Below are positions 1-64,000 of a stretch of 64,000 nt of DNA, one piece after another. The stretch is taken from positions 186,001 through 250,000 of the forward strand of contig CAOJOK010000001.1 of assembly GCA_948440265.1 (NCBI GenBank). The letters are read 5' to 3'. A model generated the notes under the pieces. It ran no database searches and was not told the origin of the DNA. It was given only the letters and a program-made list of their open reading frames with translations. Source of the stretch: an uncultured Clostridia bacterium. Its GTDB lineage: Bacteria > Bacillota > Clostridia > Christensenellales > Pumilibacteraceae. How positions within the stretch are numbered: the first letter of the stretch is position 1; every line of letters starts with the position of its first letter. The position numbers and the translations under genes were made by a program.

Positions 1-1100
1 GGTATGTGACCGCCTTCTTTGCAAGGCAGATGTAAACCGCTGCACGCCATCAAAGCAAACAGTCCCAATGTTTTCAGCGACACCGTTTTTCCGCCCGTAT
101 TGGGCCCCGTTATAATCAGTATTGTCTTATCTGCCCCGAAAGCGATATCGATAGGCACAACTTTTTCTGCGGCAATGAGCGGATGCCGACATTCTTTTAT
201 GTCAATTTTACCGCGCGTATTCAAAACAGGTTTGGACGATTTTGTTTCGAGAGCAAAAACAGCTTTTGCAAACAGAATATCCAGCGCCGTCAATTGCTCG
301 TAGGCGGCAATAATGCCGTCTTTGGAAAGCCTTACATCGGAAGTCAAGCTCTTTAATATCCGCTCGATTTCATCGCGTTCTGACAGTTTCAACGCTTTTA
401 AATCGTTATTCATTTCAACAATCGGAAAAGGCTCTATGAACACCGTAGAACCGCTTGCCGACTTGTCGTGAATCAAACCCGGAATACCGCTTCGATATTC
501 CGACTTAACCGGCAAAACAAAGCGCCCCTCTCTCACGGTTATTATGTCGTCTTGCAAGTATTTTCCGTAATCGGAAGAGTGCGTGTAAGAGTGAAGCTTG
601 TCTTTGAGTTTATTATTCAAAGCAACCGTCTTTCGTCTGATTGTCCGCAGTAATTCGCTTGCGCTGTCTCTTACTTCGTCTTCGCCTGCAATTGTTTCAC
701 TGATTTTTCTTGCAAGCGTTATATCGGGCAAAAGAAACGATACCATATCTTTTATAAGCGGTATGTCGTCTCTGCACCCCATAATCGATTTTTTTGCACT
801 CGAAGCGGAATTTATTACTTTTGCTATTTTCAAAAAGTCGGACGGAGTCAACGTCATTCCGACTTCGGCTTTTTCGATAATAGACAGAATGTCATCGAGC
901 TCGTATACGGGATTGACTAAATAACTCTCTCGTGCAATAATTGCCTGATGTGTGGCATCTTGTAAAATAACGGCTTTCTTAAAGTCGAAAGTCGGTTCTA
1001 TTTGTCGTATATCGTTTTTTGCTTTTTCCGATACTGCGTATTGGGAAACGATATTAAGAATTTTATCGTATTCCAATGTTTTGAGTGTTTTGGCGTCCAT
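1..1100 (-). CDS. mutS2: Endonuclease MutS2, N-terminal part (runs off the window edge)
   Basis: The reading frame is open from the ATG at 1100 to the left edge, giving about 366 residues of a protein that normally has about 780. The N-terminus has the MutS2 core/lever region, and the Walker A motif TGPNTGGKT lies at about residues 331-339, where MutS2 proteins carry it. MutS2 lacks the mismatch-recognition domain of MutS. It acts on branched DNA and collided ribosomes through its ATPase and C-terminal Smr and KOW domains, which lie outside this window. The gene starts 5 nt after the stop of the U32 gene, so the two are probably co-transcribed. MutS1 is unlikely because the P-loop comes so early. 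Confidence 0.93.
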   Translation of the reverse strand, partial: MDAKTLKTLEYDKILNIVSQYAVSEKAKNDIRQIEPTFDFKKAVILQDATHQAIIARESYLVNPVYELDDILSIIEKAEVGMTLTPSDFLKIAKVINSASSAKKSIMGCRDDIPLIKDMVSFLLPDITLARKISETIAGEDEVRDSASELLRTIRRKTVALNNKLKDKLHSYTHSSDYGKYLQDDIITVREGRFVLPVKSEYRSGIPGLIHDKSASGSTVFIEPFPIVEMNNDLKALKLSERDEIERILKSLTSDVRLSKDGIIAAYEQLTALDILFAKAVFALETKSSKPVLNTRGKIDIKECRHPLIAAEKVVPIDIAFGADKTILIITGPNTGGKTVSLKTLGLFALMACSGLHLPCKEGGHI

Positions 1101-1105
1101 AATTT

Positions 1106-3358
1106 TTACCGTAATACTTTGTTATAATTGAAATGAGTATGTTTGAAACTCGGTATTCTATTAGAAAAAATTTCATTCAATAAACTTTTCGCAAAGATAA
1201 CCGAATATCCTCTGAAATCGTAAATGCGCTTTTGTATACCTTTTTTGCGTGCCTCTTCCTCTAAAAATACAGGTAGCTCATTTTTAAGCTTGGCATAACA
1301 GTATTTGACTTTATATCGGGAAAAAGGAAAAGAATTGCCTCGCTCGTCTACCAATTTTCCCGAATATCCCTTGCAATTTTTATCGCAGGCTCCGTTAAGA
1401 TTTTTGTAAGGACAGTGCGCGAAAAGCATTATCGCAACTTGTGAAAATACCGTCAAATAATCGTTTTTTGAAAACACGTCACGCTCCAAGGACGCGACTT
1501 TTTCTTTTGCTATACTGTCGTTTAATAGATTTAAACCGTCGCCCAAAAGAATGTTTTTATCACCGAAAAGCTCCAATGCGTAAAGATTATTTGCGATTAT
1601 GTTTTCCACACAGGGCAAATCGGCTATTTTTTTAAGTATATCCAAATCTTTGTCCCGTGCCATAATCGGAGTGTTTAGAAATATCGGCTTACTGCTTTTC
1701 GAAAAAACTCTCTCAATATTTTCGATATCGGAATAGTCCGTAGGTGAAAATATAAAGGCATCTATTTTACTGGTTTCATCGAATTCGTCTATAAAACTTT
1801 GAGAATCGACATTCAAAATAATTTTCGGTTTCCCGAAATCTTGTTTAATTTCGTCGAAAGGAAATATCTCTTTGCCGTAATTCAATCTTTTGCGGAACGA
1901 GTAGTTTTTATCGGTAATTGCCGAAATCATTTCTTGTTCCATAAGCCGCCTGAATTCTTTCAGCTGACCTATTGTGACAAATATATTATCGTCTACTTTG
2001 GCTACTACCTTGGTGACTTTAAAAGGATAAACCGTTCCTTTTGAGAATATATCGACGACAGTCACAGAGTTTATCGGCGCGGTTTTTGCCTTCTGCACAT
2101 AAAAACTCGAAACCACCGTTTTTTTGATTTTTCCGCAGGATATAACGCCTTTTATCGGCTGATTTTTTTGCAGCAGTATGTCGTAAGTAATTTCCAATAT
2201 TCTGTCGCGCTTTCTTATTTCTTCGAGTTGTTTTGAATCCGTTGTCAAAAACACGTCGTCGCCTTTTTTGACATTTCCGTTAGAAATAATATTTTCACTG
2301 TCTGTTACGAGACATCCTCCCGTTTCACCTGTTTCATTGATGAATTTCAAACCGTCGCCGCTGAATACTTTTTGTTTGGAATGCAGAATAAGCGACTTCC
2401 CCATCACTTTTTCCACAGTTCCGATTTTTACCCCTTTATGCCCTTGAACCAACGGATATATTACATTCTCCGTAGGCATATGAAGATATCCGCGGCAATA
2501 GTCTCCCCTGTTAAAAATCTTTTTCAATTGCTGTTCGCCGTCGGTAACGGAATAGTCGTTATATTTGCCGAGTGACTCTATTGCGTGTCTGTAAACAGAT
2601 ACGCTCTCACCTACATATTCGGCTCGTCTCATTCTGCCTTCGATTTTAAAAGAATCGACTCCTGCATCGAACAAGTCTTTTAAATCCGATAATAAGCATA
2701 TATCTTTAGCCGAAAGATTGTATCCCGACGATTTCAGACCGTTAATATCGAGTTCATACTTTTTACGGCATAATTGCAGGCACTTACCACGGTTTCCGCT
2801 GTATCCCGACACCAGGCTGCTGAAAAGACAATTGCCGGAAAAAGCCACGCACAGAGCTCCCTGTACAAACGTTTCCACTTCTATATCGACATTTTTTTTG
2901 ATTTCGCGAATGTCTTTAAGCGTAGTTTCGCGAGAAAGAATTACTCTGTCAAAGCCGCATTTCTTTGCAAACTCCGCTCCGTATGTGTTATGAATACCCA
3001 TTTGTGTGCTGGCGTGTAAAGGGACGTTTATCGAATTTCGAATATTATTCAACAGACCCAAGTCTTGAATTATAAAAGCGTCCGCTCCAAGTTTTGCGGC
3101 AGTGTTTATATGTTCGATTGCCATAGCCATTTCGCTGTTCTTTATCAGAGTATTTACGGCAATATAAACTTTTACTCCAAAAAGATGTGCATAAGCTATC
3201 GCTTGACTAAGCTCGTCAAACGAAAAATTATCGGCCTTTGCTCTTGCACTGAAATCTTTCAGTCCGAGATATACGGCGTTTGCTCCGTTTACGACGGCGG
3301 CTCTTAAACTTTCAAAATTGCCGACGGGCGCCAATATTTCTGGTAACTTTATTTCCAT
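1106..3358 (-). CDS. Peptidase U32 family protein (RlhA/PrtC-like, with C-terminal extension)
   Basis: A 750-residue protein beginning MEIKLPEILAPVG, the standard start of the U32 TIM-barrel-like domain. The U32 signature runs from E162 to S180 (ETF, then GALC, then SGNC), followed by the conserved cysteines C193 and C197. The length indicates the two-part architecture with the DUF3656-type C-terminal region. Members of this long class include RlhA, which hydroxylates a 23S rRNA cytidine, and others are annotated as collagenase-like proteases. I cannot choose between these. The frame extends 12 codons upstream, but those codons overlap a consensus promoter, so I chose the ATG at 3358. There is no Shine-Dalgarno sequence there, and the mRNA is probably leaderless. 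It precedes mutS2. Confidence 0.88.
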   Translation of the reverse strand: MEIKLPEILAPVGNFESLRAAVVNGANAVYLGLKDFSARAKADNFSFDELSQAIAYAHLFGVKVYIAVNTLIKNSEMAMAIEHINTAAKLGADAFIIQDLGLLNNIRNSINVPLHASTQMGIHNTYGAEFAKKCGFDRVILSRETTLKDIREIKKNVDIEVETFVQGALCVAFSGNCLFSSLVSGYSGNRGKCLQLCRKKYELDINGLKSSGYNLSAKDICLLSDLKDLFDAGVDSFKIEGRMRRAEYVGESVSVYRHAIESLGKYNDYSVTDGEQQLKKIFNRGDYCRGYLHMPTENVIYPLVQGHKGVKIGTVEKVMGKSLILHSKQKVFSGDGLKFINETGETGGCLVTDSENIISNGNVKKGDDVFLTTDSKQLEEIRKRDRILEITYDILLQKNQPIKGVISCGKIKKTVVSSFYVQKAKTAPINSVTVVDIFSKGTVYPFKVTKVVAKVDDNIFVTIGQLKEFRRLMEQEMISAITDKNYSFRKRLNYGKEIFPFDEIKQDFGKPKIILNVDSQSFIDEFDETSKIDAFIFSPTDYSDIENIERVFSKSSKPIFLNTPIMARDKDLDILKKIADLPCVENIIANNLYALELFGDKNILLGDGLNLLNDSIAKEKVASLERDVFSKNDYLTVFSQVAIMLFAHCPYKNLNGACDKNCKGYSGKLVDERGNSFPFSRYKVKYCYAKLKNELPVFLEEEARKKGIQKRIYDFRGYSVIFAKSLLNEIFSNRIPSFKHTHFNYNKVLR

Positions 3359-3364
3359 AACATT

Positions 3365-3393
3365 ATTATACCATAAGACTATTTCAAAGTCCA
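3365..3393 (-). promoter_or_regulatory. Sigma-A promoter of the U32-mutS2 unit, leaderless
   Basis: On the minus strand a -35-like TGGACT (3388-3393) is followed by 17 nt and TATAAT (3365-3370), with an extended TGG before the -10. Only 6 nt separate the -10 box from the ATG at 3358, so the predicted first transcribed base is the A of the start codon. Confidence 0.7.
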
Positions 3394-3404
3394 TTGTTTC
3401 AAAT

Positions 3405-3431
3405 CGAAAAACGGACGGCTGAACCGTCCGT
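3405..3431 (-). terminator. Intrinsic terminator after pheT
   Basis: An 8-bp perfect stem (3411-3418 with 3424-3431) with a 5-nt loop is followed on the minus strand by a run of five T. It begins 8 nt beyond the pheT stop codon and ends the pheST transcript before the U32 promoter region. Confidence 0.85.
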
Positions 3432-3438
3432 ATTCTTT

Positions 3439-5832
3439 TTATTGCAATCTCAATTTGGCATTGAATTTTTCTTGAACCGCATCGATAATTCTGTTGACGA
3501 CTTCCTGAATTTCTTCATCTGTCAAAGTCTTATTCTCGGGCTGAATTTTAAACGAAAATGCTACGCTTTTAAATCCGTCCTCGATTTGTGAGCCTTTATA
3601 TATGTCAAACAAACTTATATCGCTGCACCTGTTGCCTCCGGCATTTTTAATTTCGTCGATTATATCGCCTACGAGATATTTGTCCTCCACCACGAAAGCG
3701 AGGTCTCTGTTTACGGCAGGAAATTTGGGTAACGGCGTATAGTGTTTTTCCCGCCCTTTGATATCTATAAAAGATTCCAAAGTGATTTCGCAAACAAACG
3801 TGTTTTCGGGCACGGAGAAGTTTTCGGCAACTTCCGGATGCAATTTTCCGAAGTAACCTATGTTTCCGCCATCTGTAAGTATTTCCGCACTGATACCGGG
3901 ATGAACATACGGTCTCGCGCTGTATTGTATTTTATATTTTACGTCAAACATAGCAAGCAACTGCGACACAATTTCTTTCAACTCGTAGAAATTATGGTTA
4001 TCGCCTACAAGACAAATGCAAAGCGTTTCATTCTCTCTCGGAAGATTTTCCAAAGGCAGTTCGTTGGGTATAAAGGTTTTAGATATTTCAAACAGCTTAA
4101 AATCGTTGTTTTTTCTGCTTGTGTTATTGTAAACGGCTTTCAGCATACTGCCGACAAGCTGTGTACGCATAACAGCATATTCCACGCTTAACGGATTGCG
4201 TATTTTAATTGTCTGTCTCAATGCGGAATCTTTTTCTATTTTCAGCTGATTATATTGCTTTTCATTGATAAAAGAGTACGTTGCCGCTTCATATAAGCCG
4301 TACGAGCATAACAGCGTTTTTAAAGTATTGATGTTTTTCTGTCGTTGACTTAATCCGCCGACCGTAGGTTTGGCGTTTTCCAAAAAAGTCGAGCGGATAT
4401 TGTCATATCCGTAATAACGTATGACTTCTTCCGTAAGGTCGGTATAATTTTCCACGTCCTCTCTGAAAAGCGGAACTTCGACGGAAAGCTTTTTGTCGCT
4501 TTGCGTTACGGTAAATCCGAGCGATTTGAGAATTTTTGTTATAGCAGGTGCTTTAACTTCTATTCCGAGTAAATCCGAAATTTGTTTTGCGGAAGTTACA
4601 ATCGTTTTGGGCGTCGGAGCTTTTGTTTCGCATTGTGCCGCAACGTCCGCAATTTTACCTGCCTTTAATTGATAAAACAATGCCAAGGCACGCTCTCTGC
4701 CTGCATCTATACTGCTCCAATCGACGCCGCGTTCATACCGCGCGGAAGAATCGGAACGCAGTCCCAGCGCTCTTGAAGTGGCGCGCACGCTTCCCCGTGC
4801 AAATTTGGCTGACTCCAAAAGCACTGTAGTTGTGTCGGACGCTATACCGCTGTATTGACCGCCCATAACGCCGGCAATGGCAAGCGGTTTACTCTTGTCG
4901 GCAATGACAAGCATAGATGTATTCAAATTGTACTCTTTTTCATCGAGCGCGACTATCTTCTCATTTTCAAAAGCAGTTCTCACCCGTATTTCGCTGTCGA
5001 TTTGGCGCAAGTCGAAAGCGTGCAACGGCTGCCCCATTTCCAATAAGACAAAGTTTGTGATGTCGACGACATTATTGATTGGATGCAAGCCCGCAAGTTT
5101 AAGACGGTCACACATCCATTTCGGCGACTGTTCGATAGTTACGTCCGTAATAAGACGTGCGGTATATCTCGGGCACAAATCGAAGTTTTCCACCGAAACA
5201 TTCGGCAAAGTCATAGCCGCAGGTTCGATTTTATATTTGAAATTGGGTGATTTGACTTTTCTGCCGAGCACAGCTCCGACTTCTCTTGCGATTCCGTAAA
5301 CAGATTGGCAGTCTGCTCTGTTGGCGGTTACGGCAATATCCAATATATACTGATTCAGTCCGAGCGCATCTTTTATATCGACGCCGATTTCAAACGTATT
5401 CGGCAATATAAGTATGCCGTGAACTTCCGCGCCTTCGATTATTGTGTCGTCGATATTCAGTTCGCTCCCCGAGCACATCATACCGTAACTCATAACTCCG
5501 CGGAGCGGAGCCGAATGTATTTCTTTGCCGTCGGGCAGCTTTGCTCCGTCCAACGCCACGGGGACAAGATTGCCTACAGAAATGTTATCCGCGCCCGTAA
5601 CGATTGTGGTAATTTCCTTTCCCACGTCCACCATACAAATCTGCAATTTGTTTGCGTCGGGGTGTTTTTTAATATCGAGAATTTTTCCGACTACTACATT
5701 CTCGATTCCTTCTCCCGTATATATTATTTCCTCGACTTCGAAACCGACTCCGACAAGTTTGTCCGAAAGTTCTTCGACGGAAATGTCGTCCACTTGTACA
5801 TAATCGTTTAACCACAAAATAGGTACTTTCAT
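3439..5832 (-). CDS. pheT: Phenylalanyl-tRNA synthetase beta subunit
   Basis: A 797-residue protein of full bacterial PheT length. In order it shows the N-terminal MKVPILWLNDYV segment, the EMAP-like tRNA-binding domain (about 40-150), the B3/B4 editing domain (about 210-385), B5, the catalytic-like core and a C-terminal anticodon-binding FDX-ACB domain (about 705-797). It pairs with PheS as an alpha2beta2 enzyme that charges tRNA-Phe and hydrolyses mischarged Tyr-tRNA. It lies 8 nt after pheS and shares the T-box control upstream of pheS. Confidence 0.98.
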   Translation of the reverse strand: MKVPILWLNDYVQVDDISVEELSDKLVGVGFEVEEIIYTGEGIENVVVGKILDIKKHPDANKLQICMVDVGKEITTIVTGADNISVGNLVPVALDGAKLPDGKEIHSAPLRGVMSYGMMCSGSELNIDDTIIEGAEVHGILILPNTFEIGVDIKDALGLNQYILDIAVTANRADCQSVYGIAREVGAVLGRKVKSPNFKYKIEPAAMTLPNVSVENFDLCPRYTARLITDVTIEQSPKWMCDRLKLAGLHPINNVVDITNFVLLEMGQPLHAFDLRQIDSEIRVRTAFENEKIVALDEKEYNLNTSMLVIADKSKPLAIAGVMGGQYSGIASDTTTVLLESAKFARGSVRATSRALGLRSDSSARYERGVDWSSIDAGRERALALFYQLKAGKIADVAAQCETKAPTPKTIVTSAKQISDLLGIEVKAPAITKILKSLGFTVTQSDKKLSVEVPLFREDVENYTDLTEEVIRYYGYDNIRSTFLENAKPTVGGLSQRQKNINTLKTLLCSYGLYEAATYSFINEKQYNQLKIEKDSALRQTIKIRNPLSVEYAVMRTQLVGSMLKAVYNNTSRKNNDFKLFEISKTFIPNELPLENLPRENETLCICLVGDNHNFYELKEIVSQLLAMFDVKYKIQYSARPYVHPGISAEILTDGGNIGYFGKLHPEVAENFSVPENTFVCEITLESFIDIKGREKHYTPLPKFPAVNRDLAFVVEDKYLVGDIIDEIKNAGGNRCSDISLFDIYKGSQIEDGFKSVAFSFKIQPENKTLTDEEIQEVVNRIIDAVQEKFNAKLRLQ

Positions 5833-5840
5833 ACTTCACC

Positions 5841-6860
5841 TCACTTGAACTGTTTCAAAAACCTGATATCGTTTTCATAAATGGCACGCATATCGGTGTT
5901 ATATATTATATTGGTAATTCTTTCCAAGCCCATTCCGAACGCAAATCCGGTATATTCGTCGGGGTCTATATTGCAGTTTGTCAATACATTGCGATTCACC
6001 ATTCCTGCCCCCAAAATCTCTATCCAGCCCGTTCCTTTGCAGACTCTGCATCCGCTGCCGTGGCAGTGATTGCAGCTTACGTCCACTTCAACGCTCGGTT
6101 CCGTGAACGGAAAATACGAGGGACGAAATCTTGTTTTGCATTTTTCATCGAAAAAGTGCTGTGCGAACATATCCAGTATGCCCTTTAAATCGCACATCGT
6201 GATATGTTTGTCCACAACCAAACCTTCGATTTGATGAAACATCGGAGAATGAGTGGCATCCAAATCATCGGCACGATAAACGCGTCCGGGCGAAATCATT
6301 TTTATAGGGGGTTTGAATTTCTCCATAGTGCGAATCTGTCCCGTAGAAGTCTGTGACCTCAGCAAAATATGGTCATTGATGTAAAACGTATCCTGAACAT
6401 CTCGCGCAGGGTGGTCGGCAGGCGTGTTAAGCGCTTCGAAATTATAGTAATCGGTTTCAATTTCGGGACTGTCAGTCACTATAAAACCAAGCGTAACAAA
6501 AAAGTCAACTATCTCATTGCGCACAATGTTCAAAGGGTGTAAACAACCTACATCGTGGTGCGGTTTATCTATGGTAATGTCGATTTTTTCAGATGCTAGT
6601 TTTGCCGCAACTTCTTCGTCGTGCAACTGCTCGAATTTGGCGGAAAGTGCCGATTCGAGACGTTCTCTCGCCTCGTTAACGAGTTTTCCCGCTTCCGGAC
6701 GTTGTTCTGCGGGCAAGTCTTTAAGGTTGCGTAAAATTGCAGTCAACTCTCCGCTTTTTCCGAGAACTCCGATTTTTATATCGGTGAGCTCTTTGCGGTT
6801 TGCCGCATTTTTGATTTGCTCCAAACAGCTTGCGGTCAGTTTTTCGATTTGTTGTTTCAT
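5841..6860 (-). CDS. pheS: Phenylalanyl-tRNA synthetase alpha subunit
   Basis: A 339-residue class II aminoacyl-tRNA synthetase subunit with an N-terminal coiled coil and catalytic motifs in the C-terminal two thirds, including the GRVYRADDLDATH segment (motif 2) and a GFAFGMGLER segment (motif 3). The start is the ATG at 6860, preceded by CGGAGG; codons further upstream belong to the T-box leader. It activates Phe and transfers it to tRNA-Phe together with PheT. Expression is governed by the Phe-specific T-box immediately upstream. Confidence 0.98.
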   Translation of the reverse strand: MKQQIEKLTASCLEQIKNAANRKELTDIKIGVLGKSGELTAILRNLKDLPAEQRPEAGKLVNEARERLESALSAKFEQLHDEEVAAKLASEKIDITIDKPHHDVGCLHPLNIVRNEIVDFFVTLGFIVTDSPEIETDYYNFEALNTPADHPARDVQDTFYINDHILLRSQTSTGQIRTMEKFKPPIKMISPGRVYRADDLDATHSPMFHQIEGLVVDKHITMCDLKGILDMFAQHFFDEKCKTRFRPSYFPFTEPSVEVDVSCNHCHGSGCRVCKGTGWIEILGAGMVNRNVLTNCNIDPDEYTGFAFGMGLERITNIIYNTDMRAIYENDIRFLKQFK

Positions 6861-6870
6861 AAAACCTCCG

Positions 6871-7097
6871 ATAAAATAAAATCCCGAAGTTTCCTTCGGG
6901 ACGTTGATAACGTGGTACCACCCAACTTCGCACATAACTGTGCCTTTGCGGTTATAACGTGACCGACGTACCTTCCTACTATGCTTTCGAAAAGTCTGCT
7001 TCCGCAGGGAAAATCCTTGACGCGTTTTGTCTTTTCAGCTACCGACAAATCTCTGTTGCTTGCGTCTGTCTTATACTGCGGTAATATCGCATTTACC
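6871..7097 (-). promoter_or_regulatory. T-box riboswitch, Phe-specific, controlling pheST
   Basis: The minus-strand leader holds every T-box landmark. A stem I base CCGCAG (7076-7081) pairs with CTGCGG (7002-7007). The loop between them holds a UUC specifier (7009-7011). There is an AGAGA element and an apical GGTAGCTG loop closed by TTTGTC/GACAAA. The T-box proper, GGGTGGTACCACG, is at 6911-6923. The terminator (8-bp stem, 6882-6889 with 6894-6901) is followed by a T-rich tail and then the pheS ribosome site. The UGGU of the T-box complements ACCA, the 3' end of a tRNA with discriminator A, as the tRNA-Phe in this window has. Uncharged tRNA-Phe should promote antitermination. Confidence 0.95.
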
Positions 7098-7102
7098 GTA
7101 AC

Positions 7103-7131
7103 AGTATACCACTTTTAAGAAATAAAATCAA
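7103..7131 (-). promoter_or_regulatory. Sigma-A promoter of pheST
   Basis: TTGATT (7126-7131), a 17-nt spacer and TATACT (7103-7108) with a TGG extension lie just upstream of the T-box leader. The -35 overlaps the last codons of yunB. Confidence 0.85.
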
Positions 7132-7811
7132 CTGTTTTTCGGCACAAGATTAAGCATTCCGTCAAGTGTGGAATTTAAATATATATCGGGAATTTTTCCG
7201 AAAATAATCGTATCGGCGACCAAAACTTCGGTTTTAACGTTTACGCTGTTTTTAAATCCGGGCAGTATTATATTGACTGTAGTATCGAAATTCATTATGA
7301 CCGAGTGAAGCGTACTGTTAATGCCTGCGGATGAAAACACCGATTTGAACGACACGCTCACCGAACCCACCGGCATACATATCACCTTGATGTTAGGACC
7401 CAAACCGCCTAAAAACGTAATGCCGCTCAAGCTACCTATGGGCACGCTGATTTCGAGTTTACCGATTTTATTCAGTTCCGACTGTACCAAAAGCGTGGTG
7501 TCTTGCGCAATATTGTTTACAAGTATGGTATTGACGCTCATTGCGTCTATGTTACCGCTGTCGTCCTTTTTTATGGACACGATATCTTCATATGTAATGT
7601 TTTTGCCCATAACACTGTTCAGAGCATTATTCAGAATTACCGTAGATACGCTTTTTACTTCGTCATTGGTAATTGTTTCCAAAACAGGATTGACATTAAC
7701 AAAAAAATGCGCCGTAATTGCCGACAATACGGCGACGATACATATAATCGCAATTAAAAGACGAGACTTGCTTTTCTTCTTTTTTTTGATTATGTATGCA
7801 GTCTGCGCCAT
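7128..7811 (-). CDS. yunB: Sporulation protein YunB
   Basis: A 227-residue protein from the ATG at 7811: a basic N-terminus (IIKKKKKSKSR), one membrane helix (about 18-38), then an extracytoplasmic domain. The segment VICMPVGSVSVSFKSVFSSA followed by GINSTLH is the YunB hallmark. In Bacillus subtilis, yunB is a mother-cell (sigma-E) gene needed for efficient sporulation; its biochemical role is not settled. No Shine-Dalgarno sequence precedes either the ATG or the alternative TTG at 7838. A weak sigma-E-like pair (GAAACTT, 14 nt, CATATTTT) ends 5 nt before the ATG, so this too may be leaderless. Confidence 0.85.
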   Translation of the reverse strand: MAQTAYIIKKKKKSKSRLLIAIICIVAVLSAITAHFFVNVNPVLETITNDEVKSVSTVILNNALNSVMGKNITYEDIVSIKKDDSGNIDAMSVNTILVNNIAQDTTLLVQSELNKIGKLEISVPIGSLSGITFLGGLGPNIKVICMPVGSVSVSFKSVFSSAGINSTLHSVIMNFDTTVNIILPGFKNSVNVKTEVLVADTIIFGKIPDIYLNSTLDGMLNLVPKNS

Positions 7812-7846
7812 AATATAAAATATGCGCGCAGTCTGCAAAAGTTTCG

Positions 7847-8212
7847 CTATTTGGATTTGGGCGAAAAAATGAGCGTTATGAGATAACTTGCCACAATTGC
7901 CGCCCCCACTCCGTAAGCCGTTCTCACCAAGCCGCCTGCAAAAGCTCCTAAAAAACCCACTTGCCGAGCCATTTCTATAGAACCTCTTGCAAGCGAAGCG
8001 CCGAAGCCTATGATAGGTATACTGACGCCGGCTTTGGCAATTGCAAATATATATTTATAAACACCCAATCCCTCGAGAACAATTCCCAAAATCAAGAATA
8101 ACACTAAAATTCTTGCAGGAGTAAGTTTCGTCTTAATAATTAAAATTTGCGCAAGCGAACAAAACAGTCCGCCGAATCCGAATACGGATAAATAAGTCAA
8201 TAATATACTCAT
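7847..8212 (-). CDS. spoVAE: Stage V sporulation protein AE (dipicolinate channel)
   Basis: A roughly 121-residue membrane protein with about four hydrophobic segments. The glycine-rich ASLARGSIEMARQVGFLGAF segment matches the SpoVAE(B) family. SpoVA proteins move calcium-dipicolinic acid into the forespore and release it at germination. The ATG at 8212 is preferred; an in-frame GTG two codons upstream overlaps the spoVAD stop. It is the last gene of spoVACDE. Confidence 0.93.
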   Translation of the reverse strand: MSILLTYLSVFGFGGLFCSLAQILIIKTKLTPARILVLFLILGIVLEGLGVYKYIFAIAKAGVSIPIIGFGASLARGSIEMARQVGFLGAFAGGLVRTAYGVGAAIVASYLITLIFSPKSK

Positions 8213-8214
8213 AC

Positions 8215-9288
8215 TCACCTCTCAATTATAACTGCGTGACTTATGCAGGGTATTGTCTCCCCTTGATAACAGCTTTGCGTGCTCATTAAAGCGCCCGTTG
8301 CAAGATACGCGATTTTATTATACTGTCCTCGCTCCATCTTGTCTAAAATAAGCGAATTCAAAATCGATGCACTGCACCCTGCGCCGCTGCCGCCTTGATA
8401 GCATTTTTGCGTGACGTCGTAAATTATATTGCCGCAGTCAATATAATTTTGACCGAGATAATATCCTTGTTCCAACATCAAATCTCTCAAAATATCCGAG
8501 CCGAGCTTGCCGAGGTCACCCGTAAGAATTAAGTCGTAGTCGTCGGCATCTGTATCGGTTTCCTTAAACAGCGCAAGCAGTGTGTCCATTGCGGCAGGTG
8601 CCATTGCCGCCCCCATATTATTCAAATCATTTGTTCCGAAGTCGACGACTTTTCCCAATACGGCGGCGGTTATTCTCGGACCTTTTCCCTCTTTTGTAAG
8701 CACTGTGCTTCCCGCTCCCGTAACCGTCCATTGCGCATACGGCGGTCGCTGACAGCCGTACTCGAGCGGATATCTGAACTGCCTTTCTGCTGTAGCAAAA
8801 TGACTGACCGTGGCGCAGACTATCGTATCGAAATATCCTGCATTTATGAATGCAGAACCGATTGCCAGAGACTCCGACATTGTAGAACACGCGCTGTAAA
8901 GCCCTAAATACGGCATAGAAAGCTCGCGGGCGACATAGTTCGAACTGGTAAGCTGATTCAAAAGGTCTCCTGTGATTAACAGCTGAACGTCGTTTTCAGA
9001 CAAATCGGCGTCTGTCACAGACCCTTTGATGGCACTCATAAGCATATTGATTTCGGCACGCTCGAATGTTTTTTCTCCCCATTTTGCGTCCTTGACGACT
9101 TTGTCAAAGTAAGTTCCGGCAGGTCCTTTTCCCTCTTTTTCGCCGACTACCGACATACGTCCCGAAATTCTCGGCGGATTTTCAAATAGTATGACTTGTT
9201 GTCTTTTTTGCGCCTGCTTGTGCGGCGGTGAGATAATTACTTTTTCGGTAAAGCCGCAATTTTCGCCTTTATGCAAAGTTATACTCAT
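8215..9288 (-). CDS. spoVAD: Stage V sporulation protein AD
   Basis: A 357-residue soluble protein with the thiolase-like fold of SpoVAD, which binds dipicolinic acid and delivers it to the SpoVA channel. Family landmarks include PPRISGRMSVVGEKEGKGPAG near the N-terminus, LGLYSACSTMSESLAIG in the centre and QGGSGAGCSASI near the C-terminus. The start is the ATG at 9288, which shares one base with the spoVAC stop and follows a GGGAGGG ribosome site. The frame stays open upstream, but that stretch is only a shadow of spoVAC. Confidence 0.96.
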   Translation of the reverse strand: MSITLHKGENCGFTEKVIISPPHKQAQKRQQVILFENPPRISGRMSVVGEKEGKGPAGTYFDKVVKDAKWGEKTFERAEINMLMSAIKGSVTDADLSENDVQLLITGDLLNQLTSSNYVARELSMPYLGLYSACSTMSESLAIGSAFINAGYFDTIVCATVSHFATAERQFRYPLEYGCQRPPYAQWTVTGAGSTVLTKEGKGPRITAAVLGKVVDFGTNDLNNMGAAMAPAAMDTLLALFKETDTDADDYDLILTGDLGKLGSDILRDLMLEQGYYLGQNYIDCGNIIYDVTQKCYQGGSGAGCSASILNSLILDKMERGQYNKIAYLATGALMSTQSCYQGETIPCISHAVIIER

Positions 9289-9755
9289 TATACCCTCCCG
9301 AAAAGAATCAAGTGTATCAAACCGGCTACTGTGGACCAGACAATACCGTTCACTACTACGGGACCCACAACCGAAAATAGCTTTACGCTTGTTCCGAAAA
9401 TAAGTCCTTCCGTTTTGAATTCCATAGACGCGCTCGACATTGCATTGGCAAATCCCGTAATAGGCAAAAACGAGCCTGCACCGCCTCTGCGCGCAATCAC
9501 ATCGTAAAAGCCCAACCCTGTAAAAAGAATTGCTACGGTTATCAAAGTCATAGATGTGATATTTCCGAGTATATCCTGTGACAGCGACGGAAAGGCAAGT
9601 TTGAATAAATCGAATATACCCTGCCCGATACAGCAAGTCAGTCCGCCTATCCAAAAGCTGTTCCAAAGAGATTTCCAAAACGATGTTGTCGGTGTGACAG
9701 CCGAAACATATTTTCCGTAACGTTTATTTCTTTCTTCTACCGCATTGTTGTTCAA
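9288..9755 (-). CDS. spoVAC: Stage V sporulation protein AC
   Basis: A 155-residue protein with several transmembrane helices. SpoVAC is the mechanosensitive, channel-like membrane component of SpoVA. The RRGGAGSFLPITGFANAM segment is characteristic. The start is a TTG at 9755, chosen because GGAGGT lies 7 nt upstream and no ATG in frame fits. It overlaps the 3' end of a 37-codon ORF, which suggests translational coupling. SpoVAA and SpoVAB do not precede it, as is usual for the reduced clostridial operon. Confidence 0.95.
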   Translation of the reverse strand: MNNNAVEERNKRYGKYVSAVTPTTSFWKSLWNSFWIGGLTCCIGQGIFDLFKLAFPSLSQDILGNITSMTLITVAILFTGLGFYDVIARRGGAGSFLPITGFANAMSSASMEFKTEGLIFGTSVKLFSVVGPVVVNGIVWSTVAGLIHLILFGRV

Positions 9756-9837
9756 TGTGCTGACCTCCGCTTTTTATAAAGATTTCATTGTCATCGATAT
9801 TTTTATATAAATCGTTTTCACGTTGTATGTGGTTCAT
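9724..9837 (-). CDS. Small ORF upstream of and overlapping spoVAC (37 residues)
   Basis: An ATG at 9837 follows GAGGTG at 5-nt spacing and opens a 37-codon frame that ends inside spoVAC, overlapping it by 32 nt in another frame. The peptide is polar, with a basic end (CGRRKK). I do not recognise it. The good ribosome site and the overlap argue for translation, either as a real small forespore protein or as a leader that couples translation to spoVAC. Confidence 0.5.
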   Translation of the reverse strand: MNHIQRENDLYKNIDDNEIFIKSGGQHIEQQCGRRKK

Positions 9838-9853
9838 ATAAACACCTCGTATT

Positions 9854-9883
9854 TAATATGCAAAACGCTGTTTTCTTTTATCC
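9854..9883 (-). promoter_or_regulatory. Candidate sigma-G (forespore) promoter of spoVACDE
   Basis: On the minus strand GGATA (9879-9883), an 18-nt spacer and CATATTA (9854-9860) resemble the sigma-G consensus, with one mismatch in the -35. The site lies between the sigF terminator and the 37-codon ORF. Forespore control of spoVA is established in Bacillus subtilis. Confidence 0.55.
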
Positions 9884-9895
9884 GCAAGATAGCAA

Positions 9896-9928
9896 AAAAA
9901 GTGCGGTTTTGAAATGGCCGCACTTTTT
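9896..9928 (-). terminator. Terminator after sigF
   Basis: An 11-bp stem (9896-9906 with 9918-9928) has an 11-nt loop, with T runs on both strands. It separates the spoIIA-sigF transcript from spoVA. Confidence 0.85.
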
Positions 9929-9948
9929 ATACAATAATCTTTATACTT

Positions 9949-10665
9949 TTATATAAGCTCTGTTTTCATTTTGTCGAGAATTTTAGATTCCAGTCTGGAC
10001 ACCTGAACTTGCGATACGTTGAGCACTCTGGCAACCTCACTCTGTGTTTTATCCCTGAAATATCGCAAAATAATTATTTTCTTTTCTCTGTCATCCAGCT
10101 TTTCTATAATATCTTTTAACAGAATTCTATCGATATTATCTTCGGTATTCTCGTCTGATGCAAGCTTATCGGAAAGAGATTGACTGTGCTCGTCATCCGT
10201 TTTGTCATAAATGGACACGGGAAACTTTAAAGAGTCCATAGCAAATACGACGTCTTGAGCGTCTATTTCGAATGCCTTTGCAATGTCCTCCACTTTAGGA
10301 CTTTCGCTGTGTTCGTTTTTATATGTCTGTGTGAAATAAGCTATTTTTGCGGCAAGCGATTTAGTGGAGCGAGATACTTTAATATAGCCGTCGTCTCTTA
10401 AAAATCGCTTGACTTCGCCTGCAATCATCGGAACGGCATAGGTGGAAAACTTAACTCCAAATTCGGGAGAAAAGTTCTTGATTGCTTTTAAAAAGCCTAT
10501 GCTTCCCAATTGAAACAAATCATCGTATTCAACGCCCTTGTTTTTAAACCTGCGTATAACGCTCTTAATCAGAGGAGAATTGTCAGTCAATATTTTTGCT
10601 TTTGCGCTTTCACTGCCCTCCTGCGCCTGTTTGATTAAAGCCAAAAGCTCATTTTGCTCAATCAC
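9949..10665 (-). CDS. sigF: RNA polymerase sporulation sigma factor, sigma-F
   Basis: A 238-residue sigma-70 family protein with no region 1. Region 2 contains GVEYDDLFQLGSIGFLKAI and the region 4 helix-turn-helix lies near SEVARVLNVSQVQVSRLESK at the C-terminus. Sigma-F directs the first forespore transcription programme after asymmetric division. It is the third gene of spoIIAA-spoIIAB-sigF and its start overlaps the spoIIAB end by 4 nt, so it is translated together with its inhibitor. Sigma-G is a possible confusion, but the operon context settles it. Confidence 0.97.
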   Translation of the reverse strand: MIEQNELLALIKQAQEGSESAKAKILTDNSPLIKSVIRRFKNKGVEYDDLFQLGSIGFLKAIKNFSPEFGVKFSTYAVPMIAGEVKRFLRDDGYIKVSRSTKSLAAKIAYFTQTYKNEHSESPKVEDIAKAFEIDAQDVVFAMDSLKFPVSIYDKTDDEHSQSLSDKLASDENTEDNIDRILLKDIIEKLDDREKKIIILRYFRDKTQSEVARVLNVSQVQVSRLESKILDKMKTELI

Positions 10666-11105
10666 GTTTTATCCGCCTTGTTCTTATTCATATCGAAAGT
10701 TTTGGACATTTTTACGACGGTGCCGCTTGGCGAATTCTTTTGAATATCCAAAGTATCCATAAAAGATTCCATAACGGTGAAACCCATACCCGACCGTTCT
10801 TCTTCGGGTTTGGTGGTAAAAAAGGGTTGGCGAGCTTTTTCTATATCTTCGATTCCGACGCCATAGTCCTTAATTTCGATATGTAGACAGTTCCCATCGA
10901 TATCGGCATTGATTTCAATCTCGCCGTCTCGGTAGTTATAAGCGTGAACAATGCAATTTGTTACGGCTTCCGAAACGGCTGTCTTGATATCGTTTATTTC
11001 GTCCATAGTAGGATTAAGCTCCACGCAAAAAGCACCGACTACGCTTCGAGCGAATGCTTCGTTTTTGCTTATCGCTTTTATTTTCAAACTCATATTGTTA
11101 TCCAT
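10662..11105 (-). CDS. spoIIAB: Anti-sigma F factor / serine kinase SpoIIAB
   Basis: A 147-residue GHKL-fold protein. The N-box is seen in EAVTNCIVHAY, the ATP-lid glycines in DYGVGIED and the G2 box in ERSGMGFTVM. It binds and inhibits sigma-F and phosphorylates SpoIIAA. GGAGAA precedes the ATG at 11105. It lies between the anti-anti-sigma factor and the sigma factor it controls. Confidence 0.97.
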   Translation of the reverse strand: MDNNMSLKIKAISKNEAFARSVVGAFCVELNPTMDEINDIKTAVSEAVTNCIVHAYNYRDGEIEINADIDGNCLHIEIKDYGVGIEDIEKARQPFFTTKPEEERSGMGFTVMESFMDTLDIQKNSPSGTVVKMSKTFDMNKNKADKT

Positions 11106-11118
11106 TTTTATTCTCCGA

Positions 11119-11427
11119 CTAACTTATTTTAGGTATAATCTTGTAAATTCCGGTAAGAGACAAAACCTTGTCTACGGCTCTTGACGGTTTTTGCACAAAC
11201 AGCGGAATGCTCTTACTTTTCAAAGATTTATATCTTCCAATCAACACGCCTATTCCCGTGCTGTCCATAAAAGACAGACCGGACATATCGATGATGACTT
11301 CGCTTACAGAGTTGGTTCTGAATATTTCATCCAAATGTTCGCGGACAAACGCAGCGTGACTTTCGTCTAATTCTCCGATAAGCCATATATGCAAACTTGT
11401 TCCGTTTAATCTGTGTTGTATATTCAT
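11119..11427 (-). CDS. spoIIAA: Anti-anti-sigma F factor SpoIIAA
   Basis: A 102-residue STAS-domain protein. The phosphorylatable serine is S56 in the FMDSTGIGVLIGRY motif, the counterpart of Ser58 in Bacillus subtilis. Unphosphorylated protein frees sigma-F from SpoIIAB. The ribosome site GAGGGAA precedes the ATG. The operon is sigma-H dependent in Bacillus; I could not find a convincing sigma-H promoter here. Confidence 0.96.
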   Translation of the reverse strand: MNIQHRLNGTSLHIWLIGELDESHAAFVREHLDEIFRTNSVSEVIIDMSGLSFMDSTGIGVLIGRYKSLKSKSIPLFVQKPSRAVDKVLSLTGIYKIIPKIS

Positions 11428-11465
11428 TTTGCATTCCCTCGAATCCGTTGCTTTCTCAATTGTAA

Positions 11466-11498
11466 CAAAAAAAAATCGCCGAAATTTGACGATTTTTT
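11466..11498 (-). terminator. Terminator after mntP
   Basis: A 9-bp A/T-rich stem ending in CG (11470-11478 with 11490-11498) has an 11-nt loop and a run of nine T on the minus strand. It separates mntP from the spoIIA operon. Confidence 0.8.
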
Positions 11499-11541
11499 AT
11501 GCTTAAAGGTTTATTTTGTAACAGTCGGATAATCGAATCTT

Positions 11542-12099
11542 CTAAATAAAGCTTTCCACCAATATTTTTACCCCTATAAGAATCAAAACTGCGCCGCCTA
11601 TTATTTGAGCAATATAAGCGCGCCCCTTAAACAGTCCTACCAGCTTTTCTCCGCAAAGCAGTGCAAGCAAGCTCAAAGAAAATGTTACCACCGCAATTAC
11701 GGGCGCGGATATCCAGATGATGACTTTCATCGACAGCAGCGTAACGCCGACTGCCAAAGCGTCTATACTTGTTGCCACTCCCTGTAAGAGTATCGACGGA
11801 ACAGAAAAATCGGCAGTCGAACACTGTTGATTTTTACACGCGTCCACAATCATTTTGATGCCTATTATGAGCAATAATGCAAACGACAAAATGCCGTCAT
11901 ACGGACTTAAATAACCGATAAACAGCGACCCGAGAAAATATCCTATAATCGGCATAACGCCTTGCATAACTCCGAACGTTCCCGCAATAAAGAAACGCCG
12001 CTTATTATTTAAAGACATTATCATACCGTCGCAAAGCGACACCGAAAATGCGTCTATGCTCAAAGATATCGATAGTAGGAATAAAATGAAATAATCCAT
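11542..12099 (-). CDS. mntP: Manganese efflux pump MntP
   Basis: A 185-residue membrane protein with six predicted helices arranged as two DUF204 repeats. The paired motifs SIDAFSVS near residue 15 and SIDALAVG near residue 112 carry the conserved aspartates. MntP exports Mn2+. AGGTGTG lies upstream of the ATG. It is divergent from the ZIP transporter across a 68-bp spacer; no yybP-ykoY manganese riboswitch fits in that space. Confidence 0.92.
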   Translation of the reverse strand: MDYFILFLLSISLSIDAFSVSLCDGMIMSLNNKRRFFIAGTFGVMQGVMPIIGYFLGSLFIGYLSPYDGILSFALLLIIGIKMIVDACKNQQCSTADFSVPSILLQGVATSIDALAVGVTLLSMKVIIWISAPVIAVVTFSLSLLALLCGEKLVGLFKGRAYIAQIIGGAVLILIGVKILVESFI

Positions 12100-12167
12100 T
12101 TAAAATCACACCTAAACATTTAAATAAATATAATACAAGAGAAAATTGTTTTACAAAAGGAGAAATT

Positions 12168-12962
12168 ATGCTTGATTTTCTGACACGTATACCGCCAATA
12201 TGGATGGCTGTTATTGCAACAACTTTTACTTGGGGTGTTACCGCCCTCGGCGCCGCAACGGTGTTCTTCTTTAAAACCGTAAACAAAAAAATTCTCGATT
12301 TGATGATGGGGTTTTCGGCAGGCGTTATGATTGCCGCATCGTTCTGGTCGCTTTTGGCTCCCGCCATAGAGCTATCGGAGACGCTCGGATACATATCCTG
12401 GCTTTGGCCGGCTATCGGATTTTCGGTGGGCGGCTTTTTTGTGATAATAGCAAGCAAGCTGTTAGACAAAGCAATAAAACTGAAAGATGAAGCGCAGGGA
12501 AAGTCGTTGAAACGCAGTATTATGCTGATAAGTTCTATAACGCTGCATAACATTCCCGAAGGATTAAGCGTTGGTGTGGCTTTCGGCGCATTTGCGCTCG
12601 GCGTTCCCGGTTGTGAATCGGTCGGAGCATTTCTGCTTGCGCTCGGAATAGGAATACAAAATTTTCCGGAAGGGGTTTCCGTATCTTTGCCGCTACGCAG
12701 AGAAGGCGTAAGCAGAGGCAAAGCGTTTTTTTACGGTCAAGCAAGCGGTATCGTAGAACCCATTTCCGCCATAGTGGGATTTTACCTTGCAACCGCTATG
12801 CGTGCAATACTTCCTTTTGCGTTGTCATTCAGTGCAGGAGCAATGATATCCGTGGTATGCAGCGAACTTATTCCCGAGGCTAATGAACACAAAAATTTGG
12901 CTGTTATCGGAAGTATAATAGGTTTTCTTGTGATGATGATACTCGATGTTGCTTTGGGATAA
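12168..12962 (+). CDS. ZIP family metal transporter
   Basis: A 264-residue protein with about eight membrane helices. The two metal-site motifs of ZIP transporters are present as HNIPEG (127-132) and QNFPEG (164-169). It probably imports Zn2+ or another divalent metal (ZupT/GufA type). A strong AAAGGAGA site precedes the ATG at 12168, and a TATAAT at 12129-12134 is a likely -10, although no good -35 is visible. It is one of only two plus-strand genes here and is divergent from mntP, so one metal-responsive regulator could serve both. Confidence 0.92.
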   Translation: MLDFLTRIPPIWMAVIATTFTWGVTALGAATVFFFKTVNKKILDLMMGFSAGVMIAASFWSLLAPAIELSETLGYISWLWPAIGFSVGGFFVIIASKLLDKAIKLKDEAQGKSLKRSIMLISSITLHNIPEGLSVGVAFGAFALGVPGCESVGAFLLALGIGIQNFPEGVSVSLPLRREGVSRGKAFFYGQASGIVEPISAIVGFYLATAMRAILPFALSFSAGAMISVVCSELIPEANEHKNLAVIGSIIGFLVMMILDVALG

Positions 12963-13040
12963 TACTATTTATGCGGTATGATTTAATTATGAGTTTACAT
13001 TTTACACCTCGTACTCCTTAATTCTTGTAGGTGGTTCACC

Positions 13041-13553
13041 CTATAATGAAATGTCAAAATCATAATCTGTATCGATTACAATACTGTTAAGACCGTATTT
13101 TCTGCAAAGACGAAAATTTCTTTCATTTTCATCGATAAGCTGCAATTTGTCGATATCTTCTCGGATAAGTCGCGTTTCTATAATACTTTCATATTCCGAT
13201 ATTTTTGAATAGTTATTTTCTATATAATTCTTTGTCATTATAAGACAGAAAAATTTTATATCGGTTAGCTCCTTTTCCTCGAAATCTTTTTGCCAGTCAA
13301 ACGGAATATAACAGCCCTCTATTATAAGATTCTGTTTATTTTCCAGTGCTGTTTTAATTATTTCTTTTACTATCGGCCATAAACAAACAGTAATTTTTTC
13401 GTCGTCTTGCACGCTTAACTTAAAATGTCCGCTTCTAATCATACCCATTTTCAAATGGTCTAAAGAAATATAAGGCATTTTATATTTTTCCAACAGCCTT
13501 TGCGACAAAACTGTTTTTCCGGTGTGCGATGCGCCTGAAATCAAAACTATCAT
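13041..13553 (-). CDS. P-loop NTPase, probable small-molecule kinase
   Basis: A 170-residue protein with a Walker A motif GASHTGKT at residues 7-14, an LDHLKMGMIRSG segment near residue 33 and the strand LIIEGCYIP near residue 97, as in adenylate-kinase-like small-molecule kinases. The substrate cannot be told from the sequence. Two ATGs are in frame (13559 and 13553). The second lies exactly 6 nt after a consensus -10 box, so the mRNA is predicted to start at that codon. It stands alone at the edge of the accessory stretch. Confidence 0.75.
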   Translation of the reverse strand: MIVLISGASHTGKTVLSQRLLEKYKMPYISLDHLKMGMIRSGHFKLSVQDDEKITVCLWPIVKEIIKTALENKQNLIIEGCYIPFDWQKDFEEKELTDIKFFCLIMTKNYIENNYSKISEYESIIETRLIREDIDKLQLIDENERNFRLCRKYGLNSIVIDTDYDFDISL

Positions 13554-13559
13554 ATGCAT

Positions 13560-13588
13560 ATTATATCATTTTATATCGAGCAATGCAA
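13560..13588 (-). promoter_or_regulatory. Sigma-A promoter of the P-loop kinase gene, leaderless
   Basis: TTGCAT (13583-13588), a 17-nt spacer and TATAAT (13560-13565). The -10 box is 6 nt from the ATG at 13553, leaving no room for a ribosome-binding site. Confidence 0.75.
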
Positions 13589-13620
13589 CAAATCCGATAG
13601 GTACTTATAAGAGTATATCA

Positions 13621-14196
13621 TTATTCTATTTTGATACCCAAACCGCTAACAAGTCCGGCTAAATTCGAAAAGGAAAATTTTGCTCCTTTCAGTCTGCACG
13701 TCATTATATCTATGCCGAATCCCTGCGCCGAACGAAAATCGCTTTTTTGCAAATCGCACATTGAAAATGTCGTATCTTTAAGATTACATTCGGAAAAATT
13801 GCATTCGGATAGAGTCGTCTTATAAAACGCAGACGAAATAATTTGAGATTTTCCGAAATCGATTTTTCTGAAAGTCATATCTTCAAAGTTATTATATTTG
13901 AGCAAACATCTGTCTAATTTCTCAATTACGGCTGAATACGATGTACTCAATTCCATCCAATTCAACCCGATAATGGAACAATTGCGGAAAGTGCAGAACT
14001 TCATAACCGTATCCGAAAATTTACCGTTTACAAAAGAACAGTTTTCAAAAATACATTCATTGAAGCTTACATCATCATAGGCTGTTTCTACAAACTTACA
14101 TTCCGAAAATTTGCAATATGAAAATGAACAATTATCTATTGCTTTTTCCGAGAAATCCGAACTTGTATAAGTTTTGTCTTCAATAATCTGTTTCAA
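13621..14196 (-). CDS. Pentapeptide repeat protein
   Basis: A 191-residue protein made almost entirely of five-residue repeats of the A(D/N/S)(L/F)xx type, for example CSFSYCKFSECKFVE and CNFSECNLKDTTFSMCDLQ, which predicts a right-handed beta-helix. It ends with GAKFSFSNLAGLVSGLGIKI, a tail shared by many Firmicute members. Qnr-type members protect DNA gyrase, but resemblance at that level is not shown. The start is a TTG at 14196, preceded by AGGGTG. No partner gene is evident. Confidence 0.85.
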   Translation of the reverse strand: MKQIIEDKTYTSSDFSEKAIDNCSFSYCKFSECKFVETAYDDVSFNECIFENCSFVNGKFSDTVMKFCTFRNCSIIGLNWMELSTSYSAVIEKLDRCLLKYNNFEDMTFRKIDFGKSQIISSAFYKTTLSECNFSECNLKDTTFSMCDLQKSDFRSAQGFGIDIMTCRLKGAKFSFSNLAGLVSGLGIKIE

Positions 14197-14239
14197 CTGT
14201 TCACCCTGTCAACCGATAATTTACTGTGTAGCCACATTT

Positions 14240-15001
14240 TTACAACCATACGGACCAATCTCCGTAATCATACTTCCCTGCTCCGTGATGCAGTTTTCCC
14301 TGTGATTTCAGTTCGCGAAAAGCATTTCTCATTCTAATTGCAATTTCAGGCTGAATATCAAGCGAGTGGTGTGCCGGAAACAACCTTTTTAACGGCAATG
14401 CGGCTACTGTTTCAAGCGATTGCAAATATGCTTCGGGATTGGTGGACGGATAATATGCAAATAATGTGTCCTTATATATCAGGTCGCCCGTAAAGATATA
14501 ACCGTTATCTTGTTCAAAAAAACAAAGGTGTCCGGGCGAATGTCCTGCGGTGTGTATCGCTTGAATCTTTCTATCACCAAGGTCTATTATTTCGCCGCCG
14601 TCAAGCACTTTCGTCGGTGTTCCCCGAAACAGTTCATACTTGCTCACGTCAAAATTTTCGGGCAAATCGCAACGGTCGATAACCATATCGCGAATAGTTT
14701 GAATAGACAGCGGAAATTTTCCGCTTACCCAATCGAGTTCGGCTTTGTGCACATAAAAGTCGGGAAAATATTTGTGTCCGCCTATGTGGTCCCAATGTAT
14801 ATGTGTTGCCACTGCAATAATCGGTTTATCTGTCAGCTTGCGTACCTGCTCGAAAATATTGCAAATGCCGAGTCCCGTATCAATCAAAAGACAACGCCTA
14901 CTGCCTATTAAAAGGTAGCAATGCGTTTCTTCCCAGTGGCGATATTCGCTTATGATATATGTATTTTCATCGATTCTGTCTATGGTAAACCAGTCTTTCA
15001 T
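14240..15001 (-). CDS. MBL-fold metallo-hydrolase
   Basis: A 253-residue metallo-beta-lactamase-fold protein. The dimetal site is intact: H67, H69, D71 and H72 in THIHWDHIGG, a histidine in TAGHSPGHL, an aspartate in FTGDLIY and a histidine in PAHHS. The sequence resembles glyoxalase II-like or lactonase-like hydrolases; the substrate is unknown. AGAGGT precedes the ATG, which overlaps the stop of a degenerate acetyltransferase remnant, so the gene once followed a coupled partner. Confidence 0.88.
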   Translation of the reverse strand: MKDWFTIDRIDENTYIISEYRHWEETHCYLLIGSRRCLLIDTGLGICNIFEQVRKLTDKPIIAVATHIHWDHIGGHKYFPDFYVHKAELDWVSGKFPLSIQTIRDMVIDRCDLPENFDVSKYELFRGTPTKVLDGGEIIDLGDRKIQAIHTAGHSPGHLCFFEQDNGYIFTGDLIYKDTLFAYYPSTNPEAYLQSLETVAALPLKRLFPAHHSLDIQPEIAIRMRNAFRELKSQGKLHHGAGKYDYGDWSVWL

Positions 15002-15069
15002 TCTTTTACCTCTGCATATGCTTCAAAATCTCTACCGACTTTTTTAAAATTACGTTGTTTATAAAAGTA
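14998..15069 (-). pseudogene. C-terminal remnant of a GNAT-like acetyltransferase
   Basis: Directly upstream of the MBL gene a 23-codon stretch reads YFYKQRNFKKVG, then RDFEAYAEVKE and a stop that overlaps the MBL start as ATGA. The FYxxRGFxxVG pattern is the usual C-terminal end of GNAT acetyltransferases. A stop codon lies just before it and no start is available, so only the tail of the gene survives. Confidence 0.5.
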
Positions 15070-15227
15070 TTATTGTACCGACTCCTATGTCTGAATGACG
15101 TTGTATATGCGCATATAAGCAAGTATAGTATACTACAAACAATACACTATTTCAAGCAAAAGATAAAAAATTACTTGAACTAATTATGCGTCATAATTTA
15201 CGGACATATGATTAAACAATTTTTATG

Positions 15228-15746
15228 TCAATTATATTCTTCTTGTTTAAAAAGCAAATTATTATCTACTTGAAATATTAAAAGCGTGCTTTCGTTAAAT
15301 TTTATATTCAAAGATTTATTTATGAGCTGCGCAAATAATTTTTTACATTCTGCAGGATGGACGTTATATGACGGAACATAAATAAAACGCTTGTTGCGGT
15401 CAAATAAGTAAATTACAGAGACTCTGTACGAAAAACGTGTTGTTGGAACTTTTCTCATTTTCACTTTTGTAAGTACAAAATCTAACGATAAAATTCTTTT
15501 ATTATTCATTTTCAGCTTTCTATGCAGAGGAATATAACTAATTGAAAAAGCGAAAAATACAGCACTTATTAGATATAAAAACGGAATAACAAAATACCAT
15601 AGATTATACGTATAAGATTCATTGTCGCTTATAATTGCCAATATCACCGCAATGACACCGAATACAAAAAAAAGTATTGCGGAAAGCATAAAGTCAAGTA
15701 TACTTCTTGAAATAAGCTTCAGTTGTGATTTTAGCCTTTTTGTCAT
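15228..15746 (-). CDS. Uncharacterised two-helix membrane protein
   Basis: A 172-residue protein with a basic N-terminus (MTKRLKSQLK), two membrane helices (about 15-40 and 48-72) and a cytosolic C-terminal domain of about 95 residues containing KVPTTRFSYRVSVIYLF. I do not recognise the family. GGAGG lies 8 nt before the ATG. The upstream 226 bp hold only the MBL leader and the acetyltransferase remnant. Confidence 0.65.
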   Translation of the reverse strand: MTKRLKSQLKLISRSILDFMLSAILFFVFGVIAVILAIISDNESYTYNLWYFVIPFLYLISAVFFAFSISYIPLHRKLKMNNKRILSLDFVLTKVKMRKVPTTRFSYRVSVIYLFDRNKRFIYVPSYNVHPAECKKLFAQLINKSLNIKFNESTLLIFQVDNNLLFKQEEYN

Positions 15747-15901
15747 AAGATACCTCCAAAAATACTGTTTACGATATGGCGTTTTATGAACAATTTATCT
15801 GTAGATAAAACACATAGGCGAGCTTTGAACGACGAAATGTATGTGCTGTTTTTTAGCTCGAGTCGGCTATGCTTTTACTATGTCGGCGGATTCTTTCAAT
15901 C

Positions 15902-16891
15902 TTAGTAGCATTGCATATCGAATTTGACGTTATCAAATTTGCACTCTTTTAAGTCCTTTTTGCGGATAAACATATATATGTTTCCGTCGTCTCCCCACAA
16001 CATACCGTTATCTCCGGACTCATCTTCATAACTTGCAATCTGCATAAGCAGAACCCACTCGTCGTCTTTACAATTGGGTAAAATATCGCTACCCTGAATA
16101 TAAGTTGCCCAACCGCCGATTAAAGTCGATTGTATATTTTCACCCTGCAAATCGTCATATCCGTCGTCCATTCCGCCTTCGGGTCGGTTGCAATATATAT
16201 TGAACGCATCCTCGCAGTCCTCTGTGTCGGGATAGGTCTTTATGCTCTTTGCCGATACGTTAAACTCTCTGTATACCGTTTGCAAATTGTCCGGCTTTTT
16301 GGCGGGAGATAAATTATATGCTTCGTCATAAAATACTATCTTGAAAGTTTTGCCTTCGGAATAGAAGTCCTCTCCGTCTGAAAAATCAGGACTGTTCACG
16401 TCATTGCTGTCAACAAATACATACATTATTCCGCTTTGCGGGAAATCGATTAAAGCGCCGTCTGCGTTAATCTCTGCAAAGTCAATTTGCAAAAGAAACG
16501 GCAAAGGGACATTGCCCCGCATTGCCCATTTAAAGTCCGACGGAACGTCGGGCATTCCGCCGAATTTAGAAAACGTTTTACTGCTCGTTTGCAAAAGTTT
16601 CTTTGCTGTTTTTACGTACGGCGCGAAATTATTCAGCCAATCGTTAAACTCTTGCTCGTCCATATCGTGTTTCTCATAATGCGTTGTTACTGTTTGCTCG
16701 CGTTTTTTTAATATAAAATATATAAATGTCATTACTAGCGCAACAGCGTAAGCCATTATGCAGAATATTAAAAAACCGATTTTCGAACTTGTATCACCTT
16801 TATAGTGAAAGTACACTGTCAATAAGGCAGTCACTGTGCCGACGGCATATAAAAGTATCGAACAAATCAGAGTGCGCTTTTTGTCAAACAT
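15902..16891 (-). CDS. DUF1963 (YwqG-like) protein with N-terminal membrane helices
   Basis: A 329-residue protein with two helices at about 9-28 and 37-62. The DUF1963 region follows: a GMPDVPSDFKWA segment, then LPFLLQIDFAEI, a central GGWATYIQG and a C-terminal LLMQIASYEDE and WGDDGNIYMFI. In DUF1963 the LLQID and WGD..G.IYFFI blocks are typical. Function is unknown; YwqG relatives often sit beside secreted toxin or immunity loci. A strong AGGAGGA precedes the ATG. The membrane anchor is unusual for the family as I know it. Confidence 0.8.
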   Translation of the reverse strand: MFDKKRTLICSILLYAVGTVTALLTVYFHYKGDTSSKIGFLIFCIMAYAVALVMTFIYFILKKREQTVTTHYEKHDMDEQEFNDWLNNFAPYVKTAKKLLQTSSKTFSKFGGMPDVPSDFKWAMRGNVPLPFLLQIDFAEINADGALIDFPQSGIMYVFVDSNDVNSPDFSDGEDFYSEGKTFKIVFYDEAYNLSPAKKPDNLQTVYREFNVSAKSIKTYPDTEDCEDAFNIYCNRPEGGMDDGYDDLQGENIQSTLIGGWATYIQGSDILPNCKDDEWVLLMQIASYEDESGDNGMLWGDDGNIYMFIRKKDLKECKFDNVKFDMQCY

Positions 16892-16930
16892 AACTTACTT
16901 TCCTCCTAAAAACCTTATCTCGATTACTGC

Positions 16931-16953
16931 AAAAGTGTTTTATGTACACTTTT
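16931..16953 (-). terminator. Hairpin after the SAP/DUF6434 gene
   Basis: An 8-bp stem (16931-16938 with 16946-16953) has a 7-nt loop and ends in four T on the minus strand. It is a weak intrinsic terminator between two single genes and could work on both strands. Confidence 0.5.
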
Positions 16954-16976
16954 TTAACTGACTGACAAATTGTAAC

Positions 16977-17549
16977 TTAATTTAATGCTATCAAATCGGA
17001 TTTTTCATAGCGGTTATGACCCTGCAAACTCTTTTTGTAATTCCAACATTTAATTGCGTCTTGCAATGATTTACCTTGATTATCTGCAAAGAAATCACGG
17101 ACATATGTATTGTATTCAAACTGACTGTCTATCGGCAATTTTTCCGTTTTCTTTTGCTCGATTATTTTGTAATATGCTTGTATCGCTTCACGATAAGTCT
17201 TCCCAGCATTTGCTTTGAGCCATTTTTGAAACGGGACAATAAACGTAAAACTCTTGCCTATTTGTTCTTTGAAAAAAGCTATATGCTTTTCGGAACATAC
17301 AAAATTGCTTTCAATTTCGGTATTAAGCGTAATTATCTGCGGTGCAGTGTTCTTTTGGATTTTCCTAACTGCGATTGTGCTTTTTCCCGTGTTTAAATAT
17401 GTAGCAATTCTTTCGGTCAATTCAGCTTTACTGCCTGATGCTTGCAACCCGTTATTACGGCAAAAACAAACAAGTTCTTCTTTCAGATAGTAATATTGCT
17501 TGAAAGTATCGGTATTCAATTCGGTAGATAATTGTGGCTTATTGTTCAT
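16977..17549 (-). CDS. SAP domain plus DUF6434-like protein
   Basis: A 190-residue protein. Residues about 20-54 form a SAP motif (LKEELVCFCRNNGLQASGSKAEL), a helix-extension-helix DNA-binding fold. The remainder, with FIVPFQKWLKANAGKTYREAI and a final CWNYKKSLQG, matches the DUF6434 type of tail found in many short SAP proteins of Firmicutes. The role is unknown; DNA or chromatin binding is inferred from SAP. No clear ribosome site precedes the ATG at 17549. Confidence 0.75.
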   Translation of the reverse strand: MNNKPQLSTELNTDTFKQYYYLKEELVCFCRNNGLQASGSKAELTERIATYLNTGKSTIAVRKIQKNTAPQIITLNTEIESNFVCSEKHIAFFKEQIGKSFTFIVPFQKWLKANAGKTYREAIQAYYKIIEQKKTEKLPIDSQFEYNTYVRDFFADNQGKSLQDAIKCWNYKKSLQGHNRYEKSDLIALN

Positions 17550-17599
17550 TGATTTGCAGTCCGCTACATTATTGTTTGTCTTTCGGTTATGTCTTTTTC

Positions 17600-18190
17600 T
17601 TACATTTTCGGCATTGGAGCATTGTAAAATCCGAGTTTATGAAAATCGTACCAACCTTTGATTTGTTCTTCGTCTGTTACTGACAATGCCCGCAATATTT
17701 CGTGAGCGAATTCCAGCGTTGCCGTGCCGTTCGCCGTAACGATATTGTTATCCGACACTGCTTGTTTATGTATAAATCCTTGTTCATTCGTATAAACAGC
17801 ATACTGTTTCAATTCGTTTAAATCGTTTGCCGTATGCTTTGCATTGTTTAATGCGCCGATAGAGCCTAAAAATCTGCAAGCGTCGCAAATTGCGCCTAAT
17901 ACCTTACCGCTTTCAATACAACTTTCCGCAAGCGGTTTGACTTGCAAAGCAGTTTCGCTATGCCACGACATTCCGCCTATAAGTATCACTGCGGCATAGT
18001 CGGACGGAATGTGTTGTAAGTCGTAATCGGGTAAACATTTTATTCCGCCGATAGAAGTTACCGCATTTTTCGAAAGCGATACGGTTTTGTTCTCAAACTT
18101 TCCTTGCCCAAGCATATTGACTGCCGACGATATATAAGCAAGTTCCCAATCTGCCCACTGCTCCAAGATAAAATACAATATTTTTTTCAT
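17600..18190 (-). CDS. DJ-1/PfpI family protein
   Basis: A 196-residue single-domain protein with a class I amidotransferase-like fold. The nucleophile elbow is seen in LGAICDACRFL, and the upstream acid position fits AAVILIGGMSW. Members include chaperones, glyoxalases and proteases, so the activity is open. The start is the ATG at 18190 with TTAGGAGA upstream; the frame extends 21 codons into the end of the acetyltransferase gene, which is shadow. It follows that gene by 26 nt and is probably co-transcribed with it. Confidence 0.85.
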   Translation of the reverse strand: MKKILYFILEQWADWELAYISSAVNMLGQGKFENKTVSLSKNAVTSIGGIKCLPDYDLQHIPSDYAAVILIGGMSWHSETALQVKPLAESCIESGKVLGAICDACRFLGSIGALNNAKHTANDLNELKQYAVYTNEQGFIHKQAVSDNNIVTANGTATLEFAHEILRALSVTDEEQIKGWYDFHKLGFYNAPMPKM

Positions 18191-18216
18191 ACCGTTTCTC
18201 CTAATCGAATTACAAA

Positions 18217-18726
18217 CTATGCATTTTCTTTCTTGATAGAGTAGAATACGCAATGCCTTATTTTACCTCTATATTCAATATCTTCTCGTCTATCAATTAG
18301 TTTCATACCATTCTTTATCATAACCCTAATACTTGATAAATTATTACTGAACGCACCGGCGATGACTTCATTTATGCCATTTTGGAACAAATATTTGATT
18401 ACTCCGTTAAGCGCCTCTGTTGCATAACCGCAATTTTGATAAGAAGGAAGAATTACATATCCTATCTCAACCGTAGAATTAACGACATCCGTATCGAGAA
18501 TAAAACCAATCAAAATATCATTTAGATATATTCCACCTGCATAGTGTTGAATCGACTCAGTATCACGCTTCATCTTATTGAACATTTTTTCATATTGGTT
18601 TTGCCCGTGTAAATCTGGAATAATAAAAGTTTCTTTTATTGTATCGTCCTTTAATAATTCGATTAACGCCGCCATATCCTTTTGCGAATACGGTTTTATT
18701 GATAATCTCTCTGTTATTATTCTCAT
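18217..18726 (-). CDS. GNAT family N-acetyltransferase (RimJ/RimL type)
   Basis: A 169-residue protein. It begins ITERLSIKPYSQKDM, typical of RimJ/RimL acetyltransferases. The acetyl-CoA loop lies near YVILPSYQNCGYATEALNG (about 88-108), and the C-terminal SIRVMIKNGMKLIDRRE block corresponds to the SxRVxEKxGF motif. The substrate is unknown. A promoter with a TGC-extended TATAAT lies upstream. Confidence 0.88.
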   Translation of the reverse strand: MRIITERLSIKPYSQKDMAALIELLKDDTIKETFIIPDLHGQNQYEKMFNKMKRDTESIQHYAGGIYLNDILIGFILDTDVVNSTVEIGYVILPSYQNCGYATEALNGVIKYLFQNGINEVIAGAFSNNLSSIRVMIKNGMKLIDRREDIEYRGKIRHCVFYSIKKENA

Positions 18727-18771
18727 CGTAATTCTCTTTAATTACTTGTTTATCGCTATATTGGAGAATTT

Positions 18772-18800
18772 ATTATAGCACAATTGGCTCATATTTTTAA
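18772..18800 (-). promoter_or_regulatory. Promoter of the GNAT/DJ-1 unit
   Basis: TATAAT (18772-18777) has a TGC extension and a weak -35 TTAAAA (18795-18800) at 17 nt. Confidence 0.6.
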
Positions 18801-18845
18801 CTGCCCAGTAAATTGTAATTTATCGCATATAACTTTTTATATGAA

Positions 18846-19472
18846 TTAAATAACGGGTTTTCTCTTATAGTCGGTTAAATCAGATTTCAATTTTTCATAT
18901 AGTTGCCGAACAGTAATTTTTTCGTTGATAATGGCTTTCAGCTCACTGTCGGTTACACCGATAAACTGCACAAATTCCATATCACCAAAAGCCGTTTTCA
19001 ACGGTTGTGCTTTAATATCGGGAATGGTAATAAACCCTGTTATGTTTGAAGTTTTATCACTGTCCATACCGTTGGTTTGTCCCGTATAAACGTATTCGTA
19101 AGAAGTAAACACTTCACCATTCTCAAATGTAAGTCTTGCCAATGTTTGAAGAATACCGCATATATTTATTATTTCCTGCTCTTCATCAATATGGCAACCC
19201 TTTTTCAACCGAAAAGTAAATTCCATACCATAACCGCTCGTCTTTTTATCTTTGGACACTTTTTTGTACAGTTCAGTAAGTCCGTATGTAACGAAATGCC
19301 AACAATTATTTTCTTTGTCGTCGAAAACCGTTATTTCAGGCAAAGGGTCGTCTCCACCCAATTCCCAACATAGTTTGGTTTTATAATTTTTTTGTTCAGC
19401 GTCAGGGTACAGTCTTAAAAATTCTTTCGTAATGGCTTCCCACCCCGTCAATAATTCTTTCTTGTTAAACAT
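18846..19472 (-). CDS. SUFU (suppressor of fused) domain protein
   Basis: A 208-residue protein. The GGDDPLPEITVFDDKENN block, then WHFVTYGLTELY and GYGMEFTFRLKK, are the bacterial SUFU domain pattern. In bacteria, SUFU proteins are known as immunity factors of polymorphic toxin systems or as stand-alone proteins of unknown role. No toxin gene lies beside this one. AGGAAAGAGGAT precedes the ATG, and a good sigma-A promoter lies about 85 nt upstream. Confidence 0.85.
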   Translation of the reverse strand: MFNKKELLTGWEAITKEFLRLYPDAEQKNYKTKLCWELGGDDPLPEITVFDDKENNCWHFVTYGLTELYKKVSKDKKTSGYGMEFTFRLKKGCHIDEEQEIINICGILQTLARLTFENGEVFTSYEYVYTGQTNGMDSDKTSNITGFITIPDIKAQPLKTAFGDMEFVQFIGVTDSELKAIINEKITVRQLYEKLKSDLTDYKRKPVI

Positions 19473-19557
19473 ATCCTCTTTCCTTTACTATGATAAGATA
19501 AATTACCATTTATAACCGCAACTCGGTTACTTTGTTATCGCTTTATTCTATAAGATT

Positions 19558-19586
19558 ATTATAGCATATTTAAATACGAAAATCAA
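19558..19586 (-). promoter_or_regulatory. Sigma-A promoter of the SUFU gene
   Basis: TTGATT (19581-19586), a 17-nt spacer and TATAAT (19558-19563) with a TGC extension. Confidence 0.75.
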
Positions 19587-19843
19587 TAGATACAAAGTAT
19601 TGAAAAAACAAAATAGCCGTAATGCGTTTTCCTGTCTTGGCAAACGCTCCGCTCTTTTCACTCCACGGACAATCATACGCCCAACTAAACGCAGCGAAAG
19701 AGTATTCATAAAATATAGCTTAAAACATAATGACACGGGCAGACTTATCATATCAGTCGTATTTCATAAAGTATATTTGCGATAAATATATACGTAAAAA
19801 ACAAAAATAAAAACCCAGACCGAGATAGTTGATTCGGCTTATA

Positions 19844-19986
19844 CTACTTTTGATAAACGAAAAGACTGTGTCACATTAAACTCACTTTCGATATGCTGTG
19901 AACTCAAAACCCATTTTTATATCAAAAACCTAAAAAAAGCAATCCGAAAAATTAAATCTTTTCGTTTACCACTATTGATAAAACAA
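19844..19986. repeat. AT-rich segment with imperfect direct repeats and an inverted repeat
   Basis: This segment lies in a gene-free stretch of about 430 bp (19587-20015). ACTTTTGATAAAC near 19847 recurs imperfectly as ACTATTGATAAAAC near 19971. Inside, TAAACGAAAAGA (19854-19865) is exactly inverted at 19957-19968. I see no credible coding sequence. It could be a small non-autonomous element or the scar of one. Confidence 0.35.
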
Positions 19987-19995
19987 CTATATAAA

Positions 19996-20028
19996 AAAGT
20001 ACAAGATATTCTTTATATCTTGTACTTT
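19996..20028 (-). terminator. Terminator of the tRNA operon
   Basis: A perfect 14-bp stem (19996-20009 with 20015-20028) has a 5-nt loop and a T-rich tail on the minus strand. It ends the six-tRNA transcript. Confidence 0.88.
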
Positions 20029-20057
20029 CTTATTGCAGCCTATTCGTACTGCATATT

Positions 20058-20146
20058 TGGCGGAAGCGGTGAGATTCGAACTCACGAACCCTTGCGGGTT
20101 ACCGCATTTCGAGTGCGGGCCGTTATGACCACTTCGATACGCTTCC
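20058..20146 (-). tRNA. tRNA-Ser (anticodon CGA)
   Basis: A cloverleaf with a GGAAGCG/CGCTTCC acceptor stem, discriminator G, encoded CCA and the long variable arm of a class II tRNA. The anticodon loop reads CTCGAAA. It is the last gene of the tRNA operon. Confidence 0.96.
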
Positions 20147-20193
20147 AAAGAAAAACGCCCTACATAGCCCACTTTGCATCTATATACGGCGTT

Positions 20194-20278
<85 letters not shown>

Positions 20279-20308
20279 ATATTTTCCTGATAAGAGGGCG
20301 CGAACTAT

Positions 20309-20384
20309 TGGAGCCGAAGATGGGACTTGAACCCGCAACCTACTGATTACAAGTCAGTTGCTCTACCGATTGAGCTACTTCGGC
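20309..20384 (-). tRNA. tRNA-Thr (anticodon TGT)
   Basis: An acceptor GCCGAAG/CTTCGGC, discriminator T and encoded CCA. The anticodon stem ACTGA/TCAGT encloses CTTGTAA. Confidence 0.96.
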
Positions 20385-20391
20385 GAAAAAA

Positions 20392-20467
20392 TGGTGCCTT
20401 GAGGCGGAATCGAACCACCGACACAGGGATTTTCAGTCCCTTGCTCTACCGACTGAGCTATCAAGGC
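20392..20467 (-). tRNA. tRNA-Phe (anticodon GAA)
   Basis: An acceptor GCCTTGA/TCAAGGC, discriminator A and encoded CCA. The anticodon stem AGGGA/TCCCT encloses CTGAAAA. Its anticodon and discriminator are what the pheST T-box in this window is built to sense. Confidence 0.96.
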
Positions 20468-20474
20468 AAAAAAA

Positions 20475-20551
20475 TGGCGACCTGGAAGGGACTCGAACCC
20501 TCGACCTCTAGCGTGACAGGCTAGCGTTCTAACCATCTGAACTACCAGGCC
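20475..20551 (-). tRNA. tRNA-Asp (anticodon GTC)
   Basis: An acceptor GGCCTGG/CCAGGTC with one G-T pair, discriminator G and encoded CCA. The anticodon stem CTAGC/GCTAG encloses CTGTCAC. Confidence 0.96.
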
Positions 20552-20572
20552 ACAATGGCTTTATTAAATTAG

Positions 20573-20649
20573 TGGTGGGCCTTCAGGGACTTGAACCCCG
20601 GACAAGCCGGTTATGAGCCGGCTGCTCTGACCAACTGAGCTAAAGGCCC
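20573..20649 (-). tRNA. tRNA-Met (anticodon CAT, elongator)
   Basis: An acceptor GGGCCTT/AAGGCCC, discriminator A and encoded CCA. The anticodon stem GCCGG/CCGGC encloses CTCATAA. The fully paired acceptor argues for elongator rather than initiator. A lysidine-modified tRNA-Ile with the same anticodon cannot be fully excluded. Confidence 0.92.
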
Positions 20650-20685
20650 TTGAACGTGTACGTGCCAGAAAAGACTGACTTATAC

Positions 20686-20714
20686 AATATACAATAAAGT
20701 TTAAAATATGTCAA
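20686..20714 (-). promoter_or_regulatory. Strong sigma-A promoter of the tRNA operon
   Basis: TTGACA (20709-20714), a 17-nt spacer and TATATT (20686-20691) lie 36 nt upstream of tRNA-Met. Confidence 0.88.
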
Positions 20715-20755
20715 GAAAAAATCACGATAAAATGAAAAAATTTTTGTTTTTTTGA

Positions 20756-22888
20756 TTACCTGTAAACTCTCCCCTCTTTATAGTTGAAAATATAATTTCC
20801 GCTCTCTTTAATGCTATAAACATATTTTTCGCTTTCATCTATAATGTCTAACGAATAGTTAGTAAGAAATATTCTGTCATCAAAAAAGCCGGTAAATATC
20901 TTGCAGCGAATTATTGCCGTTTGATTCATAATGCTCGCATCAACTTTCGCGTAATCTGTATTGTATGATAAAAACAGTATGTTCTTTCGCTCTGCTATGG
21001 GAATGTTGTATCCGACAAATCTGCCTTCGAAGTATTCTTGGTTTATACTCGGAAGCGCTTCCGTATAATCAAAAATATTGACAGCAATTTTATTTTCGGC
21101 AAGAACGGAAAGGCCGTTTTCGTTTTCGATATAAGGACAATAGACGTCACCCAATTTCTGTTCATTCTTTAAATCAATCAGCGTTTGCGCGGTCTGTTCT
21201 GTTATGGAAGTAAGATATACTTCATCGATTTTTCGAATGTACCGCTCATTTAAAGTTCTATAAATAGAATTAAAGTTTTTGCAGTCTCCGATTAAAAGCA
21301 CCTTGTTTTCGGTAAAAACTATACTGCTTACATCGTTATATCCGTTAATCGGTATAACAGAGTTGTCGATATTCAAATATGTAAACGATAAACAGCATAT
21401 AACGGCGCAGCATACAGCCGCGCCTATATTTACAAGATATTTGAATTTCGGTACCATAAAATACCCGCTCATTACAAAATAAAGTAACGGCATTATAAAT
21501 ATAAAAGCATTGACAAATACGTTAATTTGCGAAAACGGTAAGTTTGCTGTAAAATGCGCCGTTCCGTCAAGTAATATCAATAGAGTTTGCGGAACTATCA
21601 AAGTCACCCCGCTTCCGATTATTAAAGTAATAACCGATGTCAAAAGCAATGCTATGAACACAAGCATAATAAGCGGCATAAGTATTATATTTGCCAAAAT
21701 CGAATACAGCGGTAATGAATGGAAATAAAACATAATGCACGGGGTTATTCCCAATTGTGCGGCGACGGAAACGGAAATTGCAGATGCAATAAAATGCGGT
21801 ATCCGTATCTTTTTAAGTAAGCGATTAAAGAGATTGCCGAAGCAAGCTATCCCGAAAACGGCAGAGAAACTCATTGCGAACCCTATGTCAAACAATATAA
21901 ACGGAGCCGATGCTGTTATGACGGCAAACGCCAATGACAGATTATTGAGCAAATCCGACCGCTGACCGTTTATCAGCGTAACCAGTCCGACGCAGCTCAT
22001 TATGGCGGCCCTTAAAACCGATGTCGACAATCCTGCGAATATTGAATAAAGCGCAATGATAACAACGGCTATCGGAACTTTGATTTTTGCCGATACTTTC
22101 TTCATAATAAACATTACGGCGGAAACCAAAAAGCCGAGATGAAGTCCCGATACAGCCAATACGTGTCCCAATCCTGACGCGCTGTAATATGATAGAACGG
22201 AGGAATCGAGACTGTTTTTATCTCCCGATAAAATGCCGTAAGCGATATTTCCGTATTTATCTCCCATAAAATCAGTTAAACTGCTTTTAAGTTTGTTGTG
22301 CAATGCTGTCAGTAGACCTGCTTTTTTGGGCGTGTACTCAATCAAAGCAGATTGAGTATATGTCTTATATCGTATTCCGTCATTTGCTGCACTGGGATTG
22401 ATAAATCCGTCATACAATTCGATTTTTTCGATTGTATCGGTGAAGTTTAGTTCATAGCCTTTCTGTAAAAACATCAGCTTGTCGGCAGATTCTATTTCGG
22501 CATATATCTTCATCTTACCACCGTAATCCTTATTATCGATATAAAGTTTATCAACGACAATAACGCAATCGTCGGTGCCGACGTTTACGGAACAAACTCG
22601 ACCCTGTACTTTGTGGGATTTGCTATAATCGATATCGGCATATTTAACGTTAACGGTAAAAAGCGCTATCGTAATCATAAGCATAAGCAATACTGCCGTA
22701 AAAGAGAAACTAAAAGCATACTTCAATTTACGGCGAAAAGTAATTGCAAGGACTATATTAATCAAAATAAGGATAGAAAATAAAATCACGCCTAAAGCAA
22801 TGCTTAAAGAAAGCGCAACCGCAATGAACGACGTCGCAAAAATGTTTACAGCCGTATATAAAAATGCTCTGAAATTAATAATTTTCAT
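20756..22888 (-). CDS. comEC: ComEC/Rec2 family membrane protein with degenerate C-terminal domain
   Basis: A 710-residue protein. N-terminal helices and a DUF4131-like periplasmic region are followed by the Competence domain, with SGLGHVLAVSGLH at 238-250 and many helices to about residue 505. ComEC forms the channel that brings single-stranded DNA across the membrane. Its usual C-terminal metallo-beta-lactamase domain is present in outline (strand near 525-535, then EVYLTS near 556-561), but the HxxxDH-type metal motif is replaced by SITEQTAQ, so nuclease activity is unlikely. No Shine-Dalgarno sequence is visible. No other competence gene is in the window. Confidence 0.88.
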   Translation of the reverse strand: MKIINFRAFLYTAVNIFATSFIAVALSLSIALGVILFSILILINIVLAITFRRKLKYAFSFSFTAVLLMLMITIALFTVNVKYADIDYSKSHKVQGRVCSVNVGTDDCVIVVDKLYIDNKDYGGKMKIYAEIESADKLMFLQKGYELNFTDTIEKIELYDGFINPSAANDGIRYKTYTQSALIEYTPKKAGLLTALHNKLKSSLTDFMGDKYGNIAYGILSGDKNSLDSSVLSYYSASGLGHVLAVSGLHLGFLVSAVMFIMKKVSAKIKVPIAVVIIALYSIFAGLSTSVLRAAIMSCVGLVTLINGQRSDLLNNLSLAFAVITASAPFILFDIGFAMSFSAVFGIACFGNLFNRLLKKIRIPHFIASAISVSVAAQLGITPCIMFYFHSLPLYSILANIILMPLIMLVFIALLLTSVITLIIGSGVTLIVPQTLLILLDGTAHFTANLPFSQINVFVNAFIFIMPLLYFVMSGYFMVPKFKYLVNIGAAVCCAVICCLSFTYLNIDNSVIPINGYNDVSSIVFTENKVLLIGDCKNFNSIYRTLNERYIRKIDEVYLTSITEQTAQTLIDLKNEQKLGDVYCPYIENENGLSVLAENKIAVNIFDYTEALPSINQEYFEGRFVGYNIPIAERKNILFLSYNTDYAKVDASIMNQTAIIRCKIFTGFFDDRIFLTNYSLDIIDESEKYVYSIKESGNYIFNYKEGRVYR

Positions 22889-22903
22889 CTGTATTTTGCA
22901 TAG

Positions 22904-22938
22904 GTAACATATATTATGTCAGACATAATATATGTTAC
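22904..22938. repeat. Perfect 35-bp palindrome (17+1+17) after hisIE
   Basis: The arms 22904-22920 and 22922-22938 are exact inverted copies around a single central base. It begins at the base next to the hisIE stop and ends 15 nt before comEC. No T run follows on either side, so it is not an ordinary intrinsic terminator. A protein operator, an mRNA 3'-end stabiliser or an RNase target are all possible. Confidence 0.75.
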
Positions 22939-23577
22939 TCAATAATTTTTCTTTCTTTCCGTATTAAATCGCCCTTTCATTACTTTTAAAATATCCGTTA
23001 ACGGCAATTTTTGACACGTCATAAGAACCATTATATGATACAGCAAGTCACATACTTCAGAAGCAAGTTCAAAATTATCGCCTTTCATTGCCGCAATAAT
23101 GCATTCCGAAGCTTCCTCTCCCACTTTTTTGCATATTTTTTCCTTTCCGGAATTCAACAAGTAATTCGTGTAAGAACCTTCTTGCGGACATTTTACACGT
23201 TCCGCAATTCTGTCAAATTCTTTTTTTAAAATATCGATATTCGGAACATCATCGAAATTTTGTCTGTTGTTAAAGAAACAAGAATAGCTGCCAGTGTGGC
23301 AAGCCGCACCTGTCTGTATAACTCTCATAAGTATCGAATCATTATCGCAATCCGACATAATGGAAACAACTTTTTGAATATTTCCGCTTGTTTCGCCTTT
23401 ATGCCATAATCTTTTTCTGCTTCTGCTAAAATAGTATGCTTCCTGCGTTTCAAGAGTAAATTGTATTGCTTCTTTATTCATAAAAGCCTGCATTAAAACT
23501 TCATTTGTAAGCGCGTCCACGGTTATCGCAGGCACCAACCCTTTTTCGTCATATTTTATGCTTTCGATGTCAAACAT
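22939..23577 (-). CDS. hisIE: Bifunctional phosphoribosyl-AMP cyclohydrolase / phosphoribosyl-ATP pyrophosphatase
   Basis: A 212-residue fusion. The N-terminal HisI half carries WHKGETSGN and the metal-binding [10 protein letters not shown]. The C-terminal HisE half carries [18 protein letters not shown]. It carries out steps 2 and 3 of histidine synthesis. The start is the ATG at 23577, preceded by GAGGAGTGA, and overlaps nothing but lies 10 nt after hisA. It is the last gene of the his operon here. Confidence 0.96.
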
Positions 23578-23587
23578 TGATTTATTC

Positions 23588-24304
23588 TCACTCCTCTGCA
23601 ATTGCGATTGCATCCGACAAAGAGATACGGTTTTCATATAATGCTTTTCCTATAATAACTCCGTATGCGCCGCATTTTTTCAAAAGCCTGATATCCTTCA
23701 AAGAATTAACGCCGCCGCTGGCAACAATCTTCATTCCCGTAAGCGCCGACAGTTTTGAAATCTGTTCCATATTGACTCCCGACAAGCAACCGTCGCGGGA
23801 AATATCCGTACATACAGCGATTGAGGCACCTAATTTTTTCATTTCCAAACACAATGCTTTTGCGGTTTTATCGCTTTTGTCAATCCAACCGTTTATAGCC
23901 GCATTTCCGTTTTTTACATCTATTCCGCAAACTATTCTTTCACTTCCGTACTTTTCTATAGCCGATTCAACCAGCTTTATGTTATTGACGCAAGCACTGC
24001 CGAGAACAACTCCATATGCTCCGTAGTCAAAAAAACGATTTATGTCTGACATATTACGTATTCCACCGCCGATTTGTACTTTGCAGTTGACAGTTTTTAG
24101 TATATTTTCGATAATTTTTATGTTTTCAACCGCCCCATTGCGCGCTCCGTTAAGGTCTACAATATGAATATATTCCGCGCCTGAAGCTTGCCATCTTTCA
24201 GCGATATCAATCGGTTTTCCGTATACGGTGCATTTATTATAGTCCCCATTTATTAAGCGCACGGCTTCACCGTTATAAATATCGATTGCAGGTAAAATAA
24301 TCAT
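23588..24304 (-). CDS. hisA: ProFAR isomerase HisA
   Basis: A 238-residue (beta/alpha)8 barrel with the half-barrel pattern of HisA: catalytic aspartates in LPAIDIYNG (D8) and [10 protein letters not shown], and phosphate-binding loops GGIRN and ASGGVNSL. Its start overlaps the hisB stop by 4 nt. HisF is a possible confusion, but the N-terminal PAIDI and IVDLNGA motifs fit HisA. Confidence 0.95.
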
Positions 24305-24879
24305 TCGATAACTCCTTTACTGCTTGGAATTTCTTTTCCCGTCACTGTAAGGGCTTCGGATAAAGCTTTTGCAAACGACTTAAAAATCGCTTCGATTTTG
24401 TGGTGAAGATTATTGCCTCGGATTAAATCTATATGCATTGTAAACATTCCGTAACCGACAACCGCTCTAAAGAATTCTTCCACCAGACAGGAATCGAAAT
24501 CTCCGCTCATACCGCACAAATCGGCATTAAACGACAGATACGGTCTACCTCCGAAATCTATGACGGCACGACATAAACAATCATCCATCGGCACATAACA
24601 GCACGAATAACGGGAAATTCCTTTTTTATCTCCGGAAGCTTGCGCCAAAAGCTTTCCAAACACTATTCCTATATCTTCTACGCTGTGATGCCCGTCCACT
24701 TTAATATCTCCGATACATTTCACAGTCAAATCAAACGACCCGTGACAAGCAACTAATTCCAGCATATGGTCGAAAAATCCGATTCCCGTGTCTATATCAG
24801 TTCTTCCTTCGCCATCCAAATTCAATGTCATTTTTATGTCGGTTTCTTTGGTTTTTCTGTCCAGTTCGCTTTTACGCAT
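24301..24879 (-). CDS. hisB: Imidazoleglycerol-phosphate dehydratase
   Basis: A 192-residue monofunctional IGPD. Mn-binding motifs are seen in FFDHMLELVACHG, DGHHSVEDIGI and near the end DLIRGNNLHHKIEAIFK. There is no histidinol-phosphatase half. The ATG at 24879 is preceded by AAGGAGAT. It directly follows hisD; hisC, which often lies between them, is absent. Confidence 0.96.
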   Translation of the reverse strand: MRKSELDRKTKETDIKMTLNLDGEGRTDIDTGIGFFDHMLELVACHGSFDLTVKCIGDIKVDGHHSVEDIGIVFGKLLAQASGDKKGISRYSCCYVPMDDCLCRAVIDFGGRPYLSFNADLCGMSGDFDSCLVEEFFRAVVGYGMFTMHIDLIRGNNLHHKIEAIFKSFAKALSEALTVTGKEIPSSKGVIE

Positions 24880-24883
24880 ATAA

Positions 24884-26167
24884 CTAATCTCCTTGTTTTT
24901 CCATTCTGACTTTAATAGCATTCGCGTGTGCGTCAAGTCCTTCCGACTTTGCCAACGCTATAATTGTTTCCGATGCATCTGTCAATGCCGATTTATCATA
25001 ATTTATAACACTTATTTTTTTTATATAATTATCCACTCCCAACGATGAGGCATATTTCGCCGCTCCTGCCGTGGGTAGAACGTGGTTTGGTCCTGCATAA
25101 TAATCACCTAACGGCTCGGGCGAATAATTCCCCAAGAACACAGCCCCTGCATTTTCTACTTGTTCTAAAATGCTATCGGGGTCTTTGACGCAGAGTTCCA
25201 AATGTTCGGGCGCAATCTTGTTGGCAAGCTTTACCGCTTCCGAAACGGATTTTACAATTACTATTGCCCCATAGTTCTTCAAAGCCGATTTTGCAATTTC
25301 CCTACGCGGCAAGGATTCGATTTGAGAATACAATCTATTACGAACTTTCTCCGCCATTTCTCTGCTATCCGTAATCAGCATACTCATAGCCATTTCGTCG
25401 TGCTCTGCTTGCGATAGCATATCTGCGGCAACAAAATCGGGATTTGCGCTTTCATCCGCAATAATAAGAATTTCACTTGGTCCCGCCACCATATCTACAC
25501 CCACTTCACCATACACTTCGCGTTTTGCAAGCGCTACGAATATATTTCCCGGTCCGCTTATGACGTTCACTTTAGGAATACTGTCGGTTCCGTAAGCCAT
25601 AGCGGCTATTGCCTGCGCTCCGCCTATTTTAAAAACACGAGTTATTCCGCATTCGCAAGCGGAAACCAATGTCAATGGATTTATTCTTCCGCCATTGCAC
25701 GGAGTGCACATAATGATTTCTTTCACTCCGGCGACAATTGCAGGAGCGGCACACATAAGTACGGTACTTGGATATGCGGCTTTTCCTCCGGGAACATAAA
25801 TGCCTGCTTTATTGACTGGTCTGACAATATATCCCGTAGTAGTATTGCCGCGTTGAAAGAGCAAAGAAGTTCTTTTTTGCCGCTCATTATATTCCAATAT
25901 ATTTTTTTTCGCCTTTTTCAACGCATTCAAGACAGATATATCCGTATTTGCATAAGCTTCATCGAATTCTTTTTTTGTTACGCACAAATTTTCCGCCGTA
26001 AGTTGAATGCCGTCAAATTTTTTGCTGTATTCGAATACAGCGGAATCCCCGAAATGTCTCACATTGGAAACTATGTCTTTAACGTCGGAGTATATTTTTT
26101 GATGCACGTCTTTCGCCCTATTTAACAGCCTTTCGAGATTTTGACTTGACTCGACAATTGAAATCAT
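24884..26167 (-). CDS. hisD: Histidinol dehydrogenase
   Basis: A 427-residue enzyme of normal length that oxidises histidinol to histidine through the aldehyde. Landmarks are the NAD-site VISGPGNIFVALAKREVYG, the zinc-site residues near SQAEHDEMAMS and the C-terminal GPNHVLPT. It starts directly at the end of hisG. Confidence 0.97.
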   Translation of the reverse strand: MISIVESSQNLERLLNRAKDVHQKIYSDVKDIVSNVRHFGDSAVFEYSKKFDGIQLTAENLCVTKKEFDEAYANTDISVLNALKKAKKNILEYNERQKRTSLLFQRGNTTTGYIVRPVNKAGIYVPGGKAAYPSTVLMCAAPAIVAGVKEIIMCTPCNGGRINPLTLVSACECGITRVFKIGGAQAIAAMAYGTDSIPKVNVISGPGNIFVALAKREVYGEVGVDMVAGPSEILIIADESANPDFVAADMLSQAEHDEMAMSMLITDSREMAEKVRNRLYSQIESLPRREIAKSALKNYGAIVIVKSVSEAVKLANKIAPEHLELCVKDPDSILEQVENAGAVFLGNYSPEPLGDYYAGPNHVLPTAGAAKYASSLGVDNYIKKISVINYDKSALTDASETIIALAKSEGLDAHANAIKVRMEKQGD

Positions 26168-26790
26168 TAAACTACCTCCGATATTTTTTTCACCAATGGT
26201 AAAATCAGTTCCGACTTCGTTTTCAAACTCACTTTATTGGCTATCAATCTTGCGGTTAAAGAACAAATATCTTCCAACACCGTCAGTCCGTTGGCTTTAA
26301 GCGTATTGCCACTCTCTACAATATCTACAATGACGTCGGAAAGCCCTACAATGGGTCCAAGCTCGACAGAACCGTTAAGCCTGATAATATCGACGTTGAT
26401 GCCTTTTAATTCGTAATACTCCCTTGCAACACGCTCATACTTGGTGGCAACTTTCAAATTGCCGTATAGATTTTTTTTATTTTTATCAAATCCGGCAACG
26501 CACATCCGACATTTACCGAACTTCAAATCTACAAGCTCGTAAATATCTCTGTTTTGCTCCAAGAGCGTATCCTTACCCGCCACGCCGATGTCCGCCGCGC
26601 CGCGCTCTATATATGTGGGAACATCGCTCGGCTTCACAAATATAAATTTGTACATCTCTTTTTTATCTTTCAAAACAAGCTGTCTTGTCTCGGATTTAAG
26701 CGATGAGCAATCTATGTCGCATCTTTCGAGAATGTCTATTGCTTTTTCCGATAAGCGCCCTTTCGGTAACGCAAATGTTATTTCTGACAT
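26167..26790 (-). CDS. hisG: ATP phosphoribosyltransferase, short form
   Basis: A 207-residue HisG without the C-terminal regulatory ACT-like domain. It therefore needs HisZ, which is encoded directly upstream. The ribose-phosphate site lies in VDIVESGNTLKANGL. It catalyses the first committed step of histidine synthesis and overlaps hisZ by 13 nt. Confidence 0.96.
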   Translation of the reverse strand: MSEITFALPKGRLSEKAIDILERCDIDCSSLKSETRQLVLKDKKEMYKFIFVKPSDVPTYIERGAADIGVAGKDTLLEQNRDIYELVDLKFGKCRMCVAGFDKNKKNLYGNLKVATKYERVAREYYELKGINVDIIRLNGSVELGPIVGLSDVIVDIVESGNTLKANGLTVLEDICSLTARLIANKVSLKTKSELILPLVKKISEVV

Positions 26791-27995
26791 AATATACTCT
26801 CCTTCTCGAATTTCGTTATATTATCGCCACGAATAACAAATGCCTGTGAGATATTATTTCGTTTACAAAATCCAAGTAACGTTTCGGTATCATTGCAAAA
26901 CAACTTGATAACTTTTTTACCGTTTTTTCGAAGTTGTTCCACAAACGATATTTCTTTCGCGATATCAGCATTTTCGCAATAATATGCATAATCGCAATAA
27001 GGCGCCGTATGCATAAGTTCTTTTTCATTTAGTACAGATAACAGTCTTTGAACACCTATTGCAAAGCCGACCGCTTTTCCTTGAAATCCGAATGAAGGAC
27101 ATAACCCGTCATATCTTCCGCCGTCCAAAATGCATAGTCCGAAATTCTTCGAATATCCTTTAAATACAAAGCCGCTATAATAATCGTAACCGTGTAACAT
27201 TCCGAAGTCGATACAAATGTATTTTTCATAGCCGATTTCCTTTAAAGCATTGTAAAGCTTTTTGAGATTTTCGTATGCCGAATATGTCAACTTATTTTCA
27301 CTTATTTTCTCAGCTTTTTCAAATACTTCACTGCCGCCGAACAGCGTAGGTAAAAGCAATAGTTTATCATAAAAGTCCGATGATGCATTTGTACTTTGCA
27401 GGAAACTCTCCAAAGCCAGAGAATCTTTCCTTTCTATCAAACTCGTAAGATACGAAATTTCTCGCTCACTTAATCCGCACTCGGATACTATTCCCTTAAA
27501 GAAATTGTTATTTCCCAGTTCTATTTTAAAATCTGTCAGCCCTGCTCGCAAAAAGCTTTTTATTGCCAGCGTGACTATCTCTATCTCACCATCCAATCCG
27601 CTGTCGCCGATAAGCTCCACTCCGATTTGAGCAAATTCTCTGGTACGTGCCGTATCGTTATTATCCAAATATTCGAAACAATTTTCAACGTAGTATAATC
27701 TTTGCGGATATGTCAAGTCCAATTTAGACGCCAATCTACATATCTGAAGAGTTATATCCGGACGTAAAACCAATAAACTGCCGTCATTGTCCGTAAGTTT
27801 AAACATCTTTTTCAGTTTATCGTTATCACATACATCGTGAAAAACGTCATAGTACTCCACCGTCGGCGTTTCCACTTCTTTATATCCGTAACCGACGTAT
27901 ATTTCCGATAACATATTTTCCAATTGTCTTTTGGCATAACATTCATTCGGTAAATAGTCTTGAAATCCGTACGGTATTTTTAACTTTCTGACCAT
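26778..27995 (-). CDS. hisZ: ATP phosphoribosyltransferase regulatory subunit HisZ
   Basis: A 405-residue class II synthetase-like protein beginning with the IPYGFQDYLPNE segment typical of HisZ. It is a catalytically inactive paralogue of HisRS that activates short HisG and senses histidine. It is the first gene of the operon, with CGGAG before the ATG. HisRS is unlikely given the hisG overlap. Confidence 0.95.
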   Translation of the reverse strand: MVRKLKIPYGFQDYLPNECYAKRQLENMLSEIYVGYGYKEVETPTVEYYDVFHDVCDNDKLKKMFKLTDNDGSLLVLRPDITLQICRLASKLDLTYPQRLYYVENCFEYLDNNDTARTREFAQIGVELIGDSGLDGEIEIVTLAIKSFLRAGLTDFKIELGNNNFFKGIVSECGLSEREISYLTSLIERKDSLALESFLQSTNASSDFYDKLLLLPTLFGGSEVFEKAEKISENKLTYSAYENLKKLYNALKEIGYEKYICIDFGMLHGYDYYSGFVFKGYSKNFGLCILDGGRYDGLCPSFGFQGKAVGFAIGVQRLLSVLNEKELMHTAPYCDYAYYCENADIAKEISFVEQLRKNGKKVIKLFCNDTETLLGFCKRNNISQAFVIRGDNITKFEKESILCQK

Positions 27996-28039
27996 TGACG
28001 TACTCCGTTTATGTTTTATTGCTTTAAAGTATTAAAGTA

Positions 28040-28068
28040 ATTATATTATAAAACGATACGATTGTCAA
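28040..28068 (-). promoter_or_regulatory. Full-consensus sigma-A promoter of the his operon
   Basis: TTGACA (28063-28068), a 17-nt spacer and TATAAT (28040-28045) match consensus at all 12 positions. A leader of about 38 nt follows, too short for a His T-box. Confidence 0.92.
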
Positions 28069-28074
28069 GCGGTT

Positions 28075-30066
28075 TTAATTCATAATTAAGTTTTTGACAA
28101 AAATAATTTTTCCTTCATCTTCATTTTCCGCCATTTGCTCTTTGAAGTTGGTATTCTCTATCAAATAGTCGGATAACTCTCTTGCTATATCGATAGTGGA
28201 TTTATCCATTTCACTGAAAAGTGAATCACCGTGCTGCCTTGTTCCCAAGAAATCACCTGCGCCGCGTAAATTATAGTCATATTCGGCAAGAGAAAAGCCG
28301 TCACTGCACGAGATAAAATATTCGATGCGCTGTTTTGCCGTATCCCCCAATTTGTCCGACAGCAAGAAGCAAAAGCTGTCTTTATCTCCGCGCCCCACTC
28401 TCCCTCTAAGCTGATGCAATTGACTGAGTCCGTATCTGTCGCAATTAAAAATAACAATCGACGTAGCATTCGGAACGTCTATTCCCACTTCTATTATCGA
28501 TGTTGAAATCAGTACTTTTATTTCTCCCGACACAAACTTTGTCATAACCGATTCTTTTTCGTCGTCCGACAATTGACCGTGCAGAAGTCCTATAAATTTC
28601 TTTAACGGTGTCTTCGACAGGTGTTCGTATAGATTGTTTGCCGAAACAAGCTCGTCATCGTCTATCCTCGGACATACCATATACGTCTGTTCGCCGCAAT
28701 CGGCTTTTTCTTTGATATACGATATCATATCTTTTATTTTTGAATTCGGCACATATCGCGTATGCGTTTCGGCTTTTTTACGCGGCAAGGTTCTTATTTC
28801 GCTTTGCTCCAAATCCCCGTAAAGCGTTAAAGCAAGCGTTCGCGGTATAGGCGTTGCCGTCATAATCAAATAGTCTGCATTTAAAGCTTTATTTTCCAGT
28901 GCTCCGCGCTGGTTTACTCCAAACCTCTGCTGTTCGTCTGTTATTATTAAGGAAAGATTTTTGAAAACAACGTTGTCTCCAATCAAAGAATGTGTGCCGA
29001 TAATAATATCGGCGCTTCCATCGGCTATATCCGCAAGCGTAGCTTGCTTTTCTTTTGAATTTAATGAAGAAGTCAGAAAAACTATTTTTATGCCGTAACG
29101 GGAAAACAGATTTTGAGCGGTTTTAAAATGCTGCAGCGCAAGCAATTCGGTAGGACTCATCAAAACGCTTTGAAAGCCGCTTGCCGCCGCATATAACATT
29201 GCAGAAAGCGCTACAATCGTTTTACCGCATCCCACATCGCCTTGCAGCAGACGATTCATTTTTTTGTCGGAGCGCATATCCGCGATAATTTCCGATAAGG
29301 CCCTTTTTTGGTCTGCGGTCATTTCAAAAGACAAACCGTTAACGAATTCGGTCAAAAGCTTTTCATTATCCGAATATTTGTGCGACTTCTTTCCGCTCTT
29401 TTTTACAATTGCATATAGCGCCATATTGCAGCTTAAATTTTCGATAGCTATACTTCTCTTACTCTGTTCGAGTTCTAAAAAACTTTTAGGACGGTGTATT
29501 CCGTAAAATGCTTCGTTAAGTTCGATAAGCCCGAATTTCTTTGCCGCTTGGGTATCGATATAGCTATTTACTCGCACATTTTTCAAGACGGTATCGATTG
29601 CGGAAATTAAAACATTTGACGGAACGCCTTTAATCGGACGATATAGCGGATAAATTTTCGGCATATTCTCCGCATATTGAATGAGTGTGGGATTGTTGAC
29701 GCTCAATTTTTTCCCGAATGCCTCCACTTTTCCTATCACATAAAATTCTTTCCCCGGCAATAAACTGTTTTTTATATATTTTCGATTAAACCATCCGCAT
29801 TCGAATTTGTCTCCGAAACTGTCAACAAATGCGACCGTCGTCAAAAACAATCCTTTTCGGATATATTTTACAACCGGAGACGAAGATACTTTTCCGAATA
29901 ATGTTACAATTCCTTTACCGACAGACTCGCTTGATTTTGCCAAATTATCCAAATCGGCATATGAATAAGGAAATACGGTCAGCAAATCGCTTACCGTCTT
30001 TATACCCGATTCTTTAAGTTTTTCCGACCTTTTTGCTCCAAAGCCGCGTATTTCGGTAAATTCCAT
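28075..30066 (-). CDS. recG: ATP-dependent DNA helicase RecG
   Basis: A 663-residue helicase: N-terminal helix-hairpin-like start (FGAKRSEKLKESG), wedge OB domain, Walker A GDVGCGKT, motif III MTATPIPRT and motif VI QLRGRVGRG. It remodels stalled replication forks. The motif II box reads DEQQ where RecG proteins normally have DEQH. The ATG has no Shine-Dalgarno sequence and follows immediately after the T tract of a terminator hairpin. Confidence 0.97.
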   Translation of the reverse strand: MEFTEIRGFGAKRSEKLKESGIKTVSDLLTVFPYSYADLDNLAKSSESVGKGIVTLFGKVSSSPVVKYIRKGLFLTTVAFVDSFGDKFECGWFNRKYIKNSLLPGKEFYVIGKVEAFGKKLSVNNPTLIQYAENMPKIYPLYRPIKGVPSNVLISAIDTVLKNVRVNSYIDTQAAKKFGLIELNEAFYGIHRPKSFLELEQSKRSIAIENLSCNMALYAIVKKSGKKSHKYSDNEKLLTEFVNGLSFEMTADQKRALSEIIADMRSDKKMNRLLQGDVGCGKTIVALSAMLYAAASGFQSVLMSPTELLALQHFKTAQNLFSRYGIKIVFLTSSLNSKEKQATLADIADGSADIIIGTHSLIGDNVVFKNLSLIITDEQQRFGVNQRGALENKALNADYLIMTATPIPRTLALTLYGDLEQSEIRTLPRKKAETHTRYVPNSKIKDMISYIKEKADCGEQTYMVCPRIDDDELVSANNLYEHLSKTPLKKFIGLLHGQLSDDEKESVMTKFVSGEIKVLISTSIIEVGIDVPNATSIVIFNCDRYGLSQLHQLRGRVGRGDKDSFCFLLSDKLGDTAKQRIEYFISCSDGFSLAEYDYNLRGAGDFLGTRQHGDSLFSEMDKSTIDIARELSDYLIENTNFKEQMAENEDEGKIIFVKNLIMN

Positions 30067-30067
30067 A

Positions 30068-30105
30068 ATAAAAAATAAAAGGGCAGTTAAAAACCGCCCT
30101 TTTGT
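30068..30105 (-). terminator. Terminator-like hairpin between fakA and recG
   Basis: An 8-bp stem (30077-30084 with 30096-30103) is followed on the minus strand by a T-rich tract that runs up to the recG start codon. It should reduce read-through from fakA into recG. Confidence 0.75.
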
Positions 30106-30115
30106 AAATACTCTT

Positions 30116-31750
30116 TTATTCCAATGACACTATATAGTAATATAACGGTTGCCCGCCGAAATGAATATCGACATCGCACTTTTTGTATTTGTCGGTCAAC
30201 TCCTGCGCAATTGCATTCGCTTCTTCTTCGGAAACGGCATCGCCGAAGTATAACGTGATATTGCTCACGTCGCTGTCCATCATTTTTTCCACAAGGTCTT
30301 TTGTTACCTTTTCGACCTTCTCGCCTTTTGCAACGATTGATTTCGAATCGATACCGATAATATCGCCTTCTTTGAGATTGAAATCATCAATTTGAGTGCT
30401 TCTGACGGCATATGTGACCATACCTGCCTTGATACCAGAAATAGCTTCATTCATTGCGTCTTCATTGTTTGACACGCTGTCCTCGGGATTAAATGCCAAA
30501 ACAGCAGACAGCCCTTGCGGTATGTTTTTTGTAGGTATTATATGAATATTTCTCTTGCTTAAAGCCTTTGCCTGCTCTGCTGCAAGAATAATATTTTTAT
30601 TATTCGGCAAAACAAATATATCTTTTGCGGCAATTCCGTCGCAAGCTTTTGCAATATCTTCCGCACTCGGATTCATTGTCTGACCGCCTTCGATTATTTC
30701 ATCGACCAGCAAATCTTTAAAGATATTGGTCAAACCCTCTCCTGCACACACGGATACAAGACCGTAAGGCTTCAATTCTTCTTTTTTCTGACCTATCAAT
30801 GCCCTGTTTTGTTCCAACATATTCTCGATTTTCACGCGGTCGATTTCGCCGAGCTCCAAGCAATATGCCAACACACTTTCGGGTTCATTGGAATGAACGT
30901 GCACTTTTACCATATTCAAATCGCCGATAACAAGAACGCAATCGCCGATTGTCATAAGTTTTTCGCGCAATCTGTCTATATCTGCTTCCGTAGTCTTTTT
31001 GTGAAGATTTATTATAAACAGCTCGTTGCAATATCCGAACTCGATTTCCGCAAGGTCGTTATAATCGAAATGCGCCTGTTCTCCATACTGACTGTTTGCC
31101 TGAATAGAGTCGTCGAATGCAATATTGGTGTCCTCCTGACCGATTAACAAATGGTGGAAGCCCTGGAATATTATCAAAAGACCGCGTCCGCCGGCGTCTA
31201 CGACGCCTGCTTTTTTCAGCACGGGCAAAAGCTCCGGCGTCATCTTTAACGATTCTTCGCCAGCAGCAATAACATTCTCCAAAAATTCGGGCACTTCCAT
31301 ATTCTTACGCGTAATTTTCATCGCGTATTCGCTCATAGTTCTGATGACCGTGAGAATGGTACCCTCTTTAGGCTTCGTGACCGCTTTGTAAGCTACTTCC
31401 GTGCCCGCAGACATAGCCTTGGCTAAACTTCTTGACGTAATCTCTCCCGATTGAGACAAAACCGTCGCCATACCTTTTAAAATCTGACTTAAAATAACGC
31501 CGCTGTTGCCTCTGGCACCGCGCAAAGCGCCCTTGGACAAGGCGTCGCAAAGCGCGTCTATATTATTGCTCGGACAATTTGAAACTTCTTTGGAAGCCGA
31601 CAGCATCGTCAGCGACATATTCGTACCCGTATCTCCGTCAGGAACGGGAAAGACATTCAATGAATCTACGTGTTGTTTATTTATATCTAACAGCTTTGCG
31701 CCGTTTAAAATCATTTTGCGGAACGTTGCTCCGTTAATTGATTTCTGCAT
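30116..31750 (-). CDS. fakA: DhaL-domain fatty acid kinase catalytic subunit (YloV/FakA)
   Basis: A 544-residue protein. The N-terminal DhaL nucleotide-binding domain has VPDGDTGTNMS near residue 36 and GARGNSGVILSQIL near residue 79; a middle linker domain and a C-terminal fatty-acid/DegV-partner-like domain follow. FakA phosphorylates fatty acids bound by FakB for phospholipid synthesis. It follows yloU, as in most Firmicutes. Confidence 0.92.
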   Translation of the reverse strand: MQKSINGATFRKMILNGAKLLDINKQHVDSLNVFPVPDGDTGTNMSLTMLSASKEVSNCPSNNIDALCDALSKGALRGARGNSGVILSQILKGMATVLSQSGEITSRSLAKAMSAGTEVAYKAVTKPKEGTILTVIRTMSEYAMKITRKNMEVPEFLENVIAAGEESLKMTPELLPVLKKAGVVDAGGRGLLIIFQGFHHLLIGQEDTNIAFDDSIQANSQYGEQAHFDYNDLAEIEFGYCNELFIINLHKKTTEADIDRLREKLMTIGDCVLVIGDLNMVKVHVHSNEPESVLAYCLELGEIDRVKIENMLEQNRALIGQKKEELKPYGLVSVCAGEGLTNIFKDLLVDEIIEGGQTMNPSAEDIAKACDGIAAKDIFVLPNNKNIILAAEQAKALSKRNIHIIPTKNIPQGLSAVLAFNPEDSVSNNEDAMNEAISGIKAGMVTYAVRSTQIDDFNLKEGDIIGIDSKSIVAKGEKVEKVTKDLVEKMMDSDVSNITLYFGDAVSEEEANAIAQELTDKYKKCDVDIHFGGQPLYYYIVSLE

Positions 31751-31798
31751 AACTATCCTCCATATATGCGTTAATATACAGCACGATGGTTTTTTCTA

Positions 31799-32155
31799 TT
31801 AAACTTTTACACCCATAACATTAACGTTTATGGTGTCAACCACCATACCGGTGAAATTTTCTACATCATATTTTACTGAACGTTTTAACGATGTTGCCAC
31901 AGCGTCTATGGATACACCGTATTTGATTATAACGTACAAATCTATAAATATCCTGTCGCCGTTCGTCATAACGCGAACACCTTTGGATATACGTTGCTTT
32001 TTGAGTAAATCGGCAAAATTATCCGAAAACCTTTTGGATATAAGGTGAACTATACCGTAACATTCCAACGCCGTGTATCCGGCAACTTGCGCAATGGCTT
32101 CTTCCGTAACTGTTATTCTGCCGTACGCATTTGCCGTATTGACACTCATTGACAC
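31799..32155 (-). CDS. yloU: Asp23/Gls24 family envelope stress protein (YloU)
   Basis: A 118-residue Asp23 family protein with ITVTEEAIAQVAGYTALECYGIVHL at the start and the DLYVIIKYGVSI strand near the middle. Family members associate with the membrane or cell-wall stress response; here it precedes fakA, the usual arrangement. AAGGAGTG precedes the ATG. Confidence 0.93.
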   Translation of the reverse strand: MSMSVNTANAYGRITVTEEAIAQVAGYTALECYGIVHLISKRFSDNFADLLKKQRISKGVRVMTNGDRIFIDLYVIIKYGVSIDAVATSLKRSVKYDVENFTGMVVDTINVNVMGVKV

Positions 32156-32186
32156 TCCTTATAAAGTATATGTTTGGTATATATCT

Positions 32187-32215
32187 ATTTTAACCTATTA
32201 TGCACGATTATGCAA
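32187..32215 (-). promoter_or_regulatory. Sigma-A promoter of yloU-fakA
   Basis: TTGCAT (32210-32215), a 17-nt spacer and TAAAAT (32187-32192). It is divergent from the rpmB promoter. Confidence 0.75.
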
Positions 32216-32275
32216 GAGATTTGACTCGAATATTTAAAAAAAACTTAAAAAAACCGTGTAATCGCGCTATTTTAC

Positions 32276-32304
32276 TTGCTTTTCTCCGTATTTTATAATA
32301 TAAT
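32276..32304 (+). promoter_or_regulatory. Sigma-A promoter of rpmB
   Basis: TTGCTT (32276-32281), a 17-nt spacer and TATAAT (32299-32304). Confidence 0.7.
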
Positions 32305-32339
32305 AGCACAGTAAGATAATCCCCGTGGAGGTGTAAGAA

Positions 32340-32534
32340 ATGAGCAGAGTATGCGTGATATGCGGCAAAGGCGGAAGCGACCGTGCTTCCGGTGGAAATA
32401 ACGTAAGCCATTCCAATAGAAAGACCAGACGTACGTTCGGCGTAAACGTTCATAAAGTCAAAGTCGAATTGGACGGAGTGGAATCAAGCCAGTATGTTTG
32501 CACCAGATGCCTTCGTTCGCAGAAGAATTCTTAA
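32340..32534 (+). CDS. rpmB: 50S ribosomal protein L28
   Basis: A 64-residue L28 of zinc-ribbon type: paired cysteines CVICGKG (C5, C8) and CTRCLRS near the C-terminus. The SNRKTRRTFGVNV core binds 23S rRNA. GGAGGTG precedes the ATG at 32340. It is one of two plus-strand genes, divergent from yloU as in Bacillus. Confidence 0.98.
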   Translation: MSRVCVICGKGGSDRASGGNNVSHSNRKTRRTFGVNVHKVKVELDGVESSQYVCTRCLRSQKNS

Positions 32535-32546
32535 TTGATTTAAAGT

Positions 32547-32576
32547 AAAGCGGCAAGCATTTGCTTGCCGCTTTTT
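32547..32576. terminator. Bidirectional terminator between rpmB and recN
   Basis: A 12-bp GC-rich stem (32547-32558 with 32563-32574) has a 4-nt loop, with T runs in both directions. It serves the convergent rpmB and recN. Confidence 0.92.
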
Positions 32577-32582
32577 CATATT

Positions 32583-34286
32583 CTATTGCAATTTCGACTT
32601 AAACTCGTTACTCCATTTTTTCATTTGCGCCGCGTTTTCCATTGCCTGACTGCTTATATCCTTACCTCCTGACAATCTGGAAATTTCCTCGGTCATTCCG
32701 CTGTCGTCGAGACGCGTTACTTCCGTAAAAGTTTCTTCGCCCTTAACGCTTTTCGCAATGTAAAAATGACTGTCTGCCATTGCGGCTATTTGAGCAAGAT
32801 GAGTGACGCAAAGGACCTGATGTCCGTGCGCAATTTTTGCCAGTTTCTGCGCTACCGCCTGCCCTATTTTACCGCTTATTCCGGTGTCGATTTCATCAAA
32901 AATAAGCGTTTCGATTTCATCGGTTTTACTTGTTATAACCTTTAATGCCAGCATAAAGCGCGACATTTCCCCGCCGGAAATTATTTTTATAAGCGGCTTT
33001 AAAGGCTGTCCTATGTTCGGACTTAAATAAAATTCCGGTTTATCGAAGCCCTTTGCGGAAATAAGATTTTCACAATCGGATAATGTCGGCAAGTCGTTGA
33101 ATACGACCTCGAATTTCGAGTGCTCCATACCAAGCTCCGACAATTCGTTCATTATTTCTTTTGAAAGCTTCTTTGCTACGTCTTTTCTTTTTTTCGATAA
33201 CTCGACAGACAACTCATAAATGCGTTTCAAGGAGCAATCTCTGTCTTTCTCCAATTTTTCATAGAGTTCGGAACAGTTTTCCAGCTTGTCCAAAGACTGC
33301 CTTGCAAATTCCAAGTATTCCGTCATTTTATCATAAGACCCGTATTTTCGCTTTAACGATAAAATAGTGTCATAGCGTCTTTCCACCCTGTCTACTTCTC
33401 TTTCGTCGAAGTTCAAATCGTCGATTTCTCCGCTTACGGTTTCGATGATGTCTTCGATTTCGATAGACACACTGTTTAAACGCTCATACAGTTCGGAAAA
33501 AATCTGCTTGACGTCACTTATGCCCGACAGAGCGCTCAAAGCGTCGGATATTGCCGACGATGCAGTCTCTCCCGTTTCATTTTCACTCAAAGCATTCAAA
33601 GCTTCGGAAAGCGACGTCGCTATTCGTTCTCCCGAAGCAAAAAGCTTTCTTTTTTCCACTATCTCATTTTCTTCATTCGGGCGTACTTTTGCTTTCTCGA
33701 TTTCTTCGATTTGGTAGCGATATGTATCGATATTCTTTTCGCGCTCGGATATATTTCCGAGTTCTTCCATTTCTTTGCGTATTTTTCTGTAAATAAAATA
33801 CTCTTTTTCCAAATCGGAAAATATCTGTTCGGATTCGGCACGCACAAAATAATCGATTATTCTCAAATGCTCGGAAGGTCGACTTAAAGACTGGTACTCG
33901 TTTTGACCGTAAATGTCGACAAACGATGCCATAAAACTTTTCAGCATCGAGGCGGTGAATGTTTTTCCGTTTACCCTTATATCGTTCTTTCCGTCTTTAC
34001 CGAATCGCCTACCGATAATCAACATATCGTCATCGTCCAAGCCGAATTCCGATATTTTGCTCTTTTGTTTTTCGGAAATCTCAAAAACGCCTTCGACGTA
34101 GCCGAAATCACAGCCATAGCGCAAAAGCGTTTTGTCATATTTTGCTCCCAGCAAAAGCATCAAGCTGTCAACAACAATCGATTTACCTGCACCCGTTTCA
34201 CCGCTTAAAATATTCAAGTTGTTCCCGAATTCCAATTCGAGTTCGGAAATCAGTGCAAGATTTTTAACGTGTAAGCGTTTAAGCAT
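32583..34286 (-). CDS. recN: DNA repair protein RecN
   Basis: A 567-residue SMC-like ATPase. The Walker A GETGAGKS lies near the N-terminus, followed by long coiled-coil arms (about 150-370), the signature SGGEMSR and Walker B LIFDEIDTGISG. It acts early at double-strand breaks. It follows argR in the conserved nadK-argR-recN order. Confidence 0.97.
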   Translation of the reverse strand: MLKRLHVKNLALISELELEFGNNLNILSGETGAGKSIVVDSLMLLLGAKYDKTLLRYGCDFGYVEGVFEISEKQKSKISEFGLDDDDMLIIGRRFGKDGKNDIRVNGKTFTASMLKSFMASFVDIYGQNEYQSLSRPSEHLRIIDYFVRAESEQIFSDLEKEYFIYRKIRKEMEELGNISEREKNIDTYRYQIEEIEKAKVRPNEENEIVEKRKLFASGERIATSLSEALNALSENETGETASSAISDALSALSGISDVKQIFSELYERLNSVSIEIEDIIETVSGEIDDLNFDEREVDRVERRYDTILSLKRKYGSYDKMTEYLEFARQSLDKLENCSELYEKLEKDRDCSLKRIYELSVELSKKRKDVAKKLSKEIMNELSELGMEHSKFEVVFNDLPTLSDCENLISAKGFDKPEFYLSPNIGQPLKPLIKIISGGEMSRFMLALKVITSKTDEIETLIFDEIDTGISGKIGQAVAQKLAKIAHGHQVLCVTHLAQIAAMADSHFYIAKSVKGEETFTEVTRLDDSGMTEEISRLSGGKDISSQAMENAAQMKKWSNEFKSKLQ

Positions 34287-34298
34287 ATTATAACATCC

Positions 34299-34751
34299 TT
34301 AATCGACAAGCTGTTTAAGTATTTCCGTAATTTCATCGGCTTCGTCATTGGTTTTTGCTATAACCAAAACGGTATCGTCACCCGCCAAACAGCCGAGAAT
34401 GGACGGATTATTAAGACTATCCACCATCATTCCTGCCATATTTGCACTGCCGGGAATGGTTTTTATGACAATCAAATTACCTGCAACGGATATTTTTATA
34501 ACGGAATGTTTAAACAATCCCGATACTTTTGCGGATATAGATGTAAAATCGCTGTAATCACGGGTATATTTCTGCTTACCGTTTTCCGTAGCTATCTTTA
34601 TTATGCCGAGCTCTTTTATGTCTCTGGAAATAGTCGCCTGAGTAACTTTAAACCCTGCTCTGCGCAAAAGCGTGGCAAGCTCTTCCTGCGTTTCTATTTC
34701 GCAAGTTTGAATAAGCTCCAACATTTTCATTTGTCTTGCACTTCTTGCCAT
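34299..34751 (-). CDS. argR: Arginine repressor ArgR
   Basis: A 150-residue regulator. The winged helix-turn-helix is at the N-terminus (VTQATISRDIKELGI) and the hexamerisation, arginine-binding C-terminus has the GCLAGDDTVLVIAKT motif. It represses arginine synthesis with arginine as corepressor. The ATG at 34751 follows TAGGAGAG; the longer frame is not used. No arginine gene is in the window. Confidence 0.95.
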   Translation of the reverse strand: MARSARQMKMLELIQTCEIETQEELATLLRRAGFKVTQATISRDIKELGIIKIATENGKQKYTRDYSDFTSISAKVSGLFKHSVIKISVAGNLIVIKTIPGSANMAGMMVDSLNNPSILGCLAGDDTVLVIAKTNDEADEITEILKQLVD

Positions 34752-34759
34752 AGTCTCTC

Positions 34760-35602
34760 CTATCTTAAAGTGACACTCCAAGAATTTAATTTTGATAATA
34801 GTTTTTCGTAAAAATTACTGCTTTTCAAGCGCAGAAAAACAAGCTCTTTATCTGCTTTTTGTATACATAATTTTTCGTCGTTTTTAACGCGGCCGACACA
34901 ACGCCCGTCAACTATCACAGAACAGCAATCGGAAGCGGAAATAAGCGTAATTCCCACTTTTGCGCTGTCGCTTACTATAATCGGACGGCTATGCAGTGAA
35001 TGAGAGTTTATCGGAACCAATGCCATTGCCAAAGCGTCGGGAGCGAGAATACAGCCCCCCGCAGATAAAGAGTATGCCGTAGAACCAGTGGGAGTACAGA
35101 CAATATATCCGTCACAGCTGTATTTATCGGCCAATCTCTCGTTCACTTCAACTTTAATTCCAATCATTCTTTCGGAGTTATCGCGACTTAATACAACGTC
35201 GTTTAAGCCATAATACGGTTTTCCGTTCACTTTGACGCAAAGCAAGCTTCTCTTTTCTTTAATCAGCATTTTCTTTGAAAGCAGCTCCGGCACGGTATCG
35301 AGCGCGCCTATTTCTATTTCCGTCAAAAAGCCGACGTTTCCGAGATTGATTCCGAGTATCGCCGTATTATATTTCGCACAATATGACGCTATTCGCAAAA
35401 TAGTTCCGTCTCCACCCACCGTTAACATTACATCGAGTTTGTTGTCATACTCGATGTCGAAACTTTTTCCCGATACGCCTTTTTCGATAATATCACTGTG
35501 TAAAAAGACATCAAAATCAGCTGTCGAAAGAAGATTGATAAGTCTTTTTGTGACAGATAAATCGATGTCCTTATTGCAGTTAGTGAATATTCCTACCTTC
35601 AT
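34760..35602 (-). CDS. nadK: NAD kinase
   Basis: A 280-residue enzyme that makes NADP. The GGDGT motif is in LTVGGDGTILRIA near residue 60, and the NAD site is CTPTGSTAYSLSAGG. The usual N of NPTGST is replaced by C here. The ATG at 35602 lies only 9 nt after a consensus -10 box, so the transcript would start 2-3 nt before the codon. Confidence 0.96.
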   Translation of the reverse strand: MKVGIFTNCNKDIDLSVTKRLINLLSTADFDVFLHSDIIEKGVSGKSFDIEYDNKLDVMLTVGGDGTILRIASYCAKYNTAILGINLGNVGFLTEIEIGALDTVPELLSKKMLIKEKRSLLCVKVNGKPYYGLNDVVLSRDNSERMIGIKVEVNERLADKYSCDGYIVCTPTGSTAYSLSAGGCILAPDALAMALVPINSHSLHSRPIIVSDSAKVGITLISASDCCSVIVDGRCVGRVKNDEKLCIQKADKELVFLRLKSSNFYEKLLSKLNSWSVTLR

Positions 35603-35611
35603 ACTGCTTTT

Positions 35612-35640
35612 ATTATACAGTATATCTAATAAATATTCAA
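35612..35640 (-). promoter_or_regulatory. Sigma-A promoter of nadK-argR-recN, near-leaderless
   Basis: TTGAAT (35635-35640), a 17-nt spacer and TATAAT (35612-35617) in the gap between dxs and nadK. Confidence 0.8.
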
Positions 35641-35660
35641 CAAAATAACGGTATGTTTTT

Positions 35661-37454
35661 TTATTTAAGCAACTTTTTTATATTGGATTCGCAAAAACCT
35701 GCTTCGTTTAAAGACGATTGAATGTCCATATTGTCAACAAAACCGTCATAACCGAGAGTTACTACTTTTATATCTTTTTTTTCCGAAAAGTATTTCGCCA
35801 CACAGGCTCCGAAACCGCCGGCAAGGACATTGTCTTCCATTGTCAAAATCGTGCTTCCGCCCTCAACTTTCGAAAGCCACTTCAAATCCAACGGTTTCAC
35901 ACACCGTGCATTTACGATATTTACGTTATCGATGCGGCTCGCTATATCTAACATTCTGTTTCCGACAGCCAAAATATATTTCTTGCTGTCACATTTTCTT
36001 ACGGTCTCCCAGTCTGTAACAGGCGCGACACTGACCTTATCATATTGCATTGTAAACGATTTAGGATATCTTATGGCAAGCGGCGCGTTGAAAGTTAAAG
36101 AAAACTCCAACATTTCATTTAATTCATCACCGTCTTTTGGAGTAAGCACCGTCATATTGGGTATCATACCGAGATAACTCAAATCCATAATGCCCTGGTG
36201 CGTTATGCCGTCGGCACCGACTACACCTGCTCTGTCAATCAAAAAAGTTACGGGCAGATTATCTAAACACACGTCGTGTATTATCTGGTCGAAGCCGCGT
36301 TGCAAAAAAGACGAATATACTGCAAAGTACGGTTTCAACCCTCCTTTTGCCATTCCTGCAGCCATTGTAACGGCGTGCTGTTCGGCTATCGCCACGTCAA
36401 ATGAGCGTTCGGGAAATTGCTCAAAAAATTTTTCCAATCCCGTACCGCTTTTCATAGCCGCCGTAACGGCAACTACTCTCGAATCTTTTTGCGCGAGTTC
36501 ACAAAGTTTATCGCCTACTACTTCCGCAAAACAAAATGATTTGTTTTCCGATTTCGGCGACAAACCGTGAAATCTTTCGGCGTCGGTCTCGGCAACGTCA
36601 TACCCGTTTCCTTTATTCGTAACCAAATGAATTAGAACAGGGCGATTTTCGTCTTTTACTTGATTAAAGATATCTATAATATTTTTTACGTTATGACCGT
36701 CAAACGGTCCATAATACTTGATACCGAAATTTTCAAACAGCTTGTTGGAAAGAATTATAGACTTCAAATTGTCACGCGTTCTTTCAAACATACCCACAAG
36801 CTTATCCCCGAAAAACGGCAATGCGGAAACGCCCCGTTTCAAATTATGCTTAAACTTTGCATACGGCTTGCTTAATCTCAAACGTGCCAGATAATTGGAA
36901 AAAGCGCCGACGTTTGGAGAAATAGACATTTTGTTATCGTTTAAAACAATAATCATTTTCTCTTGGCTTTCACCTATATCGTTAATTGCTTCATAAGCCA
37001 TACCGCCGGTCATAGCGCCGTCGCCTATGACGCTGACCACATTGAAATTTTCGCCTCTCAAATCGCGCGCGCGCGCCAGCCCCAATGCCGCGGATAAAGA
37101 TGTAGAACTATGTCCGCCGATAAAACTGTCGCATTCGTTTTCGGACGGCTTCGGAAATCCCGAAATACCGCCGTTTTTTCTTAAATCGGAAAACTTATCA
37201 CGTCTGCCCGTAACGATTTTATGCGTATACGATTGGTGCCCCACGTCCCATACGATTTTATCGTGCGGAACATCAAATACATAATGCAAGGCAAGAGTAA
37301 GCTCTACCGAACCCAAATTAGATGCCAAATGACCGCCGTTTTTTTGCACGACGTCTATAATATGCTCTCGCACGTCTTCGGCATAGACTTCAAGCTCTTT
37401 CATAGAAAGAGCTTTTAAATCCGATATAGAGTTTACTTTTTCCCAGTATGCCAT
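35661..37454 (-). CDS. dxs: 1-deoxy-D-xylulose-5-phosphate synthase
   Basis: A 597-residue transketolase-family enzyme, first step of the MEP isoprenoid pathway. The thiamine diphosphate motif starts at GDGAMTGGMAYEAIND, the catalytic glutamate lies in IAEQHAVTMAAGMA, and the C-terminal domain is complete. It starts 1 nt after ispA with little ribosome site, so translation is probably coupled. tlyA, often next in this cluster, is missing. Confidence 0.97.
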   Translation of the reverse strand: MAYWEKVNSISDLKALSMKELEVYAEDVREHIIDVVQKNGGHLASNLGSVELTLALHYVFDVPHDKIVWDVGHQSYTHKIVTGRRDKFSDLRKNGGISGFPKPSENECDSFIGGHSSTSLSAALGLARARDLRGENFNVVSVIGDGAMTGGMAYEAINDIGESQEKMIIVLNDNKMSISPNVGAFSNYLARLRLSKPYAKFKHNLKRGVSALPFFGDKLVGMFERTRDNLKSIILSNKLFENFGIKYYGPFDGHNVKNIIDIFNQVKDENRPVLIHLVTNKGNGYDVAETDAERFHGLSPKSENKSFCFAEVVGDKLCELAQKDSRVVAVTAAMKSGTGLEKFFEQFPERSFDVAIAEQHAVTMAAGMAKGGLKPYFAVYSSFLQRGFDQIIHDVCLDNLPVTFLIDRAGVVGADGITHQGIMDLSYLGMIPNMTVLTPKDGDELNEMLEFSLTFNAPLAIRYPKSFTMQYDKVSVAPVTDWETVRKCDSKKYILAVGNRMLDIASRIDNVNIVNARCVKPLDLKWLSKVEGGSTILTMEDNVLAGGFGACVAKYFSEKKDIKVVTLGYDGFVDNMDIQSSLNEAGFCESNIKKLLK

Positions 37455-37455
37455 T

Positions 37456-38322
37456 TCAGTTTTTTCTTATCGATAAATTCTTAACCAGTGTGCGCAAAAA
37501 CGAAGTATCTTTATTTAATGCAGACAACTGCGTCAAAGCCATTGCGGTTCTGTCGCTGACGGCGCGCTTTGCTTCTTTGATTCCGTATATCTTGACAAAC
37601 GTATTTTTATCTTCGTCCTCGCCTTTGTCAAAATCGATTAAGTCATCTACTATTTGAAAAACGTAACCGATGTTATCGCCCGCTTCGCGCAATCTTCCGA
37701 TATCGAATTCGGTCGCTCCGCCTACAATCGCACCGGCTAATAGAGAAGCGGTAATCAAATCGGCGGTTTTATGCTGATATATATAATTCAACCGCGCCGA
37801 AATGTGCTTTCCCGTATCGACTGCGGTATCCACAACTTGTCCGGCTATAAGACCGCGCGCTCCGGCAAGCTCCGATATAAGCTTTGCCGCTCGGATGTAA
37901 TTATTTTTTATATCGTCATCGGCCAAAGATACGGCTTCGAATAGCAATTCATAAGCCATATTCAAAAGCGCGTCTCCTGAAAGAACGGCAACATCCTCTC
38001 CGTAAACTTTGTGATTGGACGCTTTTCCTCTCCGCATATCCGCATTATCCATACAAGGCAGGTCGTCGTGAATGAGCGAATATGTATGTAAACACTCTAT
38101 TGCGCTCGCCATTTTAAGTAAACTTTCCGTTTCCTGTGCGTCAAACATTTCGGCAGCTATTATAAATAAAATAGGTCTGAGCCGCTTACCGCCGTTTCCC
38201 ACCAACGAATATGCAATCGAAGAATATAAGGGTTCGGGGATATCTCCGAGTCCGCCGATAAACGAATTCAGATAATTTTCGAAACGCTCTTTTCTTTCAT
38301 CGTATTCCTTTTCAAAAGACAC
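37456..38322 (-). CDS. ispA: Short-chain polyprenyl diphosphate synthase (farnesyl/geranyl type)
   Basis: A 288-residue all-helical prenyltransferase. The first aspartate-rich motif is DDLPCMDNADMRRG and the second is DDLIDF. It condenses IPP with allylic diphosphates, giving precursors used by UppS encoded near 62.5 kb. The start is a GTG with GAGGGG upstream. Exact product length cannot be read off. Confidence 0.94.
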   Translation of the reverse strand: MSFEKEYDERKERFENYLNSFIGGLGDIPEPLYSSIAYSLVGNGGKRLRPILFIIAAEMFDAQETESLLKMASAIECLHTYSLIHDDLPCMDNADMRRGKASNHKVYGEDVAVLSGDALLNMAYELLFEAVSLADDDIKNNYIRAAKLISELAGARGLIAGQVVDTAVDTGKHISARLNYIYQHKTADLITASLLAGAIVGGATEFDIGRLREAGDNIGYVFQIVDDLIDFDKGEDEDKNTFVKIYGIKEAKRAVSDRTAMALTQLSALNKDTSFLRTLVKNLSIRKN

Positions 38323-38326
38323 TTTA

Positions 38327-38536
38327 TCACCCCTCTTGCTGCGAGTTAGTCAACTTTGCCATTTCCTCTTTAATAGCGGAAATTTTATCTTTACTTGCAT
38401 TCAAATCATTAAGACAGCTTTTGGCAAGCTCGATACCGTTTTCGTAAAGCGCAATGCCTTCGTTTAAGCTGATTCCGCCGCGTTCCAGTTTTTCAGCAAT
38501 ATCTTCCAGTTTTTTCAAATCCTGCTCCAATGCCAT
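38327..38536 (-). CDS. xseB: Exodeoxyribonuclease VII small subunit
   Basis: A 69-residue helical protein with the LEKLEDIAEKLERGGISL-like core (here starting LKKLEDIAEKLERGGIS). It forms the filamentous regulatory part of ExoVII with XseA, encoded 6 nt upstream. Confidence 0.95.
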   Translation of the reverse strand: MALEQDLKKLEDIAEKLERGGISLNEGIALYENGIELAKSCLNDLNASKDKISAIKEEMAKLTNSQQEG

Positions 38537-38542
38537 ATCGCA

Positions 38543-39778
38543 TTACCTCACTTTTGTTATTTTTGCCTCTGCGTATCCGTCGGCGAAAATCAATTTAACA
38601 TTATCGGCGACTTTCAAATCGCTCGCCGAAACAGCGTCTTTATTGCCTACCGTCACTTTTGCAAAACCTTTCGAGATTATTTTCAACGGACTGGAATAAT
38701 CCAACAATGTTGCCGCTGTTTTAAGTCTGGTCTGCGTCTGCTCATATAAGTTGTTCAAACTATTCGTCATTTTCTCTGCCAAGTCAAAAACATTTCTCTC
38801 GTCACGAGCCGACAATAAGCAAATTGCATTGTATAACCGTTTTTCGGTTGCTATGATTCTCTGCCAATCCATACCGACTTTTTTGTCGATTGCGTGAACT
38901 ATTGAAATCGCCGCTCTGTAAGTTTTTGCAAGTTTATCGCTATAAAGCCGCTCCGTTTCAATACTTATCTTCTGCAAAGCCGTATAAAATCTTGCGAGAA
39001 AATTCAAATTGATGTCGGATATCGCTTCTGCCGCTATGCTCGGCGTTCCGCAGCGCAATCCCGCACAAAAATCACATAAAGTGTAGTCGATTTCGTGTCC
39101 CACCGCACTGATAACGGGGACTTCGCTTCCAGCCACCGCTCTTGCAAGCTTCTCCGAATTAAAGACGTCTAAATCGTAATTTGCTCCTCCGCCTCGCGCT
39201 ATTATGACAACATCAGAACAATCGACATTTACTTTTTTCAACGCAGACAAAATGGAATTTTCCGCACTGTCGCCTTGTACCGACGCCGGATAAAGTTTGA
39301 CACCGACATTGAGATTTTTACTGCGGATAACGCTCATAATGTCGTGAATGACCGCCCCCGCTTCACTTGTTATAACCGCAACTTCACGGATATAAACAGG
39401 CGGCTTCGGTCTGTTATCGAACAGACCTTCTTTTGACAACCGCTCTTTAAGCAAAGTAAACTCGTTGAATTTTTCGCCTTGACCGATTGTTTTAACAAAA
39501 TTTGCCGTGAAATTTACTCTGCCGTTTTTCGCATAAAACGCAACTCGACCGCCGACAAGAACTTTCGTACCGACGTCTATTTGCTCCAACGTGGAAAAAA
39601 TAACACAGTTGATGTTACAATTGCCTTCCGTAAGACTGAAATACGATACTCCGTCACGCACCGATATCTGACCGATTTCACCCGACACATTGATATTATG
39701 CAATATCAATTCATCATCGAAAACCGATTTGATATAACCGTTTAACTGCGATACCGTAAGTTCCCTAACGCTTCCCAC
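38543..39778 (-). CDS. xseA: Exodeoxyribonuclease VII large subunit
   Basis: A 411-residue protein: N-terminal OB fold (about 1-100), catalytic domain with [14 protein letters not shown] and [19 protein letters not shown], then a long coiled-coil region and a C-terminal cap. It degrades single-stranded DNA from both ends. It overlaps folD by 14 nt. Confidence 0.97.
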
Positions 39779-40619
39779 TCATCGCCGCCTTTATCGTGTT
39801 ATTCATAAGCATAGTGATAGTCATAGGGCCCACACCGCCGGGCACAGGCGTTATGTAAGAAGCTTTTTGCGAAACTTCATCAAACGCAACGTCTCCGTAT
39901 AACTTTCCGTTTTCGCGATTCATTCCGACGTCGATAACGATAGCTCCCTTTTTCACCATATCCTTTTTGACAAACTCTTTTTTTCCTATCGCCACAACCA
40001 GTATATCCGCTTGCGATGTTATATCGGATAAATGCTCCGTTTTAGAATGACATATTGTGACGGTAGCATCATTCTGTAGCAAAAGCATTGCAGCCGGCTT
40101 GCCGACAATATTGCTTCTACCCAATACGACCGCGTGTTTGCCTGAAATTTTACAACCTGTGCTTTTAATGAGCTCGATAACCCCTGACGGAGTACAGGCC
40201 GACAAATTATCGTTTCCGAGCAAAAGATTACCTGCATTTACCGCGTGAAAACCGTCTACATCTTTGTCCGGAGAAACTCTTGCAAGCACTTCTTTTTCAA
40301 AGCTTTTGTCGGGAAGCGGCAACTGAATTAAAATTCCGTCAACATTTTTGTCAGCATTTAACGTATCGACCAATTCCAAAATCTCATTCTTTTCGGCAGT
40401 CTCCGGCAAATAATAGGCGAAAGATTTAAGCCCGACTTCTTCACAGGCTTTAATTTTGTTTGCCACATAAATCTTGCTGGCAGCGTTTTCACCAACCAAG
40501 ACGACTGCAAGCCCTATCTTTCTTCCGAATTCTTTTTCGAACTTTTCCGCTTGCACTTTTAATTGCAATCTTATTTCGCCTGAAAGCTTTTTTCCGTCGA
40601 TAATTTCACTCTTGTTCAT
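39765..40619 (-). CDS. folD: Methylenetetrahydrofolate dehydrogenase/cyclohydrolase
   Basis: A 284-residue bifunctional enzyme of one-carbon metabolism. The catalytic lysine is in [14 protein letters not shown], the NADP site in [14 protein letters not shown] and the C-terminal motif is [15 protein letters not shown]. It overlaps nusB by 14 nt. Confidence 0.97.
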
Positions 40620-41022
40620 TCAGCAGTTCCTCCTTGTTCGCCACAACTGACGCAAGAACGCCGTTTATAAAAGACTGGCTTTTGTCCGTAGAATACTTCT
40701 TTGCAAACTCAAGAGCCTCATTTATAGATGCGCCTACCGGAATATCGTCCAAATATAAAATTTCATAAGCGGCAACTAAAATCAAGGCGCAGTCCAATTT
40801 GAATATGCGCTCGAACACAAAGTTTTTGGAATATTTCTCTATGGCGGTTTTTAAGAAATCGTATTTTTCGTTCACGCCGTTATAGAGCTTTCGCACAAAA
40901 ATTTCGTCTTCCGACGGCATTTCGTCAATGCACAATTCCAAACTGAAATCGTCGCACACACCGTTAACGCATCGTTCGTATATCAGCTTATAAACTTGTT
41001 CTCTTGCTGTTTTTCTGCTCAT
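40606..41022 (-). CDS. nusB: Transcription antitermination factor NusB
   Basis: A 138-residue all-helical protein from the ATG at 41022 (TGAGGAT upstream), ending with [26 protein letters not shown], the conserved NusB C-terminus. It binds boxA RNA with NusE during rRNA transcription. Confidence 0.95.
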
Positions 41023-41043
41023 AAAATCCTCAAACAAATGTCA

Positions 41044-41071
41044 AAGACTCTCAACATAAATCGAGAGTCTT
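41044..41071 (-). terminator. Hairpin between yqhY and nusB (attenuator-like)
   Basis: A 9-bp stem (41044-41052 with 41063-41071) with a 10-nt loop is followed by only a short T run. It is likely a leaky attenuator or processing site rather than a strong stop. Confidence 0.45.
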
Positions 41072-41080
41072 CGGTGCTGT

Positions 41081-41404
41081 TCAATCACCTTTTTCATCAA
41101 AAGCAACGCCCATTATATTAACGTTCACGACACCCACTTTAAAAGATGTCATTGTTTCGACGCTTCTTTTAATATTTTCTTGCACTCTGAACGCGACGTC
41201 CGAACATTTAACATTGAACGAAACGTTAATAAAGACATCGACGTTTATCGTATTTCCGATTGTTTCGGTCCGAATTCCTTTTCCCTGCAAGCCTACGACG
41301 CCTTTGATTTCTTGCGCGGCAAGACCGACTATGGACGTAACGACATTATGACCGTATGTAACGTCTCCTGTAGAATCGGAATTGAATCTTGACTTGAAAG
41401 GCAT
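41081..41404 (-). CDS. yqhY: Asp23/Gls24 family protein (YqhY)
   Basis: A 107-residue Asp23 protein, the second in the window. It has the VVTSIVGLAAQEIKGVVGLQG N-terminal block and ends VGVVNVNIMGVAFDEKGD. YqhY commonly precedes nusB in Firmicutes and has been linked to lipid/acetyl-CoA carboxylase regulation in Bacillus. Confidence 0.92.
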   Translation of the reverse strand: MPFKSRFNSDSTGDVTYGHNVVTSIVGLAAQEIKGVVGLQGKGIRTETIGNTINVDVFINVSFNVKCSDVAFRVQENIKRSVETMTSFKVGVVNVNIMGVAFDEKGD

Positions 41405-41486
41405 TTCAGGAAATCTCCACCACTCTTTTGCCGTCGATTAACGGTATTTGCTACTGTTTACGGTATTCGACACCGCACACAGTATT

Positions 41487-41515
41487 ATTATACCATATTT
41501 TTTCGGAAAGTACAA
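41487..41515 (-). promoter_or_regulatory. Sigma-A promoter of the yqhY-nusB-folD-xseAB-ispA-dxs operon
   Basis: TTGTAC (41510-41515), a 17-nt spacer and TATAAT (41487-41492) with a TGG extension. About 75 nt of leader precede yqhY. Confidence 0.8.
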
Positions 41516-41524
41516 TCGTTTTTC

Positions 41525-42004
41525 CTATTCGACCGGAATAATGTTTACATTAGTGGCCTCTTTTTTTGTCTCCGTCAATACAACGTCAAGTATCTGCGCC
41601 GCCTGTTCGGATGTCAGCTCTTTGGCTTTTACGATAACATTGACGTTTTCGGTCGAATTGGTGACAACCGCGTCTTCGAATCCGAGCGACTTGATAAGTC
41701 CTTCCAAAACAAGCTCGACTTCCATATTTTTCGTAAGCTCCAATTTATTGGCTTCCGCGTCTGCAATCGCTTCTGCGCTGGATGCTTCATTGGCAATAAT
41801 TGCGTCAAGATAAAGAATAGTCTGCTCTCTTGTAGTCTTTCTGTCTATACGGTAAGTTTCGAAAAAATTACCGTAATTATTGCCGCTTACGGGGCTGTCG
41901 CCGCCTTTGTTGTAAAGATTAAGGAAGATATTAAGACCGCCTGCCACAACAAGCAGAGCAATCATACCGACCAAAACAATTATTTTCTTTTTTTTGCTAA
42001 TCAT
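41525..42004 (-). CDS. spoIIIAH: Stage III sporulation protein AH
   Basis: A 159-residue protein: one membrane helix (about 7-28) and an extracytoplasmic ring-building domain. SpoIIIAH meets forespore SpoIIQ to form the channel across the intermembrane space. At 159 residues it is shorter than the Bacillus protein (about 218), mainly in the linker. The ATG at 42004 has AGGAGG upstream. Confidence 0.93.
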   Translation of the reverse strand: MISKKKKIIVLVGMIALLVVAGGLNIFLNLYNKGGDSPVSGNNYGNFFETYRIDRKTTREQTILYLDAIIANEASSAEAIADAEANKLELTKNMEVELVLEGLIKSLGFEDAVVTNSTENVNVIVKAKELTSEQAAQILDVVLTETKKEATNVNIIPVE

Positions 42005-42023
42005 ATATAGCCTCCTGATTTGA

Positions 42024-42539
42024 TTATTTTTTTGCCGGGAAAACATTGATTTTCTCTGGTGATATATCCAACAATACAGAGATTGCCGAAATTATGTCTA
42101 ACTTGATTTTTACGTTATCCCCTCCTTGACAGATTACTATCACACCCAAGGCTTTCGGATATATTTCCTTTAAGATTATGGGTGATGACGTGCCTTGCGA
42201 AGTTATTATTTGCGGCGACGATGTAGAACCGTTTGCCGACGTGCTTGTAATATAAGCAATAATCGACTCGACTCCGCCGTCCCAATTTATCACCACAGTC
42301 GGTGAGGAGCCGCACATATCGGCTACCGCTTTTGTGATGTCCTGCTTCATTCGTGCGCAATAATCGCTCGATTGAGTGCTTACGGCAGTATCTTTCTTTT
42401 TCGACGACGATGCCGCAAAAGACGAAAAGTAAATTATAAGCATAATTAAAACCGCTATGACGGCTATAATTATTTCAATATGCTTAATGGATTTTATCTT
42501 ATCGAATATGTTTTTGAGTTTACTGTCTTTCTTATCCAT
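42024..42539 (-). CDS. spoIIIAG: Stage III sporulation protein AG
   Basis: A 171-residue single-pass membrane protein (helix about 20-42) with an extracytoplasmic ring domain ending in KIKLDIISAISVLLDISPEKINV. SpoIIIAG forms the large ring of the mother-cell side of the feeding tube. It overlaps spoIIIAF by 8 nt. Confidence 0.94.
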   Translation of the reverse strand: MDKKDSKLKNIFDKIKSIKHIEIIIAVIAVLIMLIIYFSSFAASSSKKKDTAVSTQSSDYCARMKQDITKAVADMCGSSPTVVINWDGGVESIIAYITSTSANGSTSSPQIITSQGTSSPIILKEIYPKALGVIVICQGGDNVKIKLDIISAISVLLDISPEKINVFPAKK

Positions 42540-43020
42540 TTATCTCTATCTCAACCTCTGGATTGCCTGTAAATTGTTTCACTCTTTCCCTAATAAACTC
42601 ATACTTATTTATATTCGCCAATTTGTCGTTAATGACTGAATTGCTTAAATCTATGACAATTCGTTTGACGATTAAATTCCCGTTGTCAAACTCCGCATTT
42701 ACTTTCACGGAAAGACCGCTTATCCCCTCTTGTTCAAAAGCTTCGGTAATAGCTTTTTCCAGTACCATTACTTTCTGCCTCTCGGCGAATCCGACAAAGT
42801 CACTGTCGATTTGTATTTCACCTACCAAATCCGAAAAACTTACGTCGAAACCGTTTTTTACAATACTCGGTAACGGTGTGATAATAATCAGCACAGATAC
42901 AGTCGCAAAAACAGACCGAATAAAATTCTTTAAGCGGCTTTTTGCAACCAGCAAATCGACAATTGTTCCGAGTACAACGATGCCGAGTATACTCATTATC
43001 CAAGCAGAAATAAATTTCAT
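42532..43020 (-). CDS. spoIIIAF: Stage III sporulation protein AF
   Basis: A 162-residue protein with two N-terminal helices (about 5-22 and 34-52) and a soluble ring-like domain. It starts within the spoIIIAE end (4-nt overlap). Confidence 0.94.
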   Translation of the reverse strand: MKFISAWIMSILGIVVLGTIVDLLVAKSRLKNFIRSVFATVSVLIIITPLPSIVKNGFDVSFSDLVGEIQIDSDFVGFAERQKVMVLEKAITEAFEQEGISGLSVKVNAEFDNGNLIVKRIVIDLSNSVINDKLANINKYEFIRERVKQFTGNPEVEIEING

Positions 43021-44204
43021 ATACTTAAATTCCCGGTAGCTATAATCAGCAGTATAAACATAAAGTACAAAAAGCCTATACCTATAATCATAGCGGTCAA
43101 AAGATTTATATTTTTTCCGAAGCCGCTTATTACTCCTGAAATCTCGGTACTTCCCAAAGGTTCGGTTATAGCCGACGTAAGCCTTAAAGTCAGCGATAGT
43201 AAAGCAATCTGGATAACGTACGGCAAAATGGTAAACAGCAATATCAAAATAGCCGTAAGCCCCAATGAATTTTTAATTAAAACGCTGCCTGCCATAATCA
43301 GATTAAATCCTTCCGAAAGATATCCGCCTATGACGGGCACATATTTGCTTAAAGCAAATTTTGTAGTCCTAATCGATATCCCGTCATATATAGACGCAGT
43401 TATACCCTGAATAGAAAGAAATGCCGTAAATAAAAAGAACGATGTGTTAAGCACCCATTTCGATATCGTGGAAAAAAACGATGACATTTCTTTCAACTTA
43501 ATGCCGCTCGATAAACTGCCGACTGCCGTAAAAACAATAGATATCAGAAACATAGGAATAGCTATTGTCGTAATCAAATTTATCATCCCCGATGCAAAAA
43601 CAACGACTGCAGGACGGTAAATACTGACAGAAGCACCTGCGCCGATTGCCGTCATCAGCGTTAAAAGTATCGGAAAGATTACATCTGTCTGTGCTTTAAG
43701 CGTATTTAACATACCTATAGCGGCATTAATCACAAAGTATACTTGCGTGATAAGCATAATCAATGTGATTCCCATACAGGCAAACCTTACAATGCTTTCC
43801 ACGGAATCCGAAGCAAACTTTCCCTTCATCGAATTTATGACATTGAAAGCAATCGCAACCGCTATTAACGCCATCATAAGCGGTATAAATGTTTTTGCGT
43901 TTGCACCCAACATAGAAAAAATAAAATCTACAATCATTTTAAAATCTATTGCATCGCCTGCAATGATTTTTTTTATGAAGTTTTTTGCGTCCAATCCTCC
44001 CAAGAAAGCTTTTTGCTGTTCCGTTAAACCGGCTAAAAATTCTTCGAGAGCCGTTAAATCGAGTTCGTCGGCAATTTCTTCTATATTGGTTGTAAGCTCG
44101 CCGTCGTTTCCGCGCTTTATAGATTGCGACTCCGCCTCATAAAAATCCGCAGGAAATATTATGGCGACGGCAACTATTAAAACGGCAAAAATTTTTATTC
44201 TCAT
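43017..44204 (-). CDS. spoIIIAE: Stage III sporulation protein AE
   Basis: A 395-residue polytopic protein with an N-terminal signal-like helix, an acidic extracytoplasmic segment and about eight helices. The GASVSIYRPAVVVFASGMINLI block is conserved. It is thought to form part of the basal membrane platform of the SpoIIIA-SpoIIQ complex. Confidence 0.95.
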   Translation of the reverse strand: MRIKIFAVLIVAVAIIFPADFYEAESQSIKRGNDGELTTNIEEIADELDLTALEEFLAGLTEQQKAFLGGLDAKNFIKKIIAGDAIDFKMIVDFIFSMLGANAKTFIPLMMALIAVAIAFNVINSMKGKFASDSVESIVRFACMGITLIMLITQVYFVINAAIGMLNTLKAQTDVIFPILLTLMTAIGAGASVSIYRPAVVVFASGMINLITTIAIPMFLISIVFTAVGSLSSGIKLKEMSSFFSTISKWVLNTSFFLFTAFLSIQGITASIYDGISIRTTKFALSKYVPVIGGYLSEGFNLIMAGSVLIKNSLGLTAILILLFTILPYVIQIALLSLTLRLTSAITEPLGSTEISGVISGFGKNINLLTAMIIGIGFLYFMFILLIIATGNLSI

Positions 44205-44584
44205 AAAATACTCTCGATAATCTCAAACAGCTTGACCAATATAGGTAACGACATCGCCATTATAATTATTTTGCCTGCAAGAACCACTTTTTCAGCTACC
44301 GATTTAGCCCCGGCGTCTTCTATGATTCCTGCCGAAAAATCCACTATATACCCTATTCCTATAATTTTAACCAGTATTTTAAATATACCGTTATCGATAC
44401 CTGCCTTTTCAATCAACGACGTCAATACGGAAAAAATTCCGGACATATAGTCTATCGTCATCAGCAGTATTATGCAGCCTCCGGCAATACCCGTCACAAT
44501 AGCCAAGTCGCTTTTGTTTTCTTTGAGAATAACAACGCAAAAAGCCGTTATAATTCCGACAAAGCATATTTTTAAAATTTCCAT
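44201..44584 (-). CDS. spoIIIAD: Stage III sporulation protein AD
   Basis: A 127-residue membrane protein with about four helices and the IGIGYIVDFSAGIIEDAGAKS block typical of the family. It begins right at the spoIIIAC stop. Confidence 0.95.
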   Translation of the reverse strand: MEILKICFVGIITAFCVVILKENKSDLAIVTGIAGGCIILLMTIDYMSGIFSVLTSLIEKAGIDNGIFKILVKIIGIGYIVDFSAGIIEDAGAKSVAEKVVLAGKIIIMAMSLPILVKLFEIIESIL

Positions 44585-44776
44585 TTAATATAGAGAAAAT
44601 AAAGTCCTTAAAGCATCGAATAACTGTCCAATCATATCGACAATCATCAATAGAACAATTACAAGCCCCGCAAGGGTCACCAAAGTTGCTATCTCGTCTT
44701 TATCGGCCTTTTTTAAGAGTTGATTTACTATTGCCGTCAAAAGACCGATTGCCGCAATTTTGAAAATTATATCCAC
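44585..44776 (-). CDS. spoIIIAC: Stage III sporulation protein AC
   Basis: A 63-residue protein with two helices, related to SpoIIIAD. The KADKDEIATLVTLAGLVIVLLM block is conserved. The start is a GTG at 44776 with AAGGAG upstream. Confidence 0.95.
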   Translation of the reverse strand: MDIIFKIAAIGLLTAIVNQLLKKADKDEIATLVTLAGLVIVLLMIVDMIGQLFDALRTLFSLY

Positions 44777-44788
44777 GAATTACGCTCC

Positions 44789-45268
44789 TTATATTATCAA
44801 TATTCCTAAAGCCAATCCTGCAAGCAACCCCAATTTCAAAAACATAGCGCAACGAGTACTGCATTTTTCTTTATACTTCGTATTCAGTTCTTCCACGGTG
44901 CTGCGAACATTTGAAAGTTCCGCCTTTTCCGTAATCAAGTCGGACTTGCCTATTCCACAAAAAAAATCGGCTACAACTTTACTTTCATTCTTCGGCAAAA
45001 AAGAAAGCAAAGGAATCGAGTCGGGCGCTTGCTCATATTCATCGAGCACGTTTTTCAATTTGCTTTTACAGGTACTTTTAAAGTTTGACGCTACAGAGCG
45101 AATACCCTCCTGTCTGAAAGTTATATCGCTTGCAACGGAATCTATGAAAGCAAGCAATTCCGAAAAGAAATCCCGTTTCCTTTTCAAAGCATTGGAAAAA
45201 AATGCGCCTACCAATAAGCCTGCCGCACAACTCAACGCAATTAACAAGAGTTTTGTGGTGAGCTTCAT
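44789..45268 (-). CDS. spoIIIAB: Stage III sporulation protein AB
   Basis: A 159-residue protein with an N-terminal and a C-terminal helix around a helical domain that resembles type II secretion GspF-like folds. The C-terminal GLLAGLALGILII is characteristic. It overlaps spoIIIAA by 4 nt. Confidence 0.93.
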   Translation of the reverse strand: MKLTTKLLLIALSCAAGLLVGAFFSNALKRKRDFFSELLAFIDSVASDITFRQEGIRSVASNFKSTCKSKLKNVLDEYEQAPDSIPLLSFLPKNESKVVADFFCGIGKSDLITEKAELSNVRSTVEELNTKYKEKCSTRCAMFLKLGLLAGLALGILII

Positions 45269-46179
45269 AAATATACCTCTGAAAAATTTTCGTCGTATAT
45301 TCCGCTTACTGTTCCCATTGTCGGTTTATCGCTTAAAACGATATATCGGGTAAATAGCCTGTGTTTGATTGCGTGGTCAAAGAATACTTTATTCATCAAA
45401 TCATATTGGTCTGCCGCGTGAACGGACGCAATCACCCCGACGCCGCAGCAAACTGCCGAATATACAGCCTCGATATCCTCTTTCGTTGCAAGCTCGTCCG
45501 TAATTACGACACGCGGATTCATACTTCTGATGCCGCGCAAAATTGCAGCTTCCTTCGTACAGTTGCTTATAATATCGGTGTTATTTCCGACATCGAGCTG
45601 CGGAATACCGTTGGATGATGCGGCAATTTCACATCGTTCGTCTATGAGCAGAATATTGTTATTCGGACTTCTTGCACTGATTTGACGGCTTAAATCACGC
45701 AGCATTGTGGTTTTGCCGCACCCGGGCGGCGAAATTATCAAGCTGCTGTGAATTCCGTTGTCTGCTATTGTTTTTAAAATTTTCCCCGAACACCCCTTGA
45801 CTTCGTGCGGTATTCTAACCGTCAAGCCGTCAAAATTCTTTACCGTCTTGATTTCTCCGCTTTCCCAAACATATTCGCCTGCAATACCTATCCTGATTCC
45901 GCCGCTGATTGTAATAAATCCGTTGCATATGTTTCTGTTAACGGTGTACAGAGAGTAATCAGATGCCTTAACGATAATATCGTTTAAAAACTGTTTATCG
46001 ACTTCTATGCCGTCGAACAAAGAATTTGACAGTCCTTTTTCACTAAGATAATAAAATTTGCCGTCATAATTGACGGTTGCTTTTCGATTGGTTCTGAAAC
46101 GCAATTCATAAAGTTTTTCATAATTCAGTTTCTGTTCTATTATATTTACAATTTTATGCGGCAAGATTTTATTCAGCAT
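45265..46179 (-). CDS. spoIIIAA: Stage III sporulation protein AA, secretion-type ATPase
   Basis: A 304-residue ATPase. The Walker A is ISPPGCGKTTMLRDL near residue 150 and the Walker B region is VVITDELATKEDIEAV. It resembles type II/IV secretion ATPases and energises the SpoIIIA complex. First gene of spoIIIAA-AH, which is complete here. A GCATATC box near 46230 resembles a sigma-E -35, but the -10 is poor. Confidence 0.96.
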   Translation of the reverse strand: MLNKILPHKIVNIIEQKLNYEKLYELRFRTNRKATVNYDGKFYYLSEKGLSNSLFDGIEVDKQFLNDIIVKASDYSLYTVNRNICNGFITISGGIRIGIAGEYVWESGEIKTVKNFDGLTVRIPHEVKGCSGKILKTIADNGIHSSLIISPPGCGKTTMLRDLSRQISARSPNNNILLIDERCEIAASSNGIPQLDVGNNTDIISNCTKEAAILRGIRSMNPRVVITDELATKEDIEAVYSAVCCGVGVIASVHAADQYDLMNKVFFDHAIKHRLFTRYIVLSDKPTMGTVSGIYDENFSEVYL

Positions 46180-46239
46180 AGCGGTATCCTCGCAGTTATT
46201 CTAATTAAATATATTGCACTACTTGTCCCGATATGCGCC

Positions 46240-46276
46240 AAAATAAAAACGGAACCTCGCATACAGCAAGGTTCCG
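46240..46276 (-). terminator. Terminator after efp
   Basis: An 8-bp stem (46250-46257 with 46269-46276) with an 11-nt loop is followed by a T-rich tail on the minus strand. It isolates pepP-efp from spoIIIA. Confidence 0.88.
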
Positions 46277-46296
46277 TCGATATGACTTAAAATTAT

Positions 46297-46857
46297 TTAC
46301 TTCACACGCTCCATATACGTGCCGTCTCTCGTATCGACTCTGATTTTATCGCCGACGTTGACAAACAGCGGTACGTTTATACTGCAACCCGTTTCCAGCT
46401 TGGCAGGCTTGTTGCCTGCTTTCGACGTATCGCCCTGAATACCGGGTTCCGTTTCCGCAATAACCAACTCCACAAAATTGGGCGGTACAACGCTGAACGC
46501 TTTTCCCTTGAAGAACTGAACAGTGACAAGCATTTCTTCTTTCACATAATTCATTGCATCTTCAACCAAATCGTGGTCCAAAGGAACCATATCGAAAGTC
46601 TCCATATCCATAAAATAATATAGACCGTCGTCGTTATAGGAATACTGCATTTCCTTCTTTTCGATATGTGCGGGCGGATATTTGTCCGACGGGTTAAATG
46701 TCTGCTCCAAGACTTGTCCTGTCATAACATTTTTAATCTTCACGCGCACAAAGGCCGCACCTTTTCCCGGTTTGACGTGCTGAAAATCCACGACAACATA
46801 AACCTTGCCGTCTATTTCCAAGGTCATACCTTTTCTGAAATCGCCTGCTTGAATCAT
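46297..46857 (-). CDS. efp: Translation elongation factor P
   Basis: A 186-residue three-domain factor that rescues ribosomes stalled at polyproline. The modifiable loop residue is the lysine in [14 protein letters not shown] near residue 32. The KOW-like N-terminal domain and two OB domains are complete. TAGGAGGA precedes the ATG. It is co-transcribed with pepP. Confidence 0.98.
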
Positions 46858-46867
46858 TGGAATCCTC

Positions 46868-47914
46868 CTAAATGTTTATATTTTTATTGAACGACGTCAG
46901 ATTCACTACGCCGTCTTTTTTAACAATCACCAAATCTTCTATTCTTACTCCGCCCAAACCATCGATATACACGCCGGGCTCGACGGAAATAACCATATTT
47001 TCTTCGAGAACTTGCATACTGTTTTTCGCCACTCTCGGCATCTCGTGCACATTTATTCCGAGACCGTGCCCCAAACTGTGTCCGAACTCCTTTTCATAAC
47101 CGTTTGCCGCAAGGTACTCTCTGGCAAGCGAATCGGCTTCGTGACAAGTCATTCCTGCCTTAATATTTTTTAAAGCATAACTCTGCGCCTGCGCTACAAG
47201 ATTATATATAGTCACAAGTTGCGCATTAGGCTCACCCAATGTGAACGTCCTTGTCATATCGGAACAATATCCGTCTGCCTTACAGCCTATATCAATCAAT
47301 ATAAGGTCGTTCTTTTCCAATTTCTTATTGCCCGACCTGTGATGCGGCTGCGCAGAGTTTTCGCCGAATGCTACAATACTTTCAAAAGCCAATCCTTCCG
47401 CGCCGCAGCGTATCATTTCAAATAATATTTCTGCGGAAAGTTCTTTTTCGGTAATACCCACTTTTATCAAAGGTATAACTTTGGATAAAGCTTTCTGTGT
47501 TATGGTCTCGGCATTGGCAATGAGCTGCAGTTCTTCTTCCGACTTAACCGAACGAACTTTTGCGATTATCTCTCCTGCAGGTTTTAAAGTAAAATCCCCG
47601 AGCGCCGCTTTCATCGTTTTAAACTCTCCGACGGTTATAAAATCGTCCTCAAAGCCGACGTGCTTTGCTCCCGACTTTTTCAATACGGAAGCAATTTTTG
47701 CATACAAGTCGCCGTAACTGCTTATGACGATATTATAATCGGGCAATGTCTGACGGGCTGCATCTTCATAGCGAAAATCCGTTATAAAGGTTTTTTCTTT
47801 CTGGCTTATTATAACGCAACCGAAAGAAGTATGCAACCGAGTGAAATAAAACCTGTTCTCTTCACTCATAAAAACATACGCGTCGATTTTATTATTGAAT
47901 AATTCGTTTTCCAT
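46868..47914 (-). CDS. pepP: Xaa-Pro aminopeptidase (M24 family)
   Basis: A 348-residue creatinase-fold metallopeptidase. The dimetal ligands are visible: D in [14 protein letters not shown] (two), H in [15 protein letters not shown] in ISVEPGVY and E in VRIEDLV. It removes N-terminal residues before proline. It lies before efp, a common Firmicute pairing. The ATG at 47914 has no ribosome site and lies 6 nt after a consensus -10 box. Confidence 0.93.
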
Positions 47915-47920
47915 AATTAC

Positions 47921-47949
47921 ATTATACCATATTTATTTAAAATAGTTAA
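47921..47949 (-). promoter_or_regulatory. Sigma-A promoter of pepP-efp, leaderless
   Basis: TTAACT (47944-47949), a 17-nt spacer and TATAAT (47921-47926) with a TGG extension. The -10 box is 6 nt from the pepP ATG. Confidence 0.75.
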
Positions 47950-48791
47950 ACGATTTTATGACATTTTTTCATCAATAATGCATCATCTGCCATAATTTCT
48001 CTCGATTCGCAGATAATTACGGGCGACATTTTATATTCGTCTATAATTTCAGCCAACGGTTCGTATTGCGGACCGTATAAATTATCGGCAAAAGTCAGGT
48101 GTCGGATTTCCCCGTTTTTCCCGTATTCTATTTTGGAAAAATGAATATGAATATTCGATGCCTTCGCTTCTCCGAGTTCATCATATGTTAAGTCGATTAT
48201 TCTTTTATAATCGTCTTTTGTTTTCAAACTACCTTGCGAATAACTGTTGATATGCCCGAAATCATAACAAGGATAAAAGTGACTGTCTATTTTACAAAGC
48301 TCGATTACTTCTTCCACCCTTCCTATCTGCTGCAGCTTACCCATAGTTTCGGGACATACGATATAATCGTCATACGGTAACGCTTTCAATGCATCCGACA
48401 GTTTTTCTACATTACGAAGCGTAAGTGCGAATGCCTCTTTCCTATCGGCTTTTCCGCAAGCCGCAGGATGAAACACCACTCTGTTGCCATTCATCAATTT
48501 CACTTTTGAAACGGATTTCAAAACGTAATCTATCGACTTCGAAATCATATCATCCGACGGATTGGCAAAATTGATATAATACGGAGCGTGTACGCTTACG
48601 GCTATATCGTAAAGTTTTGCCTGTTCGCCTATTTTAACCGCAGTTTCGTCCGACATATTGACGCCGCGACCGAACGAATACTCGAATGCCGACAACCCTA
48701 TGGAGTGCAGCCATTCGGGTTCTTCTACAGTACTTTTATGCCCTGATTCATAGAAAGACAACGAATTTCCGGCAGGACCTATTCTAATCAT
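47946..48791 (-). CDS. Endonuclease IV-like TIM-barrel protein
   Basis: A 281-residue AP-endonuclease-2-family barrel. Metal-site positions are seen as H in VSVHAPYY, H in VVFHPAACG, E in VCPETMGK, D and H in CYDFGHINS, H in IHIHFS and E in VIICESRE. The Asp-Arg-His motif of true endonuclease IV appears as GEIRH, so one zinc ligand may be lost. It could be an abasic-site endonuclease or a sugar isomerase relative. The ATG at 48791 with TGGAGGT is preferred. It follows ribF. Confidence 0.75.
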   Translation of the reverse strand: MIRIGPAGNSLSFYESGHKSTVEEPEWLHSIGLSAFEYSFGRGVNMSDETAVKIGEQAKLYDIAVSVHAPYYINFANPSDDMISKSIDYVLKSVSKVKLMNGNRVVFHPAACGKADRKEAFALTLRNVEKLSDALKALPYDDYIVCPETMGKLQQIGRVEEVIELCKIDSHFYPCYDFGHINSYSQGSLKTKDDYKRIIDLTYDELGEAKASNIHIHFSKIEYGKNGEIRHLTFADNLYGPQYEPLAEIIDEYKMSPVIICESREIMADDALLMKKCHKIV

Positions 48792-48793
48792 TT

Positions 48794-49684
48794 CTACCTC
48801 CAATTAATATCTTTGTGGACTTGTTCTGCCAACTCTTTCGGACCGGAAAACTTTTTTATATCTCGAATACGCTTTACAAACTTCAACACAAGCTTTTCTC
48901 CGTAAATATCGTGATTCAGTCCTTCAATCATAGTTTCTATCGAAAGATTATTATCACCGAATGTGGGCTTACTGCCTATATTAGTGACGGCAGTAAACTG
49001 TTTATCGGCAATCGACGCGACAGTTGCGTATACGCCGCAGGACGGAAGCAACTTGTCTTGCGGAAAAATTATGTTGGCGGTCGGCATTCCGAAAGTATGT
49101 CCGACGCTTCTTCCGTGTACCACGACTCCCTCGATAAAATACTCGGTCGACAATAATACGTTGACTCCGACTATATCACCGTCTTTTAAAAGACTTTTTA
49201 TAAGCGTAGTGGAAACTCTGTTGCCCTGATAATCGATTTGCTTTTTCACAGTAGTATCCACGCCCGAATCGGAACAAATCGACTTTAAAAGCTCTGCATT
49301 TCCGATTCCTTTATTTCCGAAAGTATAGTCATATCCGCAAAATATATGTTTGATATTAAAGTTTTTTAATAGCGTTTCGATAAAAGCTTCGGGTGACAGT
49401 ATTTTGAAAGACTCATCGAAATCGGCTTTTATAACATAATCTACACCGAGCAAATCAAAAATACGTTTTCTTTCATCATACGTATACACCTGTTTTTCCC
49501 TTTCGTCGAAAACTCCGTACATATTGTTACTGAAAGTAAATACGGCCGACTTGCAATTCAGTTCCTCGGCTTTTTGCATCATATCTCGGATTATTGCTCT
49601 ATGTCCGATATGAACACTGTCGAAAAAACCCAATGCAATACAAACAGGCTCATAAATTATGTTGTTAAAACAAACTTCCTTCAT
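48794..49684 (-). CDS. ribF: Bifunctional riboflavin kinase/FAD synthetase
   Basis: A 296-residue enzyme. The N-terminal nucleotidyltransferase half has LGFFDSVHIGHRAII and the C-terminal flavokinase half has VVHGRSVGHTFGMPTANI. It makes FMN and FAD. It directly follows truB, the usual Firmicute order. Confidence 0.96.
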   Translation of the reverse strand: MKEVCFNNIIYEPVCIALGFFDSVHIGHRAIIRDMMQKAEELNCKSAVFTFSNNMYGVFDEREKQVYTYDERKRIFDLLGVDYVIKADFDESFKILSPEAFIETLLKNFNIKHIFCGYDYTFGNKGIGNAELLKSICSDSGVDTTVKKQIDYQGNRVSTTLIKSLLKDGDIVGVNVLLSTEYFIEGVVVHGRSVGHTFGMPTANIIFPQDKLLPSCGVYATVASIADKQFTAVTNIGSKPTFGDNNLSIETMIEGLNHDIYGEKLVLKFVKRIRDIKKFSGPKELAEQVHKDINWR

Positions 49685-50542
49685 TCAATCTCTCAAATAA
49701 GATACTATCTCTATTCTGTCGTTGCCATTGATTTTAGCTATTCCGAAAAGCTCTCCTTTACAATACAATGCAAATCTGTCATATTCGATTCCACGCCGCT
49801 GCATCTTTATCCCTTTGAGAAGGTACTCAAAGCAATCGTCAGGAAGCGTTACTTTATGGAGGTCTGCAATTGCGGTTTCTATACTCAAAAGAGCCTTTTC
49901 TTTAAGCACAGTTAACTCGTCCAAAGTGACCGAATCCTTTATGTCAAACGCGCCGCTGCGCAATCTTTTAATGGATGTCATAACAGCCAACGTACCGATT
50001 TTTTCCGCCAAATCCCTGCATACGGAGCGGATATAAGTCCCGGACGAACAGTGGATGTTAAACTTAAATATATCGAAGAAATCCGTCGGTTCGACAGCGA
50101 TATCATAAATTTCAATTTGACACGACGCAAGCGAAACAGATTGCCCTTGTCTTGCTAGCTCATAGGCACGCTTGCCGTTGACATTCTTTGCACTGTAAGC
50201 AGGCGGCTCTTGAAATTGAATTCCCGTCATTTCCTTTAAGACATTCTTTATTTCCTGCAAACTCGGCACTCGTCCGCCGCTAAAAACAGTATTTCCTTCG
50301 CTGTCAAGGGTGTCGGTGGAGTATCCGAATTTAAACGTAGCTTCATAGATTTTATCTTTTTTCAACATTACGTCAAAAAGTCTTGTCGCCTTACCTACAC
50401 CTATCGGCAATACGCCTTCCCCCATAGGGTCAAGGGTTCCGAAATGTCCGACAGCTTTCGTATCAAGAATCTTTTTTACTTTTGTAACGACGTCACTGCT
50501 TGTAATTCCTTTCGGTTTGTTTATATTAAGAATCCCAATCAT
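49685..50542 (-). CDS. truB: tRNA pseudouridine-55 synthase
   Basis: A 285-residue pseudouridine synthase. The catalytic aspartate is in GHFGTLDPMGEGVLPI near residue 38, and the N-terminal LNINKPKGITSSDVV is typical. It overlaps nrnA by 4 nt. Confidence 0.97.
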   Translation of the reverse strand: MIGILNINKPKGITSSDVVTKVKKILDTKAVGHFGTLDPMGEGVLPIGVGKATRLFDVMLKKDKIYEATFKFGYSTDTLDSEGNTVFSGGRVPSLQEIKNVLKEMTGIQFQEPPAYSAKNVNGKRAYELARQGQSVSLASCQIEIYDIAVEPTDFFDIFKFNIHCSSGTYIRSVCRDLAEKIGTLAVMTSIKRLRSGAFDIKDSVTLDELTVLKEKALLSIETAIADLHKVTLPDDCFEYLLKGIKMQRRGIEYDRFALYCKGELFGIAKINGNDRIEIVSYLRD

Positions 50543-51480
50543 ACGTCCATTCCGTCAGTAATCGATTTCAACAACTTATCTATGACATCTTCATATTGTC
50601 CGTCGACAACACATCCTGCCGCAAGCGTATGACCTCCGCCTCCGAAAGTAGCGGCGGCGGCGGCAACATCGGTTTTTTTAGAACGGAAGCTGACTTTATA
50701 ATGTGAATGTAACTGTTCGGTCAAACATACGCCGACTTCTACAGAACCGATTTTCATAGCATAGTCTATAAGTCCTTCCGTATCGGCCATAACACATCCG
50801 CATTTTTTTAAATCGTCTTGCATAACCGTGATTATGCAAATGCGATTATTTTGAAAAAAGCGCATAGAACCGATTGCAAGAGCCGTCAATTTTGTTTTAT
50901 TAATCGTTGTATTTTTATAAATACACGTTGATATATCATATGGATTTGCACCGAGCATCACTAATTCCGAAGCGATTTTCAAAACTTCGGAAGTTGTATT
51001 CGAGTGCATAAAATGCCCCGTATCCGTAGAAAGTCCGGCATATAACAGCGAGGCAATTTTCTCATCTATTAAGTTTTCGTCTTTAATCAAATTATAAAGG
51101 ATTTCGCAAGTACTGCTTGCATTTTGGAAAACAATATTTGTCTTTGCAAAACGGTTATTCGTTTTGTGGTGGTCGATGTTAAACGATTCGCCGACCGACT
51201 TTAAATATCCGTAATATCTGCCCATTCTATAATTATCGGCACAATCAACCGTAATCAGCAAATCATAATCTTTATATTTTTTATCGTTTAAACGCTCGAA
51301 ACCGTACATAAACGAATACTGCTGCGGATTATCCGAATCGCACAGAAAATCATAATCTATTCCTTTATTTTCGCAAATGCGTCCAATCGACAAGCCTGCG
51401 CCGAGACAGTCTCCGTCAGGACGCTGATGTCCGACTATCAAAACGCAATGACTGCGCTCAATTGCCTGTATTATCGTCAT
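50539..51480 (-). CDS. nrnA: DHH-family oligoribonuclease / pAp phosphatase NrnA
   Basis: A 313-residue protein with DHH motifs (RPDGDCLGAG, LITVDCAD, NIDHHKTNNRF) and the DHHA1 C-terminal GGGGHTLAAG. It degrades nano-RNA and pAp. It overlaps rbfA by 23 nt, in the conserved rbfA-nrnA-truB-ribF order. Confidence 0.95.
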   Translation of the reverse strand: MTIIQAIERSHCVLIVGHQRPDGDCLGAGLSIGRICENKGIDYDFLCDSDNPQQYSFMYGFERLNDKKYKDYDLLITVDCADNYRMGRYYGYLKSVGESFNIDHHKTNNRFAKTNIVFQNASSTCEILYNLIKDENLIDEKIASLLYAGLSTDTGHFMHSNTTSEVLKIASELVMLGANPYDISTCIYKNTTINKTKLTALAIGSMRFFQNNRICIITVMQDDLKKCGCVMADTEGLIDYAMKIGSVEVGVCLTEQLHSHYKVSFRSKKTDVAAAAATFGGGGHTLAAGCVVDGQYEDVIDKLLKSITDGMDV

Positions 51481-51823
51481 TCTTGTTAATTTCCTTGATA
51501 AGCAAATCTATGTGCTGACCGTATTCATTTGCCGTATCTTCGATAAAAGTCAATTGAGGGGTTGTTCTCAAGTGCTTCAACTCCACGCTCAACTCGTGAC
51601 GAATGAAACCCTCACATTGCTTAAGTGCTTCAAACGTTGTGTGGATTTTTTCTTTATCGCCGTAAATACTTACAAAGACTTTCGCGGTTTTTAAATCTTT
51701 TGATGCGGATACCGCAGTGACGCTGACCATTTCGCTGACGCGGGGATTTTTGATTCTGTCGCGAATTATAACGGTTATACATTTTTGCAATTCGCTGTTG
51801 ACTCTTTCCAAGCGATAGTTCAT
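51458..51823 (-). CDS. rbfA: Ribosome-binding factor A
   Basis: A 121-residue KH-type protein beginning NYRLERVNSELQKCI. It matures 16S rRNA in the 30S subunit. It starts right at the infB stop. Confidence 0.96.
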   Translation of the reverse strand: MNYRLERVNSELQKCITVIIRDRIKNPRVSEMVSVTAVSASKDLKTAKVFVSIYGDKEKIHTTFEALKQCEGFIRHELSVELKHLRTTPQLTFIEDTANEYGQHIDLLIKEINKNDDNTGN

Positions 51824-54376
51824 TTACGCTTTAATCTCCTGCAATTCATACGCTTCGATTTCGTCATTCTCTGCATAATCACTGAAGTCGGCAATGTTTA
51901 TACCGCATTCATAGCCTTTGGCTACTTCCTTTGCGTCGTCCTTAAACCGCTTCAATGTGGCAAGCACACCGTTATCGAAAATAACATTGCCATCACGAAT
52001 AACGCGAGCTTTTGCGTTGCGCACCATTTTACCGCTTGTAACAAAGCTGCCGGCAACCATACCCACGCCGGTAATTTTGAAGATACTGCGAACTTGCGCT
52101 CTGCCGAGAACAACTTCTTGATACTTGGGCTCGACAAGACCTTTCATTTCGCGTTCGATGTCTTCGATAACTTCATATATGACTTTATATAAGCGAATGT
52201 CTATGCCTTTGCTTTCCGCAATGGTTTTCGATTCGGAATCGGGACGGACATTAAAGCCGACGACGATGGTCTTACCTTTCGTTACTTCGGCAAACATCAA
52301 ATCGGATTTATTTATGGCGCCCACTCCGCTGTGTATAATATTCAAATGTATTTCATCGGAATTCAATTTCAAAAGCGAATTTTTAATCGCTTCCACCGAA
52401 CCCTGCACATCACCTTTAATAATAATATCGACCGACTTTTGTTCAGCAACCGCCATATCGTCCAAAAGCTTCTGCAATGCAGTAGGCTCCTGCCCTTGAT
52501 TGGCTTTTTCGGTCTGAATCTTTGCTTTTCTTTCATCCACGACTGCTTTTGCCATTTTCTCGTCGTTAACGGCAAACATTACGTCTCCGACAGACGGAAC
52601 TTCCGTGAAACCGAGAACGGAAACAGGCGTAGAAGGCTCAGCTTCTTTTAACATTCTGCCTTTATCGTCTATCATCGCTCTTACTTTGCCGTAAGCCGTG
52701 CCGGACACAACATAGTCTCCGACTTTCAATGTGCCGTTGGTAACAATGATATTCGCTACGGGACCTTTGCCCTTATCCAAGCGCGCTTCGACAATCGTGG
52801 CTTTTGCATTTCTCTTGGGATTTGCACGATAATCGTTATATTCTGCAATAAACAGAATATTTTCCAGCAGTTTATCGATACCCTGTCCCGTCTTTGCGGA
52901 AATGGGTACAAGCATAGTATCGCCGCCCCATTCTTCACACAAAAGACCGTTATCGGCAAGCTGTTGCTTAATCAAATCGATTTTAGCGTTCGGCTTGTCG
53001 ATTTTATTAATGGCAACAATAACGGGGAATTTTTCCTCGCTCTCGCCCGAATTCTTGTCCGAGCGTTTTGTTTCCACCGCTTTGATATGTCTTATAGCTT
53101 CCACCGTCTGCGGCATAACTCCGTCATCAGCCGCAACAATCAAAATGGCGATATCGGTAACTGCCGCACCGCGTGCACGCATTGCGGTAAACGCTTCGTG
53201 ACCGGGCGTATCGAGAAATGTGATTTTGTCGTTCTTGACTTTAACCGAATAAGCGCCTATATGCTGCGTTATGCCGCCCGCTTCTCCGCTGGCAACGGAC
53301 GTCTTTCTTATTGCGTCCAAAAGAGAGGTTTTGCCGTGGTCGACGTGACCCATAACGGTAACTATGGGCGGACGCTTGACAAGGTCCTCGGGTGCATCGA
53401 TTTCCTCGTGAATTTCTTCGAGCTGCTCTTCTTTCGATTTGTCGATTTTAAGTTCGAGCTGCACACCGAATTCATTGGCAACCAGTTCCATCGTGGGAAA
53501 ATCCACAACGCTGTTTATAGTGGTGATTATGTCGAGCGACATAAGTTTTTTGATTATTTCCTGTGCCGTAATTCCTATCTTTTCGCTCAAAATTTTGACC
53601 GTAAGGTTTTCCGTTGTTATAACGGCCTTTTCAATCTTAATCGGAGTGAATGCAACGGTTTCTTTGGGTTTCTTATTTTTAAGCTTTCTCGTGCCCATAC
53701 GCTGGTCGTCATCCATATCCTGCGGAATAAAACCTTTGCGTATAAGCGTGCGCTTTGTAAGCTGCTTCTTGTCATCGGAAGATTTGGAATAATCCTTTTT
53801 CTTCGAATCAAAACTCCGCTTATTGTCCTTCGACACAGTAGGCATATCCATTTTAATAGCAGAACGGCTGCCTTGTGCGGTTCCCAGCGGTCTCGGCGGC
53901 TTTTGATACTTGTCGCCGCGTCCTGTAGGAGCCGATGTCGTCTTGGAATTATCTCTTATTTGATGCGGCTGCACCATACCTTTGACATAACTGGGTTTCG
54001 AAGGTTTCTCCGGAGTAAATGTTTTGGAACGCGTAACCACCATAGAATCCGCAGGTCTTTCCGTCTTAACGGCAGGCTTGCTTTCTTCCTCTTGCACGGG
54101 AGCCTTCACGGGTTCTGCATTTTCGACAGTTTCTTTTGCAGGCTGTTCAGGTGTCGCAACGCGTTTCGCGGCATTTCGAGCTTCCTCTTCCTGCTTTAAA
54201 CGATTTATCTCCTCGTTTTCCTGTCTGCGAAGTTCGCTTATAAGAGCATCTATTTGCTTCCGACATTCTTTTATTTTGGAAAGCTCGGCAAAATCGGCTC
54301 GCTGTAACATTTGATACAGAGCCTTAACATTCGCATATCTTACGGTTTCAGTAGTTTTTTGTTGAGTGTTAGCCAA
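51824..54376 (-). CDS. infB: Translation initiation factor IF-2
   Basis: An 850-residue GTPase. A charged, low-complexity N-terminus (about 1-240) is followed by an IF2_N helix domain, then the G domain: G1 GHVDHGKTS, G2 GITQHIGAY, G3 DTPGHEAF, G4 NKID and G5 SAKTG, and the C-terminal fMet-tRNA-binding domains. The start is a TTG at 54376, supported by GGAGGT at 7 nt, and it lies at the ylxQ stop. Confidence 0.98.
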   Translation of the reverse strand: MANTQQKTTETVRYANVKALYQMLQRADFAELSKIKECRKQIDALISELRRQENEEINRLKQEEEARNAAKRVATPEQPAKETVENAEPVKAPVQEEESKPAVKTERPADSMVVTRSKTFTPEKPSKPSYVKGMVQPHQIRDNSKTTSAPTGRGDKYQKPPRPLGTAQGSRSAIKMDMPTVSKDNKRSFDSKKKDYSKSSDDKKQLTKRTLIRKGFIPQDMDDDQRMGTRKLKNKKPKETVAFTPIKIEKAVITTENLTVKILSEKIGITAQEIIKKLMSLDIITTINSVVDFPTMELVANEFGVQLELKIDKSKEEQLEEIHEEIDAPEDLVKRPPIVTVMGHVDHGKTSLLDAIRKTSVASGEAGGITQHIGAYSVKVKNDKITFLDTPGHEAFTAMRARGAAVTDIAILIVAADDGVMPQTVEAIRHIKAVETKRSDKNSGESEEKFPVIVAINKIDKPNAKIDLIKQQLADNGLLCEEWGGDTMLVPISAKTGQGIDKLLENILFIAEYNDYRANPKRNAKATIVEARLDKGKGPVANIIVTNGTLKVGDYVVSGTAYGKVRAMIDDKGRMLKEAEPSTPVSVLGFTEVPSVGDVMFAVNDEKMAKAVVDERKAKIQTEKANQGQEPTALQKLLDDMAVAEQKSVDIIIKGDVQGSVEAIKNSLLKLNSDEIHLNIIHSGVGAINKSDLMFAEVTKGKTIVVGFNVRPDSESKTIAESKGIDIRLYKVIYEVIEDIEREMKGLVEPKYQEVVLGRAQVRSIFKITGVGMVAGSFVTSGKMVRNAKARVIRDGNVIFDNGVLATLKRFKDDAKEVAKGYECGINIADFSDYAENDEIEAYELQEIKA

Positions 54377-54700
54377 CTATTTTACCTCCGAAGTCAAAAC
54401 TTCATAATTCTCATTCCTAAACTTTAATATCGCCTGCGACATTTGTTTATCGCCGATTGCTATAACTTTACAATTTGTCTTGTGTACCAGTTCTTCCAAC
54501 GGCTTGTTTTTTACCTGTAACAAAGGAACTTTTCCTGCATCTGCAACCGCAATGCATTTTCTTACGGAACGCTCTGAAAGAGAGTTGCAAATCAGCATAA
54601 GATACCGTTTCTTCCGTAAGTGTTCCACATTCTCTATGCCGTATATAACTTTGCCTGCTCGCACGGCAAATCCGAGTATGGATTCAACTTTGTCATTCAC
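54377..54700 (-). CDS. ylxQ: L7Ae-family ribosomal-like protein YlxQ
   Basis: A 107-residue L7Ae/L30e-fold RNA-binding protein, with LGFAVRAGKVIYGIENVEHL near the start. Such proteins bind kink-turn RNA. The start is the GTG at 54700, with GGAGGAA upstream, within the end of the preceding gene. Confidence 0.9.
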   Translation of the reverse strand: MNDKVESILGFAVRAGKVIYGIENVEHLRKKRYLMLICNSLSERSVRKCIAVADAGKVPLLQVKNKPLEELVHKTNCKVIAIGDKQMSQAILKFRNENYEVLTSEVK

Positions 54701-54962
54701 AATCGAATTCCTCCGACAGCTTCTCATATACGGTTCTCGGAACTTCGCATTTGAAAGTACGATTCAAAAGCCGATTTTTCGTACATTTCAAAAAGCACTC
54801 GCGATTGTCGCACAGATATGCGCCCCTGCCGCTTTTTTTGCCTGTACGGTCTATTTCGAACTCGCCTTCGGGACTTCTGACAATTCTTAACAAAAGTCTT
54901 TTATCTTTCATTTGACGACAGGCGATACACATTCTTTCGGGCGACTTCTTTTCCTTTGTCAT
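54693..54962 (-). CDS. rnpM: YlxR family RNA-binding protein (RnpM)
   Basis: An 89-residue DUF448 protein with PERMCIACRQMKDKRLLLRIVR and GRGAYLCDNRECF. Recent work names the family RnpM, a modulator of RNase P. It lies between nusA and ylxQ as usual. Confidence 0.95.
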   Translation of the reverse strand: MTKEKKSPERMCIACRQMKDKRLLLRIVRSPEGEFEIDRTGKKSGRGAYLCDNRECFLKCTKNRLLNRTFKCEVPRTVYEKLSEEFDCE

Positions 54963-54967
54963 TTAAG

Positions 54968-56137
54968 TCAGTCTAAATCTCCAAGGTCTTCGTCAAACAC
55001 GCTGTCGTCCAAAATTTCTTCTTCGACGGGATTATCTTCTTCCACCGCTTTTTCTTCCGCTTTCTTGATTTCCACAAATTGCGAATACGGTCTGACGTCT
55101 ATTTTCCAACCTGTAAGTCTTGCAGCCAGACGAGCGTTTTGTCCGTCCTTACCGATTGCAAGCGACAACTTATCGTCATCGACAACGACTCTCGCAATCT
55201 TTTCGTCGTCGCTTACCTCCACAGCGATAACCTGTGCCGGGCTTAAAGCGCGCGCAATAAATTCCAAAATATCGGGGCACCAAGAAATTATATCTATCTT
55301 TTCTCCGCCGAGTTCGTTTACGATTGCATTGACGCGCATACCGCGATTGCCAACGCAAGCGCCGACCGCGTCGATACTCTTTTCTTCAGTATACACCGCC
55401 ATTTTCGTGCGGTATCCCGCCTCACGGACAATTGCTTTAATCGTAACAAGTTGATTGGCAACTTCGGGAACTTCGAGTTCGAAAAGCTTTCTGACAAAAC
55501 CGGCTACCGTTCTGGAAACAAGCACTTGCGGACCTTTCGGACCGGTACGAATCTTTTTCACAAAAACTTTAACCTTATCGCCGATATTGAACTTATCTCC
55601 GGGTGCTTGGTCCTGCGGCATCATCATAGCTTCTATGCGATTGATTTCTACATAGACGTTTTTGCCGTCTTTAACCTGGTCGATTCTTCTGACAATACCC
55701 GTAACAAGGTCACCCTCTTTTTGGGCAAGCTCGGCATAAGCCATTTCGCCTTCTACTTCGTGAAGCTTTTGATAAATCACCTGCTTGGCTGTCTGCGCAG
55801 CAATACGTCCGAACTCTTTCGGCAAAACTTCTTCGCAGACTCTCTCGCCCACTTTATACTTTTTGTTGATGAGCCGAGCATCTTCAAGGCTGATTTCGGT
55901 ATCCTTGTTTTCTACAACTTCGACAATATTTCTGTATGCAAGAATTTTAATCTTATTTGTTTCGGGAAAAAGTTTCACTTCGATAGCTTGCGCACTCCCC
56001 GTATGCTTTTTATAAGCTATAACAAGTGCGGATTCCAAAGCTTCGATAAAAACTTCCTTTTTTATGCGTTTTTCACGCTCCAATGCATCCAATGCCAAGA
56101 AAAAATCTTTTTTGACTATTTCTTTCTTTGCAGCCAT
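54968..56137 (-). CDS. nusA: Transcription termination/antitermination factor NusA
   Basis: A 389-residue protein: N-terminal polymerase-binding domain, S1 domain (about 135-200), KH1 and KH2 with GNRGMRVNAIVNELGGEKID and AIGKDGQNARLAARLTGWKID, and an acidic tail. TTTTGGAGGAG precedes the ATG. Confidence 0.98.
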   Translation of the reverse strand: MAAKKEIVKKDFFLALDALEREKRIKKEVFIEALESALVIAYKKHTGSAQAIEVKLFPETNKIKILAYRNIVEVVENKDTEISLEDARLINKKYKVGERVCEEVLPKEFGRIAAQTAKQVIYQKLHEVEGEMAYAELAQKEGDLVTGIVRRIDQVKDGKNVYVEINRIEAMMMPQDQAPGDKFNIGDKVKVFVKKIRTGPKGPQVLVSRTVAGFVRKLFELEVPEVANQLVTIKAIVREAGYRTKMAVYTEEKSIDAVGACVGNRGMRVNAIVNELGGEKIDIISWCPDILEFIARALSPAQVIAVEVSDDEKIARVVVDDDKLSLAIGKDGQNARLAARLTGWKIDVRPYSQFVEIKKAEEKAVEEDNPVEEEILDDSVFDEDLGDLD

Positions 56138-56161
56138 TTAAGGTCTCCTCCAAAATATATC

Positions 56162-56623
56162 TTACTCGAATTTTACCAAAGGTCGAACCAAAGCAACCTT
56201 CGTCATTTCCAACTTTAACTCGCGTCCCGCTGTTTCAATGGTAATCGTATGCTCCGCTTTTTCTTTTAAAATGCCCTCGTATACTTTCTTACCCATATGC
56301 GGCGCGTAGAGCTTTACTTCCACTTCGCGTCCGTAATTTCTTTCGTAATCGCGTTGCTTTTTAAACGGTCTGTCCAGCCCCGGCGACGATATATTGAGCA
56401 CATAAGCGTCCTTAATCGGGTCGGCTTCGTCAAGTATAGGGTTTACCGCATTATGAACCACTTCGCAATCATCCAAGGTCACTCCGCGCGGAATATCGAT
56501 AAAGACCGTCAGATTCATCTGACCGTACTTTTTTACGAACTCGATATCCACAATCTCATAACCGAGATTTTCCACCGTCGTTCTAATCAAACCGTCCACA
56601 ACGTCAACAGTTTTTTCAGCCAT
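56162..56623 (-). CDS. rimP: Ribosome maturation factor RimP
   Basis: A 153-residue 30S maturation factor. The VENLGYEIVDIEFVKKYGQMNL start and the ISSPGLDRPFKKQRDYERN block are conserved. The ATG at 56623 has AGGAGGAG upstream; the codons further upstream lie in the leader. First gene of the long translation operon. Confidence 0.96.
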   Translation of the reverse strand: MAEKTVDVVDGLIRTTVENLGYEIVDIEFVKKYGQMNLTVFIDIPRGVTLDDCEVVHNAVNPILDEADPIKDAYVLNISSPGLDRPFKKQRDYERNYGREVEVKLYAPHMGKKVYEGILKEKAEHTITIETAGRELKLEMTKVALVRPLVKFE

Positions 56624-56694
56624 ACTCCTCCTAATAAACTTTGAGAGCGGACCGTCAAGCCCACTCTCTAAGTCTACCATATTTAACTGTGAAT

Positions 56695-56723
56695 ATTATA
56701 TCACGTTGTCGCAAAAAAATCAA
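56695..56723 (-). promoter_or_regulatory. Sigma-A promoter of the rimP-nusA-infB operon
   Basis: TTGATT (56718-56723), a 17-nt spacer and TATAAT (56695-56700). The -35 overlaps the stop of the PolC-like gene, so this operon has its own promoter. The leader can fold a GAGAG-based hairpin (near 56643-56668). Confidence 0.85.
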
Positions 56724-58282
56724 GCATTTGTGCGCATCATTTCTATAAGTTTTATAAAAACTTCGGCAGTGGCAATCGCATCGTAAATGCCGCGATGAGC
56801 GCTCAAATTCTCCACACCGAAATGCTTTGTCAAATTAGACAGCTTATATCTTCTGAGCGTCGGCAAATATTTTTTTGCCAGCACAATCGTATCCATCATT
56901 TCGTTTTCAAAATATATATTCTGCCTTGCTCCGTTTACCGCAATAAACCCGTAATCGAATTGCACATTCTGTCCGACCAAAATAGTGTTATAAGAATACT
57001 TATAGAAATCCAGCAGTACTTCGTCGATAAGCGGCTGTCCCATAACGTCGCTGTCTTTGATACCCGTAAGTTGTGTAATCTTTTCCGGTATCGATATCTT
57101 GGGGTCTATATAAGTATTGAATGTATCTTGGAATTTCCCGTCTACGATTCTGACGGCGCCTATCTCAATAATTCTGTCGTTTTTGGGGGCAAAACCCGTC
57201 GTTTCCAAATCGAAAACACAAAATGTCTTTCCCAATAAAAAAGGTTCCGGCTCCTTGACTACATCAAAAAGAGTGGCTTGTTTTACGGATACAAACGGTT
57301 GCGGAAAGACCGAATGATATTCGTCGTCCACACGTCTGCGCAATCTGTTTATTTTAAAATTCTTCGGCAAAGTACACAGGCATATATCGTTAGGCCAAAA
57401 AGTAACCTGACCTTCTCTCACATTGTCTACCGTCAGTTTGCCGCGAGCGACTATCTGTTTTCCGTCTTTCAAAAGAGTAATCTGATTTTCCGTTTTTTTA
57501 TTCGGAAAATATAGACAGGATATACTCCCCGTAAAATCGGAAAGAGTGAATTTATAGTATTTTCTATCGGGATTGTCTCGCTTCGCTAGTTCACGAAATC
57601 CGGAAATAGTACCGCACAAAACCACTCCGACGGCTTCGCTTTTTGCATCTTCTATGTATTTGGCTTTTTCATAAACAATTTTGCCTATAAATTCTTCCAC
57701 GTTTTCAGGCTGTATGACCCTTCCCAAATTATAATCGTCCAGCTTAAAACGACTTTTTTCGTCTTCCATTTCCCGCTCGATTTCGTCAATGCCTTCCGAA
57801 TCGTCATCATCTACATTAACGAACTTTATCACCGTCGGTTCGCAGTAAAGACTTTTGATATGTTCCTCGATTTTTTTACCTGCGCTCTTTTTATTGCAGT
57901 AATCGCAAACCGAATCGCTCATACGAAAAGTGATAAATATTTTTCCGTCCGAAAAATCAGTTACTATGTCTTCTTGCGTTACCATAGTGGAAAGCATAGG
58001 AAACTGCTTTAAAAACTCTAAAATCTCGGGGATAAAAAAGTCTCTGTCGAAATGACTTTTGACCAGCTTAATTTCTATATTGGAAAAATCGCCGTTAAAA
58101 ACTCTTTTAACCGCAGTGGCTATCGCGTCCTTCTGTGAAAAAACGTCATTCTCTCGACTTTCCGGATAAGCAAAAGTCAAAGTCAAAAGCTCGCCTTCTA
58201 TAACGAACTGCGCGTTTCTCAACCGCAAATAAGCGAATTTCTCATTCGTTATTTCATTGAATTTATCAACAAACGTCTGCAA
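56720..58282 (-). CDS. PolC-like exonuclease: PolC N-terminal region, OB fold and DEDDh exonuclease, without PHP or polymerase
   Basis: A 520-residue protein at the place where polC normally lies (ispG, polC, rimP). Residues 1-185 resemble the PolC N-terminal domain, about 186-305 the OB fold (YYKFTLSDFTGSISCLYFP), and 350-515 the proofreading exonuclease: D358 and E360 in FDLETTG, D443 in QFDYGF, H496 and D501 in HRGIYDAIATA. In PolC the exonuclease is inserted in the PHP domain; here no PHP half (no HLHT or TDH motif) and no polymerase remain, and the operon leaves no space for them. QATLF at 335-339 resembles a beta-clamp binding motif. A CxxC pair (C126, C129) is also present. Its start lies inside the ispG end. 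It is likely active as a 3'-5' exonuclease. Confidence 0.85.
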   Translation of the reverse strand: MQTFVDKFNEITNEKFAYLRLRNAQFVIEGELLTLTFAYPESRENDVFSQKDAIATAVKRVFNGDFSNIEIKLVKSHFDRDFFIPEILEFLKQFPMLSTMVTQEDIVTDFSDGKIFITFRMSDSVCDYCNKKSAGKKIEEHIKSLYCEPTVIKFVNVDDDDSEGIDEIEREMEDEKSRFKLDDYNLGRVIQPENVEEFIGKIVYEKAKYIEDAKSEAVGVVLCGTISGFRELAKRDNPDRKYYKFTLSDFTGSISCLYFPNKKTENQITLLKDGKQIVARGKLTVDNVREGQVTFWPNDICLCTLPKNFKINRLRRRVDDEYHSVFPQPFVSVKQATLFDVVKEPEPFLLGKTFCVFDLETTGFAPKNDRIIEIGAVRIVDGKFQDTFNTYIDPKISIPEKITQLTGIKDSDVMGQPLIDEVLLDFYKYSYNTILVGQNVQFDYGFIAVNGARQNIYFENEMMDTIVLAKKYLPTLRRYKLSNLTKHFGVENLSAHRGIYDAIATAEVFIKLIEMMRTNA

Positions 58283-59315
58283 TCAATCTTCCTACCTTTT
58301 GTTTAAACTCTGCAACCGCCTTGTCAAACGGTAAATTTGCCGTTATTTTTCCTTTTTCGAAAATAACGGCTTTTTCACTGCCGCCCGCTATACCGATATC
58401 GGCGTCCTTTGCTTCTCCCGGTCCATTTACGACGCAACCCATAACCGCAATTTTAAGTCGTTTTTCCACCCCCTTGACAAGCTCGCCGATTTCACTCGCC
58501 AATTTGGGCATATCATAATGGCATCTCGAACAGGTCGGGCAGGAAACCACTTCGCAGTAATCTCTCAAATTCAATGCTTTTAAAATATCGACGGCAGCAT
58601 AAACTTCTTTAACCGGGTCGCCAGTTAACGAAACTCTGATTGTATTTCCTATACCGTCGGCAAGCAAAGTTCCTATTCCTATTGCGGATTTAATGTTCCC
58701 CATTCCCTCGCCGCCGGACTCCGTCACGCCTATATGCAGCGGATAATCGCACTGCTTATTTATAAGCCTATATGTTTCTATTGTCGTCATAACAGACGAA
58801 GATTTCGCCGAAACAACTATGTCGTAAAAGCCGAAACGCTCTAAAAGAGCAACCCCTTTCAGTGCACTCTCAGAAAGCGCTTTCGCCCCCGAACCGTACT
58901 TGCTTTCCAATTCTTTTTCAATAGAGCCGCCGTTAACTCCCACTCTTATAGCCACGCCGTTGGCTCTGCACGCGTCTGCCACCAAGCGAACTTTATCTTC
59001 GCCGCCGATATTTCCGGGGTTTATTCTGACCTTGGAAAATCCGATTTCTCCGCATTTGACCGCAAGCCGATAATCGAACTGAATATCCGCAACAAGCGGC
59101 ACGTCGGCAAATTCTTTGATTAGCATTTTAGCACATTCGATGTCATTGTCATCTGAAATCGCAAGCCGAATTATATCACAGCCCGCACTTTTCAGCCTTT
59201 TGATTTGCTCTGAGCAGGCATTGAAATCCGAAGACGAGCAATTAAGCATCGACTGTACGGATACGGGAGCGTCCTCTCCCACTTTTATCTTTCCCACTTG
59301 AACGACTTTTTTCAT
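58266..59315 (-). CDS. ispG: 4-hydroxy-3-methylbut-2-en-1-yl diphosphate synthase
   Basis: A 349-residue MEP-pathway enzyme: TIM barrel plus iron-sulfur domain. The 4Fe-4S cysteines are in CPTCSRC and MGCVVNGPGEA. It follows rseP, as in clostridia, and overlaps the PolC-like gene by 17 nt. Confidence 0.97.
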   Translation of the reverse strand: MKKVVQVGKIKVGEDAPVSVQSMLNCSSSDFNACSEQIKRLKSAGCDIIRLAISDDNDIECAKMLIKEFADVPLVADIQFDYRLAVKCGEIGFSKVRINPGNIGGEDKVRLVADACRANGVAIRVGVNGGSIEKELESKYGSGAKALSESALKGVALLERFGFYDIVVSAKSSSVMTTIETYRLINKQCDYPLHIGVTESGGEGMGNIKSAIGIGTLLADGIGNTIRVSLTGDPVKEVYAAVDILKALNLRDYCEVVSCPTCSRCHYDMPKLASEIGELVKGVEKRLKIAVMGCVVNGPGEAKDADIGIAGGSEKAVIFEKGKITANLPFDKAVAEFKQKVGRLIADVC

Positions 59316-59319
59316 CGCT

Positions 59320-60483
59320 TCAAAATCCTCTCATAAACATACCGATAACGTCTATTATTATCACAAGACCGAACAATGCCACAAGCCCTACAAAATGAAT
59401 AATATTTTCCACCTTTTTATTTACAGGCTTCTTTCTTATCCATTCTATAAGCGTGAAAACCACCTTAGAGCCGTCTAAAGCAGGAATGGGTAAAATATTG
59501 AATATCGCAAGGTTGCTCGCTATGAGCGGCAAAAAAACCAATATATTTAGCCAGTTTTGAGATGCTACTTCCGCAAAAGAACTGACTGTTCCTATAGGTC
59601 CCGTCAAAGCGGTTATTGCGATTTGTCCTGTAATAAGCTTACCGAACGAACCCAATATCATCCAGGAAAATTTAAACGTCATAGGAACGGAATACAAAAT
59701 TGATTTCCCGACACCGACACTTACATACTCGTTTTTAGATTGAAAACCAAGCCCGTCGTATTCCTGCTGCTTTCCCTCGTCATCGGTATAAACTATCTTT
59801 TGAACGGCGACTTCCTCCTCAGTAATCTCTCCGCTTCTCAAAACTGTAAGCTTCACGACGTCTCCGAGTTTATAATCGGCAAGCAATTCCGAATAGCTGT
59901 TCATAACGCCTATTTCTTTACCGTTTACGGCTACGATTTCATCGCCTTCTTGCAAAGAATTATAATAAATTCCTGGCTCTTGCGTTTCGAACACATAAGT
60001 GACGGTGGGCTTGGCATATCCGACAATCAAAACAAAAATAAAAGAAAAGAATATCGCCGATATAAAATTAAAAAGCGGTCCTGCTATGAAAACAATTATA
60101 CGCTTCCAGGGTTTTTGCTCGTCGAAAAGGAGATAATCTCTTTTTACCGCCGTGTCCGCAGTGCTATCGACTGTTTCCGCATCCTTGTTTTCCGCAACCT
60201 CTTCGAATACCGTAGTCTCCGTCTCTTTTTTACCGATTGTGGTTCCGTCGGCATTGTCTTCGCCTGCAAAAGCACAATAGCCGCCGAGCGGCACTAATCT
60301 CAAAGTAAATTTCTCACCGCTCTTTTTATTCTTTTTTTGAAAAAGCTTCGGACCGAATCCGACGGAAAATTCATCGATTTTAAATTTCAAAATCTTTCCG
60401 GCAACATAATGTCCAAGCTCGTGTATAACAACCATAAGCAATAGTATGACTATTCCGAGTAAAATGTAAAGAAAAAATTTCAA
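59320..60483 (-). CDS. rseP: Site-2 protease family RIP metalloprotease RseP
   Basis: A 387-residue membrane protease: HELGH zinc motif at the first helix (residues 21-25), a single PDZ domain in the middle and the second site LPIPALDGSK near the C-terminus. It carries an acidic loop of about 35 residues (around 78-115) where the family is usually shorter. The start is a TTG at 60483 with GGGAG upstream, within the dxr stop. Confidence 0.96.
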   Translation of the reverse strand: MKFFLYILLGIVILLLMVVIHELGHYVAGKILKFKIDEFSVGFGPKLFQKKNKKSGEKFTLRLVPLGGYCAFAGEDNADGTTIGKKETETTVFEEVAENKDAETVDSTADTAVKRDYLLFDEQKPWKRIIVFIAGPLFNFISAIFFSFIFVLIVGYAKPTVTYVFETQEPGIYYNSLQEGDEIVAVNGKEIGVMNSYSELLADYKLGDVVKLTVLRSGEITEEEVAVQKIVYTDDEGKQQEYDGLGFQSKNEYVSVGVGKSILYSVPMTFKFSWMILGSFGKLITGQIAITALTGPIGTVSSFAEVASQNWLNILVFLPLIASNLAIFNILPIPALDGSKVVFTLIEWIRKKPVNKKVENIIHFVGLVALFGLVIIIDVIGMFMRGF

Positions 60484-61628
60484 TTCAAACTCCCTTTCCG
60501 ATTATAGTCTCTCATTAGCTTATCGAACACTTCGTCAAAAGTTTCATAAATTTCATCGATAGTAGGCTCGTGTATTATTTGCGATTCGGCAAGCACTTTC
60601 TCGATAATTATACTTATGTCCGTAAAACCTATCTTATTATTCAAAAAGAGCCTGATGCAAGCTTCGTTTGCCGCATTGAATATACAAGGCGCATTGCCTC
60701 CCGCTTTTAACACTTCTCTTGCCAAACGCGGCAAAAAAAACGTTTCTTCATCAGGTTCGCAAAAAGTCAATGCTTTATCGAAGTTGAAACGCACCGAATC
60801 GAGCGGTAATCTCTCGGGATATGTCAAAGCGGTCTGAATGGGCAGTTCCATATTGGGCGCCGCCATTTGCGAAATAATACTGCCGTCATCGAATTCTACC
60901 ATAGAATGAATGACGCTTTGCGGATGAATGACATAATCAATATTACTTGTATCGAATAGCCACCTTGCTTCGATAATTTCCAGTGCTTTATTCATCATAG
61001 TGGCACTGTCGACAGATATTTTCCGCCCCATATTCCAAGTGGGATGACAAACCGCCATTTCGGGCGTAACCGTAGACAAAAACTCTTTTGTTTTTCCGAA
61101 GAAAGGTCCTCCGCTCGCCGTCAATATTATCCGCCGAAGTTCACGCTTGTTTCCTGCTCGCAGACATTGCCAGACCGCCGAATGTTCGCTGTCAATCGGA
61201 AGCAGTTCCTTTCGTGCTTTTTCAGCCGCTTCTATGACAAGCTTGCCTCCTGCCACCAAAGACTCTTTATTTGCCAATGCAACGGTAATGCCATTCGAAA
61301 GCGCCGTCATCACAGCACGTAAACCGCACATTCCGACAACGGCAACGACAATAACGTCTATATCGGAACGCGCCGCAATTTCACACAAAGCATTTTTTCC
61401 GCCTACTATTTCCAAACCTTTAAAAAAATCTTTGCCATTAGAAAAAGACGCATCGTCCGATATACCCACAATTTGCGGCTTAAATTCGTCGGCTTGTTTT
61501 TTCAGTTCGTCTATATTTGAATTGACGCATAATGCGACAACTTTAAACTTATCGGGAAACCTTCTGACAACGTTCAACGTCTGACGACCGATTGAACCGC
61601 TGCTTCCCAGAATAGCTATTCTTTTCAT
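60480..61628 (-). CDS. dxr: 1-deoxy-D-xylulose-5-phosphate reductoisomerase
   Basis: A 382-residue MEP-pathway enzyme, second step. The NADPH site is LGSSGSIGRQTLNVV, and the metal/substrate motifs are LLPIDSEHSAVWQCL and PTWNMGRKISVDSATMMNKALEIIEA in the usual order. It overlaps cdsA by 4 nt. Confidence 0.98.
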   Translation of the reverse strand: MKRIAILGSSGSIGRQTLNVVRRFPDKFKVVALCVNSNIDELKKQADEFKPQIVGISDDASFSNGKDFFKGLEIVGGKNALCEIAARSDIDVIVVAVVGMCGLRAVMTALSNGITVALANKESLVAGGKLVIEAAEKARKELLPIDSEHSAVWQCLRAGNKRELRRIILTASGGPFFGKTKEFLSTVTPEMAVCHPTWNMGRKISVDSATMMNKALEIIEARWLFDTSNIDYVIHPQSVIHSMVEFDDGSIISQMAAPNMELPIQTALTYPERLPLDSVRFNFDKALTFCEPDEETFFLPRLAREVLKAGGNAPCIFNAANEACIRLFLNNKIGFTDISIIIEKVLAESQIIHEPTIDEIYETFDEVFDKLMRDYNRKGSLN

Positions 61629-62491
61629 AAGGCAGACAATATGTTAAGGTAAATAAACAGGAACACCGAACAGACAATCATACCGTCCACCCTATCCATA
61701 AAACCGCCGTGACCGGGCAAAATCTTACCGAAGTCTTTAATTCCGCAATTGCGCTTTACATACGAAGCAAGCAAGTCTCCGACTTGAACGAAGAATGCAC
61801 CACAAAAACCTATGACAAGATAATGCACTACATTGGTAACCGTAGTATTGCCGATAGGCGCCAAACCGAATATTCCGTATGTGGCAAGCAATAATAACAT
61901 AGCTCCGCCCAGCAAACCGCCTATAAAACCGCCTATGGCTCCGGCAATAGTTTTATTCGGACTTATCGACGGACAAAGTTTCGGACCGTTGAATATCGAA
62001 CCGATAATATAAGCAAATGTATCCACCAAACACGGCGTCACAAACACAAAAAACAAGCCCGCCGTCCTATAAGGCCCGTCGAATTGATTTATTCCAAGCA
62101 TATAAATAAACAAAGTTGTCGGATAAATCAAAGTTAAAATAGTGCCCGTAGCATTGCTTATCGTTCTCTTTTTACTGAACATAGTGTATATAGCGCAAAC
62201 TATAATTACCAAAAGCAACACTCCGAAGTATGCCGTTATTCCGCCGCTCTGCTTGAACTCCGTAACAAGTATAAAAACTAAGTACCCTAAAATAATATTC
62301 AATAAAATAAGCTGGTCATAAGTTTTGGAGTACCTATTGGATATGGCTTTTGCCATTTCCAAGCTTGCGCCCACCATAATCGAAACAGTAAAAATATCGT
62401 ACGCAAAACCGAAACCGAGAAGACTTAAAGTCAAAACGCCGGCATAGACAATAAAAATAAATATACCTGTTATTATTCTTTTAAATTTCAT
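61625..62491 (-). CDS. cdsA: Phosphatidate cytidylyltransferase
   Basis: A 288-residue polytopic protein ending with the CTP-transferase signature SYVKRNCGIKDFGKILPGHG followed by DRVD. It makes CDP-diacylglycerol for phospholipids. It starts right after uppS. Confidence 0.97.
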   Translation of the reverse strand: MKFKRIITGIFIFIVYAGVLTLSLLGFGFAYDIFTVSIMVGASLEMAKAISNRYSKTYDQLILLNIILGYLVFILVTEFKQSGGITAYFGVLLLVIIVCAIYTMFSKKRTISNATGTILTLIYPTTLFIYMLGINQFDGPYRTAGLFFVFVTPCLVDTFAYIIGSIFNGPKLCPSISPNKTIAGAIGGFIGGLLGGAMLLLLATYGIFGLAPIGNTTVTNVVHYLVIGFCGAFFVQVGDLLASYVKRNCGIKDFGKILPGHGGFMDRVDGMIVCSVFLFIYLNILSAL

Positions 62492-63193
62492 TTATACTTT
62501 TCCGAATCTTCTGTCTCTTTTTTCGTATTCAGCTAAAATAGATTGCAACTCACTTTCATTAAAGTCAGGCCAAAGCGTATTTGTTACAATCACTTCGCTG
62601 TAAGCCGCCTGATAAAGCATAAAGTTGCTCAACCGATATTCTCCGCTTGTCCTAACTATCAAATCGGGGTCAGGCAAACCCGATGTGTACAGATGTGAAG
62701 CAAATATTTCTTCATTCACTTCTTTTCCTTCCTGCACGCATTTATTGACCGCACGAATAATTTCATCTCGACTGCCGTAATTCAGACCTATATTGACCAC
62801 GGCTTTTTCACCGTCGGCGCTTTCCGAAACTACTTTGTCAAGGCTGGCTCTGATGTCTGCATCGAAATACGAAAGGTCGCCCATAAACACAACCTTAACG
62901 CCTTCATCAATCAATTCTTTAAGCATATCATAAATATTCTCTCGAATCAACTGCATTAAGGCGGCAACTTCGTCTTTGGGACGGTTGCGATTTTCCGTAG
63001 AAAAGGCAAAGAGAGAAACAACCTTTATCCCAAGGCGAACGCAAGCGGTAATAATTTTGCGCATCGTTTTGACGCCCTCTCTGTGTCCGAACTTGCGCGG
63101 TAAAAGCCGCTTTGTAGCCCACCGTCCGTTTCCGTCCATAATGAAAGCTATGTGCGTGGGTAACCTGTCTTTGTCGATTTTATCAGACTTCAA
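62492..63193 (-). CDS. uppS: Isoprenyl transferase (undecaprenyl diphosphate synthase)
   Basis: A 233-residue cis-prenyltransferase with AFIMDGNGRWATKR near the start and the RTSGEYRLSNFMLYQAAYSE motif. It makes the lipid carrier for cell-wall synthesis. The start is a TTG at 63193 (GGAG upstream), overlapping the frr end. Confidence 0.97.
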   Translation of the reverse strand: MKSDKIDKDRLPTHIAFIMDGNGRWATKRLLPRKFGHREGVKTMRKIITACVRLGIKVVSLFAFSTENRNRPKDEVAALMQLIRENIYDMLKELIDEGVKVVFMGDLSYFDADIRASLDKVVSESADGEKAVVNIGLNYGSRDEIIRAVNKCVQEGKEVNEEIFASHLYTSGLPDPDLIVRTSGEYRLSNFMLYQAAYSEVIVTNTLWPDFNESELQSILAEYEKRDRRFGKV

Positions 63194-63758
63194 GAATCTC
63201 CGCCTCTTTCTCTTTAAATAATTTATCGGCGTTTTCGATTGCTTTATCGAGAATTTTCTGAACTTCTTTTTCTATAGTTACAACTTCGTCTTCCGTCACC
63301 AAGCTGTCTTTTTTCAGCTTTTTAACCGCTTCGAGAATGTCACGGCGCTCGTTGCGCAGAACAACTTTGGAATCTTCCGCCGTCTTTTTTATCTGCTTGC
63401 AAAGCTCTTTACGCCTTTCTTCCGTAAGTTGCGGGAATATCAATCTGATATTTTTGCCGTCATCGGATGGATTAATACCTATATCCGACGCCGCTATCGC
63501 CTTACTGACTTCTTTAAGCATACTCGCATCCCAAAGAGAAATCATAAGCGTTCTCGCGTCGGGAACGGTTATATTTGCCATTTGATTCAAGGGAGTCGGT
63601 GTACCGTAATAGTCAACCACAATCTTATTCAGTATCTGCGGATTGGCTCTACCTGCCCTTACGGTAAGCAATTCGCCTTTAAGATGTTCGAGCGCCTTGC
63701 CGATGCGAGACTCATACTTGTCAAACTCACTTTTCACCTGAGGATTATTTATATTCAT
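63183..63758 (-). CDS. frr: Ribosome recycling factor
   Basis: A 191-residue RRF of the usual size: a three-helix bundle with the VRAGRANPQILNKIVVDYYG block and the C-terminal KAIENADKLFKEKEAEIL helix. It splits post-termination ribosomes with EF-G. TAGGAGGT precedes the ATG. Confidence 0.98.
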   Translation of the reverse strand: MNINNPQVKSEFDKYESRIGKALEHLKGELLTVRAGRANPQILNKIVVDYYGTPTPLNQMANITVPDARTLMISLWDASMLKEVSKAIAASDIGINPSDDGKNIRLIFPQLTEERRKELCKQIKKTAEDSKVVLRNERRDILEAVKKLKKDSLVTEDEVVTIEKEVQKILDKAIENADKLFKEKEAEILEV

Positions 63759-63790
63759 AAATCGACCTCCTAACGTCTATAATCACAACT

Positions 63791-63819
63791 ATTATATCAA
63801 ATATATAAAAATAAAACAA
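63791..63819 (-). promoter_or_regulatory. Sigma-A promoter of the frr-uppS-cdsA-dxr-rseP-ispG unit
   Basis: TTGTTT (63814-63819), a 17-nt spacer and TATAAT (63791-63796) lie between pyrH and frr. Confidence 0.8.
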
Positions 63820-63825
63820 CTATAT

Positions 63826-64000
63826 TTAACTGATAATAGTACCGATTTTTTCTCCCATAGCCGCCTTTATAAGTCCTTTTTCACTGTTTAACCCGAAAGC
63901 TATAATGGGAATTTTGTTTTCCATACACATCGTTACGGAAGTAATGTCCATAACGTTCAAGCCCTTGTTTATGACATCCATATATGACAAGGAGTCATAC
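63826..64000 (-). CDS. pyrH: Uridylate kinase, C-terminal end (runs off the window edge)
   Basis: The last 57 residues of PyrH: YMDVINKGLNVMDITSVTMC, then IPIIAFGL and finally GEKIGTIIS and the stop. PyrH phosphorylates UMP. The rest lies beyond the right edge. It precedes frr as in most bacteria. Confidence 0.95.
   Translation of the reverse strand, partial: YDSLSYMDVINKGLNVMDITSVTMCMENKIPIIAFGLNSEKGLIKAAMGEKIGTIIS

Follow-up and report, generated by a model that had tools for sequence, protein, structure and literature searches.

The polC slot of an uncultured Clostridia bacterium holds a gene for a stand-alone protein of 520 residues, formed by a PolC-type N-terminal region, an OB fold and a DEDDh 3'-5' exonuclease, in a genome in which PolC was not found. 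On comparative grounds we consider it probable that this protein proofreads DnaE in trans, and we predict that a QxxLF motif tethers it to the sliding clamp. The window, i.e. the whole stretch of DNA that was analysed (64,000 nucleotides), had previously been read from its letters alone; the interpretation given there is supported overall, and a trans-acting proofreader would be the best reading of the gene. The relevant features are the following.

56720..58282, minus strand: stand-alone PolC-derived gene, 520 aa, TTG start, in the polC slot
58266..59315, minus strand: ispG, the upstream neighbour, which marks the polC slot and is kept in related loci
56162..56680, minus strand: rimP, the downstream neighbour, which marks the polC slot and is kept in related loci
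54968..56137, minus strand: nusA, the next gene downstream of rimP, also present in related loci
57713..58282, minus strand: PolC-type N-terminal region, residues 1-190 (profile-profile match to PolC)
57368..57712, minus strand: OB-fold region, residues 191-305 (Pfam PF01336, colinear with PolC)
57266..57280, minus strand: QATLF, residues 335-339, a linker motif predicted to bind the sliding clamp (conserved QxxLF consensus)
56726..57226, minus strand: DEDDh 3'-5' exonuclease domain, residues 353-519, with D358, E360, D443, H496 and D501 (Pfam, alignment and structure matches)

The open reading frame had been described as carrying a PolC N-terminal region, an OB fold and a DEDDh exonuclease, and both Pfam and profile-profile comparison bear this out. 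Pfam identified the RNase_T exonuclease at residues 356-509 (E 3.7e-35) and the OB fold PF01336 at residues 220-290 (E 5e-8), and the PolC N-terminal family NII gave a sub-threshold match at residues 85-175 (E 0.025). For the profile-profile comparison, 90 stand-alone proteins (89 of the 120 homologues listed and the window protein) were compared with 32 PolC proteins, represented by their N-terminal parts; the N-terminal part alone matched PolC over 135 columns with a probability of 96.7% (E 3.7e-10), and together with the OB fold the match was colinear and reached 99.6% (E 4.4e-24). The five catalytic residues that had been read in the sequence (D358, E360, D443, H496 and D501) are invariant across the 90 aligned family members and are kept in 120 of 121 proteins (the 120 listed plus that of the window), the exception, P0059, being a partial sequence; the exonuclease also contains 17 of the 20 columns that are invariant among the 90 proteins.

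In PolC the PHP domain is split around the exonuclease. The earlier statement that neither PHP half is left in the stand-alone protein agrees with three observations: Pfam, at E values up to 1, detects no PHP or polymerase domain in the 520 residues; the stretch from the OB fold to the exonuclease measures 56 residues, versus 97-111 in PolC of the same order (20 proteins), and the first PHP half sits in that stretch in the six of these PolC proteins that were printed as an alignment; and in the predicted structure, whose per-residue confidence is high (mean pLDDT 93.9, pTM 0.66), the last exonuclease helix is the end of the protein. Since PHP and polymerase domains were not found, we class the protein as a putative trans-acting proofreader and not as a PolC. 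The further statement that only the proofreading module was kept holds for the retained exonuclease and for the missing PHP and polymerase domains, but the N-terminal region and the OB fold were kept as well. The best Foldseek match of the predicted structure is the PolC structure 9qpc (390 columns); VIA-align on the 9qpc chain covered residues 196-520 with an rmsd of 17.3, the N-terminal region being barely covered and the listed matches being those of the exonuclease domain, and this rmsd suggests that the domains in the model are placed differently. Structure matches of the exonuclease domain include the exonucleases of PolC, DinG and E. coli epsilon.

In the window, ispG, the stand-alone gene and rimP are contiguous and leave no space for a PolC; the first 17 bases of the stand-alone gene (58266-58282) overlap the end of ispG. 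Overlaps with ispG were also observed among the related loci, in 19 of the 42 with an active exonuclease site and in 14 of the 15 with a dead one, a recurrence that suggests translational coupling of the stand-alone gene. The protein search returned 352 homologues among 7996 candidates scored; the source names seen for a few of the listed homologues are Clostridia, Clostridiales and, once, Christensenellaceae bacterium. A comparison of gene order and protein length in relatives, proposed earlier as a check, showed the same slot and a length of 500-540 residues in 112 of the 120 homologues listed. In the active stand-alone loci, ispG or rseP is upstream in 42 of 42 and, in addition, rimP or nusA is downstream in 37 of 42; the corresponding values are 16 of 20 (upstream) and 7 of 20 (both flanks) for PolC loci of the same order, and 6 of 12 and 2 of 12 for PolC loci of other orders. 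Given the domains, the catalytic residues, the 352 homologues and the uniform lengths, a chance open reading frame or a private frameshift is excluded.

The genome to which the window belongs has 1.86 Mb in 29 contigs, with a completeness of 98.37% and 0% contamination. PF07733, the domain of C-family polymerases, matches it only once, in a protein of 1224 residues (G000:C14:28341-32015; L002:4342-8016) that passes the NCBIfam DnaE model PRK06826 with 1398.7 bits (cut-off 1260). On account of its intact PHP site, and of surveys in which the DnaE proteins of Clostridia are DnaE1 (PMC12926913), we take this polymerase as a putative DnaE1. With the PolC model TIGR01405 no match over the cut-off was obtained in the whole genome, and the best one was the stand-alone gene itself, with 151.3 bits versus a cut-off of 1043.45. 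Replication with a DnaE-type polymerase, one of the two possibilities raised in the sequence-only reading, is thus upheld, and the other, a full PolC encoded elsewhere in the genome, receives no support and is rejected. The best NCBIfam match of the stand-alone protein is PolC (PRK00448, E 5.2e-54); with the proteobacterial DnaQ equivalog TIGR01406 it scores 95.6 bits against a cut-off of 222.7. RNase_T has two matches in the genome, the stand-alone protein (E 5.5e-36) and a 441-residue frame on contig C14 (E 7.5e-9). The latter match, at L005:736-2001, is a protein of 421 residues whose best NCBIfam model is PRK06195, with 41 bits versus a cut-off of 373.

The distribution of both proteins was surveyed in 247 genomes of the order. 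PolC was found in 86 of them (81 over the cut-off and five below it with long partial matches, E 1e-149 to 1e-277) and a strong stand-alone match, defined by a profile E of at most 1e-85, in 124; no genome had both, and 37 had neither. The best match to the stand-alone profile within any PolC genome of the order had an E of 5e-71. The genomes with neither belong to families f16 (13), f19 (17) and f29 (1) and to genus g6 of family f1 (3), to which G037, G096 and G062 are added, three genomes with completeness of 96%, 88% and 81%, respectively, that gave no PolC hit in otherwise PolC-bearing families. In 16 families of the order PolC was found in no sampled genome, and 14 of these have strong stand-alone matches. 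The 161 PolC-less genomes have one PF07733 match in 147 cases, two in nine and none in five, and 85 of the 86 PolC genomes have two or more.

These data bear on the possibility that a full PolC is absent from the assembly only, or that a private deletion lies beside the intact polC of relatives. The fragmentation of the assembly into 29 contigs and its completeness below 100% would leave some room for it, but the contiguous slot, the 16 families in which PolC is missing throughout the sampled genomes, the single PF07733 match of the great majority of the PolC-less genomes and the completeness of at least 98% in 42 of the 161 leave it with practically no credence; in view of the survey of the order, a private deletion or an assembly gap is rejected. 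Relatives with an intact polC in the slot, which had been anticipated as a sign of such a deletion, do exist in the same order, but they belong to other families, and the PolC-less loci lie on one side of a single branch (see below), so that no private deletion is indicated. A separate observation concerns L089, L094, L095, L096 and L098, full-length PolC proteins from families f10 and f12 of the same order whose embedded exonuclease is devoid of the catalytic residues, i.e. the opposite decay.

Outside the order, PolC was detected at E 1e-140 in 269 of the 292 genomes of a class sample; of the 23 misses, 12 are in the order of the window, eight are listed outside it and three have no listing. 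Using a cut-off of E 1e-72, at which decayed or distant stand-alone forms are missed, the class sample gave 23 profile matches outside the order, all of them in frames of 1334-1535 residues, which is the length of PolC, and covering the exonuclease part only. In the phylum sample (299 genomes), at E 1e-78, a cut-off with the same restriction, the match was in the window's own genome only. In G279, G372 and G410, which belong to one genus outside the order (family f64, genus g143), neither PolC nor the stand-alone protein was found; a separate loss of PolC in this genus is possible.

The history of the slot was approached with a tree of the flanking genes (IspG, NusA, RimP and RseP; 929 columns; unrooted) that includes the window and 74 of 81 loci, seven having been dropped for too few genes and G037, G096 and G062 being absent. 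In this tree a single branch with 100% support separates 58 PolC-less from 17 PolC rows, and for this reason one origin of the PolC-less state is likely; the presence of full-length PolC in other orders indicates a loss rather than a gain. An insertion of 10 columns in the polymerase part of DnaE (residues 525-534 of the window genome's DnaE, L002:4342-8016) marks the same PolC-less families: its columns are filled in at least 80% of 25 DnaE proteins from these families. Among 16 DnaE proteins of PolC-bearing families, which include those of G037 and G096, both without a PolC hit, the share does not exceed 10%. G037 (family f10; L116, L149) is 96% complete and has neither a PolC match nor a full-length stand-alone match; a separate loss of PolC is possible in this genome, since its DnaE is grouped with those of the PolC-bearing families, which lack the insertion.

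The exonuclease domain itself carries little signal. A tree of 82 rows explains the stand-alone proteins by two changes, and in one of 76 rows, from which long rows and one duplicate had been removed, they form one group (94%, not starred); neither tree shows them nested inside the PolC proteins of the order. As the trimmed tree gives three groups, formed by the stand-alone proteins, the small free exonucleases and PolC, the exonuclease could in principle be a small DnaQ-like one fused to a PolC remnant instead of PolC's own. We regard this as very improbable given that the domain order, the slot and the homology of the N-terminal region are those of PolC, that the best NCBIfam match is a PolC model, and that constraining the stand-alone and same-order PolC exonucleases to group together does not make the tree worse (its likelihood is higher by 9.67, with a p-AU of 0.637). 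A phage origin was also considered and rejected: among the 103 phage records found by tblastn, no single place matches as much as 80% of the query; the eight records listed cover 30-44% of it, from residue 287 on at the earliest, and the PHROGs match the exonuclease part alone.

QxxLF is a general clamp motif. In the stand-alone protein it appears as QATLF in the linker, at the position that the first PHP half occupies in PolC; this conserved clamp-type motif goes beyond the earlier description of the gene, which made no mention of it. Q335 is invariant in the 90 aligned proteins, the pattern Qxx[LIMVF][FL] fits 89 of the 90, and a clamp-type motif fits 119 of 121 proteins (the 120 listed homologues and that of the window), the exceptions being P0053 and P0080. 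Elsewhere in the 90 proteins the pattern starts 0.0012 times per residue (55 of 44595), so that about 0.05 motifs would be expected by chance in a linker of 40 residues. In 19 of the 20 PolC proteins of the same order a QxxLF-type motif is located near the C-terminus, and B. subtilis PolC also has this published clamp-binding consensus C-terminally (PMC12309361). With QATLF in the linker and that C-terminus absent, it appears that the clamp motif of PolC went with the polymerase and that a clamp-type motif is found elsewhere; judging from sequence, we predict that the stand-alone protein is held on the sliding clamp by QxxLF.

The active site and the motif were compared in 59 slot proteins (58 distinct sequences, given that L012 and L021, taken from two collections, are identical; L049 was omitted in favour of another member of its genus). 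Both are present in 41, neither in 15 and the active site alone in three (L046, L066 and L108), and in none was a dead exonuclease accompanied by the motif; because weak matches were picked deliberately, 15 of 59 is no frequency for the order. That the two are absent together suggests clamp tethering to be an aid to the nuclease; by independent pairs, motif loss and active-site loss can be compared four times, for which the sign test is not significant (median p 0.25). The dead proteins (L050, L053, L057, L058, L060, L062-L065, L067, L072, L104-L106 and L114), which lost DEDDh residues and QxxLF, belong to families f16 and f19 and to genus g6 of family f1, and all come from the 34 genomes of f16, f19, f1 g6 and f29, 16 of which were read, the remaining one being L066. 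Loss of the active site requires at least four changes on the flanking-gene tree. The dead proteins are still 485-551 residues long and have ispG or rseP upstream in 15 of 15 loci; dN/dS between dead pairs is 0.07-0.38, a rough value obtained in the 11 of 21 domain comparisons without synonymous saturation and with dS above 1. They appear to be pseudo-exonucleases kept under constraint. A small separate exonuclease was considered as a substitute in these lineages and rejected: several of the genomes have one and others none at E 1e-8, and PolC-bearing genomes (L069, L070) also carry an exonuclease of this small type, for which reason it is no clear replacement.

Constraint in the absence of the active site argues against a purely catalytic role and suggests that the N-terminal region and the OB fold have a structural function as well. 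Taken further, the protein could be mainly a structural subunit of the replisome, in which these two parts join DnaE, the clamp loader, SSB or DNA and the exonuclease is secondary and losable. The repeated inactivation of proteins that remain near full length in the slot and the low dN/dS of the dead pairs favour this explanation, but the invariant columns of the family are concentrated in the exonuclease, and the catalytic residues are intact in every listed protein other than a partial one; we consider it quite unlikely as the main function.

Proofreading of DnaE in trans is better accommodated by what is known of the PolC exonuclease. In B. subtilis it proofreads DnaE errors in trans, in a complex of DnaE, PolC and template (PMC5627055), and Clostridia with PolC and DnaE1 are described as having mostly three active proofreaders, namely the exonuclease of PolC and the PHP domain of either polymerase (PMC12926913). 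We propose that PolC lost its polymerase, its two PHP halves and its C-terminal clamp motif on a single occasion, in the ancestor of a large clade of the order, and that the QxxLF of the linker now standing in place of the first PHP half would tether the protein to the clamp. The ancestral role would be the proofreading of DnaE in trans by the PolC exonuclease, as in B. subtilis; the exonuclease would have been kept after PolC's own synthesis became dispensable, and DnaE, the only C-family polymerase found, would supply the 3' ends for the clamp-held proofreader.

Several results count against this proposal. The metal site of the DnaE PHP domain (HHDHEHCDH) is intact in all 41 DnaE proteins read, from families with and without PolC, and DnaE may therefore proofread alone; a clamp-type motif is at the usual place in 40 of these 41. 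In addition, the dead yet retained slot proteins indicate that the exonuclease looks dispensable in places. The three active proteins devoid of the motif, the general nature of QxxLF as a clamp motif, the small number of independent pairs and the exonuclease trees that show no nesting within the order's PolC weigh against it as well. If DnaE proofreads itself via PHP, the stand-alone protein could be a clamp-tethered nuclease that repairs or trims 3' ends after replication (mismatch repair, flaps or gaps). This reading is unlikely in our opinion, considering that the gene sits in the polC slot, that the N-terminal region and the OB fold of PolC were retained, and that the exonuclease of B. subtilis PolC is a known trans-proofreader of DnaE (PMC5627055). 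The clade kept a DnaE with its PHP site and the exonuclease of PolC, and did not keep PolC's synthesis; for this combination a PolC-derived proofreader is the most economical reading. More tentatively, these bacteria could represent a further replication core, in which DnaE is the sole polymerase and PolC is reduced to a clamp-riding subunit (N-terminal region, OB fold and exonuclease) that was at first a second proofreader and became, in some lineages, a dead scaffold retained by the replisome. If that were true, a single order would show the full PolC, the free proofreader and the pseudo-exonuclease as three stages of one transition.

Published surveys distinguish three main replicative sets, DnaE1 alone, PolC with DnaE1, and PolC with DnaE3 (PMC3919608, PMC12926913); a single DnaE1 was reported for some Clostridia in 2013 (PMC3919608), and the 2026 survey is based on complete genomes only (PMC12926913). 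Which task PolC performs in those Clostridia that also have a complete DnaE1 is a question that PMC3919608 does not settle. Neither a free-standing exonuclease of PolC nor this clade is described in the titles, opening lines of abstracts and passages covered, a scope to which preprints and the majority of subscription journals do not belong. The clade is a natural test case, in which the polymerase half of PolC is gone, the proofreading half is kept and a clamp-type motif occupies a new position, and it suggests that the exonuclease, more than synthesis, may be the part of PolC that such cells need. These bacteria are also predicted to be devoid of the target of PolC inhibitors such as ibezapolstat, whose narrow spectrum has been attributed to which taxa have polC (PMC13003532).

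Compared with known systems, the stand-alone protein shares with PolC (TIGR01405, PRK00448) the chromosomal slot and the succession of N-terminal region, OB fold and DEDDh exonuclease; in contrast to PolC, it has neither PHP halves, nor a polymerase core, nor the C-terminal clamp motif, and carries a motif in the linker instead. As in the DnaQ/epsilon systems, a separate DEDDh exonuclease is present in a genome with DnaE as the only C-family polymerase found; unlike E. coli epsilon, the exonuclease is preceded by a PolC-type N-terminal region and an OB fold, its score is far below the DnaQ cut-off, and a DnaE-binding tail of the epsilon type is not in evidence. A functional parallel is B. subtilis PolC, in which the same type of exonuclease proofreads DnaE in trans (PMC5627055), although there it resides within a full polymerase and here it is free. 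Another break-up of PolC in the same class is represented by the PolC variants without exonuclease that Timinskas et al. described in Clostridia and Negativicutes (PMC3919608); the stand-alone protein is their mirror image, given that those variants keep the polymerase and lose the exonuclease.
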